Below are positions 1 to 64,000 of a stretch of 64,000 bases of DNA, in pieces. The DNA comes from Acididesulfobacillus acetoxydans. Its GTDB lineage: Bacteria; Bacillota; Desulfitobacteriia; Desulfitobacteriales; Desulfitobacteriaceae. The position numbers and the translations under genes were made by a program. The stretch is taken from the NCBI RefSeq assembly GCF_902729405.1, contig NZ_LR746496.1:2232001-2296000 (forward strand), in the 5' to 3' direction. A model generated the notes under the pieces. That model did not search any database, was not told the DNA's origin, and was given only the letters and a program-made list of their open reading frames with translations. How positions within the stretch are numbered: the stretch's first letter is position 1; each line of letters opens with the position of its first letter.

Positions 1-219
1 TTTCAGGAACTTTGCCTAGGACGTATTGTGGACGAATCAAGAGCAAAGTACCGAAGAATTATCTCAGATTTAATTGAACGAGGGGCTGACAGCATTGTTC
101 TGGGCTGCACCGAAATCGGACTGTTGGTTAAGCGGGAGGACTCCAGTGTCCCGATATTCGATACCACGTTGCTTCACGCGCAAGGGGCGGTCGAATTTGC
201 GCTTAGCCAGCAATCGTAG
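1..219 (+). CDS. Aspartate/glutamate racemase family, C-terminal part (cut by window start)
   Basis: The reading frame is open from base 1, so the gene begins left of the window and only about 72 C-terminal residues are seen. They contain the conserved cysteine segment IVLGCTEIGLLV of the Asp/Glu racemase superfamily (PLP-independent, two-cysteine amino-acid racemases), followed by a typical short tail with PIFDTT, where the substrate-binding threonine lies. The catalytic cysteine of the second half is therefore present. Members interconvert L- and D-aspartate or related acids in the cytoplasm. A hydantoin racemase relative is possible. The GTG at 28 is internal and is not the start. Confidence 0.8.
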   Translation, partial: FQELCLGRIVDESRAKYRRIISDLIERGADSIVLGCTEIGLLVKREDSSVPIFDTTLLHAQGAVEFALSQQS

Positions 220-407
220 AGATCCTTGCGCTAAAGACGAGGGAATCCGTTGTACCAAGGTTAGAGTTTCTTTGGAGTCGGCTGTCAGGGATAGGTTTGT
301 CACACAGAGGGTTTGCGACATCGGGTGATTGCACTATGAGCTATAACCCGAGATCGTGAACCCTTAGATGTTAGAGACGCGGTGCCAGAACTGAGGAGGA
401 TGATGGA

Positions 408-740
408 GTGAAAATTACGCTGAGAGAACTCACAAGAGAAGATCTTCCGAACGTCCAGGCTCTGCTCGAGAGATGTTCCGATTACCTCACGTTCGAGGAC
501 GAAGAGCCGGTTAGACCCGGTGCGGCTCTGGAACTGTTCAGTGAAAGGCCTGATGGCGTAGAGGAAAGTCACAAGGTGCTATTTGGCATAGCCAATGAAG
601 CACAAGAATCGGTGGGTTTGTTTGACGTGCTCCGGGGCTATCCGGACCCGAAAACCTTGAACCTTGGCTTAATGCTGTTGGAGCTGCCCAGTCTGGGAAA
701 GGGGATCGGGGAAAAGGCCTATCTGGCTTTGGAAGAATGA
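408..740 (+). pseudogene. GNAT-type N-acetyltransferase, C-terminally truncated
   Basis: A GTG start at 408 has a strong upstream ribosome site (GAGGAGG). The 110-residue product opens MKITLRELTREDLPNVQALL, the usual first strand and helix of GNAT acetyltransferases, and reaches LPSLGKGIGEKAYLALEE, which is the acetyl-CoA binding loop and helix. A TGA then stops it. GNAT proteins normally continue about 50-60 residues with the last strands. After the stop, short stretches in other frames (positions 741-830) keep a GNAT-tail flavour but are not open, so I read this as a gene broken at its 3' end. The substrate is unknown. Confidence 0.6.
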
Positions 741-905
741 ATCATTTCGCATACGGTTGTCTCGAAGATAAGCGGCCGAAAGGGAAAGGTCGGTGGTTTT
801 CATAAAAGCAAAGCCGTTTTTCTTGATTTTGAGGCATAAAAGAAGACACTGATCTTTTTTCAGTGCCTTTATTGCCTGTAGTGCCATTAACACTTTCCTA
901 CGGTT

Positions 906-1190
906 CTATTTTAATGTAACCTGTACCTCCTTCCCAAGGCAACGGGCAATTTTGGCCAGGAAGTCAAGGGATGGATTGTACGTTCCGCTTTCCAGGCGGC
1001 TGATATTGGATTTCTGAGTTCCAACCCGGAGTGCCAATTCTTCCTGGGTAATGTTCTGGCTGGTTCTCGCTTCAATGATTTGGGAAATCACATCATAACG
1101 CGGTTTTAGCTTTTCATATTCCGTTTTGAATTCTTCATCCTTCATTAAAAGCTCTTTCACTTCGGAAAACTTTACTCCTGCTTTACTCAT
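906..1190 (-). CDS. XRE-family antitoxin (HigA-like)
   Basis: A 94-residue protein with an XRE helix-turn-helix in its C-terminal half: NITQEELALRVGTQKSNISR forms the two helices, followed by LESGTYNPSLDFLAKIARCLG. The N-terminal half is a charged helical segment of the kind that contacts a RelE/HigB toxin. ATG at 1190 is preferred; a GTG two codons upstream is also in frame. The toxin gene lies immediately upstream and its stop is 2-3 bases from this ATG, the toxin-first order of HigBA systems. It probably binds the palindrome at 1471-1490 and represses the pair. Because the toxin is broken, the antitoxin may now be an orphan repressor. Confidence 0.75.
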   Translation of the reverse strand: MSKAGVKFSEVKELLMKDEEFKTEYEKLKPRYDVISQIIEARTSQNITQEELALRVGTQKSNISRLESGTYNPSLDFLAKIARCLGKEVQVTLK

Positions 1191-1192
1191 CC

Positions 1193-1427
1193 TCACACCT
1201 TCGACGCAAATTTAACGCGCAGTTCGAAAATTCCTTTATATCGAATACCCTTCACCGGCTTTACATAGGGTTCCTTTAATTGGGAGCGATGTTTTTCAAG
1301 AAGCTCAATTTCACTATAGGCTTTTGCCCGCATTTTTGCATCTCATTTTTGCATCTAAGGTTAGCAAATAATCAAGGACGGGAATGCTGCTATTTTCCTT
1401 TTTGTAGTATTCCACTGGCCACTCCAT
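1193..1427 (-). pseudogene. RelE/HigB (Gp49-like) toxin gene, frameshifted and truncated
   Basis: From ATG 1427 the frame reads MEWPVEYYKKENSSIPVLDY, the N-terminus of the phage Gp49-like HigB mRNA-interferase family. It runs off frame at a perfect 13-bp tandem duplication (1331-1356) and stops. If one copy is removed, the frame continues with MRAKAYSEIELLEKHRSQL and ends KGIFELRVKFASKV just before the antitoxin. Family members have about 35 further C-terminal residues, which carry catalytic positions; these are absent. The gene therefore has two defects, a duplication frameshift and a missing 3' end. Its position directly upstream of the XRE gene supports a former toxin-antitoxin operon. Confidence 0.7.
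1331..1356. repeat. Perfect 13-bp tandem duplication inside the toxin gene
   Basis: CATTTTTGCATCT occurs twice back to back. Thirteen is not a multiple of three, so the duplication shifts the minus-strand toxin frame. Loss of one copy would rejoin the two conserved halves exactly, which suggests a recent replication-slippage inactivation. Confidence 0.85.
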
Positions 1428-1470
1428 GGATACACCTCTAATCTTAGTATATGCCGAGTCCCGCTTTGAT

Positions 1471-1490
1471 TGTTATCATATATGATAACA
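1471..1490. promoter_or_regulatory. 20-bp perfect palindrome, probable HigBA operator
   Basis: The sequence is a perfect inverted repeat with half-site TGTTATCATA, about 44 bp upstream of the toxin ATG at 1427 on the minus strand. A perfect AT-rich dyad in front of a toxin-antitoxin pair is the usual binding site of the XRE antitoxin. Binding is inferred from position only. Confidence 0.5.
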
Positions 1491-1499
1491 GAAATCAAG

Positions 1500-2075
1500 A
1501 AGTTTGAATTTGTGTGTAAGGGCAGAAAAAACTTATTCGCGTTCCAATGCTGCCGTATCTTCAGGATGATTTTCAAATAGTCGTTCATATTCTTTCCGCG
1601 CTTGGGTGGTCTGTCGGAAACAGTGTAGATGGGCGGGAGGACCGATTGCTCAGACGAGGTAGGGTGTTGACGTCTGGCAAATTCGTGACAGGGCTTTTTT
1701 ATTTGTCGCGCCCTGGGAGGAATACGCTGAAACATGTAGAAATGCTACATATGGGGCCAACCCAAGCGCGGAGCGCTCTGTCGAGGGTGGGTATTTGGCT
1801 CTGTTCTTCACTTTGCAAAAGAAGGTGTGACGCTCCCTATCGAAGGTAAATCTCCCGCTGGGAGCGTTGTGGAAAGTGAGGCAGTCATTTTGGCTCCAAC
1901 CCATAGCCAAAATCGGCGGTATTCCGGGGGCACTATTTTGAAAGCTAATTGCCGCCGGGAGCGTTTGGGGGAGTGGGGGATGAGGAACGTTTCCCCCGGC
2001 CATATCCGAGGACAGGTATTCTGGTAAGTATGTTGGACAGGGTGTTAGTTCAAAAGGAGAAACCATGATATTCCA
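1500..2075. other. Gene-poor stretch with debris and a hairpin
   Basis: No convincing intact gene is seen. On the minus strand between roughly 1620 and 1525 a short frame ends ARKEYERLFENHPEDTAALE and has protein-like composition, possibly the tail of a lost gene that I cannot name. An inverted repeat pairs ACGCTCCC (1830-1837) with GGGAGCGT (1860-1867). The other long frames here have atypical composition and no ribosome sites. Confidence 0.35.
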
Positions 2076-2102
2076 ATGAAAATTATTACAGGAGTGATAG
2101 AA

Positions 2103-2330
2103 ATGGTTGGACATTCAGTTTTTGGAGGAATTCTTCCACCGCTACCGCCGTTATTTTTAGTCATCTGGATTGCTTTCTTTTTTCTTGTAAGCAGAATCTT
2201 TATGTGGCTTTGGAACATTACTATTCCCCGGATTTTTAACATCAGGGAGATAACATATTGGGAAGCCTTTCGTCTTCTGATTATTGCAGGGCTCCTGTTC
2301 GGGAAGTTTGGGTTCAATATGCAGCTTTAA
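2103..2330 (+). CDS. Small membrane protein of unknown function
   Basis: A 75-residue protein starting MVGHSVFGGILPPLPPLF. ATG 2103 is chosen because AGGAG lies about 8 bases upstream; an in-frame ATG at 2076 lacks such a site. It contains one strong hydrophobic segment (residues about 15-35), a short amphipathic stretch and a C-terminal YWEAFRLLIIAGLLFG segment that could be a second membrane helix. This last motif resembles a common class of small bacterial membrane proteins ending in a W-A-x-x-L-x-I-x-x-x-L-F-G pattern, but I cannot name a function. It stands alone. Confidence 0.55.
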   Translation: MVGHSVFGGILPPLPPLFLVIWIAFFFLVSRIFMWLWNITIPRIFNIREITYWEAFRLLIIAGLLFGKFGFNMQL

Positions 2331-2420
2331 GTAGGCAACCCTATGAAAGACGGTTGGCGCTGGCAGGAGAAGGCCACAGTTTTGCGGTCAGGAGTGTCCG
2401 CGCGAGTGCGGATGCGAGGG

Positions 2421-2449
2421 TTCACCTGACTGGGAAAACGTGCTAGAAT
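2421..2449 (+). promoter_or_regulatory. Probable sigma-A promoter with extended -10
   Basis: TTCACC (2421-2426) and TAGAAT (2444-2449) are 17 bp apart, with TGC just before the -10 hexamer (extended -10). It sits about 115 bp upstream of the ATG at 2564 and would drive the helicase gene. Confidence 0.45.
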
Positions 2450-2563
2450 GGTGCTAACGTCAAGGAACAGCCTGATCGAGCTTGTGAACCCTTGTCAGGC
2501 TAAGATGGCCAGGGGAGGGTCGAAGGGTAAAGGGGTTAGTCGTTAGGGAGTGACAGGGTATCC

Positions 2564-3424
2564 ATGCCGGAATCAGCCAACACGGTTGCTTTTAAGCTGC
2601 CACAGGAACTGAGAGTGCTCCAGGGCCTGCCGCTTGAGGACAAGCTCAAGGGGATCTTCGGCCCTTTGGCTAAACAAAAGGTGGTTCTGCTGGATGAGCA
2701 GGGCCGTTGGATCATGGCCAGGGTCAATTCTTCGGCGACTTTTCTGAAAGGGTCCCAATTGGTGGAATTCCTGGAAAATCAGGAAGCCGACTGGTTAGAG
2801 ATGAGTTACTTAGGTGAGAATTACTACCGGATTGCGGCACTCACAAAAAGCGGGCAGGATTCGGCACCGGTGGAGTACAAGCAATTGTCTTTTGAGTATG
2901 GTTTTTCGGAAAACACAGAGTCACATTCTCAGGTAAAGATGACGCTTGGCCGTCTGGCCAATACTTCGGAGGAGGACAAGGCAAAGGCGCCCCACGAGGC
3001 AAAGGCGCCGCACAAGGCAAAGGCGTTGCACGTGGCAAAGACGAAGACGCCGCGGCTGACCGAAGCCGAGACGGGCAGGGAGGCCAAAACCAAGGCGCTC
3101 CGGAATGCTCCCTTAACGACACCTCCCGAAGCCGAGGCAACGTCTAGGGTGTCAAAACGGGTCCAGACAGAAACAAAGCAGCCCCGCGAAACAAAGACGA
3201 CGCAGAGTGCTCCTGTCAAGCGAACACCGGGGCTGAGGTCGGATGAGGCGGTCCGAGACAGGACAGCGAAACAGCCGAAGGCGGGGATGGCGAAGACCGC
3301 TCTTTCAACAACCGGCGGGGTGACGCCAAAACGGACTCAAGTGATTCAGCCGGAGACTCTGCCGCAGGTAAGACCGGCAGCTGACGCACCCATGGCCTCG
3401 CGACCGGTTCGGACGGTAGATTAG
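2564..3424 (+). CDS. N-terminal part of amber-split SNF2 helicase gene
   Basis: A 286-residue frame. Residues 1 to about 110 look folded (KLPQELRVLQGLPLEDKLKG, then a beta-rich stretch ending LGENYYRIAAL). Residues 120-286 are a Lys/Ala/Thr/Pro-rich low-complexity tail with short EAKAPHKAKA-like repeats. It ends with TAG at 3422-3424. The helicase frame at 3425-5920 is in the same phase with no other stop between, and the repeat array starts before the first ATG of the second part. I therefore read the two as one gene of about 1118 codons interrupted by a single amber codon. The N-terminal domain is not recognised. If the TAG is real and not read through, this would be a separate short protein. 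Confidence 0.6.
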   Translation: MPESANTVAFKLPQELRVLQGLPLEDKLKGIFGPLAKQKVVLLDEQGRWIMARVNSSATFLKGSQLVEFLENQEADWLEMSYLGENYYRIAALTKSGQDSAPVEYKQLSFEYGFSENTESHSQVKMTLGRLANTSEEDKAKAPHEAKAPHKAKALHVAKTKTPRLTEAETGREAKTKALRNAPLTTPPEAEATSRVSKRVQTETKQPRETKTTQSAPVKRTPGLRSDEAVRDRTAKQPKAGMAKTALSTTGGVTPKRTQVIQPETLPQVRPAADAPMASRPVRTVD

Positions 3425-3451
3425 GAGAAACGGTCGACGGATCTAGATAGG

Positions 3452-4030
3452 CCAGCGAAGGAAGCGGGTAAACCGCAGAGGGATTCAAGCAGACCAGCGA
3501 TGGCTCCCGGCAAAGCAGCGAAGGATCGAGGCAAATCAACGGCGGATCCGAACGAATCAGCGAAGGAAGCGGGTAAACCGCAGAGGGATTCAAGCAGACC
3601 AGCGACGGATCCCGGCAAAGCAGCGAAAGATCGAGGCAAATCAACGGCGGATCCGAACAAATCAGCGAAGGAAGCGGGTAAACCGCAGAGGGATTCAAGC
3701 AGACCAGCAACGGGTTGCGGCAAAGCAGCGAAGGATCGAGGCAAATCACCGGCGGATCCAGACACATCAGCGAAGGAAGCGGGTAAACCGCAGAGGGATT
3801 CAAGGAGACCAGCGACGGGTCCCGGCAAAGCAGCGAAAGATCGAGGCAAATCACCGGCGGATCCAGACACATCAGCGAAGGAAGCGGGTAAACCGCAGAG
3901 GGATTCAAGGAGACCAGCGACGGGTCCCGGCAAAGCAGCGAAAGATCGAGGCAAATCACCGGCGGATCCAGACAAATCAGCGAAGGAAGCGGGTAAACCG
4001 CAGAGGGATTCAAGCAGACCAGCGATGGCT
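3452..4030 (+). repeat. 105-bp in-frame coding tandem repeats (about 5.5 copies)
   Basis: The unit is 105 bp, or 35 codons, translated approximately as GKAAKDRGKSTADPN then ESAKEAGKPQRDSSRPATDP. Copies are nearly identical at DNA level; a few codons vary (Thr/Pro, Asn/Asp, Ser/Arg). The unit length is a multiple of three, so copy-number change would keep the frame. It encodes a highly charged, probably disordered linker in front of the helicase core. Confidence 0.9.
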
Positions 4031-5920
4031 CCAGGCAAGCCGGTGCAGGATCCGGAAAACGCAGCGATGGATTTTACTGCAGAGTCCTGGTCCTTTACTC
4101 CCATTATGTCTTCTTCAGAGATGTCTGCAGGGATGTCCGGCAAGGCGTCCTCTGTGAAAATATTCTTCTTTCCCCGAGAGGCGTCACTGCTGCTGGATGA
4201 AATTGAAGCGGGACGTTTCTCGCCGGCGGATGATCTGTATTTGCGCTGGCAGGCCTTGGAACTGGCTGTACACCCCAGCTTTGAGACTTTAATGGCCTTA
4301 AACGCGGTTCGCGATGTCCAGTCGCTCGACTATCAACTGCAGACCGTTCGCCATGTTCTTATGCGCTTACGCGGGCGTGCTTTATTATGTGACGAAGTGG
4401 GCATGGGCAAAACGGTTGAGGCAGGCTTGATTACGCTGGAGTATATCCTGCGGGGTTTGGTACAGCGGGTGCTTGTTCTCACACCCCCGTCCTTGGTCGA
4501 ACAATGGCAGGAAGAGATGCAGCACAAGTTCAATTTGGACTTTGCTGTCTACGATAGCCCCGAGTTTCGCGCTAACGACAATCCTTGGCGGGAATTTCCC
4601 AGGATTATCGCCTCTATTGATACAGTCAAGCGGGCGGCCAGGCAGGAGCAGGTTCTCGCGCTCAACTATGACCTGGTGATCATCGATGAGGCTCATCATT
4701 TGAAGAACCAGCGTTCGCAGGCCTATCGGTTGGTGAGCCGGTTGAAAAAGAAATACATCTTGCTGCTCACGGCGACCCCGGTGGAAAATGATTTGGAAGA
4801 GCTGTTTAACCTGATTACGCTGCTCTCTCCGGGTCAGTTGGAGACGGCGGCTTCGTTTAAACACAAATATATAACCCGAGGGGATCCCTTGAAACCCAAA
4901 AACGCGGAAACCCTGAAACAGCTGATCCGGGAAGTCATGGTGCGTAACCGTCGCAGTGAGACCGGCGCTATTGTCGGCGGGCGAAGTGCAGATATCGTCC
5001 GGATCGAACTCAGTCCGGATGAAATGGCTTTTTATCGCCGACTCACTGGCTTTGTCCGTGGTTACTACCAACGCGAAGGAGACAAGGCGCAAGCCGGGAG
5101 CAGGGCGGGGATCAGTGCCTTCGTTCTCAAGGTCCTGCAACGCGAAGCGGGCAGCAGCATTGAAGCTGTTTTGCCTACCCTGGAGAAAATGGCGGTCTCT
5201 CCCGACTACCCCGACGATCTGCGCCGCCCCTTGGCTGGTTTGGCGCGGCAGGCTGAAGCTATCCCCCGTCGGGCTAAAGTCGAAGCTGTGCTCCGGTTGC
5301 TGCCCAAGATTCAGGATAAGGTTATTATTTTTACCGGTTTTTCAGCGACCCAACGCTATTTGGCCAAAACCTTGAGACACGCGGGCTGGAAAGTGGCCGA
5401 ACTGCACAGCGGTTTGCGCCGGCAGGAGAAGGAAGAACAGGTCCGGTTTTTTGCCGAAGAGGCTGACGGCTTAGTTTCAACGGAAACCGGCAGCGAGGGG
5501 CGCAATCTCCAATTCTGCCATCAGATGATTAACTATGATCTGCCTTGGAATCCCATGCGCATAGAGCAGAGGATCGGACGCATCCACCGTTTCGGCCAGG
5601 AGAAGAACGTCAGGATCTATAATCTCTCGGCGACCGATAAGATCGAAGCGCATTTGTTGGAATTGCTCGATGCCAAAATCAACATGTTTCAGTTGGTCGT
5701 GGGCGAACTGGATATGATCTTGGGCGATCTCACGGAAAAGAGGGATTTCGAAGACCTTCTCATGGATATTTGGGCCCGTTCAAGCGATGATGCCAGGCTT
5801 AACGCGGAAATGACGGAGCTGGGTGAGCGTTTGGCTTCTGCGAAAGAACATTACCAGGCTGTGAAAGAACTGGATGAGCGCCTTCTGGGAGAGCTGGCAC
5901 CTGACGAAAGCGATTCGTAG
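3500..5920 (+). CDS. SNF2/RapA-type DEAD/DEAH helicase (C-terminal part of amber-split gene)
   Basis: After the repeat linker comes a complete Swi2/Snf2 ATPase core: motif I LLCDEVGMGKTVEAG (GKT near base 4400), motif II VIIDEAHHLKN (near 4685), motif III LLLTATPVEN, and in the second RecA lobe VSTETGSEGRNLQ and MRIEQRIGRIHRFGQ (motifs V and VI). This family uses ATP to move along double-stranded DNA or displace bound protein. RapA/HepA relatives recycle RNA polymerase, and others serve defence or repair. ATG 3500 lies inside the repeat and has no ribosome site, so independent translation from it is doubtful; the frame extends upstream to the TAG at 3422. A TnpB fragment follows 11 bp after the stop. 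Confidence 0.85.
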   Translation: MAPGKAAKDRGKSTADPNESAKEAGKPQRDSSRPATDPGKAAKDRGKSTADPNKSAKEAGKPQRDSSRPATGCGKAAKDRGKSPADPDTSAKEAGKPQRDSRRPATGPGKAAKDRGKSPADPDTSAKEAGKPQRDSRRPATGPGKAAKDRGKSPADPDKSAKEAGKPQRDSSRPAMAPGKPVQDPENAAMDFTAESWSFTPIMSSSEMSAGMSGKASSVKIFFFPREASLLLDEIEAGRFSPADDLYLRWQALELAVHPSFETLMALNAVRDVQSLDYQLQTVRHVLMRLRGRALLCDEVGMGKTVEAGLITLEYILRGLVQRVLVLTPPSLVEQWQEEMQHKFNLDFAVYDSPEFRANDNPWREFPRIIASIDTVKRAARQEQVLALNYDLVIIDEAHHLKNQRSQAYRLVSRLKKKYILLLTATPVENDLEELFNLITLLSPGQLETAASFKHKYITRGDPLKPKNAETLKQLIREVMVRNRRSETGAIVGGRSADIVRIELSPDEMAFYRRLTGFVRGYYQREGDKAQAGSRAGISAFVLKVLQREAGSSIEAVLPTLEKMAVSPDYPDDLRRPLAGLARQAEAIPRRAKVEAVLRLLPKIQDKVIIFTGFSATQRYLAKTLRHAGWKVAELHSGLRRQEKEEQVRFFAEEADGLVSTETGSEGRNLQFCHQMINYDLPWNPMRIEQRIGRIHRFGQEKNVRIYNLSATDKIEAHLLELLDAKINMFQLVVGELDMILGDLTEKRDFEDLLMDIWARSSDDARLNAEMTELGERLASAKEHYQAVKELDERLLGELAPDESDS

Positions 5921-5931
5921 GTAAGCGGCTG

Positions 5932-6426
5932 GTGAGCGGGTGCAACTTCCGCAAGACGGAGAAAAAACTGGCGAATGTGGAGCGCAAGCTTTCCCGCAAA
6001 AAGAAAGGTTCACACAACCGAGGGAAGGCCAAAGCGAAGGTCGCCAAAGTACACGCCAAAATCGCCAACCAACGCAGGGACTTTCTCCACAAGGCAAGTG
6101 CTCAAATCGTCAAGAACCATGACGTTATTATCATGGAGAATCTAACGATAAAAAACATGATCCGAAATCACAAACTCGCCAAGAGCATCCAAGATGCCGG
6201 ATGGGGGAAATTCGGAGACTACATTGAGTACAAAAGTTTACGCCAGGGGAAACGACACGTTCTAGTTGACCCCAAGGGCACATCGCAAACCTGCTTATGT
6301 GGAGCGCATGTCCCCAAAGACCTCAGTGTCCGTCTCCATGAGTGCCCCGTTTGCGGATTAGAGATGGATCGGGATCTAGTGAGTGCTAAACTCATCTTAG
6401 AGCGTGGACTGAGTGCCATGGCCTAA
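5932..6426 (+). pseudogene. TnpB (IS200/IS605 OrfB) C-terminal fragment
   Basis: This 164-residue frame matches only the C-terminal ~40% of TnpB, the RNA-guided nuclease of IS200/IS605 elements. It contains the basic helix KKLANVERKLSRKKKGSHNR, the RuvC-like glutamate in VIIMENLTIKNM, the zinc ribbon with CLCGAH and CPVCGL, and the last acidic residue in MDRDLVSAKLILERG. Full-length TnpB is about 370-400 residues, so the wedge domain and first RuvC aspartate are missing. No TnpA or complete element ends are seen. It separates the helicase from the remains of the next gene and probably marks an old insertion. Confidence 0.85.
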
Positions 6427-6432
6427 ACATAG

Positions 6433-6819
6433 ATTTTCTGTAGGGCGGGAACCGCCCGAAGTTACGCCTGTGAAAATTGTGTAAAAACCCGCCTCGAACA
6501 GCAGTTGGCAGCCATTTTGGCGGACCGCGAGCGGCGGGAAAGAGATCTGGACGAACGCTTTAGGGTAGAGGTCGAGATTCGTCTCGAACATGTGGTAGCC
6601 TATCATGTCCCTTGCCTCCGGGTCAGGCTCGAGCTGCAGCATAAGGACAAGGTGCTGCCTTATACGGTCCTCTTTAACCCGGTCATGGGTGAGCTTGAAC
6701 CTCCGGTTTGTGAGTGTTGCGGCCGCCACGTGACGCATTTAATCCCGTCAAAGGAGAGTTTTGTCTGCGAGAATTGTAGTGCCCCCCTTGATATTGACCA
6801 TTCTCGCGGACCGGTGTAG
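6433..6819 (+). pseudogene. 3' remnant of a zinc-ribbon protein following the helicase
   Basis: The frame is open from 6433 and has no good start; a TTG at 6505 lacks a ribosome site. It encodes YACENCVKTRLEQQLAAILA, a charged coiled segment, a beta-rich stretch, then CECCGRHVTHLIPSKESF and CENC, giving several CxxC pairs likely to bind zinc. The sequence begins in mid-domain right after the TnpB fragment, so the 5' part was probably lost with the insertion. Its position suggests it was once a partner of the upstream helicase. The family is not recognised. Confidence 0.5.
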
Positions 6820-6837
6820 AATAAAAATAATTCAGAA

Positions 6838-6994
6838 AAGGTAACAGGTGCCCCAGAGGGGGAGAATAGGGAACCGGGTGTGAACCCCGGACGGACCCGC
6901 CACTGTAAGGCAGAGTTTTGATGCTCACAGCCACTGGAAAACCGGGAAGGTGTGTCAGAACGATGAAGCCGAGCCAGGAGACCTGCCTGTGACC
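6838..6994 (+). promoter_or_regulatory. Cobalamin (AdoCbl-class) riboswitch
   Basis: All the conserved blocks of the B12 element appear in order: GGTGCC, GAATAGGGAACCGGGTGTGA, GACGGACCCGCCACTGTAA, AGCCACTGG, GGGAAGG, and GATGAAGCCGAGCCAGGAGA followed by CCTGCC. It lies about 145 bp upstream of the alpha-ribazole-kinase-like gene. No T-rich terminator hairpin is evident between it and the gene; an inverted repeat GTTCAT/ATGAAC near 7018-7052 could be the expression platform, which suggests translational control or weak attenuation. High cobalamin should shut off the downstream genes. Confidence 0.95.
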
Positions 6995-7139
6995 GGACGT
7001 TCATGAGCAATGGTAAAGTTCATGGTCAATTTTCCACTTCGGTTTATGAACCAAAGAGGAGGGTGACTATGGACTTTTTCTTATGTCCAGGCGGTCCATG
7101 GTTTTCCGTCTCGGCCAAATTGGGGTTGGGAGGTGAAAA

Positions 7140-7937
7140 ATGGGTTATCAGGGACGCGATGTGCAAGTCACTACGGCGCAAGGGTTTTGCCTGGTGGCTA
7201 CCTGCGATTCCAGTGGCGCGATTGGGGAGAAAGAAATGGACCGAGTCCGGATACCCGCGTACATTACCGGTCGGTTTACCACGCGGGTTGCACTTCTGGA
7301 GGTGCTGGCCACCGGGGCCGAACCGCGGATCGTGACAGCGGCTATTTGCAATGAGCCCGATCCTACCGGAGAGGAAATCCTCCGGGGGATCCGTGCCGAA
7401 CTTCGGCAGGTAAGCGAGGAGACATTGCCTCTCGCTATCAGCTGCGAAAAAAACATGATTACCCGGGAGACCGGCTTGGGGATCACGGTGGTGGGACTGA
7501 TTGAGGCCGGTAAGCTGCAGATTGGGATGACGAAGCCGGGTGACGCTGTATATTTGTTGGGGTTGCCCAAGGTGGGCTCTGAAGTCAGCTGTCCGGAAGA
7601 CCCCGAGATTGTACAAACTCCGCTGATCCGGGCTTTACGGGGCACACCCGCTGTCCATGACATTGTCCCGGTGGGGTCCAAGGGGATTCTGGGCGAGATC
7701 CGGACACTTACGGAAGGATTGGGGTTGGAATTCTGCGATGTGAACCCAGTGGAAAAGAGAGAGGAGCGGGCAGAGGATGCTTTCTCCGGAGAGAAGCCAG
7801 ACTTGGAGAAGTCGGGAGGACCGGCTACCTGTGCTGTGGTTACTGTAGAAAAAACTGCAGCATCGGATGTTCTTTTGCAAGTTCGGCGGCAGTTGTGCTG
7901 TTCTGTCCCCATCGTGCGTCTGGGATCGGTTAGTTAG
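7140..7937 (+). CDS. cblS: Alpha-ribazole kinase-like protein (AIR synthase/PurM-related)
   Basis: A 265-residue protein with the PurM/ThiL-like N-terminal motif (SSGAIGEKEMD, then ITGRFTTRVALLEVLATGAEP) that binds ATP in this superfamily. A stand-alone protein of this type under a cobalamin riboswitch and beside ECF transporter genes matches CblS, which phosphorylates salvaged alpha-ribazole for the lower ligand of cobalamin. ATG 7140 has GGGAGGTG four bases upstream. Residues about 200-235 form a charged insertion of the kind seen elsewhere in this window. The assignment rests on fold plus context; a generic AIR-synthase-related protein is the alternative. Cytoplasmic. Confidence 0.65.
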   Translation: MGYQGRDVQVTTAQGFCLVATCDSSGAIGEKEMDRVRIPAYITGRFTTRVALLEVLATGAEPRIVTAAICNEPDPTGEEILRGIRAELRQVSEETLPLAISCEKNMITRETGLGITVVGLIEAGKLQIGMTKPGDAVYLLGLPKVGSEVSCPEDPEIVQTPLIRALRGTPAVHDIVPVGSKGILGEIRTLTEGLGLEFCDVNPVEKREERAEDAFSGEKPDLEKSGGPATCAVVTVEKTAASDVLLQVRRQLCCSVPIVRLGSVS

Positions 7938-8021
7938 CAGTCAGATTCCGCATAAAGTCTAAGACAGGAAGCGAATCTGAGGAAAATGGATGAAGTTCCG
8001 GGAGAGGTGGAGGCGCCATGA

Positions 8022-9293
8022 TCCGTCGAAAAAGAGAATGCCTTTGGCTTGCAGAACCTGGGGCTGAAGAGCAGCGAAGCGGCCGAACGGGTAGAAGAGG
8101 CGCTGGGCGTCACCGGTTTGAGCGGTGCCCGTGACAAGCATCCCTATGTGTTGAGCCGAGGTCAACGCCAGATGTTGGCCGTGGCCTCAATCATAGCGCT
8201 GCGGCCGGAAATTCTGGTGATTGATGAGCCGACGGCCGGCCTGGACCGGCTCGGAATACAAAAGCTGATGGCTCTTGTTCAGCAGCTCAATCAAAGCGGT
8301 ACGACCATTATTATGATCTCCCATGATCTGGAGTTGGTGCAGACCTATGCCAGTCGTGTGATTGTGCTGAGAAAAGGGCGGATCTGGCGGGATTGCCGGA
8401 TTCAGGACTTGGCTTTGCCGGATGAAATGCGGTACGCAGAGAATGAGTCTGAGGAGAATAGCTGTGAGGAGCATAGCCGCGAGGAGAGTGAGTACACGCA
8501 GGAGAAGCACAGAGGGAGGTTTTGGCAGGGGCTGGACGTGCGGACAAAAATGCTTCTCTTTCTCATCGCGGCTGTCTCAGCCTATCTGTTCAAGGGCCTC
8601 ATCTACAATCTGACTTTAACCGCGCTGATCGGAGGGTTGGCACTGGCGGCAGGGGCGCGACCGCAACGGATAATCAGAGCACTTCTTCCCCTGTTGCCGG
8701 TTTTTCTGCTCATTGTTTTGGTCGATGCGCTGCGCTGCGGATCGAGTCTCGCAGGGGCGAACAGTGACGTAATCTTCTATGTCCTGCCTAGTCATACCCT
8801 AGCCTTGACCAAAGGCGGAATTGAGTCCGGTTTGAACTTCCTGTGGCGAATTTTCATGATGGTTTTTGCCACCGTGTTTCTGACGACGACAACTCCGGTT
8901 GAGGAGTTTGTTCGCCTTTTGCATAAGTGGCGTGTGCCCCCTGTGGCTGCTTTCACTTTGACGACTGCCCTGCGCTTCATTCCTGCTCTGGATCAGAAAC
9001 GCCGGCAGATCTTGGATGCCCAGAAGGCGCGTGGGGCCAAGTTTGAAGGCAAAGGGCTTGTCTGGCCTTTTAAGGCATATATTCCGCTCATGGTGCCTCT
9101 GCTCATCTATTCGATTGTTCTGGCCAATTCCCTGGCCATGGCGATGCTGAATCGGGGGTTTGGCTTTACGCGCAAGGTCACTCAGAGCCAAACCCTGAGG
9201 TTCAACGCGTGGGATTTTGCCATCAGCGCTATGGGGGTGGCCCTTTTCTCGGCAGAACTTTATCTCCGCCTTGCTCTGCATGGAGGAGCTTGA
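8022..9293 (+). pseudogene. ECF transporter: 5'-truncated ATPase (EcfA) fused to EcfT
   Basis: The frame opens just after a stop at 8019 with SVEKENAFGLQNLGL, which corresponds to the segment after the Q-loop of an ECF/CbiO ATPase. The signature (VLSRGQRQML), Walker B (ILVIDEPTAGLD) and H-loop (MISHD) follow, but the Walker A half is absent. After an acidic linker (about residues 125-165) comes a membrane T component of about 250 residues with several helices and the coupling motifs DAQKARGAKF and LNRGFGF. Candidate starts (TTG 8049) lack a good ribosome site. I infer a deletion that removed the substrate-binding S component and the N-terminal half of the ATPase; EcfT itself looks intact. The riboswitch suggests transport of alpha-ribazole or another B12 precursor. 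Confidence 0.75.
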
Positions 9294-9384
9294 CCGTCAC
9301 AGTTTCAGGATAAACAGTAAAAGGTGAGAAATCCCAAAAAAACGGTTTTCCAGCCAACAGGAGTTCATTTGCTTTGTTAGAACA

Positions 9385-9426
9385 CCGGTTTAAGGTATGG
9401 CCGGCGATATGGAGCCATTAAACCGG
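9385..9426. promoter_or_regulatory. Perfect 9-bp inverted repeat upstream of hprK
   Basis: CCGGTTTAA (9385-9393) pairs exactly with TTAAACCGG (9418-9426) across a 24-base loop. There is no T-run, so it is not a standard terminator. It may be an operator or a leader hairpin for hprK. A TATGCTAAGAT -10-like element follows near 9453-9463. Confidence 0.4.
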
Positions 9427-9538
9427 ATACCCGTGGAGGATCCGACTTAAATATGCTAAGATTGGCAGGACGAAATAGCTGGCGAAAATGAATGAAGCCA
9501 GGGAATCAACTTATATTGGCGGGAAGGGTCGATTGGGT

Positions 9539-10402
9539 ATGCTGACAGTACAACGATTGGTCGATGAATTCGCCTTTGATGTTGTTGCAGGTTTTAAGGG
9601 TCTCGGCAAGGAGATTACGGATCCGACCTTAAAACGGCCCAGTGCGGAACTGGCGGGTTTTCTGACTTATCTTACTCCCTCCCGGCTTCAGGTCTACGGG
9701 CGTACGGAAATGGGTCTGATTGAACAGCTTGGACCGACGGTGCGGATGAATCATCTGGAGAAGGTGCTGGTACCAGAGGTGCCGGGGCTTATTGTGACGC
9801 GCGGCCTTCCGGTCATTGAGGAACTTAGGGTTCTCGCCGACGAGCGGGAAATCCCCTTAATGACGACCAATAAGTCGACCACCCGTCTCTTTTATGTCCT
9901 GATTCGCTATTTGACCAATCATTTAGCTCCCTGCACGATTGTACACGGTGGACTGGTGGATGTCTTCGGGGTCGGGGTGATGATCACAGGGGAGAGCGGT
10001 ATCGGCAAAAGTGAAGTGGCTTTGGAGCTGCTCAAGAATGGGCATCTAATGATCGCGGATGACGCCGTGGAAGTGCGCCGCGTCGACGAAGAGAGTCTGC
10101 GCGGTCGGGCCCCTGAAAGGATCAAGAACCTGTTGGAAATCCGGGGCCTCGGTATCATGGATGTCACTAAGCTGTTTGGGGCCGCCGTGGTGCGTGACGA
10201 GAAGGACATCCATCTTGTGGTTCATTTAGAGGAGTGGGAAGAAGGCAAAGCCTATGACCGGCTGGGTGCTGAAATGAAAACCAGGGAAATCCTCGGGATT
10301 CCCCTGGAGGAAATCATTATCCCGGTTCGACCGGGCCGCAATTTAGCTTCCATTATCGAAGTTGCCGTGATGCAAAAACGTTTGAAAAAGTTTCAGAGAT
10401 AG
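9539..10402 (+). CDS. hprK: HPr kinase/phosphorylase
   Basis: This bifunctional enzyme phosphorylates HPr on a serine in response to fructose bisphosphate and dephosphorylates it with phosphate, feeding CcpA-type carbon catabolite control. The N-terminal regulatory domain starts MLTVQRLVDEFAF. The kinase domain has Walker A GESGIGKSE, the catalytic ADDAVE segment, the family signature LLEIRGLGIMDV and the C-terminal PVRPGRNLASIIEVA. ATG 9539 is chosen because it aligns with the usual N-terminus and AAGGG lies about 10 bases upstream; ATG 9488 is in frame and would add 17 residues. Length (288) is close to the usual 305-315. No HPr gene is nearby. Confidence 0.93.
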   Translation: MLTVQRLVDEFAFDVVAGFKGLGKEITDPTLKRPSAELAGFLTYLTPSRLQVYGRTEMGLIEQLGPTVRMNHLEKVLVPEVPGLIVTRGLPVIEELRVLADEREIPLMTTNKSTTRLFYVLIRYLTNHLAPCTIVHGGLVDVFGVGVMITGESGIGKSEVALELLKNGHLMIADDAVEVRRVDEESLRGRAPERIKNLLEIRGLGIMDVTKLFGAAVVRDEKDIHLVVHLEEWEEGKAYDRLGAEMKTREILGIPLEEIIIPVRPGRNLASIIEVAVMQKRLKKFQR

Positions 10403-10610
10403 GTTAAATTCCGGCAGAAAATGACCGGTTCACCTGTGAAAGAAGTACGACGCGGAGGAAGAACGTTTCTCTGACAAGCCGCATACGCTGACAATGGGAA
10501 GACAGGCAAACTCCGTAAAACTCTGAAGTCGCGAGAAATCCGACCCGTTTTCTTATCTTCTGGACCTCACGGTCAAATAAGAAATAAGAAATAAGAAAGG
10601 GTGTTTGCAA

Positions 10611-10865
10611 ATGCCGGTATTTCCTCCTTCAGGTTTCTTTCCTGGCATTCCGTTTGTGACGGCTCTGTTTGACCTCTATCCTATCGGCACGCCACTCATT
10701 GTCGGGATGGACGCCGGTTACTGGACGGGAGCTTTCGGCGGAATCCAGGACGGGGTAGCCTTGTTGACCAATGCTTTGCTCCATTCGAATAGTGGCGGCG
10801 GCATCGACGGAATTCGATCGGTTGTGCGGATTCCTCTGCGCGGTATCACATTTGTCAGCCAATAA
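10611..10865 (+). CDS. Hypothetical protein, 84 residues
   Basis: ATG 10611 follows AAAGGGTG with good spacing. The product starts MPVFPPSGFFPGIPFVTALF and has many Gly, Pro and aromatic residues, a moderately hydrophobic first half and a C-terminal GIRSVVRIPLRGITFVSQ. No domain is recognised and there is no clear signal peptide. It is followed by a terminator hairpin, so it appears to be a short transcription unit. The upstream 200 bp holds a small direct-repeat run (three AATAAGA-like copies, about 10575-10598) and nothing else obvious. Confidence 0.55.
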   Translation: MPVFPPSGFFPGIPFVTALFDLYPIGTPLIVGMDAGYWTGAFGGIQDGVALLTNALLHSNSGGGIDGIRSVVRIPLRGITFVSQ

Positions 10866-10883
10866 AGAATGGGCGGAGAAGGG

Positions 10884-10912
10884 AAAGGGATCGGCTTTGG
10901 CCGGTCCTTTTC
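10884..10912 (+). terminator. Rho-independent terminator after the 84-residue gene
   Basis: AAAGGGATCGGC pairs with GCCGGTCCTTT (one bulge, one G-U pair), the loop is TTTG, and a T-run follows. It lies 19 bp after the stop at 10865. Confidence 0.7.
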
Positions 10913-10999
10913 TCTCCTAGACTAGTGGGAGCACAGCGCCATTTAGAGTATGTATGGGCCATGAGCAGAATCTCATGGTGGATTTTGGATATTACGACG

Positions 11000-11180
11000 A
11001 TTGAAAAAAAGAAGCAGGCATTGGTGTTCTCTTGCCAACAGGCCGCCGAGCAAATGATCAAGCAGGGCAGTGGGCGAAAAATTATCGATATTGCGCATCA
11101 ATAGGCAGTGTAAATCCTTCGTCTGTAGGGTTAGCCGCATATGATGCTTCCAAGGGCGGAGTTAATAGGGTCATGCCAGG
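11000..11180 (+). pseudogene. Short-chain dehydrogenase/reductase remnant
   Basis: Two adjacent pieces in different frames match consecutive parts of an SDR. One reads CQQAAEQMIKQGSGRKIIDI and ends at TAG 11102; the other carries AAYDASKGGVNRVM, the YxxxK catalytic motif. The N-terminal nucleotide-binding half and the C-terminus are missing and the frames do not join. It is a decayed gene with no expected function. Confidence 0.6.
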
Positions 11181-11270
11181 GTGGAGGTTGGCTTTTGGGT
11201 AGGGAGCAGGTTGCCGTGCCGCAGCGGTATTTGTGCCATGCGAAGTGATAGGACTCGCGCAAAAAAAGTC

Positions 11271-11328
11271 TTGACAGAATGGTCAAACAAATCCATAATA
11301 AGCTTATAAACTTAATTGATTTAATCAA
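11271..11328 (+). promoter_or_regulatory. Strong sigma-A promoter with downstream dyad operator
   Basis: TTGACA (11271-11276) and CATAAT (11294-11299) are separated by 17 bp, close to the sigma-A consensus. Directly downstream, TTGATTTAATCAA (11316-11328) forms a dyad where a repressor would block initiation. This is the best promoter in the region and probably starts the methyltransferase/sugar operon. The cognate regulator could be the ROK protein at 27505, but that is inference. Confidence 0.6.
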
Positions 11329-11570
11329 CTTTTTGGAGGTTAGATAGCGTAAGTCGGCGGTATTTTTGATCTCACCGATTATCGGAAATAAGCCATGGAT
11401 TAAGGGGCAGTGGGGATCCAGGAATGTTCCACAGAAGAGGTGCTTTGAGGCAAAATGTGCATGAAAAGGGATCTTCCCGTGGATCCGAAACAATGGAGCA
11501 AAACCGCTATAGGCCAGGCCAGCGGGCGGCATTTCATGATAAAAATATGGAGCAAGAGGGGTGTTGGATA

Positions 11571-12602
11571 TTGCGATCAAAAGAAAGAGTGCAGATGGCT
11601 CTAAGCCATGAAGAACCGGATAGGGTTCCATTTACTGCGACATATGTGCCTGAGGTTGTTAAAAGATTAAGGGCGGTAAAAGGTGAAGGTGAGTATGATG
11701 TTGGGGTGGCCATGGGCAATGACTGCGTTAAAACTGCAGTTGGCCTGGAAATGAGCTTTTACGGCTCAAACGATCCCGAATATACCTGCAAATGGGGCAT
11801 TCGGTGGAGAAACGTCACCAACTATACCGGCCATTATACGGAAATCATAGACCACCCGCTTGCAGGTGACGAAAGTCAGCTTGATTCCTTTCAGATACCG
11901 GATCCGCTTGAAGAAAGCCAATACGATGACTGCAGGAAGATTATTAAACGGTACGGGAAGGAAAAATGGATCATTGGTTCCTGCCAGATAAGTATCTTCG
12001 AAGCCTCATGGTATTTACGAGGGCTTGATCAGTTCATGATGGACATGGCTCTTAACAAGGATTATGCCCATGCCTTGATGGACAAGGTCATGCAGTTTCC
12101 GTTAAAAGCAGCAAAAAAATATATACAACTCGGCGTCGACATGGTGTGGTTCGGAGACGATGTTGCGACGCAGACTAATATGATGATCTCGCCGCCTATG
12201 TGGAGGGAGTACCTTAAACCAAGGTATGCAAAGATTTTTGAGGAGTGTAAGAAGACTAATCCCAATACAAAAATAGCCTATCACAGCTGCGGCAACTGTG
12301 AAGCGATTATTCCGGAAATGATTGAAATTGGGCTCGATGTTCTGAATCCTATTCAACCAGCTTCCATGAATCCATTTGAAATTAAGAGAAAATACGGAAA
12401 GGATATATGCTTATTTGGCGGTTTGGATGTGCAGCACACCATGCCTTTCGGAACGCCCGAGCTAGTCAGAACCGATGTAAAGAGGCTCATTGAAGGATGT
12501 GGAAAAGGCGGAGGGTACATTTTGTCCCCGGCTCATCACATACAATCAGATACTTCCAATGAAAATATATTTGCCTTCTATGCGGCAGCGGATACATTTT
12601 AG
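11571..12602 (+). CDS. UroD-family (MtaA/CmuA-like) methyltransferase 1
   Basis: The TIM-barrel uroporphyrinogen-decarboxylase family includes both true UroD and corrinoid-dependent methyltransferases. This copy has the methyltransferase-type opening SKERVQMALSHEEPDRVPF, the metal-binding His/Cys segment AYHSCGNCEAIIPEM and the late barrel motif LFGGLDVQHTMPFGTPE. It lies with a corrinoid protein and not with heme genes, so methyl transfer to or from a corrinoid is the likely role; the substrate is unknown. TTG 11571 is preferred because GAGGGG precedes it and homologues start at this point; an in-frame ATG at 11424 would add an atypical 49-residue leader. It resembles the protein at 21461 in the WFGDD/FFGDD region. 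Confidence 0.8.
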   Translation: MRSKERVQMALSHEEPDRVPFTATYVPEVVKRLRAVKGEGEYDVGVAMGNDCVKTAVGLEMSFYGSNDPEYTCKWGIRWRNVTNYTGHYTEIIDHPLAGDESQLDSFQIPDPLEESQYDDCRKIIKRYGKEKWIIGSCQISIFEASWYLRGLDQFMMDMALNKDYAHALMDKVMQFPLKAAKKYIQLGVDMVWFGDDVATQTNMMISPPMWREYLKPRYAKIFEECKKTNPNTKIAYHSCGNCEAIIPEMIEIGLDVLNPIQPASMNPFEIKRKYGKDICLFGGLDVQHTMPFGTPELVRTDVKRLIEGCGKGGGYILSPAHHIQSDTSNENIFAFYAAADTF

Positions 12603-12799
12603 GCACAAATAGTTTGGGAGGAAGGTGTTACTAAATCTTTTATCCGCAGCCCCTTATAGAACGGTCAAACCAGTTGAAAAATATATAATTGAAAACTTAA
12701 TACAATTAATGAAGATTCTTGTGAATGATATGAGAAGTACTTGATTTAGATTTGGACTAGATTTAAATTCCCCCCCCCAGAGAGCAGAGGTGTTTTTGT

Positions 12800-12974
12800 T
12801 TGGAGAGGTTTATTAAGAATAAAACCCGGTTTGAACAGGCTTATGAAAGGGTCCTAAACGCTTATTATCACAAAGAGGTCAAAGAACCGCCAGTTATAAT
12901 TTGCGACGTCAATTACTGGGTTCAGAGGGATACTCCCGACGACTATTTTTCAGATTTCAGTTCGATGGTTAATT
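12800..12974 (+). pseudogene. UroD-family methyltransferase 2, 5' part (interrupted by IS)
   Basis: TTG 12800 opens a frame reading LERFIKNKTRFEQAYERVLN and ending DDYFSDFSSMVN, where an insertion sequence enters at 12975. The remaining coding sequence resumes in the same frame at 14637. Joining across the element with one AATT copy gives MVNYQASKIEQHL with no loss or gain, about 376 residues in total. The upstream 197 bp (12603-12799) shows only an AT-rich stretch and a run of nine C residues. Confidence 0.75.
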
Positions 12975-14633
12975 AGATTGCCCTGAAAAACTAAGCAAAC
13001 TCTGTGCAAAAATCCCTCGAAACAAAAAGGAATTCACTAGGATTTTGTGGAAATTTAGAAGTGACCAAACAACGAAACTCCACAACCACCCTTTAGAGAA
13101 TTCCTCGTTCCTGTGGTTCTCCAAAGGGACATGAAAATCCTTTTTTGGGGGGCAAAAAATGTTACGACTTCGCAACGAACAGCTTACAATTTGGGACTCC
13201 ATTTTGCCGAAGGAAGTGCTGGAACTAAGCCCAGAACTCAAGACGGTTGATCGTCTCTTGGATGATGAGCGATTTATGGAGCCCTTTCTCTCTCACTGGA
13301 ATATTCGTATTGGCCGACCAACTGTTCCGGTGGAAACTTATCTCCGTCTAATGTTTCTCAAATTCTGTTATGGATTTGGCTATGAAACACTTGTTAGCGA
13401 AGTCAGTGACAGTATCAAATGGCGGCGGTTCTGCCGCGTTGATCTCGATGCCTTAGTGCCGCACAGTACGACATTGATCAAGCTGAGCCAGAAATACGGG
13501 GACGAAATCATTGAGGATCTGAACAAAAAACTTGTTACTAAGGCGAGTCAGGAACAGATGACACGGAACCGGCGGCTGCGTACGGACACTACAGTAACCG
13601 AATCCAATGTTCACTACCCAACGGATGCCCATCTGCTGGCGGATGCAGTAAAAACCATAACCCGACAGGCGAACCGCCTTTGCGATCAAGTGAGTGGCAC
13701 AGTTCCTAAGATGAGGAATCGTTTTCGTTCAACGAAAAAACGGATACTGGAAATCGGCAAGACCTTGAAACGGCGAAGCCATGAGGCGGTACAGGAGGTT
13801 CGCAACATCACGGATAAGCTTGTGGATAAAGCGATTGAGACGATTTCCGATGCCCATCGGATAATGGATAAAGTTGAAGAGACTTGGGGCGAGCAAATAA
13901 GCCCAGCTCTAAAAAATACGATCGAGAAATTGGACAAGCTCATTCATACCACGGACAAGATTGTCAATCAAACGCTTCAGGTGAACAGCGGAAAAACACA
14001 CATCCCGCAACGGGTAATTAGCCTCTATGATCCTGACGCGAGGCCTATCCAGAAGGGCAAGTTGAAGAGCCCGACGGAATTTGGCTATAAGACCGAAATC
14101 ACAGAGAATGAAGACCGTCTGGTTACGGATTACAAAATCCATATAGGCAACCCCAGCGATGAAAGTTTGCTCTTGGGCACCGTGAGACGCCACATCGAAA
14201 ACACTGGGCGGATCCCTTACGCTGTTGCCACTGACCGTGGTTACAGCAGTGGTAAGAATGAAGCAGCTTTAACCGAACTGGGGATAAAACGAATATCCAT
14301 CCCAAAGAAGGGCAAGAAAACTCAGAAGCGACAAACCCATGAAAGGCAAAGATGGTTTCGACGTCTGCAAGCATGGCGTGCTGGTGGAGAAGGAACCATT
14401 AGCATCTTGAAACGTAAATATGGCCTGGGGAGGAGTCTGCTCAGAGGACACCGCGGAGTTAGCATCTGGGTGGGATTTGGCATACTGACCTACAATTTAA
14501 GAAGATTGGCCGCCATGAATTAGGAAATGGCAAGGAATACCCCTCTACAATGCCGGGGATTCATACTGATGTATTCCGATCCCAGGGGGTCGGTCAAGGG
14601 ACGGTTTGCAAACCTACTTTTTCAGGGCAATCT
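12975..14633 (+). mobile_element. Complete insertion sequence, 1659 bp, DDE transposase type
   Basis: Both ends carry the same terminal inverted repeat: AGATTGCCCTGAAAAA at the left and its complement at the right, with partial match beyond. The element is flanked by AATT on each side (12971-12974 and 14634-14637), read as a 4-bp target duplication. It contains one transposase gene and sits inside a methyltransferase gene. Intact ends, intact transposase and an exactly restorable target point to a recent insertion. Confidence 0.9.
13159..14523 (+). CDS. Transposase of the 12975-14633 insertion sequence
   Basis: A 454-residue DDE-type transposase. The N-terminal domain (residues about 1-130, VPVETYLRLMFLKFCYGFGY and the PHSTTLIKLSQKYG helix) is the InsH/DUF772 type of the IS5-like superfamily. 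Catalytic acidic residues are expected at RTDTTVTESNV and AVATDRGYSSG, with the late ERQRWFRRLQAWRAGGEGTI segment carrying the third. The long coiled middle (residues about 165-285) is characteristic of the group often labelled ISNCY or IS1182-like; I cannot fix the family by eye. ATG 13159 follows a GGGGGG ribosome site. The gene appears intact. Confidence 0.85.
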   Translation: MLRLRNEQLTIWDSILPKEVLELSPELKTVDRLLDDERFMEPFLSHWNIRIGRPTVPVETYLRLMFLKFCYGFGYETLVSEVSDSIKWRRFCRVDLDALVPHSTTLIKLSQKYGDEIIEDLNKKLVTKASQEQMTRNRRLRTDTTVTESNVHYPTDAHLLADAVKTITRQANRLCDQVSGTVPKMRNRFRSTKKRILEIGKTLKRRSHEAVQEVRNITDKLVDKAIETISDAHRIMDKVEETWGEQISPALKNTIEKLDKLIHTTDKIVNQTLQVNSGKTHIPQRVISLYDPDARPIQKGKLKSPTEFGYKTEITENEDRLVTDYKIHIGNPSDESLLLGTVRRHIENTGRIPYAVATDRGYSSGKNEAALTELGIKRISIPKKGKKTQKRQTHERQRWFRRLQAWRAGGEGTISILKRKYGLGRSLLRGHRGVSIWVGFGILTYNLRRLAAMN

Positions 14634-15593
14634 AATTATCAAGCGAGTAAAATCGAGCAACATCTTGAGAAAACAGATGACGATTATATTCCGTTTATGT
14701 TTCCATGGTATGGAACGGGTGTGGTACCGTCTGCACTTGGCTGTAGTATAGCGTTTGAGAAGGGTCTTGACCCCGCCGTAGCAGGCAAGGTAATTAATGA
14801 GCCCCAGGACATTAAAAGGCTGACGATGCCCGATCCATATGAAGACGGATTGATGCCTAAGGTTCTCGCATGTATCGATTATATGGTTGAAAATACGGAT
14901 ATGCCGGTATCTTTCACCGATGCTCAGGGACCGCTAAATATAGCCTTAGGTCTTTGCGGAGTCGAGAACTTCTTTGCCTGGATGTACGAATATCCTAAGC
15001 ATGTACACGAGATCATGGATTTTTGCACCGAGGTGCTAATCTCCTGGTTAAGGGTTCAAAAAAAACACGCCGGGCAAAAGATGACGAGCGGTGCTTTTCC
15101 TCATGGGATTGTTCTGCCAGAAGGGTTTGGTGGAGTCTGGATTTCTGACGACGATTGCACAGTCATTTCCCCGCGGCTCTATGAAGAATTCGTAGTCCCC
15201 TATAATTCGAGGGTTTTTCGAGCCTTTGGCGGTGGGAGTCTTCACTTTTGCGGAAACGCGGAGCATCAGCTGGAGAATTTTTCTAAAATCGATGGTTTAA
15301 CGGCAATAAACAACTTCTGTATGGGAAACTTCAACCAGATTGTAAAAATGCAACAGATGTATAATAATAAACTGCCGATAATGGTTTGTGATTTTACCCC
15401 GCTTCATATAGAACAATACTATTCTGAACTTGTTGATGCTATCAAATTTAAAGGGATAATTCTTGCCACTTATGTTGCGCCGGATTATGCTCTCGTGGGT
15501 GGAAAGTATGACACTGTAGCGAGGGATGTGGACCAGATTACAGAGGAATCAAAGGAAGTTATATTCAAGCTTGTTCACAGGAGAAGCCCTTGA
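14634..15593 (+). pseudogene. UroD-family methyltransferase 2, 3' part (interrupted by IS)
   Basis: Continues the gene begun at 12800. It encodes NYQASKIEQHLEKTDDDYIP, the barrel segments GVGVENFF-like and SFTDAQGPLN, and the metal-site segment SLHFCGNAEHQLENF. It belongs to a different UroD-family branch from genes 1, 3 and 4. The metal-site His-x-Cys-Gly is present, so the uninterrupted protein would probably have been active. Translation cannot start efficiently after the insertion, since the first in-frame ATG (14550) lies within the IS. The ABC ATPase gene follows 89 bp downstream. Confidence 0.75.
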
Positions 15594-15682
15594 GAGAATC
15601 GCGAAGTGACCGTGTTGCGCCTGACTTGTCTAGGCGAAGGTGACTACGGGTGCACGGATGACTGAGGCACGGAAAGCGTGGT

Positions 15683-17179
15683 GTGACGTTGAACAGTTCA
15701 GTCGAATTCAAAGGAATAACGAAGACATTCCCGGGCGTAAAGGCTTTGGACGGGGTGAGCTTTCTAGCCCGCGGTGGCGAAGTGCTAGCTTTGGTGGGTG
15801 AGAACGGCGCGGGCAAGAGCACTCTGCTCAAGGTTCTTAACGGTGACTACCAGCAGGACTCAGGACTCTATCTGATTGACGGCGCGGAAAGGCATTTTAA
15901 GACGCCGCAGGAAGCTATTGCAGCTGGCGTGAGTGTAATTTACCAGGAACGGCAAGTGGTTCCCTACCTAAACGTAGCGGAAAACATTTTTATGGAAGAG
16001 ATTCCCGTCATGCGCAGTGGGCTGATAGATGTTAAGCAACTCAATGCTCGGGCCCAAAAGGTTATAGATGAATTTAAACTACCTATCAGACCGACAACCA
16101 AGGTAAAAGATCTATCGGTAGCGTACCAGCAGATGGTTGAGATTATGAAGGCTTATCGTCGGAGTCCGAAAATTATTGCCTTTGATGAGCCGACAGCGAG
16201 TCTTTCTGAGTCCGAAATTTCGACTCTTTTCGAAGTTATAGAAAGACTGAAGGCCAGCGGGATAATTATCCTCTATGTTTCCCATCGTATGAAGGAGATT
16301 TTTCAGATATCCGACCAGGTTGTGATCCTAAAAGACGGAAAATATGTAACCCAGTTGCCGACGCGTTCGATTACAGAACAGGAAATTGTCAAACTAATGG
16401 TCGGACGTGAATTGGGGGATATCTTTAATGGCTTGAGCAGGAACGAAGAAATCGGTGAAGTTGTCCTCAGGGTTAGCGGTCTCACAAATGACTATATTCA
16501 CGATATCGGTTTTGAGCTCAAAGCGGGTGAGATTCTCGGTTTTGCCGGGCTGGTAGGAGCCGGCCGGACCGAGACAATGCGCGCGATTTTCGGCGCGGAT
16601 AGGGTTAACTCAGGGCAAATCTTCTTCGGAGGCAAGCAGAAACGGGTTGAAGCACCGGAAGATGCTATAGCCTGTGGCTTGGCCCTCTGTCCGGAAGACC
16701 GTAAGGATCAAGGAATCGTTGGGGGGCGGTCCATTGCGGACAACATTAGCCTAGCTATTTTAAAGAAGCTGAGCAAGATGGGATTTCTGGATAAGCCGAA
16801 GGAAAGATCCCTTGCGGAAGATGCCGTCCGGGAGTTGCGCATACGTACTCCCTCCGTGGACAAAAAGGTTGGAGAGCTGTCGGGGGGTAACCAACAGAAA
16901 GTGATCCTAGCCAGGTGGCTTGCCGCTAACCCCAAGGTGTTGCTACTTGATGAACCGACAAAGGGGATCGATGTTGGCTCTAAATCGGAAATCTATCAAT
17001 TGATTTGCGACTTGGCTAAAAGAGGCATCGGGATCATCTTGGTGTCTTCTGAGCTTGTTGAAGTTCTTGGTTTATGCGACCGGATTATTGTTATGAGCCA
17101 GGGGCGGATAACCGGTGAACTCAAACGCAAAGAGGCTAACGAAGAAAAAGTTCTGGAATTGGCAATGGCCGGCATGTAG
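15683..17179 (+). CDS. Sugar ABC transporter ATPase, RbsA/MglA type
   Basis: A 498-residue double ATPase of the carbohydrate uptake CUT2 class. The first nucleotide-binding domain has Walker A GENGAGKST and Walker B IIAFDEPTASLS. The second has the usual degenerate Walker A GLVGAGRTE, an LSGGNQQKVILARWL signature and LLLDEPTKGID. Such proteins power import of monosaccharides (ribose, galactose, arabinose, inositol) with one or two RbsC permeases and a periplasmic-type binding protein. The start is GTG 15683 (MTLNSSVEF). Permease and binding-protein genes follow directly with 13- and 74-bp gaps, making a complete importer inside the methyltransferase cluster. Confidence 0.92.
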   Translation: MTLNSSVEFKGITKTFPGVKALDGVSFLARGGEVLALVGENGAGKSTLLKVLNGDYQQDSGLYLIDGAERHFKTPQEAIAAGVSVIYQERQVVPYLNVAENIFMEEIPVMRSGLIDVKQLNARAQKVIDEFKLPIRPTTKVKDLSVAYQQMVEIMKAYRRSPKIIAFDEPTASLSESEISTLFEVIERLKASGIIILYVSHRMKEIFQISDQVVILKDGKYVTQLPTRSITEQEIVKLMVGRELGDIFNGLSRNEEIGEVVLRVSGLTNDYIHDIGFELKAGEILGFAGLVGAGRTETMRAIFGADRVNSGQIFFGGKQKRVEAPEDAIACGLALCPEDRKDQGIVGGRSIADNISLAILKKLSKMGFLDKPKERSLAEDAVRELRIRTPSVDKKVGELSGGNQQKVILARWLAANPKVLLLDEPTKGIDVGSKSEIYQLICDLAKRGIGIILVSSELVEVLGLCDRIIVMSQGRITGELKRKEANEEKVLELAMAGM

Positions 17180-17192
17180 GAAGGGGTAAGAG

Positions 17193-18188
17193 ATGGGCAG
17201 TCATGATGAGATAACTTCGGACAAGCAAGTCCTTGGCCTCGTAGGGCGGGCTTTCAAAGCTGAAAAGGTCGGGCTTTTGATTGCGTTACTGGTTATGATC
17301 ATCGTTTTTTCGGTATTGACCCAAAACAAGTTTTTGTCAGCAAGCAACATCATTGATATTTTCATCGCCTCATCTATGGTGGGGTTAGTGACAATCGGTG
17401 AGACATACCTACTCATTGCTCTGCAGGTGGACCTTTCCGCCGGCTCAGTTGCGGGATTCTCAGGTGTGCTGGTGACACTGTTGTTGTCATGGGGATTATC
17501 CATGTGGGTTTCCATCCCGGTGGTGATTGTCGTAGGAGGAATAATCGGTTTCCTGAATTCCCTCATGGTAAACAAGCTTAAACTGGAACCCTTCATTGCC
17601 ACCTTGGCTTCCATGTCGGTATTCAGAGGTCTAGCTTATATTATTTGCGGTGGCAAGTCTGTTTTCGTGATGAACAACACTTTTCTCACGATGGGAGTGG
17701 GGCGCATATTCGGTATTCCTATCCCAGTCATCATATTCCTGGTAATGTTTCTTATCTTTGGCATCGTTCTGGCACGGACTCGTTTCGGCAGAAGCGTTTA
17801 TATGATAGGGGGTAACGCCACAGCAGCCAGGCTGGCGGGGATAAATGCCCAAACCGTCAAAGCCAAGCTCTACATTATGACAGCCGCTTTTGCGGCGCTG
17901 GGCGGTATCATCCTGGCGGCGCGTATGAGTTCCGGCCAACCGGATGCCAGTGTCGGCTTGGAGTTTGATGCCGTAACCGCCGCAGTGCTGGGGGGCGTGG
18001 CATTTTCCGGCGGCATAGGTACCTTAGGGGGAGCGCTGATCGGCCTAATAATTATGCAGGGTTTTAACAACGGGCTCATGATTCTTAATGTCCAATCCTT
18101 CTGGCAAACAGTGGCCAAGGGTCTGTTGCTCGTCGCCGCGTTGTCCTTTGATTACGTTCGCAACTTAAAGCGGAAAGCCAAAACCTGA
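17193..18188 (+). CDS. Sugar ABC transporter permease, RbsC type
   Basis: A 331-residue integral membrane protein of the BPD_transp_2 family with about 8-10 hydrophobic segments. The characteristic LQVDLSAGSVAGFSGVLVTL stretch, MVNKLKLEPFIATLASMSVF and the late GGVAFSGGIGTLGGALIG motif are all seen. AGGAAGGGG precedes ATG 17193. It forms the channel of the CUT2 importer with the ATPase at 15683 and the binding protein at 18263. Only one permease gene is present, as in Rbs-type systems (probably a homodimer). Confidence 0.92.
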   Translation: MGSHDEITSDKQVLGLVGRAFKAEKVGLLIALLVMIIVFSVLTQNKFLSASNIIDIFIASSMVGLVTIGETYLLIALQVDLSAGSVAGFSGVLVTLLLSWGLSMWVSIPVVIVVGGIIGFLNSLMVNKLKLEPFIATLASMSVFRGLAYIICGGKSVFVMNNTFLTMGVGRIFGIPIPVIIFLVMFLIFGIVLARTRFGRSVYMIGGNATAARLAGINAQTVKAKLYIMTAAFAALGGIILAARMSSGQPDASVGLEFDAVTAAVLGGVAFSGGIGTLGGALIGLIIMQGFNNGLMILNVQSFWQTVAKGLLLVAALSFDYVRNLKRKAKT

Positions 18189-18195
18189 TCAAGTA

Positions 18196-18232
18196 TCCCG
18201 CCCGGGATATCCAAGGATATCTCATTCGGGAT
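18196..18232 (+). promoter_or_regulatory. Inverted repeats between permease and binding-protein genes
   Basis: ATCCCGCCCGGGAT forms a GC-rich dyad, followed by GGATATCC-like and GGATATCT-like repeats and a second CGGGAT. Hairpins here often stabilise or attenuate transcripts so that the binding protein is made in excess. No T-run is seen, so it is not a clear terminator. Confidence 0.35.
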
Positions 18233-18262
18233 AAATGATAAAAAAATTAAGGGGGAAAAAGA

Positions 18263-19315
18263 ATGAAAAAAGTCTGGTCCATTCTCAGTGTCTTGGTCGT
18301 GACCGCCCTCGTCTTGGCAGGATGCGGTACCAATGCGGCCCAGAACCAGAGCAAGGGGGGAAATGCCGCACCCAAGAAAACCCCGAAGGTTGCCTTTATT
18401 TGCAAGGATCTATCACAGCAGTGGTTCATCGGAACTTCAAATGCCATGAAAAAGGCCGTGGAGGCCCGGGGAGGAAAGTTCTTCGCTCTCGACTGTGCCA
18501 TGAGCCCCGATAAGTACATGACAAACCTTGATAACGTCATTTCGCAAAAAGTCGATGTTCTCATCGTCTGTCCTCCGGATCAGAAATTAAGCCAAGCGAC
18601 TGTCCAGCGCTGCCAAGCGGCAGGGATTAAGGTCATGGCCGACGATGACGGCTTAATTGATGCCAACGGCCATCATATTGCCCCGGCTCTAGAACTTGAC
18701 GCTTATAAGGTGGGGCAAAGCCAGGGTGATTGGCTGGGGAATTACGTAATCGCTCACAAGTCTGACGCGGAACCGGCATCAACTGCCCTTCTGGTTTTGA
18801 CTGTGCCCACAGTATCTTCGATCGTGCCCCGTTCGCAGGGTGCCATAGACGAGTTCAAGAAAAAGGTTCCGGATTTCCCCGCAAGCAAAATCATCCAGAG
18901 CCCATACGACGGCACCTCAGATAAGGCATTTAACGTGGCCGCCGCTACGATTACAGCTCATCCGGAAATCAAAACATGGCTTGTGGTAGCCCCGAATGAT
19001 GAAGGGGCTCAGGGAGCCACCCGCGCACTGGAGCAAGCCGGCAAAGACAAGCAGGCCACAGTTGTGGGCTTGGGTGCCTACCTAGCCAAGGACGAGTTTA
19101 AAAAACCGTATTCTGCGTTCAAAGCAGCAGCCTATCTGAACGAATCAGAGGATGGTACAATAGCTGGCAACGCTGCTATGGATTGGATCCAAAAGGGATT
19201 GGTCCCCTATGCAAAATACAAAAAGCCCGGTTCAAAATTTGGGGTTTATCCGTTTGGCGCCGAGATGGTTGACAGAAGCAATTACAAGCAGATTATGGGG
19301 GCGGATGCCAACTAA
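18263..19315 (+). CDS. Sugar ABC transporter substrate-binding lipoprotein
   Basis: A 350-residue exported lipoprotein. The signal peptide MKKVWSILSVLVVTALVLAG ends at a lipobox with Cys at residue 21, followed by a short polar linker. The rest is a periplasmic-binding-protein type 1 fold: TPKVAFICKDLSQQWFIGTS, VDVLIVCPPDQ, KVMADDDGLID, and WLVVAPNDEGAQGATRALE in the second lobe. The family binds free monosaccharides or related polyols; the overall pattern reminds me of AraF-like proteins but ligand specificity cannot be read by eye. Ribosome site AAGGGGG precedes ATG 18263. It completes the importer encoded by the two upstream genes. Confidence 0.9.
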   Translation: MKKVWSILSVLVVTALVLAGCGTNAAQNQSKGGNAAPKKTPKVAFICKDLSQQWFIGTSNAMKKAVEARGGKFFALDCAMSPDKYMTNLDNVISQKVDVLIVCPPDQKLSQATVQRCQAAGIKVMADDDGLIDANGHHIAPALELDAYKVGQSQGDWLGNYVIAHKSDAEPASTALLVLTVPTVSSIVPRSQGAIDEFKKKVPDFPASKIIQSPYDGTSDKAFNVAAATITAHPEIKTWLVVAPNDEGAQGATRALEQAGKDKQATVVGLGAYLAKDEFKKPYSAFKAAAYLNESEDGTIAGNAAMDWIQKGLVPYAKYKKPGSKFGVYPFGAEMVDRSNYKQIMGADAN

Positions 19316-19418
19316 TGTAACGTTTCAAGCGGCCGTTAGGGGTAATATCTTCGCGTCTTCACGAAAACGTCCGTGGAGGTATTGCCCTGCCGCTGCAATG
19401 AATTTCGGAGGTAAGCAC

Positions 19419-20687
19419 ATGACACTGACATCGAGGGAACGACTGATACTCACGCTCAACCACGAAGAACCGGATAGGGTCCCGCTTGATTTGGGAGCCA
19501 CGGCTCAGACCGGTATCAATGCCAGCACGCTGTATCAATTAAGGAAAGCGCTGGGGTTGCAAAGCAAGCCGATAACGGTACATGAGCCCGCTCAAATATT
19601 GGGGGTTGTTGACCGGGATGTAATGCAGGCCCTGGGAGTGGACGTGATTGGCCTATGGAATCCCGTCAATACGGTAGGTGTTAGGAATACCGATTGGAAG
19701 CCGTGGACAATGCCGGACGGCACGCCAACCATGATGGCGGGGGGGATGCGGCTTTCTGTTGATGACAGCGGAAACACCTACCTATATCCCCAGGGAGATG
19801 CGTCCGTCTCCCCGAGCATGAAGATGCCGGCGGAGGGCTATTCTTTTGACAATATTGATCGCGGCGGCGACTATGACGAGGATGCTCTGAATGCGCGGCG
19901 GGATTTTTCCGAGGATTTCACGGTTTTTGACGATGACACGGCTAGATATCTGGAGAGCGAATCCGAGAGGCTCTACGAAACCACAAGTTACGGTATCGTC
20001 GGCAACTGGGCTGGCGGTGGCTTCGGCGACGTTTTCACATTGCCGGCACCCTGGCTAACAAAGGTGCCCCATGGTATTCGCAAGATGGAAGATTGGCTGA
20101 CGGCTCACGTTCTCTACCAGGATTACATCCGGGAACTCTTTGATATGCAGTCGGAAATCGCGTTGAAAAACCTTGAGATATACAGACAGGCCGTAGGTGA
20201 GAGAATTCAGGTTATATGGGTCAGTGGTACGGATTTCGGAACCCAGAACGGGCCGTTTTTCTCTCCGGAGATTTACCGCAAACTTTACAAACCGTTTCAC
20301 AAGAAACTCAATGACTGGATCCACAAGAACACGAATTGGAAAATCTTTTACCACAGTTGCGGGTCTGTTGTGAGTTTGCTTGACGATTTTGTGGAAGCGG
20401 GAGTTGATATTCTCAACCCGGTGCAATGTTCGTCCGCCGGGATGGATCCGGTGATGCTTAAGCAGAAATACGGCAAAACCCTTGTTTTTTGGGGAGGGGG
20501 TGTGGATACTCAGAGGGTATTGCCTTTCGGTACCCCGGAGGAAGTACGGGCGGAAGTCAACCAAAGGTTGAGAATCTTTGCCCCGGGCGGTGGCTTCGTG
20601 TTCAACACGATTCACAATATTGTCGGCGGCGTGCCGGCGGAGAATCTGACGGCGATGTATGATGCTGTTAGGGAAAATAATGCATAG
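19419..20687 (+). CDS. UroD-family methyltransferase 3
   Basis: A 422-residue member of the UroD/MtaA superfamily, longer than typical MtaA (about 340). It opens MTLTSRERLILTLNHEEPDR and carries the substrate-pocket region VIWVSGTDFGTQNGPFFSPE, the metal-site segment KIFYHSCGSVVSLLDDF and the late FWGGGVDTQRVLPFGTPEEV. ATG 19419 has GGAGG seven bases upstream; the frame is open further upstream but lacks a better start. The gene for the corrinoid protein follows 57 bp later, a usual pairing for the substrate-specific methyltransferase (the MT1 component). It may therefore demethylate the substrate while genes 1 or 4 pass the methyl group onward. Roles are inferred. Confidence 0.8.
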   Translation: MTLTSRERLILTLNHEEPDRVPLDLGATAQTGINASTLYQLRKALGLQSKPITVHEPAQILGVVDRDVMQALGVDVIGLWNPVNTVGVRNTDWKPWTMPDGTPTMMAGGMRLSVDDSGNTYLYPQGDASVSPSMKMPAEGYSFDNIDRGGDYDEDALNARRDFSEDFTVFDDDTARYLESESERLYETTSYGIVGNWAGGGFGDVFTLPAPWLTKVPHGIRKMEDWLTAHVLYQDYIRELFDMQSEIALKNLEIYRQAVGERIQVIWVSGTDFGTQNGPFFSPEIYRKLYKPFHKKLNDWIHKNTNWKIFYHSCGSVVSLLDDFVEAGVDILNPVQCSSAGMDPVMLKQKYGKTLVFWGGGVDTQRVLPFGTPEEVRAEVNQRLRIFAPGGGFVFNTIHNIVGGVPAENLTAMYDAVRENNA

Positions 20688-20744
20688 TGTGAGGGTCGTC
20701 GCGGATGGACGGCGCGTAGGTATGCAAGTTGGAGGTATTTCAAC

Positions 20745-21368
20745 ATGTCAACATTTCAAGAAATGGCTGAAGCAGTAATTAGCGGGAACGCTAAGAAGGT
20801 AAAAGAGTATGCCAAACAAGCATTGGCCGAAGGGGTTTCTCCGCAAGCTATCATCAATGACGGACTGATTGCCGGAATGAACGTGGTGGGGGTCAGATTC
20901 AAGAATAATGAGGTTTACGTGCCGGAGGTTTTGATTTCCGCCCGGGCCATGCATGCCGGAATGGACGTGGTCAAACCGCTGTTGTCCGAGGCTGAGGTGC
21001 AGGACAAGGGTACGATTGTGGTAGGCACTGTCAAGGGGGACCTTCACGACATCGGTAAGAACTTGGTGCGCATGATGCTGGAAGGTGCAGGCTACAAAGT
21101 GATCGACCTGGGTGTGGATATCGCGCCCGATAAGTTTGCCCAAGCGGTTGAAGAGCATCGACCGCAAATCGTCGGGCTCTCTGCCTTGCTCACGACTACC
21201 ATGGTCCAGATGAAAAACACGATCGAACGGCTGAAAGACTATCCGGTGAAGGTGATGGTTGGTGGCGCTCCGGTGACGCAGAAGTTTGCCGATGAAGTCG
21301 GGGCCGATGCCTATGCCTCCGATGCAGCCACCGCAGTGGAAAAAGCCGAGCAATTGATGGCCTCCTAG
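20745..21368 (+). CDS. Corrinoid (B12-binding) methyltransferase protein, MtbC/MtaC type
   Basis: A 207-residue two-domain protein. Residues about 1-85 form the helical cap domain (methionine-synthase B12-binding domain 1); residues about 90-207 form the Rossmann-like corrinoid domain with the ligand motif GDLHDIG, where His replaces dimethylbenzimidazole on cobalt, and later GLSALLTTTM and VMVGGAPVTQKFADEVGAD. It shuttles a methyl group between a substrate-specific methyltransferase and an acceptor methyltransferase. It is the only corrinoid protein in the window and lies between methyltransferases 3 and 4. ATG 20745 follows GGAGG. No corrinoid reductive activator is seen in this window. Confidence 0.92.
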   Translation: MSTFQEMAEAVISGNAKKVKEYAKQALAEGVSPQAIINDGLIAGMNVVGVRFKNNEVYVPEVLISARAMHAGMDVVKPLLSEAEVQDKGTIVVGTVKGDLHDIGKNLVRMMLEGAGYKVIDLGVDIAPDKFAQAVEEHRPQIVGLSALLTTTMVQMKNTIERLKDYPVKVMVGGAPVTQKFADEVGADAYASDAATAVEKAEQLMAS

Positions 21369-21460
21369 AATAGGTCCCACGCTTTCATCAGGCTTCGCTT
21401 CTCTCTTTTTACAGGGAATCAATTTCAATAGTTCGATCTCAATACTCTGGGGGTGGGAAA

Positions 21461-22456
21461 GTGGATAGACACCAGCTTGTTATCGATACCTTAAATAAAA
21501 AGGAACGGGACGTAATTCCTTTTCACTTGGATCTGAGCAACAGTGTCAGGCAACGCCTGATCGATTATTTCGGCGATCCGCAGTTCGAAGACAAAGTGGG
21601 AAACAGTCTTGCCCAGGAGCGCAACGAGAGTTTTGTAGACTTGGGAAACTACCGGGAAAGAGATATGTTCGGCGTGGTCTGGAACAAGGAGCAGGAGGGA
21701 GACTTCGGTGTCGTCGATAATTATCTGCTGACGGAACCAAGTCTGAACAATTATACCTTCCCTAAACCGGATGAAGCACTGATTCGGCAAAAGTGCGAAC
21801 GATTGGTCCACAGTCATAAGGACCAATTTACCATGTATATTATCGGGTTTTCCTTATTCGAACGGGCCTGGACACTAAGGGGCATGACGGACCTGCTCAT
21901 GGATTTCTTGTTGAACCCCGCTTTTGTCGAAGAACTTCTGGACCGGATTGTGGAATACAATTTGGCGGTCATGGATATCGCTATGCAATATGATATTGAT
22001 TGCATCTTTTTCGGGGATGACTGGGGACAGCAGAAAGGGATGATCATGGGGCCCGGTTTGTGGAGACAGTTCCTAAAACCTCGCTTGGCGAAAATGTTCG
22101 CCAAAGCCAAAGCCAAGGGACTTTACGTGGCGCAGCATTCATGCGGGGATGTGCATGAGGTATTTCCCGACCTTATCGAGATGGGGTTAGATATCTACAA
22201 CACCTTCCAGCCGGAAATTTATGATGTGGAACAGATGAAGAGGGAATTCGGCCGGGACATTACCTTCTATGGGGGTATCAGTACCCAACAATTGCTGCCT
22301 AAGGCGAGCCCCGAAGAAGTCAAAGCAGAGACGCGCCGCCTCATGACACTCTTGGGCAAGGGCGGAGGTTACATCGTAGCACCGACCCACGCCATACCCA
22401 ACGATGTTCCGACTGAGAATATCCTGGCTTTTCTTGAGGTTGTCCAACATCAATAG
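21461..22456 (+). CDS. UroD-family methyltransferase 4
   Basis: A 331-residue UroD/MtaA-family protein in the usual MtaA size range. It contains FSLFERAWTLRGMTDLLMDF, IDCIFFGDDWGQQKGMIMGP, the metal-site VAQHSCGDVHEVFPDLIEMG and TFYGGISTQQLLPKASPEEV. The sequence pattern is closest to methyltransferase 1 in this window. It probably transfers a methyl group from the corrinoid protein to coenzyme M-like or tetrahydrofolate acceptors, or from a second methylated substrate; which one cannot be decided by eye. The start at 21461 is GTG with GGTGGG just upstream. The 92-bp gap to the corrinoid gene shows no terminator. Confidence 0.8.
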   Translation: MDRHQLVIDTLNKKERDVIPFHLDLSNSVRQRLIDYFGDPQFEDKVGNSLAQERNESFVDLGNYRERDMFGVVWNKEQEGDFGVVDNYLLTEPSLNNYTFPKPDEALIRQKCERLVHSHKDQFTMYIIGFSLFERAWTLRGMTDLLMDFLLNPAFVEELLDRIVEYNLAVMDIAMQYDIDCIFFGDDWGQQKGMIMGPGLWRQFLKPRLAKMFAKAKAKGLYVAQHSCGDVHEVFPDLIEMGLDIYNTFQPEIYDVEQMKREFGRDITFYGGISTQQLLPKASPEEVKAETRRLMTLLGKGGGYIVAPTHAIPNDVPTENILAFLEVVQHQ

Positions 22457-22567
22457 GAGGTATCTTGGAGCATACAGCCAAGTCAAAAGAGCGATTATTG
22501 TCCAATCCCCGTCTTCTTGGGTCAAATTTTGCAATAAGGGCAAGGACTCGTGGCAGTGGTGCCAGGA

Positions 22568-22675
22568 ATGACTGAGTTTCGGTTTGAAGAGGTAGGTTGT
22601 GACTATTTGAAGTACGAGAATCGGGCACTGGTTGCAGTGAGGATATCCAATTTGGATAGGGGAGCGGAGAGATGA
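22568..22675 (+). CDS. Possible 35-residue protein overlapping the epimerase start
   Basis: ATG 22568 opens MTEFRFEEVGCDYLKYENRA and ends with TGA overlapping the next ATG (ATGA), a typical translational-coupling arrangement. Just upstream another short frame (TTG 22465 to 22575, after AGGAGG) overlaps it in a different phase, so the pair could also be a frameshifted remnant of one small gene. No family recognised. Confidence 0.3.
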   Translation: MTEFRFEEVGCDYLKYENRALVAVRISNLDRGAER

Positions 22676-23628
22676 CAAGCGACTTATATAGCAGCGTTTT
22701 TCGTCAGGCGGAAAGCATCGTTTTGGAGGACGAGGTGCTCAGGGTTACCTTGGTACCCAGTGTAGGCGGAAAAATCGCCTCACTCATTTTTAAACCGGAT
22801 GGAAAAGAATTAGTGTGGCAAAATCCCGCTCCGGGGTTCTTGACATCTGGTTACGATTCATCTTTTGCCACAGGCGACATGAGTGGGATCGACGACATGT
22901 TTCCCACAATTGATGAGTGCTTCTATCCGGATGGACCGTGGCAAGGAACGAGAATGCCGGATCACGGGGAAGTATGGTCCCTGCCCTGGGATTATCAGGT
23001 TAATAGCAACACTAAAGAGGCGACATTGTCTGTTTTTGGTGTAAGGATTCCCTACAAACTGAGAAAAACCTTGAGCTTAACGGGGGGTAGGCTGGATATC
23101 AAATATATACTCGAGAACCTAAGTCCTTTTGCCTTTAAATTCATTTGGGCCCTTCATCCTCTTTTCAACGTCGACCAATATACGCGCATTGTGCTGCCGG
23201 AATCTGTGACTAGGGTTATTAACGTCGGTAAATCTCCTTTGAGACTGGGGGCTTACGGGACTATCCATTCGTGGCCGATCACCGAAAATAGCTCGGGAAC
23301 GTTTTATGACATGAGCAAAATCGTGCCATTCGGGCAGGGGAACTGTGATAAGTACTACGTTCAAGGTACCGTTCCGGAGGGTTGGTGCGCTTTACGCAAC
23401 GAACGCGGCGGTTTGGAGGTTCGTCTGACATTTCCTCCGGAGCAAGTTCCGTACTTGGGCATCTGGGTCAATGAGGGGGCGTATCAGGGGCAGTACAATG
23501 TTGCTCCCGAACCGAGTACGGGAGCCTTTGATAGGGTGGACGTGGCTGATTGCTGGGGAACTCTGGCCGGTGTTCCGGGCAGGGGTACCTACGAATGGCA
23601 GATTAGTATTGACGTCCGGCGGCTTTAA
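22672..23628 (+). CDS. Aldose 1-epimerase (galactose mutarotase)-like protein
   Basis: A 318-residue protein with the galactose-mutarotase-like beta-sandwich signature: EVLRVTLVPSVGGKIASLIF at the N-terminus, a central FIWALHPLFNV with the catalytic-type His, and C-terminal YNVAPEPSTGAFDR with the expected acidic residue. Mutarotases interconvert alpha and beta anomers; family relatives act on other sugars or sugar derivatives. It lies just after methyltransferase 4 and before galT, linking the methyltransferase block to the Leloir genes. It is diverged enough from classical GalM that a modified (for example methylated) sugar substrate is possible. Confidence 0.75.
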   Translation: MTSDLYSSVFRQAESIVLEDEVLRVTLVPSVGGKIASLIFKPDGKELVWQNPAPGFLTSGYDSSFATGDMSGIDDMFPTIDECFYPDGPWQGTRMPDHGEVWSLPWDYQVNSNTKEATLSVFGVRIPYKLRKTLSLTGGRLDIKYILENLSPFAFKFIWALHPLFNVDQYTRIVLPESVTRVINVGKSPLRLGAYGTIHSWPITENSSGTFYDMSKIVPFGQGNCDKYYVQGTVPEGWCALRNERGGLEVRLTFPPEQVPYLGIWVNEGAYQGQYNVAPEPSTGAFDRVDVADCWGTLAGVPGRGTYEWQISIDVRRL

Positions 23629-23663
23629 AACTGCGGGATAAGGCTAGGAAGGAAGTGCCGTCT

Positions 23664-24656
23664 ATGACCGAATTACGCTATAACCCTCTCTTGGGGGATT
23701 GGACCATGGTGGCGGACAAACGGCAGTTCCGCCCGAACATGCCCCAGGACTTTTGCCCTTTTTGTCCAGGGTCGGGCAAGGTGCCAGAGCACTATGAAGT
23801 ACTAAAATATGACAATGATTTTCCGGCCCTGATGCCGGAGCCGCCGGAACCGAGTGTGGCCGGGATGGGGCCGTACCGGGTGGAGAAGGCCTACGGTAAG
23901 TGCGAGGTGATTCTCTACTCCCCGGATCACCGGGCGACCCTGCCGGAGCTTTCCCTCGATCACATCGTGAAGCTGGTGAACTTGTGGACCAAGCGCTACG
24001 TTGAACTGAACCGGGATCCGCTCCACCAATACGTCATGATCTTTGAAAACCGCGGGGAAGAAGTGGGGGTGACGATGCCTCACCCGCACGGGCAAATCTA
24101 TGCCTATTCGAAGATGCCCTTAAAGATTAAAACGGAGCTGGCCAATTGTCGGGAGTATTACAGCGAGACGGGGCACTGCCTTCTCTGCGACATGAACCGG
24201 ACAGAGGAGGAGTTCGGAAAACGGATTATCTATGAAAACGAGCATTTCGTGGCTTACCTGCCGTTTTTCACAGACTACCCGTTCGGCTTATTTATCGTGA
24301 GCAAAGCGCACAGGACGGGCTTAGATGAATTCACAGAAGCGGAGAAACGGAGTTTGGCCCTCAGCCTGAAAGAGATGATCGGAGCGATGGATACCCTTTT
24401 TGATCGGCCTTTTCCCTACATGATGGTGCTGCATCAACGTGCGGCCCATGAGGACGAGACCCGGGATTATTATCATTTCCATATTGAATTCTATCCCCCT
24501 TTAAGGGAAGAGAGCAAAATCAAGTATTATGCCTCGTCGGAGATGGGGGCTTGGGCCGCTTGCAATACCCAGGCGGTGGAGCAGACGGCGGAAGCGCTGA
24601 GACAGGCGTATCAAAAGTATCTCGAGAAAACCTGGTTAACGAGGGACGCTGAGTGA
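23664..24656 (+). CDS. galT: Galactose-1-phosphate uridylyltransferase
   Basis: A 330-residue GalT of the HIT superfamily. It starts MTELRYNPLLGDWTMVADKR, has the zinc-type CPFCPG motif, FENRGEEVGVTMPHPHGQIY with the nucleotide-accepting His in HPHGQ, a second CLLCDM pair, and the C-terminal YYHFHIEFYPP. It swaps UMP between UDP-glucose and galactose-1-phosphate. ATG 23664 is chosen over the GTG at 23655 because AGGAAGGAAG is spaced correctly. The gap to the epimerase gene is 35 bp and galK, galE and a ROK regulator follow: a full Leloir set. Confidence 0.95.
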   Translation: MTELRYNPLLGDWTMVADKRQFRPNMPQDFCPFCPGSGKVPEHYEVLKYDNDFPALMPEPPEPSVAGMGPYRVEKAYGKCEVILYSPDHRATLPELSLDHIVKLVNLWTKRYVELNRDPLHQYVMIFENRGEEVGVTMPHPHGQIYAYSKMPLKIKTELANCREYYSETGHCLLCDMNRTEEEFGKRIIYENEHFVAYLPFFTDYPFGLFIVSKAHRTGLDEFTEAEKRSLALSLKEMIGAMDTLFDRPFPYMMVLHQRAAHEDETRDYYHFHIEFYPPLREESKIKYYASSEMGAWAACNTQAVEQTAEALRQAYQKYLEKTWLTRDAE

Positions 24657-24677
24657 AAAAGTCCGGTTAGTAAGTGA

Positions 24678-24718
24678 GAACTTGGCCGCCTTGAGGCGAA
24701 GGAGACAGCGGCAAGTTC
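24678..24718 (+). promoter_or_regulatory. Long hairpin in the galT-galK gap
   Basis: GAACTTGGCCGC pairs with GCGGCAAGTTC (one bulged G) across an 18-base loop. There is no T-run directly after it, so it is more likely a processing or attenuation structure than a terminator. The remaining 75 bp before galK are AT-rich without a clear ribosome site. Confidence 0.4.
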
Positions 24719-24794
24719 GTGCGTGTCGTGCGCATCTTAAAATACTCCTAAAATCTCTCGTAAAAATAGCTAAAAGAAGGACGTATTCATTATT

Positions 24795-26219
24795 ATGAAC
24801 ATCGCGGCAAGATTGAGAGATGGGTCTCAGAACGCGGTTCCAAAGGACGGGTCCGGGGCAGCCACTGAGGAGCAAGGACTGCAGAGTTTCGCCCCGGACG
24901 ATGAATCGAGGATCCAGCCGGACAGCAGGGTCCGGGTGGGAAAATTGCGGGATGGATTTCGACAGGCTTTCGGGCATGAAGGAAATAGGCCCCTGCGTTT
25001 CTTTTTTGCCCCGGGCCGGGTGAACCTTATCGGGGAACATACGGACTACACGGGGGGGCTGGTCTTGCCAGCGGCACTATCCAACGGCACTTGGGCCGCA
25101 GTGAGTGCAAGGAACGACAGGGTTATCCATCTGGTTTCAGAGGGGTTCGCTCCTCGGGTTGCCTGTGACCTGACGCAAGACATCGTCAACACTCCGGAAG
25201 ATGGCTGGGCCAACTACCCGAAAGGAATTATCAAAGCTTTTCTGGCCATGGGAGTGGTGGTTCCGGGACTGGATATTTGCTTTTACGGGGACATACCCAA
25301 GGGAGCCGGGCTTTCCTCTTCGGCTTCGCTCGAATTGGTAACGGCGGTGGCGCTCAATATCCTGACAGGGGCGGGGCTTGATAGGCTCAGTTTAGTCAGG
25401 CTGGCTCAAGAAGTTGAAAACCGTTTTGTCGGAGTGAATTGCGGTATTATGGATCAATTCGCGGTGGGCTTGGGGCGGAAGGGGGCAGCTTTGCTCCTTA
25501 ACTGCGCCACCTTGGCTTACAGGCATATCCCACTGGCCTTAGGAGAATATCGATTGGTGATCACGAACAGCGGCAAGCAACGCGATCTCGGCGAGTCAAA
25601 ATATAACGAAAGACGCAGGGAATGTGAGGACGGATTCCGAATTATAAAGAGGTACCGGCCTGAGCTGGCCAATCTGGGCGAACTGGGGCATCAGGAGTGG
25701 AAGGAAGTGAAAAAATATCTGCCCGCGCCGACTGCGGACCGGGTGGAGCACGTGGTGAGAGAGAACCACAGGGTGCTCGCTTCGGCGGCTGCCCTGGAGG
25801 ACGGAGATGTGCTCACATTCGGGCAACTGATGCTGGAGTCACACCGCTCCCTGCGGGACCTTTACGAAGTAACCGGGCCGGAGCTGGACGCACTGTATGA
25901 GGTGGCCCGAAAGGCACCGGGCTGTATCGGAACCCGGATGACCGGAGCCGGCTTCGGAGGGTGCACAGTGGGCTTGGTTGAAGAAAAGAGGTTGGCGGAT
26001 TTTCAAAAGCAGGTGGCTCGAGAGTATGAGGCGCGAACGGGTTTGAGGCCCATCTTTTATCCGGTGAGTGTGGGCGACGGGGCGCGCGAGATAAGTCCGG
26101 CCGGCGGAGGCGACCAGAGTGATCCCAACCCGGAGGATCCCAGAGAAGGAAGCGCGCTGTTCTCCGGAGAGGGAAAACGGGAAAACAAGCTCAGGCAGAC
26201 AGGGACCAGCGGATGCTAA
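24795..26219 (+). CDS. galK: Galactokinase with extra N- and C-terminal tails
   Basis: A GHMP-family kinase phosphorylating galactose at C1. It has the galactokinase signature GRVNLIGEHTDYTGG, the ATP loop PKGAGLSSSASLE and the third motif GTRMTGAGFGGCTVG. The frame from ATG 24795 gives 474 residues, versus about 390 usually. The extra length is a ~45-residue polar N-terminal leader and a ~40-residue Gly/Asp/Pro-rich tail after DGAREI, where the protein normally ends. A TTG at 24945 (LRDGFRQAF) would give a standard N-terminus, and ATG 24795 has only a distant ribosome site, so the start is uncertain. Confidence 0.93.
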   Translation: MNIAARLRDGSQNAVPKDGSGAATEEQGLQSFAPDDESRIQPDSRVRVGKLRDGFRQAFGHEGNRPLRFFFAPGRVNLIGEHTDYTGGLVLPAALSNGTWAAVSARNDRVIHLVSEGFAPRVACDLTQDIVNTPEDGWANYPKGIIKAFLAMGVVVPGLDICFYGDIPKGAGLSSSASLELVTAVALNILTGAGLDRLSLVRLAQEVENRFVGVNCGIMDQFAVGLGRKGAALLLNCATLAYRHIPLALGEYRLVITNSGKQRDLGESKYNERRRECEDGFRIIKRYRPELANLGELGHQEWKEVKKYLPAPTADRVEHVVRENHRVLASAAALEDGDVLTFGQLMLESHRSLRDLYEVTGPELDALYEVARKAPGCIGTRMTGAGFGGCTVGLVEEKRLADFQKQVAREYEARTGLRPIFYPVSVGDGAREISPAGGGDQSDPNPEDPREGSALFSGEGKRENKLRQTGTSGC

Positions 26220-26332
26220 CCACAGAATAGCTTGGCTAGACGGGGACCGGTGGATCAAAGGCAGAAGGTCAGTACGCATAGGGCAAGCGTGAAATCAGTT
26301 CTGGGAGTAGCGGACATTGTCGAGGAGGGCTT

Positions 26333-27331
26333 ATGGCTATTTTAGTCACAGGCGGCGCCGGGTATATCGGCAGCCACACAGTCAGGGAATTGCTGGAACA
26401 GGGCGAGAAAGTGGTCGTATTAGACAACCTTTGCAAAGGGCATGCCGCGGTTGTGCCGGAGGGACTCCTGGTCCGGGGGGATGTGCAGGATAAGGAACTT
26501 CTCCATCGCCTTTTCCGGCGCTATGAGATTGAGGCGGTCATTCATTTTGCCGCTTTTTCCCTGGTGGGAGAGAGTGTGCAGGAACCTCTGAAATACTACG
26601 AAAACAATGTCGTCACTGCCCAAAGGCTCTTAACGGTGATGCAGGAGTACGGCATCAAAAAATTCGTTCTCTCTTCCACGGCGGCAACCTATGGGGATCC
26701 TCAGGGCATTCCGATTCAGGAAACAGACCCGACTATCCCAACCAACCCTTACGGTGAAACAAAACTGGCGATAGAGAAGATGCTCCGTTGGTGCGACGTG
26801 GCTTACGGCATCAAGTCAGTGGCCCTGCGTTATTTCAATGCGGCCGGCGCTCACCCGGAAGGAGACATCGGCGAGGACCACCGGCCGGAAAGTCATTTGA
26901 TCCCACTGATTCTCCAGGTGGCCTTGGGGCAGAGGGACACAATCAGTATCTACGGGGATGATTATGAGACGCAAGACGGCACTTGCATTAGGGATTACAT
27001 CCATGTTATGGACCTGGCCCAAGCGCATTGGCTGGCTCTGAAGCTTCTGCGGGAGAAAGGGACCGGGGGGATTTACAATCTGGGCAATGGTCAGGGCTTT
27101 TCCGTGAAAGAAGTAATCGCCAGGACCCGGGCCGTTACCGGGCATCCGATTCCCAGCCGGGTCAGTGCGCGGCGGGCGGGGGATCCGGCCGTCCTGGTGG
27201 CCTCGGCGGCCAAAGCCGAAAGCGAATTAGGGTGGCGGCCCAAGCACTCCGGGCTCGGCGAGATCATTGCCAGCGCCTGGAATTGGCACCGCCGACATCC
27301 CTCGGGATTCGCAGACCATGAGGCTGACTGA
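26333..27331 (+). CDS. galE: UDP-glucose 4-epimerase
   Basis: An extended SDR of 332 residues. The NAD-binding GGAGYIGSHT lies at residues 6-15, the FVLSSTAATYG strand carries the catalytic Ser/Thr region, YGETK the Tyr/Lys pair, and ALRYFNAAGAHPEGDIGED is typical of GalE. It converts UDP-galactose to UDP-glucose, closing the Leloir cycle. A GAGGAGGG ribosome site precedes ATG 26333. The 113-bp gap from galK has no terminator, so galT-galK-galE probably form one transcript. Confidence 0.95.
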   Translation: MAILVTGGAGYIGSHTVRELLEQGEKVVVLDNLCKGHAAVVPEGLLVRGDVQDKELLHRLFRRYEIEAVIHFAAFSLVGESVQEPLKYYENNVVTAQRLLTVMQEYGIKKFVLSSTAATYGDPQGIPIQETDPTIPTNPYGETKLAIEKMLRWCDVAYGIKSVALRYFNAAGAHPEGDIGEDHRPESHLIPLILQVALGQRDTISIYGDDYETQDGTCIRDYIHVMDLAQAHWLALKLLREKGTGGIYNLGNGQGFSVKEVIARTRAVTGHPIPSRVSARRAGDPAVLVASAAKAESELGWRPKHSGLGEIIASAWNWHRRHPSGFADHEAD

Positions 27332-27453
27332 CGCGTAAATAGTAATGTCAGTGCATTCTAGGCCCGGGTGAAATCGGACGTCATGCATATCCGCTGTAGA
27401 ATTCCTGTCTTCCATTTTCCGTATCTTGTGCTTTCTGTTTACTGTTTTCCGGC

Positions 27454-27488
27454 TTCTGATTTCTGATTTCTGACTTCTGACTTCTGAT
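27454..27488. repeat. Heptamer tandem repeat before the ROK regulator
   Basis: Five copies of TTCTGAY (TTCTGAT x2, TTCTGAC x2, TTCTGAT) run directly up to the GGGAGG ribosome site of the regulator at 27505. The preceding 50 bp are similarly pyrimidine-rich. Copy-number change would alter the spacing between promoter and ribosome site. Confidence 0.8.
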
Positions 27489-27504
27489 TTGGGAGGGTAT
27501 TCTC

Positions 27505-28734
27505 ATGGCACTGGGCACACCTGTGGGCAGTTTCCAATGGATGAAACTGCAAAACAAATCGAACATCTTGAACACAATACGCCTGCAGGGGCCGGTGTCG
27601 CGGGCGGAAATCGCCAGCCTCACTGGGCTGACGCCGCCGACCGTTACGAATATTGTCGCTGAACTGCTGGAAGCGGGTTTGGTCATCGAGAGTGAGCTGG
27701 GGGAATCCACCGGCGGCCGCAAGCCGATCATGTTGCGGCTGAACGCCGAGGGGTTTTATGTGCTTGGGGTCTACGCCGGGGTCAGCAAGGTGAAAGCCGT
27801 CAGTGCCGGTCTGGACGGAACCATCCGGCAGCGTGCGGTTCTCCCGCTGCCTAAGGAACCTTCTGCGGAGAATTTCTTAAGTCTCGTGAAAGAAACTTTG
27901 CGTCAGGTTATTGAGAAGACCGAGGCCAAGCGGGAGAAATACCTGGGGATCGGGGTCGGCATGCACGGTTTAGTCGATACTGAACGGGGGCTATCTATCT
28001 TTGCCCCGAATCTCAAGTTGCGCAACATTCCGCTGAAAGCGGAATTGGAGGCCGAATTCAACCTGACGGTGGAAGTCGAAAACGATGTCAGGGCCCTGGC
28101 CTTGGGGGAGAGTTGGTTCGGCCAGGGGCAGGGGTTGGCCAATTTTATCTGCATCAACGTTGCTACCGGTCTCGGAGCCGGAATAGTTCTCGACCACAAG
28201 CTCTATGAGGGCAGTACTTTCACAGCGGGGGAAATAGGGCACACCACCATTGATATCGACGGGCCCCAGTGCACCTGCGGCAACCACGGCTGCCTGGAAG
28301 CCATGGCGGCCGGCCCGGCCATAGCCGAGCGCGCCCGCAAGCGGATTCAGCAGGGTGACTCCTCTCTGCTTAAGGCCTGGACAGACGGCCATTTGGAAGG
28401 TGTCACGGCGAAGATGGTTCATGAAGCCGCCAAAGAGGGTGATGAATTGGCCATCGGGGTTTTGGCCGACACTGGGCGTTATCTGGGTATCGGCATTGCC
28501 AATCTCCTCAACACCTTGAACCCCTCGCGGATTATTCTTACCGGCGGAGTCGCTCAGGCGGGCGATTTTGTCCTGCAGCCGCTGAAAGAGACCGTGGCCC
28601 GGCGGGCCCTGGAGACTCCGGCCCGGGCGGTGTCCATTGTGACCTCGGAGATGGGGGAGGATGCTGATGCCGTGGGTGCGTTCACCCTGGTGCTGCGCCG
28701 TATTTTTACCCCGATGGGAGTCAATGAGCTTTAG
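27505..28734 (+). CDS. ROK-family transcriptional regulator (NagC/XylR type)
   Basis: 409 residues. A winged helix-turn-helix at residues about 15-70 (SRAEIASLTGLTPPTVTNIV, STGGRKP) is followed by a ROK sugar-kinase-like domain with NVATGLGAGIV, the HExGH-like segment FTAGEIGHTTID and the zinc motif CTCGNHGCLE. Regulators of this type bind a sugar or sugar phosphate and release DNA. Lying just after galE, it is the best candidate to control the gal genes and perhaps the whole methyltransferase/importer operon. ATG 27505 follows GGGAGGG. Its 3' end overlaps the convergent SpoVB-like gene by 4 bp. Confidence 0.9.
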   Translation: MALGTPVGSFQWMKLQNKSNILNTIRLQGPVSRAEIASLTGLTPPTVTNIVAELLEAGLVIESELGESTGGRKPIMLRLNAEGFYVLGVYAGVSKVKAVSAGLDGTIRQRAVLPLPKEPSAENFLSLVKETLRQVIEKTEAKREKYLGIGVGMHGLVDTERGLSIFAPNLKLRNIPLKAELEAEFNLTVEVENDVRALALGESWFGQGQGLANFICINVATGLGAGIVLDHKLYEGSTFTAGEIGHTTIDIDGPQCTCGNHGCLEAMAAGPAIAERARKRIQQGDSSLLKAWTDGHLEGVTAKMVHEAAKEGDELAIGVLADTGRYLGIGIANLLNTLNPSRIILTGGVAQAGDFVLQPLKETVARRALETPARAVSIVTSEMGEDADAVGAFTLVLRRIFTPMGVNEL

Positions 28735-30278
28735 ATATACTTCCCGATCCAAGGTAGCCGTCTGAGGTCGGAAGGCTTGACGGCCCCATTGAAAAACAGT
28801 ATAAGACCGTAGACGACGAGCCCGGCAGCTACTTGTAGAATATAGCTGAGCGGGCTTTCTCCCGTGCCTAAATACAAGAGGCGAAGGGTCACAAGCATAC
28901 CGATGCCGGCACTGAGTGGCTGCAGGAGAAAGTGCTGTAAATCCAAAGGCAGACCGGTGTGGCGGGAGATGGCGTGCAGGTTGAGCAGGGCCATAACGAC
29001 AAAGCCCAGGACATAAGCCAAGGCGGCACCGAGGAGACCCCACTGGGGCATGGCTGTGAGGATAATAATTAGCGGAATGCGGACGGCGGCGCCGGCGATG
29101 GAGTGTAGAACCGGGAGTTGAACTTTACCGAGACCCTGTAAGATGCCGTTGGTCGCCTGCTGGACATAAGAGAAAATTCCCCCAAAAACCAGAATCCGCA
29201 GGATGGGCGCAATGGCGGGGCTTTTGAAAAAAGCGGTCAAAGGGGTGGCGTACATGAAGAGGACCAGCAGAGCCGGGAGGCCGACGATCACGGTGAGGCG
29301 AATGGCTTCGCCGCTGCGCGCCCGGACAAGGTGGAACTGTTTTTGCGCGGCTGCTTCCGAAATGGCCGGTACCAGCGAGGTGGCCAGGGCCAGGGTGAAA
29401 ACGCTGGGAAATGTGAGCAGGGTGAAAGCCGAGCCGCCCAATTGCCCGAAGAGAGTGGTGGCTTCCCTGGCAGTGTAACCGGCGGCCTGCAGGCGCTGAG
29501 GAATGATCATAGCGTCCGCGGCCGAGAGCCCGGTGGACAAAAGCCGGCCCACGGTTACGGGAGAAGAGAGTTGAAAGAGCCGGCGCAAAGTTCCCCGGGT
29601 ACCGGCGCGGGTAGCACGGGCAGTGCCTTCGCTCCGGAGGGGGGCGTGAGGTCCGAACAGGTACTGGAGGACAATGATCAGCAAGCCGGCAAATTCCCCC
29701 GCCAGCATGCCAAAGGCCAGTCCCGCCGCCCCCCATTCCACACCGCGCGGGAGGAAGCGCAGGGCGAGGGTAAAACCGACGCTGATGCGCACGATCTGCT
29801 CGCAGATCTGACTGAGCGCGGTGGGCACCATATTCTGTTTGCCCTGAAAATACCCCCGAAAGGCGGAGGCCACGGAAACGACGAAGATAGCCGGGGTGCA
29901 GATGAGAAAAACTTTAAGTACCCTGGGGTCGGGAAAAAGCCTGTGGGACATGACGGGAGCAATTTTGTAGAGGGCGAGAGTGACCACGATCCCGCTTACG
30001 GTCAGGATCCCCAAGGCTAGGTGAAAGATGCGTGCGGCCTGCTGTTCCTGTCCCAACGAAATCTCTTCGGAGATCATTTTGGAAATGGCCAAAGGAATTC
30101 CGGCAGTAGTGAGGACCAGGGCCGTCATGTAGACCGGAAAGACCATGGTGAAGAGGCCATAGGCCTCGCCGCCGATGTGAGTCATGATCAGGTATTGATA
30201 GACGAAGCCGAGAATGCGATTGATCAGGTTGGCCGCTAATAAAACCGTGGCGCCGTAAACGAAAGTGCGTTTGACCAT
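28731..30278 (-). CDS. SpoVB/MurJ-like polysaccharide flippase
   Basis: A 515-residue MATE/MOP-superfamily membrane protein with about 14 hydrophobic segments. The N-terminus (VKRTFVYGATVLLAANLINRI, then GFVYQYLIMTHIGGEAYGLF) and the IPLAISKMISEE segment are typical of the SpoVB/YtgP group, which flips lipid-linked precursors for spore cortex or cell-wall polymer synthesis. Start ATG at 30278 on the minus strand is preceded by an AGGAGC site. On the same strand, CGCTAAGAT near 30375 could be an extended -10. Distinguishing SpoVB itself from YtgP/MurJ paralogues needs a tree. Confidence 0.85.
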   Translation of the reverse strand: MVKRTFVYGATVLLAANLINRILGFVYQYLIMTHIGGEAYGLFTMVFPVYMTALVLTTAGIPLAISKMISEEISLGQEQQAARIFHLALGILTVSGIVVTLALYKIAPVMSHRLFPDPRVLKVFLICTPAIFVVSVASAFRGYFQGKQNMVPTALSQICEQIVRISVGFTLALRFLPRGVEWGAAGLAFGMLAGEFAGLLIIVLQYLFGPHAPLRSEGTARATRAGTRGTLRRLFQLSSPVTVGRLLSTGLSAADAMIIPQRLQAAGYTAREATTLFGQLGGSAFTLLTFPSVFTLALATSLVPAISEAAAQKQFHLVRARSGEAIRLTVIVGLPALLVLFMYATPLTAFFKSPAIAPILRILVFGGIFSYVQQATNGILQGLGKVQLPVLHSIAGAAVRIPLIIILTAMPQWGLLGAALAYVLGFVVMALLNLHAISRHTGLPLDLQHFLLQPLSAGIGMLVTLRLLYLGTGESPLSYILQVAAGLVVYGLILFFNGAVKPSDLRRLPWIGKYI

Positions 30279-30543
30279 AGGCTGCTCCTATCTGCAAATA
30301 TCCGGGGTTCAGGACGGTCAACTCTTATGTTAGCAAGCCGTGTCTAAAGCCGTGTCTAAGTGGTACACTTTTATCTTAGCGAATACAGAAGGAGTGAAGC
30401 CGGACGGGAACGAACCGGCCGAGGGGTTATACGCTCGCGGAGCAGACTCGCTTTGCGCCGGAGCAGTATTGCTTCTAGTAACCTTATGCGCGGAGGGAAA
30501 AGCCCATGCGTGAAAAATTTCTCGGCTTTGTAAATTCGAAAAA

Positions 30544-30569
30544 AGGATTTTTACCTCGGGACGACGAAT
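30544..30569 (+). promoter_or_regulatory. Near-consensus sigma-H promoter
   Basis: AGGATTT (30544-30550), then exactly 12 bp, then GACGAAT (30563-30569) matches the sigma-H pattern (AGGAwwT-N12-RnnGAAT) of spore-formers. It points to the right, but the next gene (31005) is over 400 bp away with a G-rich repeat array between. It may drive that gene or an untranslated RNA across the repeats. Confidence 0.5.
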
Positions 30570-30687
30570 TTTTTAGTAAACTCTAAGTTAGGGCCCGGTT
30601 AAGGCTGGGTTAAAATCAGCAGACTCAAGGTGTAGAGTCCGCCCATGCTTCGGTCAAGCTCGTGCTTCGGTCAAGACCGGTAAGATT

Positions 30688-30822
30688 GGGTTTATGGGTT
30701 TGTGGGTTTATGGGTTTGTGGGTTTATGGGTTTGTGGGTTTATGGGTTTGTGGGTTTATGGGTTTGTGGGTTTATGGGTTTGTGGGTTTATGGGTTTATG
30801 GGTTTGTGGGTTTGTGGGTTTG
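30688..30822 (+). repeat. Telomere-like GGGTTTAT/GGGTTTGT array
   Basis: About 17 octamer units of GGGTTT followed by AT or GT, mostly alternating to form a 16-bp unit. The plus strand has regularly spaced GGG triplets, able in principle to form G-quadruplexes. A frame through it (30694-30948) encodes only GLWVYGFV-like repeats and is not believed to be a gene. The rest of the 30.28-31.00 kb gap holds a duplicated CTTCGGTCAAG (about 30650-30675) and no gene. Confidence 0.95.
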
Positions 30823-31004
30823 CAGTTCCTTTGGGATTTGATTAAAACTGGTAAGCCCGAAGTTGGAGTCCGCTTGTGGTTGGGTCGAGTCCGGCGCGGG
30901 GTCTTGGTGATAAAAAAACGCCGCTCAAAAAGGTCGGAAGGAGATTGACTGAGGAATAATTTACAAGATAAGGGGTATTATACCTCCGAACAGGAGGGAC
31001 CCCA

Positions 31005-32162
31005 ATGTGGCAGTTAATAAAAAACGCGAAGATTTACTCACCTGAGCCGGTTGAGGATACCGATGTACTCATAGTCGGCGAGAGAATCGCGGCCTTGGGA
31101 AGAGGGTTGACTTTACCGGATTATGCCGAAGGTTCTGTCGTGGATGTCCGGGGGGCCGTGTTAGCTCCCGGATTTATCGATGCCCATGTGCACATTTGTG
31201 GCGGAGGGGGGGAAGCTGGGCCGGCCTCCCGGACACCCGAGATTCAGCTGTCTCACTTAACCCTGGCGGGGACTACGACGGTTGTCGGCTGCTTGGGCAC
31301 GGATTCTGTGTCCCGCAGTATGACGGAGCTTTTGGTTAAAGCCCGCGCTTTGGAGGATGAAGGTTTAACCACCTACATTTACAGCGGCGGGTATCAGGTT
31401 CCGCCGAAAACCCTCTTCCCGACTCTGCGCCAGGACCTGACCCTGGTCGATAAAGTCATTGGGGCCGGAGAGATTGCCATTTCCGATCACCGTTCCGCCC
31501 AACCCCAAATTGCCGAACTGGAGCATTTGTGCGCCGAAGCCAGGGTGGGGGGGATGCTGGGGGGAAAAGCCGGAATCGTCCATCTTCATTTAGGGGAGGG
31601 AAAGCACGGCTTAGAGCCGGTGAGGACGATCCTCAACCGGACGGAAATCCCCATCACTCAGTTCATGCCCACCCATATTAACCGTACCTATTCCTTGCTG
31701 GAAGAGGGTATCGAATTTCTGAAGGCGGGCGGGCACATCGACCTCACGGCAGGGTGCGACGATTTCCCGAAGGATTTGCAAGTGCCGGCCGTGCTGAAAA
31801 TGCTTCATGCCCGCCGGGTACTCAATGACCGGGTGACGGTCACCTCGGATGGTAACGGCAGCATGCCCCAATACAATGAAGCCGGGCAATTGGTGGGAAT
31901 GGGTGTGGGTAAGGTGAGCGTTCTCTGGCGGGACGTACGAGAAGCGGTGGTTTCTTGCGGCTTGCCGCTGGAAGCGGGCCTAAGGACCATTACGGCGAAC
32001 GTAGCCAGGGTTCTGAACTTGGAGAGGACAGGAATGATTCGGAAGGGGTATGCAGCGAACTTGGTGGTTCTGGATGAGGATTACCAGGTCCGGCATGTCT
32101 GGGCCAAAGGTAAACTCATGGTCCGCGCCAAAGAGGTTTTGGTTAAGGGAACGTACGAGTGA
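31005..32162 (+). CDS. iadA: Isoaspartyl dipeptidase (beta-aspartyl peptidase)
   Basis: A 385-residue amidohydrolase-superfamily metalloenzyme that cleaves beta-aspartyl dipeptides formed by protein ageing. It shows the metal-binding GFIDAHVHICGGGGEAG, the family-specific LTLAGTTTVVGCLGTDSVSR, the SDHRSAQP segment after the position of the carboxylated-lysine region, FMPTHINRT with further His ligands, and VTSDGNGSMPQ with the catalytic Asp. Length matches the family (about 390). ATG 31005 follows AGGAGGGACC. It is apparently monocistronic. Confidence 0.92.
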   Translation: MWQLIKNAKIYSPEPVEDTDVLIVGERIAALGRGLTLPDYAEGSVVDVRGAVLAPGFIDAHVHICGGGGEAGPASRTPEIQLSHLTLAGTTTVVGCLGTDSVSRSMTELLVKARALEDEGLTTYIYSGGYQVPPKTLFPTLRQDLTLVDKVIGAGEIAISDHRSAQPQIAELEHLCAEARVGGMLGGKAGIVHLHLGEGKHGLEPVRTILNRTEIPITQFMPTHINRTYSLLEEGIEFLKAGGHIDLTAGCDDFPKDLQVPAVLKMLHARRVLNDRVTVTSDGNGSMPQYNEAGQLVGMGVGKVSVLWRDVREAVVSCGLPLEAGLRTITANVARVLNLERTGMIRKGYAANLVVLDEDYQVRHVWAKGKLMVRAKEVLVKGTYE

Positions 32163-32342
32163 ACAGACAAAGTATCAAAAAGCCCAAGCTGCGCCAACGA
32201 CGTCGGTCGACAGCGGGACTGACGCCAAACTGCCCGACAGGGTAAGGATAAAGGGTTACTTCATTGACTCAGGCAACAACTTCCATGAGTAAGCAAAAGG
32301 TATTGAGCCCTTTTCTTAATAACGCACAAGGAGGAGTTTGTC

Positions 32343-34364
32343 TTGAAGACCTATGAGTTGGCAAATTTGCGCAATGTCTGCTTAATTGGGCATGGTGGAG
32401 CGGGAAAGACTTCCTTGGCCGAAGCTTTCCTCTTTACTTCCGGAGCGACTAATCGCTTGGGAAAAGTGAGCGACGGCAATACCGTCTCCGACTATCTTCC
32501 GGAAGAAGTTAAACACAAGATTTCCATCAGTACCAGCCTGATCCCGGTTGAATGGCAGGGGGTCAAGGTGAACGTGCTGGATACACCGGGCTACTCCGAT
32601 TTTATGGGCGAGGTGATGAGTGCCCTGAGGGTTTCGGAATGCGGACTCTTAACGATCTGCGGCGTCTCGGGTTTGGAAGTCCAGGCGGAGATTATATGGG
32701 ATATTATGGAGGATAGGAAACTCCCCAGAGTGATTTTCGTCAACAAGCTTGACCGGGAAAATGCTAACTTGGACAAAGTATTGGAGCAGTTACGGACGAC
32801 GTACCCCCAGGCTCGTTTCGCACCTTTGCAGATACCGATCGGTCAAGAAGCCGCTTTCCGGGGCGTTGTGGATATTCTTACGGACAAAGCCTATTATTAT
32901 GAAGAAAACGGCAGCGGAAAATATACGGGGAAGGAAATTCCCGCCGAGTTCGCGGATGAGGTGCAGATCCTCAAGGAAACCCTGGCGGAGGCGGTAGCCG
33001 AGGGGGATGATGAAGTTCTGGAGAAGTACCTGGAAGGAGAACCTCTGACTAATGAGGACTTGGTCAAAGCCCTGAAACCGGCCCTGGCCCAAAGCCTGGT
33101 CGTGCCCGTTCTCTGCGGTTCGGCCTTTAAAAATATCGGAATTGCTCATCTTTTGGACTTCTTGGCGGCCTATGCTCCCGAACCGGCAACGATTAATGAA
33201 AAAGCTGCTCTTATCTTCAAAACTCTGGCCGATCCCTATGTCGGGAAAATGAGCTTTCTCCGGGTGTATAGGGGAAAATTTACGGCTGATACCCTTGTTT
33301 TCAATGCCAAACGAGGTTCGGAAGAAAAGATGGGGCAGCCTTTTTATTTGAGGGGAAAGACCCAGGAGAATGTACAGACCGTCGGGGTCGGAGACATCGC
33401 GGTGGTGGCGAAGATGCAGGAAGTCGGTACCGGCGAGACCTTATGCGCGAAAGATAAGCCGGTTGAATTGGAAGGGATAGAATTCCCGGAACCGACTCTC
33501 TCCGTGACTATTGAGCCCAAGAGCAAAGGGGACGAAGACAAGCTGTCTAATGCGCTGACCCGGCTGGCGGAAGAGGATCCGACGATTCGGGTGAGCAAAA
33601 ACACGGAGACGAAAGAACAGATTCTGACCGGCTTGGGAGAGATGCATCTGGAGATCGTCTTGGAAAAGCTTTCGCGTAAATTCGGCGTGGGCGTGAGCAT
33701 GCGGGTTCCGCGCGTTCCTTACCGGGAAACATTCAAGAAGTCTGTGCAGGTTGAAGGCAAGCACAAAAAGCAGAGCGGCGGGCACGGGCAGTACGGGCAC
33801 GTCTGGATTCGTTTGGAACCCAACGAGAACTCGGATTTTGAATTTACGGAAGAAGTTTTCGGAGGGGCTGTGCCCAGACAATATTTCCCGGCCGTGGAAA
33901 AAGGCATTCGTGAAGCCATGGCGGAAGGGATTCTGGCCGGCTACCCCGTGACCGGGTTTAAGGTCTGCCTTTACGACGGTTCCTACCATAGTGTTGACTC
34001 TTCCGAGATGGCCTTTAAACTGGCTGCGATTCTTGCCTTTAAGAAGGGCTCGGAATTGGCGAAACCGGTCTTGCTGGAACCCATTGTTGATGTCGAGGTG
34101 CGGGTGCCGGAAGTTTTCATGGGCGACGTCATCGGCGACTTAAATTCTAAACGGGGGCGTGTACTCGGTATGGAAGCCGACGGCAAATACCAGGTGATCA
34201 AGGCCCACGTCCCACAGGCTGAAATGATGCGCTATGCCATTGACCTTAAGTCGCTGACCCAGGGGAGAGGAAAATTCAGCCTGTCTTTCCTCCGGTATGA
34301 GGAAGTTCCGGCCAAAATTTGCGACAGTCTGGTGAACAAGCTCAAAGCGGCCCAGCAAGGCTGA
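32343..34364 (+). CDS. Elongation factor G-like translational GTPase
   Basis: 673 residues with the full EF-G layout: G1 GHGGAGKTS, G3 DTPGYSDF, G4 NKLD, G5 GSA near residue 260, then domain II (FRVYRGKF-like), III, IV and V (SFLRYEEVP at the end). It is slightly shorter than canonical EF-G and has an atypical P-loop with Gly-Gly-Ala, placing it with the EF-G-like paralogues found in many Clostridia and actinobacteria rather than with ribosomal-operon fusA. A role in ribosome recycling or stress is possible but not shown. The start is TTG 32343 after AAGGAGG; no ATG is available nearby. It stands alone. Confidence 0.88.
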   Translation: MKTYELANLRNVCLIGHGGAGKTSLAEAFLFTSGATNRLGKVSDGNTVSDYLPEEVKHKISISTSLIPVEWQGVKVNVLDTPGYSDFMGEVMSALRVSECGLLTICGVSGLEVQAEIIWDIMEDRKLPRVIFVNKLDRENANLDKVLEQLRTTYPQARFAPLQIPIGQEAAFRGVVDILTDKAYYYEENGSGKYTGKEIPAEFADEVQILKETLAEAVAEGDDEVLEKYLEGEPLTNEDLVKALKPALAQSLVVPVLCGSAFKNIGIAHLLDFLAAYAPEPATINEKAALIFKTLADPYVGKMSFLRVYRGKFTADTLVFNAKRGSEEKMGQPFYLRGKTQENVQTVGVGDIAVVAKMQEVGTGETLCAKDKPVELEGIEFPEPTLSVTIEPKSKGDEDKLSNALTRLAEEDPTIRVSKNTETKEQILTGLGEMHLEIVLEKLSRKFGVGVSMRVPRVPYRETFKKSVQVEGKHKKQSGGHGQYGHVWIRLEPNENSDFEFTEEVFGGAVPRQYFPAVEKGIREAMAEGILAGYPVTGFKVCLYDGSYHSVDSSEMAFKLAAILAFKKGSELAKPVLLEPIVDVEVRVPEVFMGDVIGDLNSKRGRVLGMEADGKYQVIKAHVPQAEMMRYAIDLKSLTQGRGKFSLSFLRYEEVPAKICDSLVNKLKAAQQG

Positions 34365-34456
34365 CCCCAAAAACTTGCCGCAAGCCCCGGTGGCTGCTCG
34401 GGGTAAAGCAGCGCGAATCTATTGAGCGTATGAGGGGGATTTCCTGAGAATTAAGG

Positions 34457-34495
34457 CAGTTGCGGTGGGCGCTCACTCTTGCGGTGGGCGCTCTT
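34457..34495. repeat. Direct repeat TTGCGGTGGGCGCTC x2
   Basis: Two copies of a 15-bp direct repeat separated by about 7 bp, followed by CTTTTTAAG. It lies about 90 bp after the EF-G-like gene and may belong to a transcription end, though no clean hairpin forms. Confidence 0.6.
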
Positions 34496-34685
34496 TTTAA
34501 GCAGTGAGACTTTTAGTTGTGAGATCTTTAGCTGTGAGATTTTAGCCATGATTCTGCTGCAGAAACCCCTATTTTTGCCTTTAACGGGCTGCATATAGTG
34601 TGATGTATTAAAATGAACTACTAGATATAGCGTGTAAAATCGCAAAATGATACTTTCTGCACTGGAATCAGCCATGAGATTTTTA

Positions 34686-34866
34686 CCGTGGGATCTTAAG
34701 CCGTGGGATCTTAAGCCGTGGGATCTTAAGCCGTGGGATCTTAAGCCGTGGGATCTTAAGCCGTGGGATCTTAAGCAGTGTGGGATCTTAAGCTGTGGGA
34801 TCTTAAACGATGTGATCTTAGGCTATACGATCTAAGCCGCATGATCTTAAGCTCTGTGATCTTAGT
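34686..34866. repeat. 15-bp tandem repeats upstream of the activase gene
   Basis: Six perfect copies of CCGTGGGATCTTAAG (34686-34775), then five or so degenerate copies down to about 34866; similar degenerate units (GTGAGATCTTTAG) also occur at 34503-34547. Each unit contains the palindrome CTTAAG. The frame through it encodes only LKPWD repeats. No spacers separate the units, so it is not a CRISPR array. Confidence 0.95.
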
Positions 34867-34967
34867 CGCAGACAGAACGTACTGTTTAAGGTATAATTAA
34901 GATATAATATCAATGGACTTACTACTAGAGAACATAAGAGTGAGTTGTGACTGAGCGGAGGAAGAAC

Positions 34968-37900
34968 ATGGGAGTTCTCAATGTCGGGCTCGATGTTGGT
35001 TCCACCACCGTGAAAATGGTGATTCTGGAAGAAGGAAAGATCATCTTCAAGCAGTACATGCGGCACTTTTCCAACATTAAACAAACTGTGGCCGCCCTGC
35101 TGGAAGACGCCAAGAATGTTTTGCAGAGGAACACCTTGACCATTATGATCACGGGTTCGGGGGGCCTCAATATCTCAGAGAATCTGGACGTGCCTTTCAT
35201 TCAAGAGGTAATCGCCAGCACCAAGGCTGTGAAAAGCCTTATTCCCGCGACCGATGCCGCCATCGAGCTGGGGGGAGAGGACGCCAAGATTACTTATTTC
35301 GGGGAAGCCATGGAGCAGCGGATGAATGGCACTTGCGCGGGCGGCACGGGGGCTTTCATAGATCAGATGGCGGCACTCCTCCAGACGGATGCGGCCGGAC
35401 TCAACGAATTGGCGCAACATCATAAACACATTTACCCCATCGCTTCACGCTGCGGCGTTTTTGCCAAGACGGATGTGCAGCCTCTCCTGAACGAAGGGGC
35501 GGACAGGGCGGATATCGCGGCTTCCGTCCTGCAGGCGGTGGTTAACCAAACGATCAGCGGCTTGGCCCAGGGCAGGCCCATTAACGGGCGGGTGGCCTTT
35601 TTGGGCGGCCCCTTGCACTTTATGCCGGAACTGCGCCAACGTTTTGTTGAGACCTTAAAACTCGCTGGGGAGGACATCATTTTCCCGGAGGATTCCCAGT
35701 ATTTTGTGGCCTGGGGAGCGGCTCTTTCTTCGCGCTCTGAAGAACCGGTTTCCTTTGAGTGCCTTTATGAAAGGATCCCGGCCATCTATAATTTGAACGG
35801 CTCGCAGAGTAATCCTCTGGAGGCGCTCTTTGCGGATGAGGAAGAGTACCGGGTCTTTAAGCGGCGGCACGCACAGCATGCCGTGCCGAGAGCGGATCTG
35901 GAGACATATGAGGGAGACGCTTTTCTCGGGATTGATGCCGGATCGACCACCACAAAAATGGTGCTGGTGGATGAGATGGGGCGTCTGCTGTATTCTTTCT
36001 ACGGCAGTAATAAGGGAAATCCCCTCAAGTCGACGGTTGAAGCGTTAAAAACCTTGTACCGCAAACTCAATGCGCGTACCCGGATTGCTTATGCGGCCGT
36101 GACCGGCTACGGGGAGCACTTGATTAAGTCAGCACTGAAAGTGGACATAGGCGAGATTGAGACGGTGGCCCACTACAAGGCGGCGGACTTCTTTCTGCCG
36201 GGAGTCGATTTCGTTTTAGACATCGGCGGCCAGGACATGAAATGCCTGATTGTGAAAAACGGGGTTATTGATTCGATTATGCTCAATGAAGCCTGTTCTT
36301 CCGGCTGCGGATCGTTTATTGAAACGTTTGCCAACTCTTTGAATTACGATGTCAAGGATTTTGCCCGGATCGGCTTGGCGGCCAAGAAACCGGTCGATCT
36401 GGGAACGCGCTGTACGGTCTTTATGAATTCCAAAGTCAAGCAGGCGCAAAAAGAAGGGGCGGAGGTGAGCGATATTTCGGCCGGAATATCACTCTCCGTC
36501 ATCAAGAATGCACTGTTCAAGGTCATTCGTCTGCGCAGCACGGAGGAGTTGGGAGAGAAGATCGTCGTTCAGGGGGGGACCTTTTACAATGATGTCGTCC
36601 TGCGTTCTTTGGAGAAACTGATCGGCCGCGAGGTGGTGCGTCCGGATATTGCCGGTCTCATGGGGGCTTTCGGGGCGGCTCTCCTGGCCAAAGAAAGTTT
36701 CGCGGCCGGACGGGAGACGACTCTCCTGGAGGCGGCAAGACTGGACGGATTCAGGGCACAGACGGAAATGAAACGTTGTGGACGGTGCGGAAATAACTGT
36801 GTCGTCACAGTAAACCGTTTTCCGGACGGCGGCGAGTTCTATTCCGGTAATCGCTGTGAACGCGGGGCCGGCCGGGAGAGGACAAAGACGGATGTACCGA
36901 ACATCTACGAGTACAAGTACCATCGGGTCTTCAACTACCGGCCTCTGGCGGAACAAGAAGCGCCTCGGGGTGTGATCGGTTTACCTCGTGTGCTCAATAT
37001 GTATGAGGATTATCCCTTCTGGTTCACATTTTTTACCGAGTTGGGTTACCGGGTGCTTCTCTCGGGACGTTCTTCCAAGCGGATCTATGAACTCGGGATG
37101 GAGACCATTCCTTCGGAATCCGCCTGTTATCCGGCTAAGCTGGTGCACGGACATATTGCTGACTTGGTGCGCAAGGGAGTTCGGAAAATCTTTTATCCCA
37201 GTATTCCCAACAATATTCCTGAAGATCCGGGAGCGAATAATAAGTACAACTGTCCGATCGTCACCTCTTACCCGGAAACGATTCGGGCCAACATGGACAT
37301 CCTGAGGGAGGTTACCTTTTATCATCCGTTTTTGCCCCTGGACATGCCCACGCGCTTGACGCGCCGTTTGGCGGCGGAATTAAGCCCCGAAGGGCTTTCG
37401 AAACGGGAGATTGTGTCGGCGGTTCGGCGCGCTTATGAAGAACTGGACAGGTATAAAGAGGATGTCCGGCACAAAGGTGAAGAGATCCTGCACTACATTG
37501 AGGAGCACGGAAGTAAAGGAATTCTCCTCGCGGGCAGGCCTTACCACGTCGACCCGGAAATCAATCACGGGATACCGGAGATGATTCAGGCCTACGGTTT
37601 CGCGGTACTGTCCGAAGACGCCCTTCGCCATCTCGACCAAGTGGAGCGTCCCCTGCGGGTTGTGGACCAATGGGTTTATCATTCCAGGCTCTACGCGGCG
37701 GCCACTTACGTGGCCAAACACAAAGACATCGAATTGGTTCAGCTCAATTCCTTCGGCTGTGGTCTGGATGCGGTGACTTCCGACCAAGTGAAAGAAATCC
37801 TGGACCGTTACGGCCGGATTTACACGGTTTTAAAAATTGATGAGATCAATAATTTGGGTGCGGCCAGGATTCGGATTCGGTCCCTGATTGCGGCCATCAA

Positions 37901-39227
37901 TGAACGGGACAAGAGGAATTTCGTCCCTCGGCGCTTGGCTGAACCGCAGGCCAGGGTGCCGTTTACCGAGGAAATGAAAGCAAAACACACGATCCTGGCT
38001 CCCCAGATGTCACCCATTCACTTTCAATTTCTCAAGACTACTTTTGAACAGGAAGGGTACCGCATCGAGATTCTGCCTTCGGTGGACAAAGCGGCGATCG
38101 ACGAGGGCTTGCGTTTTGTGCATAATGACGCCTGTTATCCCGCCATCATCGTCGTCGGTCAACTGATGAAGGCCTTGCGTTCGGGCAAATACGACTTAAA
38201 TAATACCTCCGCCATCATTTCTCAAACGGGGGGCGGCTGTCGGGCTACCAACTATATTGCCTTTATCCGCAAAGCCTTGAAAGACGCGGGTATGGCCCAA
38301 GTCCCGGTGATTTCCCTGAGCACGGGCGCGGGTGGTCTGGAGAAAAATCCCGGCTTTAAACTCACGCTCAGATTATTTAACCAGATGCTCAGAGCTTTGG
38401 TCTACGGCGATCTCTTTATGCGCGTTCTTTACCGGGTACGGCCTTACGAAAAAGTCCCCGGTTCGGCGGACAAACTCTATGAGTACTGGGTGGAAAAGTG
38501 CCAGGCCCAGCTGCGTTCCGGCGGGAAAAAAGGTTTCAAGGAGAACATATATGGGATCGTGCGGGCTTTTGATCGGTTGGAGATTTATGAGGATCGGGTC
38601 AAACCGAGAGTGGGAGTAGTGGGGGAAATCCTGGTGAAATTCCACCCCACGGCTAACAATAATATTGTTGGGCTCCTGGAAGCGGAGGGAGCCGAGGCGG
38701 TCGTCCCTGACCTGATCGATTTTCTTTTGTACGGAGCCTATGACGCGAAGGTCAAGTATGAGCTTCTCTCCGGAAGCTTTTCCGGCATGTTGGGTGGTTT
38801 TCTCACCATCAGCCGCATTGAAGCTTTCCGCAAGGACATGAGAAAAGCTTTGACGGAGAGCCGGCGTTTTGAGCCGCCCCATACCATCGAACAGATTGCC
38901 CATCTGGCCGAGCGTCATCTTTCCCTGGCTAACCAGACCGGAGAGGGCTGGTTCCTGACCGGGGAGATGGTCGAACTCATGCATAGCGGGGTCAATAATG
39001 TGGTCTGTCTGCAGCCTTTTGCCTGTTTGCCCAATCACATCACCGGTAAAGGGATGGTCCGGGAGCTGAGGAGAGCCTATCCGGATTCCAATATTGCGCC
39101 TATCGATTACGATCCGGGAGCCAGTGAGGTTAACCAACTCAACCGGATCAAATTGATGTTGGCGGTGGCCCGGGAGCATCTGGGCGAATTGCCTGCCCAA
39201 GCAGCCGGGAACAAGTCGACCCCTTGA
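34968..39227 (+). CDS. Large acyl-CoA dehydratase activase-related protein (double BadF/HgdC plus DUF2229-like)
   Basis: 1419 residues. Two tandem ASKHA ATPase modules: the first with [20 protein letters not shown] and [10 protein letters not shown] with SRCGVF; the second with [34 protein letters not shown] and TRCTVF. In HgdC-type activators such Cys pairs hold a bridging [4Fe-4S] cluster that drives ATP-dependent electron injection into 2-hydroxyacyl-CoA dehydratases. A cysteine-rich CGRCGNNC stretch (near 36780) and a long C-terminal half of DUF2229/HgdB-like type ([14 protein letters not shown]) follow. ATG 34968 has GGAGG upstream. No separate dehydratase genes are nearby, so its partner is unknown. 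Confidence 0.85.
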
Positions 39228-39300
39228 CGGCCGATTATCTTCGAGACATATTAGAGACATAAAGGTATCTTCCGGGCAGACGGTAAGACATTGTTTAATG

Positions 39301-40944
39301 TCAGTCTTTGGGAAGCCGGACATCGAGGATGTATCTCAGCTTAAGGCCCAACTGCAGCTTGAGTCGGTCCTCTGGGTCGGATGGTTTCAAACCGGTCAAT
39401 TCTTCGATTTTGCGCAGGCGGTGGCGCAGCGTTTGGCGGTGTATGCCGAGCTGTTCTGCCGCCTGCTTAATGTTGCCCTGAAAGTTGAGGAAGGTTTCCA
39501 GGGTGAGCAGGAGTGCCTTTTGCCCGCGTTCGCCCGGAGCGGCCAGCGGAGCCAGGGTCTCCTGATAAAACGCGGTCTGGCTTTCTCTGCCGGCGCAGAG
39601 CAGAAGCCGGTAGACGCCCAAGTCCCGGTAAAGCGCCAGGGTATCTCGCCGACCCAACGCCCGGTTGACGGTGAGGGAGGACGCCGCTTCCCGATAAGCC
39701 TGCGGGACCTGGGACAGGTCGCGATATAAGCCGCCGCTGGCGATGGATAGGGTTGGGCCGGCCAGGGCTTTCTTAATAGTTTCTTTGAGGGCGAACAGGG
39801 TTGCTTGCAATTGGTTCGGGTCCTCGCGCGGGGACGGTTGCCAAAAGACGACGACTGTTTCGCCCCTCACCTTTGCTATGGGGCGGCAGCCACGGTGGTA
39901 GAAAAAGGGCCGGACCGAGGCGAGGAGAGTTTCCCGGTAAGCGGGAGCGGCTCCTTCGTCAGTGACGGAATCTATTCCCAGCACGATCAGGGCAAAGCTG
40001 TGTCCGGGCTCGTAACCGAGACGCCGAGCCCGTCTTTCCAGGGCTTCTCCGGAGGGAAAAGCGCCGTTGAGCATATCCTCAAGAAAATCGCCGCGGGTGC
40101 GGTTCTCTGCTTCCAGGACGGCTTGCTCTTTGAGAATTTCCAAGGCGGTTACGGTGGCCGCCTGGCGAATAGCCATTTCATCCATTTCATCGATACTATC
40201 GATAACATCCATGGCATCGATGTTATCCATGTTATCCAGCGCAGGGCTATTCGGAGGCCCTTCCTGCGGACGGGTGAGTACGGAGATGTAACCGTAGACT
40301 TTGTTACCGACGGCGACGGGCACGGTCTTCAGGAGCGCAGTTTGTGGGGACGCGGTCTCTTGTGAGCCTGTCTGTGTGGAAATGGGCCCGGGTTCCGGAT
40401 GCTCTGCCAGGACGGTGCCGGTTTCATTTTGGATACGCACGGGCCGCTTGATGAGTTGGCTCAAGGTTTGGGCGACCGCCGGCAGACCTCGGTTGGCCAG
40501 GATTACCTGAGTAAATTCATGGTTCATGCGTTCCGAATACTGCAGACGTTCCATTTGCCGTCCGATGATTCGTCTGAGTATGGTTTGAGTGAGGGCGGAA
40601 AAAGCTAAGTCCTGGGGCAAGAGGATGAGCGGCAAGGCGTGGGTATCGGCCTGTGTCCGCAGGACCGACGGGATATCGCGGATATAGAAACCGGTCTGGA
40701 TGGCCAAAGCGGCTAGGCCCTTGGCGGCTAAGGCCGGAATGAGGTGTTCCTGTAATCCGGGGTCCTGTTCCAGGCCGAAGGCCGTGGTGACCAGGAGTTC
40801 TCCCGCCCGGAGCAACTGGATCTCGTCCAGCACTTCCAGAACACTCACCCAGGTAATTTCCCTGTCCAAGCCTGTTTCCCCGGCCACGACCCTAGCCCGG
40901 CGCAGGATTTCCATGTCCAAAGCTTCTCTCACTGTCAGAATCAT
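39301..40944 (-). CDS. PucR-family transcriptional regulator
   Basis: 548 residues. An N-terminal PucR domain (MILTVREALDMEILRRARVV, then LLRAGELLVTTAFGL) is followed by a GGDEF-like middle region and a C-terminal HTH_30 (NFQGNIKQAAEQLGIHRQTL). PucR regulators respond to metabolites and activate catabolic genes. It is transcribed divergently from the lysine-fermentation cluster, which it probably controls. Start ATG 40944 is chosen because GGAGG precedes it; the frame extends upstream through the 33-bp repeats but that leader is repetitive. A linker near residue 250 contains a D-M/N-x-I-D repeat from a short DNA repeat (about 40165-40240). Confidence 0.88.
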   Translation of the reverse strand: MILTVREALDMEILRRARVVAGETGLDREITWVSVLEVLDEIQLLRAGELLVTTAFGLEQDPGLQEHLIPALAAKGLAALAIQTGFYIRDIPSVLRTQADTHALPLILLPQDLAFSALTQTILRRIIGRQMERLQYSERMNHEFTQVILANRGLPAVAQTLSQLIKRPVRIQNETGTVLAEHPEPGPISTQTGSQETASPQTALLKTVPVAVGNKVYGYISVLTRPQEGPPNSPALDNMDNIDAMDVIDSIDEMDEMAIRQAATVTALEILKEQAVLEAENRTRGDFLEDMLNGAFPSGEALERRARRLGYEPGHSFALIVLGIDSVTDEGAAPAYRETLLASVRPFFYHRGCRPIAKVRGETVVVFWQPSPREDPNQLQATLFALKETIKKALAGPTLSIASGGLYRDLSQVPQAYREAASSLTVNRALGRRDTLALYRDLGVYRLLLCAGRESQTAFYQETLAPLAAPGERGQKALLLTLETFLNFQGNIKQAAEQLGIHRQTLRHRLRKIEELTGLKPSDPEDRLKLQLGLKLRYILDVRLPKD

Positions 40945-40990
40945 CTGCTTCCTCCATATCTTACTGCTCTTGTGACCGGTGATGGTCGGG

Positions 40991-41086
40991 ATGAACCCGG
41001 AGGCGGGGACCAAGGTAAAGTTAATGAACCCGGATGCGGAGACAAGGGCAAAGTTGATGAACCCGAACCCCTGAACCAAGGCCAAG
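40991..41086. repeat. 33-bp imperfect tandem repeat upstream of pucR-like gene
   Basis: About 2.9 copies of a unit beginning ATGAACCCGGA and containing GACCAAGGTAAAGTT. It lies in the intergenic region between the divergent PucR and kdd genes, where the control sites of both would be expected. Confidence 0.8.
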
Positions 41087-41365
41087 ATTGGGAGTTCCCG
41101 GCAGAAAAGAACTGAGATGAACCTGAACGTCAGGATTCCGGATAAGAAGTGACACTCTGGTTATATTTTAAAGGTTTTCCCCGGATTGGACAAGATCTGA
41201 GCATATACCGCACCGCAACTGTCCATAATGGATAAGATACGGGGAACAAAATGGCCATGGTGGGCATTGCCCAGAAGGTCGGGCCGCGCTAGACTGGAAA
41301 GTACAGGGAACCGCTCCTGCTTGTAGAAGTGGGAGTCTAACGGTTGGATGAAAGGAGTTTGAATC

Positions 41366-42424
41366 ATGAGCCTGGGATGCCCCTATGGAAGCCACAGAGT
41401 ACTGGAACCGAAAGGAGTGTTGCCCCAGCCCGCCTGGCGGCTCGACAACGATTTTTCCAAGCTTTCCGATAACGAGATTTTGCTGGAAGTTGAAGTTCTC
41501 AACATTGATTCCGCCTCTTTTACTCAGATGAAAGAGCAGGCGGGCGGAGACGCGGATGGGATCAAACAGATCATTTTGCAAACGGTTGCCAAACGGGGAA
41601 AACAGCATAACCCCGTAACCGGTTCGGGCGGGATGCTCACAGGCAAGGTCAAGGCGATTGGCTCTGCTTTACGGGGGGATGCCTCGCTTTCACCCGCAAT
41701 CGATCTCAAGGTCGGGGACCGTATCGCTACTCTGGTTTCCCTTTCCCTTACCCCGCTGCGGATCGATAAGATTCTCGCGGTTCATACCGACGTGGACCAA
41801 GTTGAAGTTGAAGGGGAAGCGGTTCTCTTTGCCAGTGGGATCTATGCCAAGATCCCGGAGGACATACCGCAAAAACTGGCCTTGGCTGTACTCGATGTCG
41901 CCGGAGCACCCGCTCAAACGGCCAAGATTGTAAAACCGGGTGATACGGTCGTCGTCATCGGCGGCGGGGGCAAGTCGGGCCTCCTCTCCCTGCACGAAGC
42001 CTGCAAGCGCGCAGGCGTAACGGGAAAAGTTATCGGGGTCAGCCACTCGGCGGCCGGTGTGGAGAGGATGAAAGCGTCCGGCCTGCCTGTGCTCACCCTG
42101 CGGGGGGATGCGCGCGACGCTCTCTGGCTCTTGCGGGAGGTTGAGCGCCTGACGGGAGGAGCGATGGCCGACATTACCCTGAATATGGTCAACATTGCGC
42201 AGACGGAAATGGGCAGTATCCTGGCCACAAAGGACGGAGGGATCGTTTATTTCTTCAGTATGGCCACCTCGTTCACGGCAGCCGCTCTTGGGGCCGAAGG
42301 AGTGGGCAAGGAGGTCACGATGCTGGTGGGTAATGGTTATACCCGTGGGCACGCCCAAATAGCCCTCGAGATTATGCGCGAAAATCCGCGCCTGCGTGAG
42401 CTCTACGAGCATATTTATGGCTGA
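41366..42424 (+). CDS. kdd: L-erythro-3,5-diaminohexanoate dehydrogenase
   Basis: 352 residues. It oxidatively deaminates 3,5-diaminohexanoate to 5-amino-3-oxohexanoate with NAD(P), the step after lysine 5,6-aminomutase. It has the family's N-terminus (SLGCPYGSHRVLEPKGVLPQ), the GSGGMLTGKVKAIG segment and a Rossmann fold with VVVIGGGGKSGLLSL. ATG 41366 follows AAAGGAG. It is the first gene of kdd-kamB-kamDE-kal-kce. Family assignment is supported strongly by the neighbours. Confidence 0.93.
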   Translation: MSLGCPYGSHRVLEPKGVLPQPAWRLDNDFSKLSDNEILLEVEVLNIDSASFTQMKEQAGGDADGIKQIILQTVAKRGKQHNPVTGSGGMLTGKVKAIGSALRGDASLSPAIDLKVGDRIATLVSLSLTPLRIDKILAVHTDVDQVEVEGEAVLFASGIYAKIPEDIPQKLALAVLDVAGAPAQTAKIVKPGDTVVVIGGGGKSGLLSLHEACKRAGVTGKVIGVSHSAAGVERMKASGLPVLTLRGDARDALWLLREVERLTGGAMADITLNMVNIAQTEMGSILATKDGGIVYFFSMATSFTAAALGAEGVGKEVTMLVGNGYTRGHAQIALEIMRENPRLRELYEHIYG

Positions 42425-42472
42425 CGCGTCTGATGTCAATGCCGGCCCGCCGCTGCTAATCGGGAGGGGGAG

Positions 42473-43672
42473 ATGAAAGAAGATATTGATACGTCCGATA
42501 TCGGTTTCGCTTGGCCGGGGAGTCTCCGCAAGTTCCGCCGGCTCGTTTTTGCCGGGTTGGTTAAAAATGCGGGCAAGACCACCGCTTTTAATGCCGTGAA
42601 TCGCTATTTTGCGCGGGACGCGCTGGGAATTACTTCTTTCGGTTTCGACGGGGAAGACCGGGATGCCCTCTACGATGCGCCCAAACCCCCGGTGCGGGCC
42701 TATTCCGGCCAACTCCTGCTCACGGCGGCCGGTTTCCTGGGGGAAAGGCGGGAACCGGGAGTCCTGTCCGGGGAGTCGGGGAGGGCATTTGAAATTATTG
42801 AAAGTTGGGGAGACCATCCTCAATACGGTCCCTGGCTGATTGTCCGTTGCCTGCGGGATGTTTCCTTGCGTTTAGCCGGTCCGTCCAGTCTGCCGGAACT
42901 GACCCGGGGCATGAAGAGATTGGAGGCATTGGGAGCGGGCAGGATTCACCTGGACGGAGCTTTGGGCCGGCTTACGCACCTGTCCTTGGGGTCGGCCGGT
43001 GTGATCCTCAGCACAGGGGCCGCTCTGGGAAATTCTCTCCGGGAAGTGGTGGAACGCACGCGCCTGGTTTTGGAGTACTTCAGGCTTCCGGTGACGGGAG
43101 AGAGCGGGCTCCGCTCCGGGGTATCCCGCGGGGCAGAAAGTCGTGTAAATTTGCTTTTGCCGGAGAGTCAGCCGCGAAGTCTGGGTCTGGGTGGTGTGCA
43201 AGACGCTGCGGAACCTGCTCTTCCGGCGGGGGTTTTCGGGAGCAGCAGCGCCTATCAAGAGGGGGATCGGTGGCATAATTTGCCTGGCTTCCTCTGGGCA
43301 AGAGATTTACGGGCACTCCTGCCGCAAGATTATGAGCAATTGTACCTGGCAGGGGCGTTAACAGATCGGCTTTATCTTGAACTTCGCAAGGCCCGACGTT
43401 TGCCCCGGACCCTCCTGCTTGACCATCCGGGCCAGATTCTCCTCTCTGCCCCACTCTGGCATGGCCTGAAAGCGCGGAGTATTTCCGTCCGCCTGAGCCG
43501 GCGGCCCAATCTCGTCTGCTTGACCCTAAGTCCCTGGCATCCGCGGACTCCCATTGCCACGACGGAACTGGCGGCTGCCCTCAGGCCCCATAGCCACGTG
43601 CCTCTCGTGGATGTGGCAAGAGAACTGATTTGGCGGCCGGGGTTCGAACCCCAAGGAAATCGGCTTATTTAA
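42473..43672 (+). CDS. kamB: KamB-like lysine 5,6-aminomutase reactivase subunit
   Basis: 399 residues with a P-loop near the N-terminus (FAGLVKNAGKTTAFN) and little other recognisable motif; its position directly before the mutase gene matches KamB of the kamB-kamC reactivating pair. Such proteins are thought to exchange damaged cobalamin from the mutase using ATP. A Ser/Gly/Glu-rich insertion (residues about 205-260) is present. ATG 42473 follows GGGAGGGGG. No intact KamC (MutS-like ATPase partner) gene is present in this cluster, which is unusual. Confidence 0.75.
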   Translation: MKEDIDTSDIGFAWPGSLRKFRRLVFAGLVKNAGKTTAFNAVNRYFARDALGITSFGFDGEDRDALYDAPKPPVRAYSGQLLLTAAGFLGERREPGVLSGESGRAFEIIESWGDHPQYGPWLIVRCLRDVSLRLAGPSSLPELTRGMKRLEALGAGRIHLDGALGRLTHLSLGSAGVILSTGAALGNSLREVVERTRLVLEYFRLPVTGESGLRSGVSRGAESRVNLLLPESQPRSLGLGGVQDAAEPALPAGVFGSSSAYQEGDRWHNLPGFLWARDLRALLPQDYEQLYLAGALTDRLYLELRKARRLPRTLLLDHPGQILLSAPLWHGLKARSISVRLSRRPNLVCLTLSPWHPRTPIATTELAAALRPHSHVPLVDVARELIWRPGFEPQGNRLI

Positions 43673-43734
43673 GCAAGACGAATCTGATTTAGTTGGCCCC
43701 GGCGAGCAACGGCTTGTTTTAGGAGGTAGAAAAA

Positions 43735-46395
43735 ATGGTTCGCCCTTATACAGAACGGAAACTGGCTTTGGACCCCAACCTGATTGCGCGGGGCCGAGAA
43801 TTGGCCGGGCAGATCGTGGCGCAGGTGACGCCATTCATTCTCAGTCATACCACGGTCAGTGTGGAACGGGCGGTTCTGCGCTTGTGCGGAATTGACGGCG
43901 TCAGCCGGGAAGGGATTCCTTTGGCGAATGTGGTCGTCGATGCCTTACAGGATGCGGGTATGGCCGCAGACGGTGCCGCCAGGGCTTTGGCACGCATCTT
44001 TCTCCACTATGGGAAGCCGCCGCAGGAAGCTGCCGCAGCTGTGGAACGAGGAGAACTCTCTCTCAGCGATCTGCCGGATTTTCCGGCAGCAGAAGTGGAG
44101 GAGGAGGCCAGACGCCTGGCCTTCCCGGCGGTGGAGAAAATCCTGGCTCAGCGACGGGAACGGGAAGTCCGCATGGCCCGGGGAGCGGGAAAGGAACCCT
44201 ATCTCTATGTGATCGTGGCTACGGGCAACATCTATGAAGATGTTGTTCAGGCCAGGGCAGCGGCCAGGCAGGGGGCTGACATCGTCGCCGTCATCCGTTC
44301 CACCGGGCAAAGCCTCTTGGATTATGTTCCCTACGGTCCTACGACAGAGGGGTTTGGCGGGACGTTTGCCACCCAGGCCAATTTCCGGATCATGCGCCAG
44401 GCCTTGGATGAGGTGGGGGAGGAATTGGGGCGCTACATCCGGCTGACGAATTATGCTTCGGGGCTCTGCATGCCGGAGATTGCCGCCATGGGCGCTTTAG
44501 AGCGGCTGGATGTTATGCTCAACGACTCCATGTACGGGATTATTTTCCGGGATATCAATATGCAGCGCACTTTTATTGATCAGTATTTCTCCCGTCTGAT
44601 TCACGGTTTTGCCGGTATTATCATCAATACCGGAGAAGACAATTATCTGACGACAGCGGATGCGATGGAGGCTGCCCACACTGTCCTGGCCTCCAACTTC
44701 ATTAACGAGCAATTCGCCTTTCTGGCGGGTCTGCCGGAAGAACAGCAGGGTTTGGGGCATGCCATGGAAATCAATCCGGAAGGGGAAGATTCTTTTCTCT
44801 ACGAAATTGCCCAAGCGGAATTGATCCGGGAAGTGTTCCCGCGTTCACCCCTCAAATATATGCCGCCGACCAAATATATGACGGGAAACATTTTTCGCGG
44901 GCAGGTTCAGGACGCCCTCTTCAACGCGGCTTCAGTCATGACCGGGCAGAGCATCCACCTTTTGGGCATGCTGACCGAGGCCATCCACACTCCCCTTTTG
45001 CAAGACCGGGCTCTCAGCTTAGAAGCGGCGCGTCTCGTCTTTCAGACCATGCGCCATGTGGGCGGGGAGATTCAATTTAAAGCGGACGGAATCATCCGGC
45101 AGAGAGCCTCGGCAACCTTGCGCAAAGCGGTAAGCATGCTCGAGGCAATCAACGGCATGGGTTTATTTGCCGCTTTGGAAAAAGGAATGTTTGCCGACAT
45201 CTCTCGCCATAGGCAGGGCGGGCGCGGCTTGGATGGGGTTATTGGCAAGACTTCGCACTATCTCAACCCCTTCTTGGAGCTGCTGCAACCGGGGACAATC
45301 CGGCCAAACGGGCCGGGGGTTGACGGGACAGTGAAGGTTTCGGGCCTGGCGGGGGTTGAAAGAGCTGTGGAGGGACAGGGCCCAACGAATATCCCAAATT
45401 TGGAACGGGCTCTTGACCAGGCGCAGGTCTCAGGTTCAGTGGAGGCCCGGGCGGAGGGCTCGGCGGAGGCCGAAGGGGAAGACCAGGCGGAGACGGCAGG
45501 TTTAGCCGGGACCCAGACTCCGGCGGAGGCACAGGGTCCCGCCGAGACGCGGGTCATGGCGGGAATAGAGGATTCAGCAGAGGTCCAAAGTCCGGCGGAG
45601 GCACGGGACTCACAGAACCCCGGGGGCGTATCTGTCCCCAGCCGAAAAATCGACCTGAGCTCAGTCAGGCCTTACGGGGATACTTTGGACGACGGCATGG
45701 TCCAACTTTCCCTCACCTTGCCGGTTCCCTTGGGAGAAGAGGCTCGGGAAGCGGCTCGGCGCTGGGCCTCGCGGAGCGGCTTTAGGGACCCGCAGGTGGT
45801 GCACGCCGAAACATTAGGCGAGGGTTTCAGTTTCTTCGTCCTCTACGCCCGCTCTGATGTGAGCGTTGACTTTTCCCGGATCAAAGTACCGAAACTCAGC
45901 CATCAGCGTTGGGAAAAGGCCGAGATTGAAGCGCTGATCCGAGAAAACATCGGGCGGAAACTAGTCATTGTGGGAGCCTGTATTGAGAGCGACGCCCACA
46001 CAGTGGGCATTGATGCCATCATGAATATGAAAGGGTACAACGGCCACAAAGGGTTAGAAAGTTACCACGGGATTGAAGCCCACAACCTGGGGGCGCAAGT
46101 TTCCTGCGAGGACCTCCTGGCTCAGGCGGATGCGGTGGGGGCCGATGCCATCCTCATCTCGCAAGTGGTCACCCAAAAAGACATCCACGTACGCAACCTG
46201 ACGCGCATGGTGGAAATCTTGGAGTTGGAGGGGTTGCGCCAGCGTTTCCTGCTCGTTTGCGGAGGCCCTAGGCTAAATTATGAACTGGCCAAGGAATTGG
46301 GCTATGATGCCGGATTTGGCCCGGGCAGCTATGCCGAGGATGTCGCGAGCTTCATCCTGGACCGGATGTTGCGGAGGCAGCCGTGTCAGTCTTAG
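43735..46395 (+). CDS. kamDE: Lysine 5,6-aminomutase, alpha and beta subunits fused (KamD-KamE)
   Basis: 886 residues. Residues 1 to about 520 match the alpha subunit KamD (TIM barrel, substrate/PLP and cobalamin face). Residues about 525-640 are an Ala/Glu/Gly-rich low-complexity linker. Residues about 645-886 match the beta subunit KamE: the Rossmann cobalamin domain has DAHTVG with ligand His755, and the lysine 11 residues later (Lys766 in IMNMKGY) sits exactly where the PLP-binding lysine of the known enzyme lies. The enzyme moves the terminal amino group of lysine using adenosylcobalamin and PLP. Normally two genes; here a single frame. ATG 43735 follows AGGAGG. Confidence 0.94.
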   Translation: MVRPYTERKLALDPNLIARGRELAGQIVAQVTPFILSHTTVSVERAVLRLCGIDGVSREGIPLANVVVDALQDAGMAADGAARALARIFLHYGKPPQEAAAAVERGELSLSDLPDFPAAEVEEEARRLAFPAVEKILAQRREREVRMARGAGKEPYLYVIVATGNIYEDVVQARAAARQGADIVAVIRSTGQSLLDYVPYGPTTEGFGGTFATQANFRIMRQALDEVGEELGRYIRLTNYASGLCMPEIAAMGALERLDVMLNDSMYGIIFRDINMQRTFIDQYFSRLIHGFAGIIINTGEDNYLTTADAMEAAHTVLASNFINEQFAFLAGLPEEQQGLGHAMEINPEGEDSFLYEIAQAELIREVFPRSPLKYMPPTKYMTGNIFRGQVQDALFNAASVMTGQSIHLLGMLTEAIHTPLLQDRALSLEAARLVFQTMRHVGGEIQFKADGIIRQRASATLRKAVSMLEAINGMGLFAALEKGMFADISRHRQGGRGLDGVIGKTSHYLNPFLELLQPGTIRPNGPGVDGTVKVSGLAGVERAVEGQGPTNIPNLERALDQAQVSGSVEARAEGSAEAEGEDQAETAGLAGTQTPAEAQGPAETRVMAGIEDSAEVQSPAEARDSQNPGGVSVPSRKIDLSSVRPYGDTLDDGMVQLSLTLPVPLGEEAREAARRWASRSGFRDPQVVHAETLGEGFSFFVLYARSDVSVDFSRIKVPKLSHQRWEKAEIEALIRENIGRKLVIVGACIESDAHTVGIDAIMNMKGYNGHKGLESYHGIEAHNLGAQVSCEDLLAQADAVGADAILISQVVTQKDIHVRNLTRMVEILELEGLRQRFLLVCGGPRLNYELAKELGYDAGFGPGSYAEDVASFILDRMLRRQPCQS

Positions 46396-46469
46396 AGAAA
46401 GCGAAGGCCTGTTTGGGTACGGATGCGGTCCTGTTATTTTTGCCTTGTTATCCGAGGACAAAAGTCTAA
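46383..46469 (+). CDS. Possible 28-residue product overlapping the mutase end
   Basis: GTG 46383 lies inside the last codons of the mutase gene in another frame and opens MSVLEKAKACLGTDAVLLFL, stopping at 46469. The overlap suggests a once-coupled downstream gene that has been lost; the 107 bp after it before kal hold nothing recognisable. Could equally be chance. Confidence 0.25.
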   Translation: MSVLEKAKACLGTDAVLLFLPCYPRTKV

Positions 46470-46576
46470 AACGCAAGGGCGAAAGAAGATCTAAATTATC
46501 CGGTTACCTTAATGTCCGGAGACCATGGAAGGTTTCTTCATCATTGATACGGAAACTGTGAAAGGCGGAAAAGGCA

Positions 46577-46978
46577 ATGGCGATGTATGAAGCGAGAATA
46601 CGTCTGAGGATCGCGGCGGGAGATGCGCATTACGGGGGAGGACTTGTGGATGGGGCCCATATGCTCAAATTATTCGGTGATGTGGCTACGGAGCTTTTGA
46701 TCTATACAGATGGAGATGAAGGGTTGTTTGTCGCCTATGATAACGTGGAGTTTCTCTCACCCGTCCGGGCAGGGGATTATATTGAAGCTTCCGGGGTGAT
46801 CACAGGCTATGGCAACACTTCTCGGAAAATGGCCTTTAAAGCCGAAAGGGTGATTGCCGCTCTTCCCGGCAGTGATTCGGCTGCCCAGATATTAGAACAG
46901 CCCGTCACAGTCTGCCGGGCCACCGGAACTTGTATGGTTCCCAAAGAAAAGCAGCGTTATAGCCCGCCCAGGAGATAG
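46577..46978 (+). CDS. kal: 3-aminobutyryl-CoA ammonia-lyase
   Basis: A 133-residue single hot-dog-fold enzyme. It removes ammonia from 3-aminobutyryl-CoA to give crotonyl-CoA in lysine fermentation. The [20 protein letters not shown] segment, with the family's GDAHYGG, and the [20 protein letters not shown] strand are diagnostic together with context. Length equals the family norm (about 130). ATG 46577 lies behind AAAGGCGGAAAAGG. It precedes kce by 74 bp. Confidence 0.92.
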
Positions 46979-47052
46979 ATGACCGGGCGCGAGTCGAAAC
47001 TTTCCAGTCTTAAACCGGATCCTGAAGTGGGATTTTCAGAGGGGGAAAAGCT

Positions 47053-47886
47053 ATGACAATGTCAAAACTGATCATTACAGCTGCTTTAGTGGGAGCGGAA
47101 GTTACCCGGGAACAGACACCGTATCTCCCGCTTTCCCCACGTGAGATAGCGGATGAGGCCAGAAGGGTCTGCGAGGCCGGGGCTTCGATAGTTCACCTGC
47201 ATATGCGCGATGCCTCGGGAGTCTCTTCCCAGGACAAAGATCTTTTTGCCGAAGCAATCTCCTACATTCGCGCCGAGACCGACCTCATCGTCCAGGTCTC
47301 CACCGGAGGAGCCGTGGGTATGACGGCTGAAACGCGGGTACAACCGGTCAGCTTGAGCCCGGAAATGGCCTCGTTGAGTACGGGGACGGTGAATTTTGGG
47401 GAGGAGGTTTTCGCCAATCCCCTGCCTATGGTCCGGACGTTTGCCAGGGCCTGCCATACTTACGGGGTAAAGCCCGAGATCGAAGTCTTTGACAGCGGTA
47501 TGGTGACCAGTGCCCTTGCCCTGGTGCGGGAGGGTTTGTTGCGGGAACCGCTGCATTTCAATTTCGTCCTGGGAGTGCCGGGTGGGATGGCCGCGGCGGC
47601 CAAGAATCTTATCTTTCTCTTGGATCTGATCCCGCCGGGCTCCACTTGGACTGTTTCCGCCGTCGGCCGCCATCAGCTTCCCCTGAACACTTTGGGAATC
47701 CTGTTGGGCGGACATGTGCGCACGGGTCTGGAAGACAATATCTATTTCACCAAGGGTGTGTTGGCCAAGGGGAATGCCCCTTTGGTGGAACGGATCACCA
47801 GGTTGGCCCGGGAATTGGGACGACCGCTCGCCAAACCGGAGGAAGCAAGGGAGATCCTGGGTCTCAAGCGGCGGGAAGTGCTTTAG
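47053..47886 (+). CDS. kce: 3-keto-5-aminohexanoate cleavage enzyme
   Basis: A 277-residue BKACE-family zinc enzyme (TIM barrel). It condenses 5-amino-3-oxohexanoate with acetyl-CoA to give acetoacetate and 3-aminobutyryl-CoA. Motifs: IITAALVGAEVTRE at the first strand, VHLHMRD with two zinc-ligand histidines, ISTGG-like VQVSTGGAVG, KPEIEVFDSGM and VSAVGRHQLP, GGHVRTGLEDN with the catalytic-site residues. Length matches the family. It completes the core lysine pathway; genes for acetoacetate CoA-transferase and crotonyl-CoA reduction are not in the window. ATG 47053 follows GAGGGGG. Confidence 0.94.
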   Translation: MTMSKLIITAALVGAEVTREQTPYLPLSPREIADEARRVCEAGASIVHLHMRDASGVSSQDKDLFAEAISYIRAETDLIVQVSTGGAVGMTAETRVQPVSLSPEMASLSTGTVNFGEEVFANPLPMVRTFARACHTYGVKPEIEVFDSGMVTSALALVREGLLREPLHFNFVLGVPGGMAAAAKNLIFLLDLIPPGSTWTVSAVGRHQLPLNTLGILLGGHVRTGLEDNIYFTKGVLAKGNAPLVERITRLARELGRPLAKPEEAREILGLKRREVL

Positions 47887-47947
47887 GGGAATGAGCATCC
47901 GGGTCAGGCGGCAGGTTGGAGATGTGGCGCCTTAGTTTCGCCCATTT

Positions 47948-49216
47948 TCATCCGGAGGTTGTAAGGGCAGTGCTCTCACCGGCCGGAATTACGGAGCGGG
48001 TCAGACGGAGAGTGAAGAAGCCCCCGATGAGTAACAGGCCGGAAATGGACAAAAACAGCGGCAAACCGCCGAAATGCGAGAAGATCAGGCCGCCCAGCAA
48101 GGGACCGATGGCCCGGGAAATGTTGTTTCTCATGTTGAATATGGCAAAGTACCTTCCCCGCATATCTTCCGGAGCAATGTAGGAAATGAGTTTGTTCTGA
48201 TTGGGGAAGGTGATGCATTCTCCAACCGTAAAAATCACCTCGGCCGGGAATAGGAAAGCCACAGTGTGCAAATACGGCCCGAAGCCGTAGCCGATGCCGA
48301 CCAGAGCAAACAAAATGAATCCAGCCCAGAGAACGCGAGGAAGGTAGTATTTTTCGGATTTCTTGGCCAGCCAAAGGGCTGAGAAAACGACGATTGTGCC
48401 GTTCATGGTCATCAAGGAAGAAAAAACGGTTAAGTAATTGGTGAAATTTTGTTGGAGATAAAGCGGAAAATTAGATTCCACTTGGGCGTAAAGCAAGGAG
48501 ATGGGCAGCGACAGGACGAGCAGAGCAAACAAGAGTCTGTGTTCTCTAAACCGCATCCGTGGAGAGGGCGACGGCGCCGATAAATGACCGCTTCTTCTCA
48601 GGTTGCCCTTCGCCGGGCTTTTTTTCTGTTGGCGGTTTGACTTCCCGAGGGTCTCCGGTATGAGAGCGTACACCAGGGCGGCGTAGAGCAACAGACTTAC
48701 GGCCGAAGCCGCGAAAACCAGGTTGTGGCTGATTTTAACCATGAGCAGCCCCAGCATGGGGCCTGCGGCTGCTCCGACATTCAGTGCGGTGTGCATCAGG
48801 GCAAAGACTTCCAAACGCTGCGTCCCCGGCACAATATCTACTATCTGAGCGTTGGCCGCCGGATAGTAGAGGGCAGAGGCCATCCCGTTGATGATAGAAA
48901 TGATACAGAAGTGCAGCGCGGTGGAGGCGAATATGTAGCCGAAGGTGGACAGGCCCTGAAGAAGGAGGCTGTAGACCAGGAGCGGTTTGCGTCCGTATTT
49001 ATCCGCCAGTCCTCCCGCAAAGATATTGGTTACCAAGCCCATTAAGGGAGACAAGCCCAGAATGACGCCCGAAAGGTAGATGTTGCCGGTTTTGCCATAG
49101 AGATACAGGGCAAGAAACGGGCGAATGGCGAAGCTCGTAACCGTGGTGATAATGGTGCCAAAGACCCGGATCCAGATGGTTCGGTCATAGCGATTCCACA
49201 GATCAGTCAAGTTCAA
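47948..49216 (-). CDS. Major facilitator superfamily transporter
   Basis: 422 residues, about 12 hydrophobic segments and the MFS motif A region (FAGGLADKYGRKPLLVYSL) between helices 2 and 3. A central charged loop (residues about 190-220) separates the two six-helix halves. It resembles drug/proton antiporters of the MdtG/YfcJ kind, but the substrate is unknown. The start is TTG 49216 (minus strand) with GGGGGGAT upstream. It converges on kce with a 61-bp gap. Confidence 0.88.
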   Translation of the reverse strand: MNLTDLWNRYDRTIWIRVFGTIITTVTSFAIRPFLALYLYGKTGNIYLSGVILGLSPLMGLVTNIFAGGLADKYGRKPLLVYSLLLQGLSTFGYIFASTALHFCIISIINGMASALYYPAANAQIVDIVPGTQRLEVFALMHTALNVGAAAGPMLGLLMVKISHNLVFAASAVSLLLYAALVYALIPETLGKSNRQQKKSPAKGNLRRSGHLSAPSPSPRMRFREHRLLFALLVLSLPISLLYAQVESNFPLYLQQNFTNYLTVFSSLMTMNGTIVVFSALWLAKKSEKYYLPRVLWAGFILFALVGIGYGFGPYLHTVAFLFPAEVIFTVGECITFPNQNKLISYIAPEDMRGRYFAIFNMRNNISRAIGPLLGGLIFSHFGGLPLFLSISGLLLIGGFFTLRLTRSVIPAGESTALTTSG

Positions 49217-49649
49217 GCGAATCCCCCCTTGTTTCTGTCCCGGGTGACCGACCTGTGATGTGATTTGCGGGATGACATCGAATGTACCCGGTAAGGCAAA
49301 GGAATTGTGATTGTCCTGCGCCCAAATTGGACTGCCCTGCCCCTAAACACGAAATGAACTCTTCTTCACAAGGAAATATGTATATTGTATTATGAATCGG
49401 CTGAAAAAGATAGAGGGTAATTCGTAAATAGAAAAATTATCCCCCTTTTTCCATCTTGTGGCTTTTTGCTATCCGTGCTAGAATCGTGCTAAGTGAGCGA
49501 AAAGATCAAGATCATCTAAGATCAAGATCGTCTGATGAAGCGTAAAGAGGGCATGACTTAGAACGGCTGCCGCAACCGCAACCGTTAAAAAAGCACCCTT
49601 GTAACCCTAATCGTGGTCACACAGCAACATCGATAATAACTACAGGGGT
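49217..49649. other. Intergenic region with orphan promoter and 16-bp repeat
   Basis: No gene is seen. A rightward promoter-like pair TTGTGG (49456-49461) and TAGAAT (49479-49484) has a 17-bp spacer and a TGC extended -10, but no plus-strand gene follows. Two copies of a 16-bp repeat starting AGATCAAGATC lie at 49503-49534. A small untranslated RNA from about 49490 is conceivable. Confidence 0.35.
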
Positions 49650-50114
49650 TTAGACCTTTGTATCATTGACCAGCCGGTAAATCCAGGTTACCGCACCGTG
49701 CCAAACAATGTAGAGAATGAAAGGAGCGAAAACGGTTCCCAAGTTCCACTGGAAAATACCTAGGTTGTGAAGAACGTTAGAGAAGAGCACGCTGTAAAAG
49801 GCCGAGACGATCGGAAAGATGTAAAGCCAGGCTCTTCCCGGCGGCAAGAGATAGAGATAGATGACGAAATAGCTTGACCAGGCGACGAGGGGAAAGAAAG
49901 GGATGCCCAGAAAAGCGAAAGGGCCATAGTGGGTATAGCCGCCCATGCCGATAAGCTGCGCCAGGAGAATAGCGATTAGGTCGCCAACCGCGCCGAAAAG
50001 GACGGCGTAGCGGAGCAGACGCCTTATGTCCTGCCTCGGTACAAGGGCAAAAGTTACGATGAGCAAAACACCTGTGTAAGCGGGATAGACCCAATAAACG
50101 GGATAACTTGTCAA
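49650..50114 (-). CDS. CBO0543-type small integral membrane protein
   Basis: 154 residues with five hydrophobic segments and short loops (YPVYWVYPAYTGVLLIVTFA, then FLGIPFFPLVAWSSYFVIYL and VFAPFILYIVWHGAVTWIYR). The length, helix spacing and aromatic pattern match the CBO0543 family of membrane proteins common in spore-formers, whose function is unknown. The start is TTG 50114 on the minus strand with GAAGGAG upstream. CGCTAAGAT near 50167 could be its -10. The upstream region fuses into a transposase fragment. Confidence 0.7.
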   Translation of the reverse strand: MTSYPVYWVYPAYTGVLLIVTFALVPRQDIRRLLRYAVLFGAVGDLIAILLAQLIGMGGYTHYGPFAFLGIPFFPLVAWSSYFVIYLYLLPPGRAWLYIFPIVSAFYSVLFSNVLHNLGIFQWNLGTVFAPFILYIVWHGAVTWIYRLVNDTKV

Positions 50115-50182
50115 ACGGGCTCACTCCTTCGACTCTTTTCGGGTATTTTCTTTTTTGTACCCAAATCTTAGCGAAAATATGC

Positions 50183-50362
50183 GGCATCACTTCCAACGCA
50201 ATGATTACCCACCCCTTTTCCTGCGCTACAGTTTGAACTGATTTCTCAACCGCCAGGGCTACGTTACCCGTAAGAATCTTGCGTCTGTACTTGGGTATCC
50301 ATACTATGTGATAGTTTGCAAAGTAAGCGGAATGTCGAGCATTCTTGAATTTGTCCCAGTTT
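50183..50362 (-). pseudogene. IS200/IS605 TnpA N-terminal fragment
   Basis: On the minus strand the frame reads ANYHIVWIPKYRRKILTGNV and continues to GWVIIALEVMPH, the N-terminal part of the Y1 transposase TnpA. It breaks off exactly where the HUH metal motif should follow, and has no start codon in frame after an upstream TAA. It is a dead fragment ending about 65 bp upstream of the membrane-protein gene. Confidence 0.75.
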
Positions 50363-51152
50363 TACCATACCGCAAATATTGACCATGTGTGTGATTGTGT
50401 TGAGGGAAGCGCTCTCGTCCCCGGAATCGAATTCCGAGGTTTTCCCATGCACGTTCTATAAGGACGAATCAAAGCATATCCAGGGAATTTTGGGTGAGCA
50501 TGAAGTAGCGCTAAGGATACTGGAAACTAGATTTGATGAACCGGCGGGCGGGCGAAGAGCCTGAGAGGCCGGATTCAGTAAATGTCCTCTTCCCTTTCAG
50601 CCGACACGCGCTCTTGACTAATCGACACTCTTGACGGAACTTCTCGACAAGTACACAGCCGGGGTAAGCCCCGGCCTTATTTGTCTTCACTCCCCGGAAT
50701 TGAGGAATGAGCTTCGAGTGTAGTAGTCAAGCCCTATTTTTATGCATTTCCGCGTTGATAAAAAATCCCGCAACCACTAATTCAACAGGAACTTAGGAGG
50801 CCGCAGCTGTCCGTGAACGTTGCCCCACCCGAACCCCCGGCCCAGACCGTTTAGTCGGATTCCCAGCCTGAGGTCCTACACAAGCCTAAACCCTAAAGCG
50901 CCGATGCCGGTTGGCTGCTTGTTCGTCGCGCCCTCGGCTTCGGCAGGGGGCCCTTTTTGGTTTTAGACAGGAATAAAACGGCCTTCACGAGGCATAATAA
51001 TCAGATAGTTTTATTATGAACGGGGTAAATATTTTATGAGAAAGAAGCTGTTAAAACTTAGAAGGGGGCTTGTCCTCAGGAAGCAATTCCATTATACTAG
51101 AATTACCAAGAGGGATACGCTGGAAATTTTGAATGGAAAGGAGAGAAAGCTC
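50363..51152. other. Gene-poor stretch with terminator hairpins
   Basis: No recognisable gene. A frame at 50379-50564 encodes a 61-residue product with no familiar motif and no ribosome site. GCCGGGG/CCCCGGC at 50658-50675 with loop TAAG and CTTATTTGT after it is a good intrinsic terminator. A second GC-rich hairpin with CTTTTTGGTTTT lies near 50928-50968. Confidence 0.4.
50658..50683 (+). terminator. Intrinsic terminator hairpin
   Basis: A perfect 7-bp GC stem GCCGGGG/CCCCGGC with a 4-base loop is followed by a T-rich stretch. No obvious gene ends just before it, so it may end debris of a lost gene or an untranslated RNA. Confidence 0.6.
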
Positions 51153-51323
51153 ATGACCGAGACAACTCAAAAGCTTAACAATATTCGAATACCACCCCAA
51201 GTATTACGCGAACTCGGGCTAGAAGAAAACTGGCAAAAAAATGTCTCTCCTGAGTTCATTGAGAAAGTTATCAAAGCGGCTGAAAAATACAAAAGTACGC
51301 TGAGAAGGCTATCTAAATATTAG
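51153..51323 (+). CDS. Small antitoxin-like protein paired with Doc-type toxin
   Basis: 56 residues from ATG 51153, which has AAGGAG upstream: MTETTQKLNNIRIPPQVLRE followed by a helical tail (SPEFIEKVIKAAEKYKSTLR). The small size, charge pattern and position directly before a Fic/Doc gene make it a likely antitoxin, though it is not a classical Phd. An in-frame start further upstream (51036) gives a basic leader without a ribosome site. Its stop overlaps the probable start of the toxin. Confidence 0.55.
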   Translation: MTETTQKLNNIRIPPQVLRELGLEENWQKNVSPEFIEKVIKAAEKYKSTLRRLSKY

Positions 51324-51804
51324 TATCCAGTATTTAAGTGAAATCGATCTTCTTGTCATTCACTACGTCGTAATTGACGAATATTTTAGCGAATTTAAAG
51401 ATGGCGAAAATGAACAGAGAGGCGTAAAAGATACCTCTCTGTTTCAGTCCGCAGTTAATGAACCGAAGCAGACCTTTAACCGGCAGGACTTATATCCGGA
51501 TGTTCTGTCAAAGGCAGCAGTGTATTTACGATCGATTGCTACAAACCACGCCTTTTTTAATGGCAACAAACGTACGGCATTAATGGCGATGATCATTTTC
51601 CTTGAAGAAAACGGATATACAATAATTGCAGATCCTGTAAAATTGTATCGACTTGCATTAGCCGTCGTAAAGTCAAAACCAAGTATTGAACGAATAAAAG
51701 CAAAGTATTTAAAGAAATATTGCCGTTATACCGGTTCACGGACTGCATCGTCTCTTGCTTACCGGCAAATAATTAGAAACATCAGGCAAATATTCAGAAT
51801 ATAG
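51319..51804 (+). CDS. Death-on-curing (Fic/Doc) family toxin
   Basis: The frame is open from 51304 and encodes EIDLLVIHYVVIDEYF, then FNRQDLYPDVLSKAAVYLRS and the Fic-core motif HAFFNGNKRTA, close to the Doc consensus HxFxxANKRT. Doc enzymes phosphorylate EF-Tu to stop translation. No ATG, GTG or TTG lies at the natural N-terminus; the first is GTG 51520, only 10 codons before the motif and too late for a complete fold. An ATT at 51319, 10 bases after GAAGG and overlapping the antitoxin stop, is the best start candidate. The C-terminus is about 30 residues longer than phage P1 Doc. Confidence 0.7.
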   Translation: MSIQYLSEIDLLVIHYVVIDEYFSEFKDGENEQRGVKDTSLFQSAVNEPKQTFNRQDLYPDVLSKAAVYLRSIATNHAFFNGNKRTALMAMIIFLEENGYTIIADPVKLYRLALAVVKSKPSIERIKAKYLKKYCRYTGSRTASSLAYRQIIRNIRQIFRI

Positions 51805-51835
51805 CTAAATCATGTCATTCTAGGGAATAAAAATC

Positions 51836-51915
51836 CTTGAGTCACGCGGGCTATCAATCCGTAAAGTTGCTGACCTGGGGTACAGGTTTCTATAAAGCCA
51901 TTGAGGCCCTAAGCT
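51836..51915 (+). pseudogene. Site-specific recombinase (resolvase) C-terminal remnant
   Basis: Two overlapping frames give ESRGLSIRKVA and TGFYKAIEALS, which together match the C-terminal helix-turn-helix of serine recombinases (SRGLSIRKVAE..., V-Y-K-A-I-x-A-L). A single frameshift separates them. It lies about 55 bp from tRNA-Trp, a common integration target, and suggests a lost integrated element. Confidence 0.5.
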
Positions 51916-51937
51916 AGCAAACTCAATAAAACGAAAA

Positions 51938-51961
51938 GGCACCGCAAAAGCTTACGGTGCC
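51938..51961 (-). terminator. Terminator of tRNA-Trp
   Basis: On the minus strand GGCACCG(T)... pairs with CGGTGCC around a TAAGCTTTTG loop and is followed by TTTTCGTTTT. It lies 10 bp beyond the tRNA 3' end and would end its transcript. Confidence 0.75.
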
Positions 51962-51971
51962 TATATTTTTC

Positions 51972-52045
51972 TGGCAGGGGATGCAGGAGTTGAACCCACA
52001 CTCGCGGTTTTGGAGACCGCTGTTCTACCATTAAACTAATCCCCT
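51972..52045 (-). tRNA. tRNA-Trp (CCA anticodon)
   Basis: Read on the minus strand, the acceptor stem AGGGGAT pairs with ATCCCCT, followed by discriminator G and an encoded CCA end (plus-strand TGG at 51972). The anticodon arm GCGGTCTCCAAAACCGC carries CCA in the loop, and the T arm has GGGTTCAACTCC-type sequence. All arms fold normally. Length is 74 with CCA. Confidence 0.95.
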
Positions 52046-52350
52046 GGATAGTAAAAAGCCGCTGACGACAAGATGTATTATATTCAAGAATTACCAGGCT
52101 GTCAAGAAAAACATACGGTCCGAGCGGTCTGCGCCATTCACCAGAGAGGGTCGGCCCATTCTCATCAGCGAGGGTCAATAAAGCAGGATTTTTAGGTTTT
52201 GATCCGAAAATATTAAGGGATAGAGCAAAGATAGATTAAGGCGGACAGGGGATAAGGCATTGCCGCAAAATGCCCTTATGGAATCGATAAGTTGAGAGGC
52301 CTGATTCATCCTGGGTAAAGCACTGCTTCTTGAAGATGGGAGGGGGAACT

Positions 52351-53181
52351 TTGCGCATAGATTTGCACATTCACACGGTGGAATCAGACGGGGTTTGTTC
52401 CGTGGCGGAAGTCTTCGAAGCAGCCCGCCGGCACGGGGTGGGAATTATTTCACTGACGGATCATGAGAGTACGCAGGGAATTGCGGCAGCAGAGGAATTG
52501 GCCGGAAAAAGTTCAATGAAGATTGTTCCCGGGGTTGAACTTCTTACTTCTTTTCAAGGTCAGGAGGTTCACCTTCTCGGCTACTATAAGAATGTGGATC
52601 ATCCACTTTTGCAAAGCCGGTTGAAAGAACTGCGCGAGCATCGTACGGCTCTGGCTTATGACATGGTGAAATTGCTCCAGCAGGGCGGAATCGGGGTGAA
52701 GTGGCCGGATGTGGAAAAAGCGGCCGGAGGTGAAGGTGCCGTCAGCAAAGGACATATTATGCGTGTCCTTTACCAAAAGGAGAGATTCTCGGGTAAGTTT
52801 GATTGGGGCGATGTCGGGGCTTTTTTCCAACCGGGGGGGATGGCTTATCTGCCTTTTCTTGAGCATCGTTTCGAGGAAGCGGTCGATCTTATACTGGCAA
52901 CCGGAGGAATGCCGGTTTTGGCCCATCCGGGACTTTTGAGGAATCCGGGAATTGTACCGAAACTCCTCAGTTACCGGCGGATTGGACTGGAGGTCTACTA
53001 TGGCTACTGGAAAGAGCGCCAGGCTTTAATTGATTATTACGCCGGGGTTGCCCGGGAAAAAGCTCTTCTGGCGACTGGAGGAAGCGATTTTCATGGGCCG
53101 TTCAGCACGGTCAAAATCGGGCAGATAGACGTTCCGCTGAAGGGGGTTCAGATCCTGGAGGATTACCTGGAAATTCACTGA
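52351..53181 (+). CDS. PHP-domain phosphoesterase (TrpH/RNase AM-like)
   Basis: About 276 residues. It starts RIDLHIHTVESDGVCSVAEV, where HxH begins the metal site, then SLTDHES, VPGVELLT and the late GSDFHG, giving the full PHP metal-ligand set. Proteins of this size and layout remove phosphates from 3',5'-bisphosphonucleosides or trim 5' ends of RNA. TTG 52351 is chosen because GGGAGGGGG precedes it by four bases; in-frame TTG 52330 and ATG 52336 are alternatives. The preceding 280 bp (from tRNA-Trp) hold nothing obvious. Confidence 0.85.
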   Translation: MRIDLHIHTVESDGVCSVAEVFEAARRHGVGIISLTDHESTQGIAAAEELAGKSSMKIVPGVELLTSFQGQEVHLLGYYKNVDHPLLQSRLKELREHRTALAYDMVKLLQQGGIGVKWPDVEKAAGGEGAVSKGHIMRVLYQKERFSGKFDWGDVGAFFQPGGMAYLPFLEHRFEEAVDLILATGGMPVLAHPGLLRNPGIVPKLLSYRRIGLEVYYGYWKERQALIDYYAGVAREKALLATGGSDFHGPFSTVKIGQIDVPLKGVQILEDYLEIH

Positions 53182-53472
53182 ATCAACCAGAACTTGCCAG
53201 AAGAAACCAAACTTGTCTAAAGACAACTGAGACCCGCTAAGATTCACTAAGACTAAATGGAACGAAATGGAACTGACTAAGGTCCGGCGGGCCTTCCGAC
53301 GGTGTTGAGGATAAAAACATTTCCCGCGTGAAAAACTAATTCTGTTTTTGTCGAAGAGAATTCGTGTCGGGGCGATGATTCGGGTTTTGGCCGGGGTAAA
53401 GCTCGTTTAGATGCCGCCGGAAACGGCGGCGGGGCTTACGACTCGATACTAGATTTTCACAGAGGAGGCAGA

Positions 53473-54363
53473 ATGATGAGTCATATCCGTTCGCAAAAGG
53501 AACTGCTTAAAGACATAAAAGACTTGATCCTCACGCATTTTGGCGAGAGTGGTCAGGGGATTCATGTGGAAGTAAAAGGAGATAAAGTTTCCCTTTGGGG
53601 TGCTGTGGATACTTTGGCAGAGAAGGATTTTGCCGCTCAGCGCATCAGCCGGATCGAGGGTGTGAAAGAACTGGATAATTCCCTAACGGTGGCTGATGAT
53701 GGCAAGATCAGTGACAAAGAAATTGAGGAATGGGTTCGCCAACGGTTAGCCGGGTCGGGGCATAAGGAGGTTTCCGGCCTGGGCTGCCGGGTGAGCCACG
53801 GAATAGTCACCCTTTTGGGCCACGTGGAGACCCGGAGCAATGAACATTTGGCCGAGAAAATCGCTTCTCAGATTCGCGGGGTTAAAGAGGTTCGCAGCGA
53901 AATTCAACTGAAGGGAAAGAGCGTCGACGATGCGGTGCTGGTCAACCGGGTGGAAAGTGCTCTGGCCGCTTCCCCTTGGGTGAATGCTCAGGAAATTAAA
54001 ACAGCGGCCAGTAACGGTTTGGTCACTTTAACGGGTCTAGTGAACACCCCGGATGAGTTGGAGTGGGCGGTAGAAACGGCTTATCAAGTTGCGGGAGTGA
54101 AAGCGGTCGTCAGTGAGGTGCTGTCCCGCCATCATTCCCAGGGGGAAGATTTGCGTTTGACGGAACAGCTTGTCAATGCTTTGGGGCTTAATCGGCTCAA
54201 TTCGGCCCAGGTGCACGCTTATGTGCAGGGCGGGATTGCTTTTCTTTCAGGAGAAGTCTACTCTCCGGAGGACCGGGAACGTGCCGAGATTCTTTGTCAG
54301 GGAATGCCCGGCATCGACAATGTCGATAATAGTATTCGGGTAGCCGCTCATTGGAGCAAGTGA
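53473..54363 (+). CDS. Four-BON-domain protein
   Basis: 296 residues made of four BON-like modules, seen as repeated VxGxVxLxGxVxTxxEKxxA patterns: IHVEVKGDKVSLWGAVDTLA, VSHGIVTLLGHVETRSNEHL, SNGLVTLTGLVNTPDELEWA and VQGGIAFLSGEVYSPEDRER. BON domains bind phospholipid membranes or act in stress proteins. There is no signal peptide, so it is probably cytoplasmic. GAGGAGG precedes ATG 53473 (a second ATG at 53476). The 290-bp upstream gap contains TTTGTCGAA (about 53348), a Spo0A-box-like sequence, so stationary-phase control is possible. Confidence 0.85.
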   Translation: MMSHIRSQKELLKDIKDLILTHFGESGQGIHVEVKGDKVSLWGAVDTLAEKDFAAQRISRIEGVKELDNSLTVADDGKISDKEIEEWVRQRLAGSGHKEVSGLGCRVSHGIVTLLGHVETRSNEHLAEKIASQIRGVKEVRSEIQLKGKSVDDAVLVNRVESALAASPWVNAQEIKTAASNGLVTLTGLVNTPDELEWAVETAYQVAGVKAVVSEVLSRHHSQGEDLRLTEQLVNALGLNRLNSAQVHAYVQGGIAFLSGEVYSPEDRERAEILCQGMPGIDNVDNSIRVAAHWSK

Positions 54364-54713
54364 TGATAAAAAGATAACCCGTGACACTTGCACAGGAACG
54401 AAAGAGAACGTATAATAGGGTTAAGGGGAACATTAGTTTGATATACAGGAACCTGAGTTTGACCAAGGAGAAACCTGAGTTTGGAGCGGTCAACCACCCC
54501 CTGCCTAAAGGCGCCTAAAGACGTCTGAAGCCAGGGGTTTCCGCGCGAAGCATTCGGTCAACTTTGACAACCTGAAACTAAGTTCAGGCCAGGGCTATAA
54601 GCCTTTAACATGATTTGCGGGGGAGTCTATTCCTCCTGACTGAGGTCAGAAGTATCCGAGCTCCGATGATCATGAACTTAGGGGACAAAAACCCGGATGG
54701 TGGGGGGACAGAG

Positions 54714-56015
54714 GTGCATTGGCTGCTCTATTTGGCTTTCGAAAATCCGGAGCGGAGAGAGATTAAGGATGTCTGTTCCGGTGAGGATTCCGGACGATGT
54801 CCTTGTCTGCCGGGGTTAAGGAGAGAACTTGCCGGTTCCTCCGGGAAGCACTCGTGTTTAGATGCAGACAGGGGAATTTTACCCGCGGGCAGCGAGACTG
54901 CGCCGGTGACTTTTAAGGCTTTCTCCGCGGGTAACCGGACCACACCGGGGACCGAGGACGGGGATGCTCCGGTGTCGGTTTCTTTAAATAAGGCACAGGG
55001 GTTTTCCCCAAGGATAGAAAAGGGCCGGGGTGAATACTGGCTGGAATTAAGTGGCCCGGATACGGTTTTTAAAGTCATGCGGGAATTAAAAGACGGGCCG
55101 CGGGTGATGGCGCTCGCACCGAACAAGTGGTTGGCGAAGCAATTGGCCCTTAACCTTTTAAATTACCCCGCAGAGACGGAAATCGGGTCTTCATGGTATC
55201 TCTGGCGGGGGAGAAAGGTCTTTTCCCAGGGTCGGGAACTCGCGCTGATATGTTTTTCCCCCAACCGCCAAAAGGAAGATTTTTATCCGGGTCCGGCTTC
55301 AGCCGGTCAGGCCTGGCAGGCCTGGGCCAAGAGCAGTTTTTGGCATGCTTTTCCTGTCCGGGGGCTTTGGTTTTTGACCCCCAAAGCCGTTGACGAACTG
55401 GAAAGACTGGGTTTTAACAACCTCGGGCAGTTACTGAGCTTGGGGGATGATTTCCTTGGGCGAGTGACGGGTAATCCGTACCTGCCCGCCTATTTAAAAG
55501 GGGGAGAGAATCTTCCCGGGCTTGAGAACAATTATCCCGAGCGGAGTTTGCGTTTTTCCGCGGACTTAAGAGATCCGGACAGTCAAAATGAGGCGGACAG
55601 TATCCGCCTGCAAGCTTCCGTGGAATTGCTTTCCTCCCGCCTAGTCGCTCAATTGGCACAAAGGCAGCAGGGATGCCTGCGTCTAAGTCTTACCGTTTCC
55701 CATGCGGGAGAGAGGCTGAGCAGAGAGAGGAGCTTTTCTCCCCCCCAATATACCCTGGGGGCATTGAAGGAAAATGCAACCATACTCTTGCGCACCTTGC
55801 CCTTTCCCAGTTATAGCGAAGTTTGCCTGGAAGCGGGAGGGCTGCAAACCGTAAGTTATCTCCAGTATACTCTGTTTGCGGAACAGGCCCGTTTAGCGCA
55901 GGATCCGCATTTAACAGCGTTGGTCTCGCGCTTTTCGGGTGTACTGCAACGGGGAAAGGAATTTTCCCGCCGGGAAAAGATGCTCGCCCACTATGATCCT
56001 TGGCGTTTCGGGTAG
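54714..56015 (+). CDS. Y-family DNA polymerase-like protein (ImuB-like)
   Basis: About 433 residues from GTG 54714 (after GGGGGG), which gives MHWLLYLAFEN as in ImuB proteins; the frame runs back to TTG 54615. The segments GPRVMALAPNKWLAKQLALN (end of palm), FPVRGLWFLTPKAVDELERL and GFNNLGQLLSL (thumb helix-hairpin-helix) and a little-finger region (NEADSIRLQASVELLSSRL) follow Y-family order. The usual catalytic acidic motif of active Y-family enzymes is not found, and residues about 20-120 are low-complexity. Catalytically dead ImuB recruits the DnaE2 polymerase in SOS mutagenesis; here a DnaE gene starts 20 bp downstream. Confidence 0.65.
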   Translation: MHWLLYLAFENPERREIKDVCSGEDSGRCPCLPGLRRELAGSSGKHSCLDADRGILPAGSETAPVTFKAFSAGNRTTPGTEDGDAPVSVSLNKAQGFSPRIEKGRGEYWLELSGPDTVFKVMRELKDGPRVMALAPNKWLAKQLALNLLNYPAETEIGSSWYLWRGRKVFSQGRELALICFSPNRQKEDFYPGPASAGQAWQAWAKSSFWHAFPVRGLWFLTPKAVDELERLGFNNLGQLLSLGDDFLGRVTGNPYLPAYLKGGENLPGLENNYPERSLRFSADLRDPDSQNEADSIRLQASVELLSSRLVAQLAQRQQGCLRLSLTVSHAGERLSRERSFSPPQYTLGALKENATILLRTLPFPSYSEVCLEAGGLQTVSYLQYTLFAEQARLAQDPHLTALVSRFSGVLQRGKEFSRREKMLAHYDPWRFG

Positions 56016-56035
56016 AAACTTAGGGGGTGTCCGGC

Positions 56036-59000
56036 TTGGATTTTGTCCATCTGCATGTACATTCCCCATATTCCTTTTTGGCTGGGGGGAGCCACCTCCA
56101 CCGTTTAGTCCGCAAAGCAAAGGAGTTAGGGTTCAAGGCTTTGGCTCTGACAGATTGGCACAGTCTGGCCGGGGCAGCCCGCTTTCAGGAGTTGATGCTG
56201 GAAGCCGGGCTAAAACCTGTTTTCGGGGCGGAGGTAGCGGTCCGTTCGCGGGAACCGGTTCGGGGAAGTCAACAGCTGCCGGTTTCAGGCACACAGTATA
56301 GTCTCCGTGCGGGCGGAGAAGACGGTCTGGGTTCGCGTGCAGATCATGGCGTAGTCATTAGTTCGCGTGCCGCATATGACCCGGGAGCAGGCGGCCGGCG
56401 GGGCTCCACTCAGGACGATAGGTTCGCTGTCAGCACAAACGGCCCGTGTGGCCCCTCTCTGTTCGATCAAAGGCGGGGTTTGAGTGGCCCGGAAAGTTAC
56501 CATCTGGTCCTTTTAGCGCGAAATTTGGAAGGTTACCGGAACTTAAGCCGTTTGCTTACGGAGAGTCACCTGGATCACCCGCGGGGTGAGCCCTTGGTGG
56601 AGTGGGAAAGTTTAAAAAAGTTCAGCCCGGGATTATATGCCCTTTCGGGTTGCCGGCAAGGGGAGGTCCCTTTTTGGCTTTTGCAGGGGAAATATGAGCA
56701 GGCCAGGGCGGCAGCGGAAGCTTACCGGGAATTTTTCGGCGAATATTTTTACCTGGAGGTCCAGGGGGATCGCCTTCCCGGTTGGAAACCCCTTTGGACG
56801 GGGATGCAAAGACTTCACCAAGAGTTGGGGATTTCTTTGGTGGCGACAAATAACGTCCATTATGCCGAGAAAGAGGATTTTCGGGTTTTTGATTTGCTCA
56901 CCTGCTTGCGTAAGAAAGTCAGGTTGGACGAAGTGGTGGCAGGACGGTATCTGAACGCCGAAAATTATCTTAAAACCTCCGCGGAAATGCTGGCGGCTTG
57001 TGGGGAAAGGCCGGAAATACTGGAGGAAAGCGCGAAAATTGCCGCGGAGTGCACTGTTCATTTAGGAGAAGAATCTTTTTTCCCCCAGTACCCTTTGCCC
57101 AGCGCCGAGGCCCGGGCGGGATTTTTAAAAGAGCTGACCTGGCAGGGGGCGCGGCAACGGTACGGGCGGATTACGCCGGAAATTCAGCGGCGCCTCGAAT
57201 ATGAACTCGGGGTTATCAATCAACTGGAATTCGCCGACTATTTTCTGGTGGTCTGGGACGCTTTGCAGTTTGCCCGCCGCAAAGGAATCCGTTTTGCCGG
57301 GCGGGGCTCGGCAGCCGACAGTGCGGTCGCCTACTGCCTGAAAATCACGGAAGTGGATGCTATCGGCAGAGGGCTGTTGTTCGAACGCTTTCTCAGTTTG
57401 GAGCGTGCCGAGAAACCGGATATCGATGTGGATTTTGATGCGCGTTACCGCGACCGGGTGGCGGCTTATTTCAGTGAGCGCTACGGGCAGGATCAGGTGG
57501 CGGCTGTCGGGACATTCCAAACTTTCCGGGCGCGCTCGGCGATTCGGGAAGTGGGGAAAGTTTTTGGCCTGCCGGAGGCGGAACTGGACGATTTGGCTAA
57601 ACGTATGCCCTGGATAAATGCGGATGAAATTCAGGCGGCGATGTCTTTTTTCCCCGAATTGAAAGTTCTGCCGCCCGAGAGACAGAAAAGCCTGCAAATG
57701 CTCTTGGCGTATTGTGCCCGGATTTCCGAGTTTCCGAAGTTTTTGGGCATGCATCTGGGCGGGATCGTGGTAAGCAGGGAACCGGTGGCAGACATTGTTC
57801 CTGTGCAATGGTCTGGGAAAGGAACCCGGGTGATTCAAGCGGATAAACGGGATATTGAAGAGTTGGGGTTGTTTAAAATTGATCTCCTCTCTTTGCGCAC
57901 CTTATCGGTGGTGGACGACAGTATCCGCGATGCCAAGGTCTCAGACCGTACTTTCCGGGAAGAGGTGACGGTCGGGGATCACGAGGAGGTTTATGCCCGC
58001 TTGCGCACGGGCGGGACGATGGGGATTTTCCAGCTGGAGAGTCCGGCCCAGAGGGCTTTACAAAGCCGCTTGGGAGCCGAACGTTTTGAAGATGTTGTGG
58101 CCAGCGTGGCGTTGATTCGCCCCGGTCCGGTGAAGGGGGATATGGTCGAGCCCTATGTCGCCCGGCGCCAGGGTTTGGCTCCCGTGAATTACCTGCATCC
58201 GGCTTTGGAGACGATTTTGCACAAAACGTATGGCGTCGTTTTATTCCAGGAGCAGGCTATTGAAATCGTGCAGAAAGTGGCTGGCTTTTCCTTGGGAGAG
58301 GCGGATCGCTTGCGCCGTGTGATGAGCCATGTCCGTTCTTCAGAGGAAATGCGGGAAATTGGGCGGATGTTTGAAAAACGGGCTATAGAAAGAGGAGTCG
58401 AAAAGAAAGTGGCGGAGACGATTTTCTCTTATCTCGTCGGTTACGCGGGCTACGGCTTTTGCGAAGCTCATGCGGCGGCTTTTGCCACGACCGCCTTGAA
58501 GACTGCCTATTTGGTTGAGCACTACCCGGCGGAGTTTTTCGCGGCTCTGCTCAATCACCAGCCGATGGGATTTTATCCGGCGCACACCTTGGCGTTGGAG
58601 GCGAAACGGCGGGGAGTGCGGCTTTGGCCACTGGATCTGCAAAAGAGCGTCTGGGATTTCCGGGTAGAAAACGGGGGGATCAGGACAGGGTTCAGGCAGT
58701 TGAAAAACATGAGTCAGGAGGTGGCTTTCCGTATTGAAAAGGAGCGTGGCAAACAGGGGTTCCGCACTTGGCAGGATGCGGCTGCCAGGTGTGAACTTTC
58801 CGGCCCGATGTTGGAGAACCTCGCTCTGGCCGGTGCTTTTGAAACGCTCTTTCCCAATCGCAAGGCCTTGCTCTGGGAGATCCGTCAAGGCCGGGGTCAA
58901 GGGCTTTTTGCGGAGGAAAATTTCCTTGGGCCTGAGTACCCGGATTTTACCCTGCTGGAGAAAACAGAGTGGGAGTACAGGCTTTTAAAGCTCAACACGA

Positions 59001-59413
59001 CCTATCGGCTGATGGAGCTTTGGCGTCAAGTCTACGCCTGGCAGGGGTTTGCTACGACAAAAACCGTCGACGGGCTGCCGGCGGGTGCGCGGGTGAGCCT
59101 TATTGGGCATGTTTTGCGTCCCCATCGCCCGCCGACCCGCAGCGGGCAAGTGGTAGTTTTCTTTACCTTGGAAGATGAGTTCGGTTTTTTGGATGTAACG
59201 CTTTTTGAACGGGATTATCAAAAATGCGGCCAATGGCTTTTTGGTTCACGAAGTGGGCCTCGCTTGGTCTCGGGAGTTTTGCAGAGGAGAGGCCGAGGGG
59301 TGTCCCTGATTGCGGAGGCAGTGCTCCCTCCTCCGGGAGACAGTCGGCAGCGGCCTGGGGAGCCCAAGTATCTGCCTGGGGGCACCGGGCCCGATACTTC
59401 CGTTTCTCAGTGA
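56036..59413 (+). CDS. dnaE: DNA polymerase III alpha subunit (DnaE type; possible error-prone DnaE2/ImuC)
   Basis: About 1125 residues. The N-terminal PHP domain starts DFVHLHVHSPYSFLAGGSHL, then ALALTDWHSLAG; the polymerase core has GRGSAADSAVAYCLKITEVD, the catalytic KPDIDVDFDARYRDRV and GVVLFQEQAIEIVQKVAGFS; a C-terminal OB domain (RVSLIGHVLRPHRP) ends the protein. TTG 56036 fits the AGGGGG site better than GTG 56027. Its length and SFLAGGS opening suit DnaE2, and the ImuB-like gene directly upstream supports a mutasome role, but the replicative DnaE cannot be excluded. Residues about 75-150 are an unusual Gly/Arg/Ser-rich insertion in the PHP domain. Confidence 0.88.
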   Translation: MDFVHLHVHSPYSFLAGGSHLHRLVRKAKELGFKALALTDWHSLAGAARFQELMLEAGLKPVFGAEVAVRSREPVRGSQQLPVSGTQYSLRAGGEDGLGSRADHGVVISSRAAYDPGAGGRRGSTQDDRFAVSTNGPCGPSLFDQRRGLSGPESYHLVLLARNLEGYRNLSRLLTESHLDHPRGEPLVEWESLKKFSPGLYALSGCRQGEVPFWLLQGKYEQARAAAEAYREFFGEYFYLEVQGDRLPGWKPLWTGMQRLHQELGISLVATNNVHYAEKEDFRVFDLLTCLRKKVRLDEVVAGRYLNAENYLKTSAEMLAACGERPEILEESAKIAAECTVHLGEESFFPQYPLPSAEARAGFLKELTWQGARQRYGRITPEIQRRLEYELGVINQLEFADYFLVVWDALQFARRKGIRFAGRGSAADSAVAYCLKITEVDAIGRGLLFERFLSLERAEKPDIDVDFDARYRDRVAAYFSERYGQDQVAAVGTFQTFRARSAIREVGKVFGLPEAELDDLAKRMPWINADEIQAAMSFFPELKVLPPERQKSLQMLLAYCARISEFPKFLGMHLGGIVVSREPVADIVPVQWSGKGTRVIQADKRDIEELGLFKIDLLSLRTLSVVDDSIRDAKVSDRTFREEVTVGDHEEVYARLRTGGTMGIFQLESPAQRALQSRLGAERFEDVVASVALIRPGPVKGDMVEPYVARRQGLAPVNYLHPALETILHKTYGVVLFQEQAIEIVQKVAGFSLGEADRLRRVMSHVRSSEEMREIGRMFEKRAIERGVEKKVAETIFSYLVGYAGYGFCEAHAAAFATTALKTAYLVEHYPAEFFAALLNHQPMGFYPAHTLALEAKRRGVRLWPLDLQKSVWDFRVENGGIRTGFRQLKNMSQEVAFRIEKERGKQGFRTWQDAAARCELSGPMLENLALAGAFETLFPNRKALLWEIRQGRGQGLFAEENFLGPEYPDFTLLEKTEWEYRLLKLNTTYRLMELWRQVYAWQGFATTKTVDGLPAGARVSLIGHVLRPHRPPTRSGQVVVFFTLEDEFGFLDVTLFERDYQKCGQWLFGSRSGPRLVSGVLQRRGRGVSLIAEAVLPPPGDSRQRPGEPKYLPGGTGPDTSVSQ

Positions 59414-59576
59414 ACTCGTTCAGGAGAAACTGAACATCACGACAGCGTACTGCGGGCGCTATCACCGAACCGTAAGCTTTCAAAGAATACTTACGCGTTG
59501 AGATGACGAAAGCCTCCGGTGTGGGCAATTTTGCCATGAGCCCGGATGAGATCTCTCACATGAAACCTCAAAAAGT

Positions 59577-59586
59577 GTGCTATAAT
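59577..59586 (+). promoter_or_regulatory. Extended -10 promoter before the YdjM-like gene
   Basis: TGTGCTATAAT has a consensus -10 (TATAAT, 59581-59586) preceded by TGC. The -35 region is poor, as allowed with an extended -10. It lies about 47 bp upstream of ATG 59633. Confidence 0.55.
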
Positions 59587-59632
59587 AAGAACGGCTTAGA
59601 CAGATGAAGGGTGAGAACGAGTCGAGGAGGGA

Positions 59633-60592
59633 ATGAAGACGGATCCGATCACACATGGGCTCATCGGGGCAAGTTTGGCCGTTTTGTCGGGGCACCCCGT
59701 CAGTTTGAACGATCCGGTATTTTTGAGCTGTACGCTGGGAGCGATGCTGCCCGACTTGGACATCGTAACACATCTTAAAGGAAGGCTGAACTATCTGCTT
59801 AAACACAGGGGAGCCAGTCATTCCTTGTTGGCCCTGGGCGGCATGGCCTTGGGTCTGACCACGGTTATTTATAGTTTTTACCCATACACTTCCTGGTCCA
59901 CTCTTTTTTTCTGGACGCTGGTCGGCACTTTATCCCATGGTTTGATGGATGTCTTGAATTCGTATGGCGCCGAACTCCTCTGGCCCTTTCTCAAGAAGAA
60001 ACTCACGGTCGACATGATCATGCTGACCGATCCGGTTGTTTTCACACTGCTGCTGACGGCTTTGGGCTTTTCCTCATTGGATCCCGGTTCAGGGCCGCGT
60101 TTCATTGAACTTGCTTTCGCGGGCAGCGCTTTGTACTTGGGCCATCGCGAGTTAAGCAAACTCAAAGTCCGGGATATGGTTATGTCGGCTTATCACATTG
60201 CCAATAAAGACGAAGTCAAGATCCTTCCCGCTATGTATCGTCCTTTTGCCTGGAATTTTCTTCTGCAGCAAGAGGATCTCGTCCGTTTTGGTACGATCCA
60301 TCACAAAGTCCCCCGCATCGAACGGGTTCTGCCGCGCTGGAACGATGAAGATCCCTACGTTACGGCTGCCATGGAAGGAAATTTGGCCGAGATTTTCGAC
60401 CGGTTTACCCCTTACTATCATATTGTGGCCCGCGCCGAAGACGAGGAGTGTAAGGTGGAATTTGTGGACCTGCGCTACTGGACGAAGGAAGACTTTCTTT
60501 ACACAGGCAAGGTTCTCGTGACCGCCGATTGCGAAATTGCCGAAGAAAAATTTTATATGACGAACCGGAACAGGATCCTGTTAAGCTACTGA
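59633..60592 (+). CDS. YdjM-type membrane-bound metal-dependent hydrolase (DUF457)
   Basis: 319 residues. The N-terminal half has three to four membrane segments and the family's metal-binding motifs: ITHGLIGASL, AMLPDLDIVTH, LKHRGASHSLLALG and TLSHGLMDVLNSYG. The C-terminal half is a soluble domain of about 150 residues. Homologues include LexA-regulated YdjM of E. coli; the reaction is unknown. GAGGAGGG precedes ATG 59633. A terminator follows at 60622. Confidence 0.85.
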   Translation: MKTDPITHGLIGASLAVLSGHPVSLNDPVFLSCTLGAMLPDLDIVTHLKGRLNYLLKHRGASHSLLALGGMALGLTTVIYSFYPYTSWSTLFFWTLVGTLSHGLMDVLNSYGAELLWPFLKKKLTVDMIMLTDPVVFTLLLTALGFSSLDPGSGPRFIELAFAGSALYLGHRELSKLKVRDMVMSAYHIANKDEVKILPAMYRPFAWNFLLQQEDLVRFGTIHHKVPRIERVLPRWNDEDPYVTAAMEGNLAEIFDRFTPYYHIVARAEDEECKVEFVDLRYWTKEDFLYTGKVLVTADCEIAEEKFYMTNRNRILLSY

Positions 60593-60621
60593 TTTTTTGT
60601 TTAACAGGTGGATTGCAAAAG

Positions 60622-60641
60622 AAGGCCGCAAGGCCTTTTTT
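60622..60641 (+). terminator. Intrinsic terminator
   Basis: AAGGCC pairs with GGCCTT around a GCAA loop and is followed by TTTTTT. It lies 30 bp after the stop of the YdjM-like gene. Confidence 0.85.
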
Positions 60642-60646
60642 CATAG

Positions 60647-60765
60647 GCGATTATAGGAAATTATAGGTAATTACATGGCGAATATACGGCAATTAGAGGC
60701 AATTATACGGCAATTATAGGCAATTATATGGCGAATATACGGTACGGGCAGCTATACGGCTGAGA
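60647..60765. repeat. AT-rich imperfect tandem repeats
   Basis: About ten degenerate 11-12-bp units based on GGCAATTATAC and GGCGAATATACG. There is no coding frame. Together with the downstream stretch to 61018, which contains a 20-bp direct repeat beginning CGATAAGTCCGGA-like and GACTATCAGTCCGGA-like (about 60948-61000), this fills the gap to the nitroreductase gene. Confidence 0.75.
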
Positions 60766-61018
60766 TGTGCAGCGAACGCTATTGGCCCAGCGTTTGGCCG
60801 TGCCGCTGACGCCGGTCGGGGCGGAGATGGAAAAAGACGAATTTGTCCGACAGTAATTTTGCCGTAACCATGGTCAAAACCTTCCAGGGATGCTAAGATA
60901 ATCATGTTAAGGACAAAGAGCTAAGAATTCACATTAAAAGGACGAAAGGACTATCAGTCCGGACTTCCGCATTGGCAGGACGATAAGTCCGGATTTCCGC
61001 AGCGAAAGGAGCATGGAC

Positions 61019-61558
61019 ATGGAGTTCACGGAGGTCATCCGCCGGCGCCGCAGTATTCGCGCCTACAAGCCCGATCCCGTTGCCAAAGAAATGATTGAGC
61101 AGGTTTTGGAGGCGGCGCGCCAGGCCCCTTCCTGGAAGAATCTACAGTGTTGGCGTTTTATCGTAGTGACTGAGCGGGAGAGGCGAGAGACCGTCGCTCA
61201 GGCTTTTTCTCCGACAAATCCCGGCGTCAAGGCCTTGTTGGAAGCACCGCATATTGTCGTGCTGTGTGCCAATCCGGGCGAATCAGAGGTTTGGGAAGGG
61301 AAAGATTTTTATATGCTCGATGCCGGTTTGGCTATGGAACACCTCATCCTGGCCGCAACCGACCTGGGGCTTGCCACTTGCTGGCAGGGATTGTTCCATG
61401 AGGATAAGGTCAAGAAGGCCTTGGGCATTCCACCCGAAATTCGCGTTCCCGCTCTGACTCCACTGGGTTATCCGAACCAGGAGCGCAACCCGCGTCCGCG
61501 CAAGTCCCTGGAAGAGATTGCTTTTCGGGAGATCTGGGCCGGACCCTGGCAGGGCTGA
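61019..61558 (+). CDS. Nitroreductase family protein
   Basis: A 179-residue flavin oxidoreductase of the nitroreductase fold. It shows the FMN-binding opening EVIRRRRSIRAYKPDPV, APSWKNLQCWRFIVV, ATDLGLATCWQGLF with a conserved glycine region, and the C-terminal P-L-G-Y-P-N segment. Homologues reduce nitro compounds, quinones or related substrates with NAD(P)H; specificity is unknown. ATG 61019 has AAAGGAG at 7-8 bases; ATG 61013 is too close to it. Confidence 0.88.
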   Translation: MEFTEVIRRRRSIRAYKPDPVAKEMIEQVLEAARQAPSWKNLQCWRFIVVTERERRETVAQAFSPTNPGVKALLEAPHIVVLCANPGESEVWEGKDFYMLDAGLAMEHLILAATDLGLATCWQGLFHEDKVKKALGIPPEIRVPALTPLGYPNQERNPRPRKSLEEIAFREIWAGPWQG

Positions 61559-61666
61559 GAATCAAGACCAAACTTTCCGCATAGATTTAAGACCCGGGCC
61601 GGCATATAGCACGGAAACCCGGGCGCTTTCAACGATCATCAACGGGTCAGGCGGGAGGTGGGAATT

Positions 61667-63112
61667 TTGACGAAGCGGAGAAGAAACGACGGGAGCATCG
61701 GTAAAAGGGTTCTGGGGACCGTTGCACTTGTGCTTTCCATCCTGGGTTTTTTGGGTACATTTGGGGTTACCGGGCCGGGCAGAGCGGTGGCAGCCTATTT
61801 TTCCGGGCTATTTGGACACTTGGCCTGGATTGGACCGTACTTATTATTTGCCTTGGCTGTCTACCTGTGGTTCAGTCCCGGGCGGCGCCGCGGAAAGCGC
61901 CGGGCCAAGCCGTCCGGTCGGGGGCCTGGGACGAAAAAACCCGGGCAAAGGCAGGAACGTCGGGACCGAGGTTTAGCGGAGACCGACAGACCGCTGCCGG
62001 AGTACGAAGGGACTTTGTTTTCCGAGAGCCCGTCGAGTGATAAACGCGCCCCGGAAACCCGGGGAACCGTGGGTAATCACGGGGCGAACCGGCGCGCCCA
62101 GCAGAAACAAGCCGGCTGCAACGGGACGGATGCTCACCCGCGGCAAAGAAATCACAAGGCGAAGACAGATGCTCACCCGCGGCAAAAAGAAGGTTTTTGG
62201 GCACGAAGGAAAGGTAAACCGCGGAAAACCCGGGAACCGCAGGGAAGATTGGCGGGGAATAAGGGAGAAAACTCTGTCGGCTTGCCCCTTCCGCCTACGA
62301 AACTGACAACCCTCAAAGGATTTAACCGATATTTCAGGGAAGACTGGCAGGAATTTACTCCGCCGGGGCCGGAAAATTACCCGGAGTTGGGCCGAAACTT
62401 TCCTACATATTTCGGCGAAGGCGAGGCCGCGGGGAAGCCCACCCCTGTCATCAAGAGCTTGCACGGTCTGCGGGCTTATTTCCGGGAAGTGGGGAATGAA
62501 ACAGCGGCTAAGACAGAGGCACGGGTACATCCGGGGACACAGGAGGTACGTCCGCAGATACAGGCGGAGAAAGATCAGCCGGTCCGGGCGGGCGCACAGC
62601 AGCGAATACAGGCGAGGAGGCAGCCGGAGCCCCGGCTCGGGACTGCAAGCGGAATTCCGACGACCGTCAAGATGGAGGTACCTCCGGAAAAACATCCGGA
62701 TCCTCTGCCCCAGGGTTCGGACCCGGTAAAAATGACGCCTGTTGCCGAGGACGGTGACGGAGCGGGCGGCAGGGGGGTCAGAATACTGCTTGCCAGGGAA
62801 AGGCAGGAAGGCGAGGATGCCAATGACCCGCCGGTAGCCGGTGGGCCGGTGCCCGAGATTTCCGCCACGGCCGAGGGGATCCCTGATCAGGAAGCCCGGC
62901 TTTTTCTGGAAGCGGGCAGATTGTTTTTAAAAAGCGGTATGGCCTCGGTGACTTTTTTGCAACGCCGTCTGCAACTGGAGTATGCTCGGGCGGCCGAAAT
63001 CATGGACAAGCTGGAGGAGGAGGGAATTGTCGGGCCTTACGAAGGGAGCAAACCCAGGCGGCTTCTCGTCAGCCCGGCGGAATTTGAAGAGCGGTACGGC
63101 CAGAGGCAGTGA
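61667..63112 (+). CDS. FtsK-like protein with membrane N-terminus and gamma domain but no motor
   Basis: About 481 residues. The N-terminus has two membrane segments (VALVLSILGFLGTFGVT and IGPYLLFALAVYLWF). A basic, then mixed low-complexity region (residues about 70-400) follows. The last 65 residues are the FtsK/SpoIIIE gamma winged helix: SGMASVTFLQRRLQLEYARA, EIMDKLEEEGIVGPYEGSKP. This domain reads KOPS/SRS sequences in DNA translocases. The RecA-type ATPase with Walker motifs, expected between the two parts, is entirely absent. TTG 61667 is preferred, after GGGAGG. The frame is unbroken, so the protein may be made. It may be a deletion derivative or a DNA-tethering protein. Confidence 0.75.
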   Translation: MTKRRRNDGSIGKRVLGTVALVLSILGFLGTFGVTGPGRAVAAYFSGLFGHLAWIGPYLLFALAVYLWFSPGRRRGKRRAKPSGRGPGTKKPGQRQERRDRGLAETDRPLPEYEGTLFSESPSSDKRAPETRGTVGNHGANRRAQQKQAGCNGTDAHPRQRNHKAKTDAHPRQKEGFWARRKGKPRKTREPQGRLAGNKGENSVGLPLPPTKLTTLKGFNRYFREDWQEFTPPGPENYPELGRNFPTYFGEGEAAGKPTPVIKSLHGLRAYFREVGNETAAKTEARVHPGTQEVRPQIQAEKDQPVRAGAQQRIQARRQPEPRLGTASGIPTTVKMEVPPEKHPDPLPQGSDPVKMTPVAEDGDGAGGRGVRILLARERQEGEDANDPPVAGGPVPEISATAEGIPDQEARLFLEAGRLFLKSGMASVTFLQRRLQLEYARAAEIMDKLEEEGIVGPYEGSKPRRLLVSPAEFEERYGQRQ

Positions 63113-63208
63113 ACAGACCCGTGAATACATGATATGGATAGAATTGGGGATAATTATAGGGATTGCAAAAAAACATTGCAAAAAACCATGGATCACGGGG
63201 TCGATTCA

Positions 63209-64000
63209 ATGAAACTTAACACAGCCTCTAACCTTATGGATGAACAACCGTTAAAAGATATTGTCCTCAACCACGACGAGCTGATTAAGCACGCTTTTGA
63301 AATCTCCCATTTTCACGCTTTAACGGGCCCGGGCAAGAAAAGGGTTTTCCTGATGCCGCGGGTTTCGGACAACGCACGTTTCTTGCTGAAGGCTCACCGG
63401 GAGGTGAGCGCCTATGTCCAGAGGACTCAAGACATGGTTCCCGCCGCGGAGTGGTTTTTGGATAATTACTATTTGCTGAAAGATCTGCCCCGGGACATCC
63501 GGTTTAACCTCTCCAGGCATTACGAGCGCCAGCTTCCCTGCCTGGCCGGGGGGGTCTTTGCCGGCTATCCGCGGGTCTATGCCCTGATGGTCGAGTTGAT
63601 TGAACACACGGACAGCCTCTTACAGGAAGACAGTTTGAAGGATTTCATCACTACGTACCAAGAGCAGGTTCCCCTTTCCAGCGGTGAACTCTGGGCGATC
63701 CCCACCATGCTGCGGGTAGCCCTGCTGGAAAACGTCCGTCGCCTGGTGGAACAGATTCTGGAGATCCAGAACGAGCGGGATGCGGCGGAGAAATGGCTTG
63801 AACCCTTTCGCAACACCGAGCAGGCGTCCGAAGAGTGGGAGAAAACCCTGGAGCGAGCCGGTCAGCCGGACAGCTATTCTCCCGCTTACGGGGAGCGCCT
63901 CTTAAAGCGCATCAGGGAAATGGGCCTGGACGGGCTTCCTCTTCTGCGTCTGCTCGACCGCTTCATGGCGAAACAGGATACGAACATTGAAAGTCTGTCG
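63209..64000 (+). CDS. Cyclic beta-1,2-glucan synthase/GH94-like protein, N-terminal part (cut by window end)
   Basis: The frame is open from 63188 (ATG) through the window end; ATG 63209 has GGGG at a workable distance. The visible 264 residues include MPRVSDNARFLLKAHREVSA, RTQDMVPAAEWFLDNYYLLK and LPCLAGGVFAGYPRVYALMV, which match the N-terminal region of NdvB-like glucan synthases and related multi-domain glucoamylase/GH94 proteins. The glycosyltransferase and phosphorylase domains would lie beyond the window. A 97-bp gap from the FtsK-like gene contains two GATTGCAAAAAA-like repeats. Confidence 0.75.
   Translation, partial: MKLNTASNLMDEQPLKDIVLNHDELIKHAFEISHFHALTGPGKKRVFLMPRVSDNARFLLKAHREVSAYVQRTQDMVPAAEWFLDNYYLLKDLPRDIRFNLSRHYERQLPCLAGGVFAGYPRVYALMVELIEHTDSLLQEDSLKDFITTYQEQVPLSSGELWAIPTMLRVALLENVRRLVEQILEIQNERDAAEKWLEPFRNTEQASEEWEKTLERAGQPDSYSPAYGERLLKRIREMGLDGLPLLRLLDRFMAKQDTNIESLS

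Follow-up and report, generated by a model that had tools for sequence, protein, structure and literature searches.

The 64,000-nucleotide stretch of Acididesulfobacillus acetoxydans DNA analysed here (hereafter the window) carries two adjacent genes, for a Y-family-like protein and a DnaE polymerase, which raise the question of what system of DNA synthesis they serve and whether all of its parts are present. A sequence-only reading had described them as an ImuB-like protein paired with a DnaE2-like polymerase, without ImuA, and as a candidate mutasome of a Bacillota type. The analysis presented below suggests that the two genes, iPolY and DnaE2, are probably the main operon of a split, LexA-controlled and ImuA-less mutasome of the DnaE2X type. 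According to the accessible part of PMC8982180, A. acetoxydans has one 4.52-Mbp chromosome, and its closest relative by amino-acid identity (89.3%) is strain CEB3. The latter was the only other member of the genus met among the genomes compared. The host is probably an acid-loving sulfate reducer. Coordinates of the features are collected in Table 1.

Table 1. Features of the iPolY-DnaE2 locus (window positions) and of the distant ImuB-C gene (genome positions).
Feature	Position	Strand	Basis or remarks
Promoter-like site TGCACA - 16 nt - TATAAT	54389..54416	+	Consensus match only
LexA-like box 1, GGAACATTAGTTTG	54427..54440	+	Aligned CEB3 box GGAACATAAGTTTG
LexA-like box 2, GGAACCTGAGTTTG	54448..54461	+	21 bp after box 1; aligned CEB3 box AGAACCTAAGTTTG
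Leader insertion relative to CEB3, ~200 bp	54467..54667	+	Separates the boxes from the start codon in this strain, not in CEB3
Interspersed repeat copy, ~60 bp, GTCAACCACCCC ... GGGGCTTCCGCGCGAAGCATTCGGT	54488-54561		Within the leader insertion; absent there in CEB3
iPolY, reduced Y-family protein, predicted catalytically dead	54714..56015	+	433 aa; ORF, alignment and model
In-frame insertion in iPolY relative to CEB3, ~141 bp	54840..54980	+	Inside the low-confidence stretch at the place of the fingers
Candidate beta-clamp binding motif QYTLF in iPolY	55863..55877	+	Alignment with relatives
Conserved C-terminal tail of iPolY, SRREKMLAHYDPWR	55965..56006	+	Conserved among 40 sequences
DnaE2	56027..59413	+	1128 aa, start GTG; polymerase residues D465, D467 and D619 kept
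87-residue stretch in the PHP domain of DnaE2	56237..56497	+	Alignment with DnaE2X rows
ImuB-C (DUF6504, PF20114) gene	genome 97390-97566	minus	Only PF20114 match in the genome

As for the first gene, the program-made open reading frame is longer and begins at TTG 54615. This start is unsupported, because in CEB3 an in-frame stop codon sits directly before the GTG codon common to both strains. A profile search with the single iPolY sequence found no families at E <= 0.001, the IMS_C domain appearing at E = 0.015, under the Pfam cut-off. The Y-family assignment, weak from one sequence, is clear from the family: the alignment of 40 iPolY sequences matched the DinB of the same genome with an hhalign E-value of 9.5e-35 and the ImuB of Sinorhizobium with 9e-19. 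The AlphaFold model of iPolY (mean pLDDT 77) was compared with solved structures, and the PDB matches listed by Foldseek were Y-family polymerases (best E 5.9e-13, TM-score only 0.39). The best VIA-align match had a Z-score of 16.8 with an rmsd of 6.0 over 272 aligned residues, and the matching structures included Dpo4, Dbh, Pol kappa, iota, eta and other Y-family polymerases. TM-scores as low as about 0.4 are expected if domains are missing or have moved; at the expected place of the fingers, the model has ~65 residues (15-80) with pLDDT below 50. The in-frame insertion was considered as a possible repeat, and this was rejected: it is unique, the query 54855-55002 having no other copy in the genome.

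In the family alignment, the site of the first-strand aspartate reads LLYLAF and the palm "xDE" site reads RG-E; thus, both metal-binding aspartates are lost and the glutamate is kept. The earlier description of a Y-family-like protein without its catalytic acidic motif was therefore correct, and iPolY is predicted to be catalytically inactive. At the site of the candidate clamp motif, the iPolY proteins of relatives have QYALF, QLNLF, QLKLF or QLLLF. Residues R420, D428, P429 and R431 of the C-terminal tail are invariant across the 40 sequences; the strict tail pattern occurs in 32 of 58 iPolY proteins and the strict clamp pattern in 22 of 58. A RecA-NT-like stretch can be aligned before the tail; several relatives show it more clearly, and in the window it is degenerate. 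Since iPolY ends directly after the YDPWR tail, it is without an ImuB-C domain. A reading of the locus as an ImuB-DnaE pair is thus unsupported, ImuB-C being a separate, relocated gene.

The polymerase gene follows at 11 bp; the 20-bp gap given in the sequence-only reading would apply only if TTG 56036 were the start. The DnaE2-like character of the polymerase was upheld by the tree. The best NCBIfam model for this protein was "error-prone DNA polymerase" (804.6 bits, under the cut-off of 939; next model 763.5). After a weak OB-fold match, the profile search found no C-terminal domain in the ~30 residues that remain, and no tau-binding domain. The DnaE tree came from a quick search under a simple model that flags long branches (e.g., L201 meeting PolC), and DnaE3, without a row in it, was addressed only by the lower NCBIfam scores of other DnaE models. 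In this tree, the window and CEB3 sequences formed one group with 20 other rows from related loci (22 rows, SH-aLRT 100); three of these, L102, L127 and L132, come from loci without iPolY in range. A wider DnaE2 group of 26 rows (SH-aLRT 100) also took in Sinorhizobium, Shinella, Manganitrophus and a long Nocardiopsis row; within it, the window protein and the two Rhizobiaceae DnaE2 stand on different branches. The 12 clostridial DnaE1 rows, among them the DnaE1 of the same genome, lay outside this group (support 99). A phylogeny and a search for a second dnaE and polC had been proposed with the sequence-only reading. The window DnaE does not group with the sole replicative alpha subunit, and both genes were found in the genome, which also encodes RecA, LexA and an apparently active DinB. 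Judged by its sequence, the protein is a DnaE2 and no replicative alpha subunit.

It is extremely improbable that this DnaE acts in replication or primer extension as a second alpha subunit, with an incidental neighbour: besides its place in the DnaE2 group, the presence of a separate DnaE1 and PolC, the lack of a detected domain after the OB fold and the conserved operon with iPolY and ImuB-C described below all argue against such a role, to be set against the E. coli DnaE1, which adjoins the DnaE2 side of the tree (support 89) and stays outside the DnaE1 rows from clostridia, and against the PHP signature of the relatives, which is close to that of DnaE1. The signature of the window DnaE2 is HHAWEHCNH, versus HHDHEHCDH in the DnaE1 of the same genome. 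Among the 20 DnaE2X rows besides window and CEB3, 15 have HHDHEHCNH, two have the intact HHDHEHCDH, and PHDHEHCNH, HHGWEHCNH (L084) and HHSREIGPH occur once each; the window protein thus has two substitutions beyond those of most relatives. At the place of the 87-residue stretch, 16 of these 20 rows have 5 residues, L084 has 38, and CEB3 has 86. In this alignment, the PHP domain of the DnaE2X group appears much closer to intact than that of the two DnaE2 from Rhizobiaceae; the lineage of the window seems to have suffered further losses and gained a long insertion. The polymerase aspartates are kept in every DnaE row examined. Two further DnaE proteins were met: L201, the third non-PolC DnaE of CEB3 (999-aa ORF, PHP signature HHDHEHCDH), has a very long branch in the tree, and L189, the second DnaE of a genome of the same family (G008), branches just outside the DnaE2 rows.

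Upstream of iPolY, one promoter-like pattern was found, versus a mean of 0.3 in shuffled sequences. Its TATAAT and the surroundings are conserved in CEB3, and the tandem LexA-like boxes stand just after it. The lexA gene of the same genome has the box CGAACATCTGTTTG 63 bp upstream, and recA has CGAACAAATGTTTG 48 bp upstream. The box upstream of the orphan ImuB-C gene, GGAACACGGGTTCC, has a perfect GAAC-N4-GTTC core, and its CEB3 counterpart, GGAACACAGGTTCT, is kept although the surrounding upstream DNA aligns poorly. Among named loci, a box was present in 52 of 66 iPolY upstream regions, versus 102 of 3300 random regions. Taken alone, the pattern SGAACNNNNGTTYS shows no enrichment across the genome (88 matches versus 102 for the reversed pattern); a single box is therefore weak evidence unless its position and conservation speak for it. 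Judging by these two features, iPolY-DnaE2 and the distant ImuB-C would both belong to the LexA regulon. A LexA-like box and a clamp-like motif, which the sequence-only reading had suggested looking for, are thus present, the former in tandem.

The repeat copy in the leader insertion has 15 other partial matches in the genome and resembles the end hairpins of IS200/IS605 elements. A riboswitch in the leader was considered and rejected, with no Rfam family at the gathering threshold and only a chance-level snoRNA match (E 0.44). Elsewhere in the window, a cobalamin riboswitch was found at 6829-7004 (111 bits). The protein encoded just upstream of iPolY (53473-54363) shows four BON-domain matches, and a like neighbour occupies this place in CEB3, G003 and G011.

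A search of the whole genome for ImuA, at a cut-off of 150 bits, gave two matches, of which one lies within recA (44.7 bits) and the other is weak (13.9 bits). An ImuA encoded elsewhere was therefore rejected, in agreement with the earlier statement that imuA is missing. ImuB-C, on the other hand, is present as a gene standing alone 2.19 Mb from iPolY-DnaE2, in a neighbourhood that is the same in CEB3; the gene beside it is presumably NRAMP-like. In the ImuB-C tree, the orphan formed one group (6 rows, support 98) with its homologs from CEB3 and with ImuB-C from the operons of G003 and G011, and it is therefore best read as a displaced ortholog. The ImuB-C family matched the C-terminus of Sinorhizobium ImuB in hhalign (E = 4.2e-7, probability 92.7); PF20114 itself matched this protein at E = 0.0012, under the cut-off, and had no match at E <= 0.01 in the Manganitrophus Y-family protein. 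The modelled ImuB-C (pLDDT 81) has seven strands in an all-beta fold, which agrees with the beta-barrel reported in the accessible part of PMC12926913. In CEB3, an ImuB-C hidden between iPolY and DnaE2 was sought at permissive settings and rejected (best E 1.4).

Other copies of ImuB-C were also observed. CEB3 has two extra standalone genes, at about 5480-5713 of L164 and at 7396-7629 of L163, both with a GAAC-N4-GTTC box ~50 bp upstream. The former is directly followed by an ORF (6016-7425) that we take to be integrase-like, so mobile elements may carry ImuB-C. Six plasmid records contain ImuB-C, four of them from Deinococcus. In G038, of the same family, there is an ImuB-C-like ORF (L165, 1529-1849), yet DnaE2X was not found in that genome.

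The arrangement in relatives shows what has been altered. In 66 of 80 related loci, surveyed with HMMs of 13 and 11 sequences (some source genomes recur among the loci: L082, L084, L085, L119, L130, L140), DnaE2 is directly preceded by iPolY and ImuB-C, and in 2 more both lie further up. The 14 loci without the adjacent pair comprise five with ImuB-C and no iPolY in range (L105, L116, L122, L126, L150), four with iPolY and no ImuB-C in range (L082, L112, L134, L152; further up in L112 and L134) and five with neither (L083, L102, L114, L127, L132; upstream sequence short in L083 and L114). In L152, iPolY is followed by ~0.9 kb without an ImuB-C match. Among 14 stretches from other genomes, the order iPolY - ImuB-C - DnaE2 was found in 10 (L028, L030-L038); a contig end in L029 carries iPolY and ImuB-C, L039 has a DinB-like protein alone, L040 no match, and L027 (CEB3) only iPolY and DnaE2. 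Among the loci examined, iPolY is followed directly by DnaE2 only in the window and CEB3.

DnaE2X was detected in 25 genomes of an uneven sample of 150 Bacillota, the present genome included; the calls were made by hand, at 700 bits or more (24 genomes) plus a cut gene in G049 at 54% identity. ImuB-C is encoded in 23 of these 25 genomes, versus 3 of the 125 without DnaE2X (Fisher p = 1e-21). The former figure is conservative, since G140 was counted as lacking ImuB-C though another search finds it. PolC was sought in 13 of the 150 genomes, and a PolC-like match was found in all 13, among them the DnaE2X genomes G000, G001, G003 and G047. Among the Bacillota examined DnaE2X is therefore not rare, in contrast with an earlier survey (PMC3919608), which described DnaE2 as extremely rare in genomes that have PolC.

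These data bear on a reading in which iPolY and DnaE2 form a two-part, Streptomyces-like system working with RecA alone, the orphan ImuB-C serving another polymerase, e.g., DinB. Relocation of ImuB-C could have ended its role in the iPolY-DnaE2 complex; neither member of the genus has ImuB-C between the two genes, and 3 of 125 genomes have it without DnaE2X. In addition, the available text of PMC6511836 (Timinskas and Venclovas, 2019) offers precedents: in Clostridia it reports a coupling of YqjH-type polymerases with ImuB-C, and in Streptomyces an iPolY-DnaE2 pair without ImuB-C. We nevertheless regard this reading as unlikely, given the place of the orphan among the operon-borne ImuB-C of its nearest relatives, its conserved box and purifying selection on it, and the near-strict co-occurrence of DnaE2X and ImuB-C.

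The dN/dS values against CEB3 were 0.23 for iPolY, 0.14 for DnaE2, 0.11 for ImuB-C and 0.08 for a partial DnaE1. The three mutasome genes are thus all under purifying selection, and at 0.11-0.23 decay is unlikely. A cassette that no longer works might be suspected from the displaced ImuB-C and the insertions in the leader, iPolY and the PHP domain, the first two of them absent from CEB3, as well as from the additional PHP substitutions and the degenerate RecA-NT-like stretch. We consider it very unlikely, because the three frames are all open, the polymerase aspartates are kept and the boxes are conserved, in line with the dN/dS values.

For the preferred reading, the split LexA-controlled mutasome, the following mechanism may be proposed. 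DNA damage would lead to RecA filaments and LexA cleavage, which would free the tandem boxes of iPolY-DnaE2 and the distant box of ImuB-C together. By analogy with the M. tuberculosis mutasome, iPolY may scaffold DnaE2 at the clamp, and RecA may stand in for ImuA. The separately made ImuB-C would bridge the PHP domain of DnaE2 and iPolY in trans, a task performed within one chain in canonical ImuB, and DnaE2 would carry out error-prone bypass. More speculatively, and in our estimate rather improbably, ImuB-C at its own LexA-controlled locus might be a separately dosed activator, scaffold and polymerase staying inactive until it arrives, as with UmuD'/Pol V; the extra CEB3 copies would then be mobile boosters of the mutagenesis dose. 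Since ImuB-C is distant from its partners and apparently regulated apart from them, the locus offers a clean test of a dose-limiting activator role.

Comparison with known systems shows that the ImuA-less module is not in itself new. In their accessible parts, PMC6511836 describes an ImuA-less iPolY - ImuB-C - DnaE2 operon of the Kyrpidia tusciae type, and PMC12926913 (2026) names the DnaE2X group, the sole DnaE2-based complex found with all three replication systems; given this prior publication, the claim of a new Bacillota-type system is unsupported. Of the modules that make up DnaE2 mutasomes, ImuB-C was described in 2019 as the least characterised (PMC6511836). In the model of the M. tuberculosis mutasome given in PMC12926913, ImuB-C binds the PHP domain of DnaE2, to which the thumb also binds. 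The literature search found neither an earlier report of a displaced ImuB-C nor any of DnaE2 in Peptococcaceae.

The window cassette fits the published DnaE2X in composition, sharing with the Kyrpidia type the dead Y-family protein, a standalone ImuB-C, DnaE2, the absence of ImuA and RecA as the proposed partner; that type is also known with PolC-containing replication systems (PMC6511836, PMC12926913). It differs from the described parts of these systems in the distance of ImuB-C and its own box, in an iPolY without most of the fingers region, and in the two extra PHP-signature substitutions over most relatives and the long insertion. With the ImuA-ImuB-DnaE2 cassette, it shares LexA-type boxes, a dead Y-family scaffold, a clamp-like motif and DnaE2, whereas ImuA was not found here and ImuB is split into iPolY and ImuB-C. 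According to the same part of PMC6511836, the Mycobacterium imuA'-imuB / dnaE2 cassette is likewise divided, the separate piece there being dnaE2 and here ImuB-C, and the DinB2(iPolY)-DnaE2 operon of Streptomyces coelicolor likewise lacks ImuB-C, which is here kept elsewhere. To this, the present analysis adds the displacement of ImuB-C within the genus, the conserved box ahead of the moved gene and the spread of DnaE2X among the Bacillota examined.
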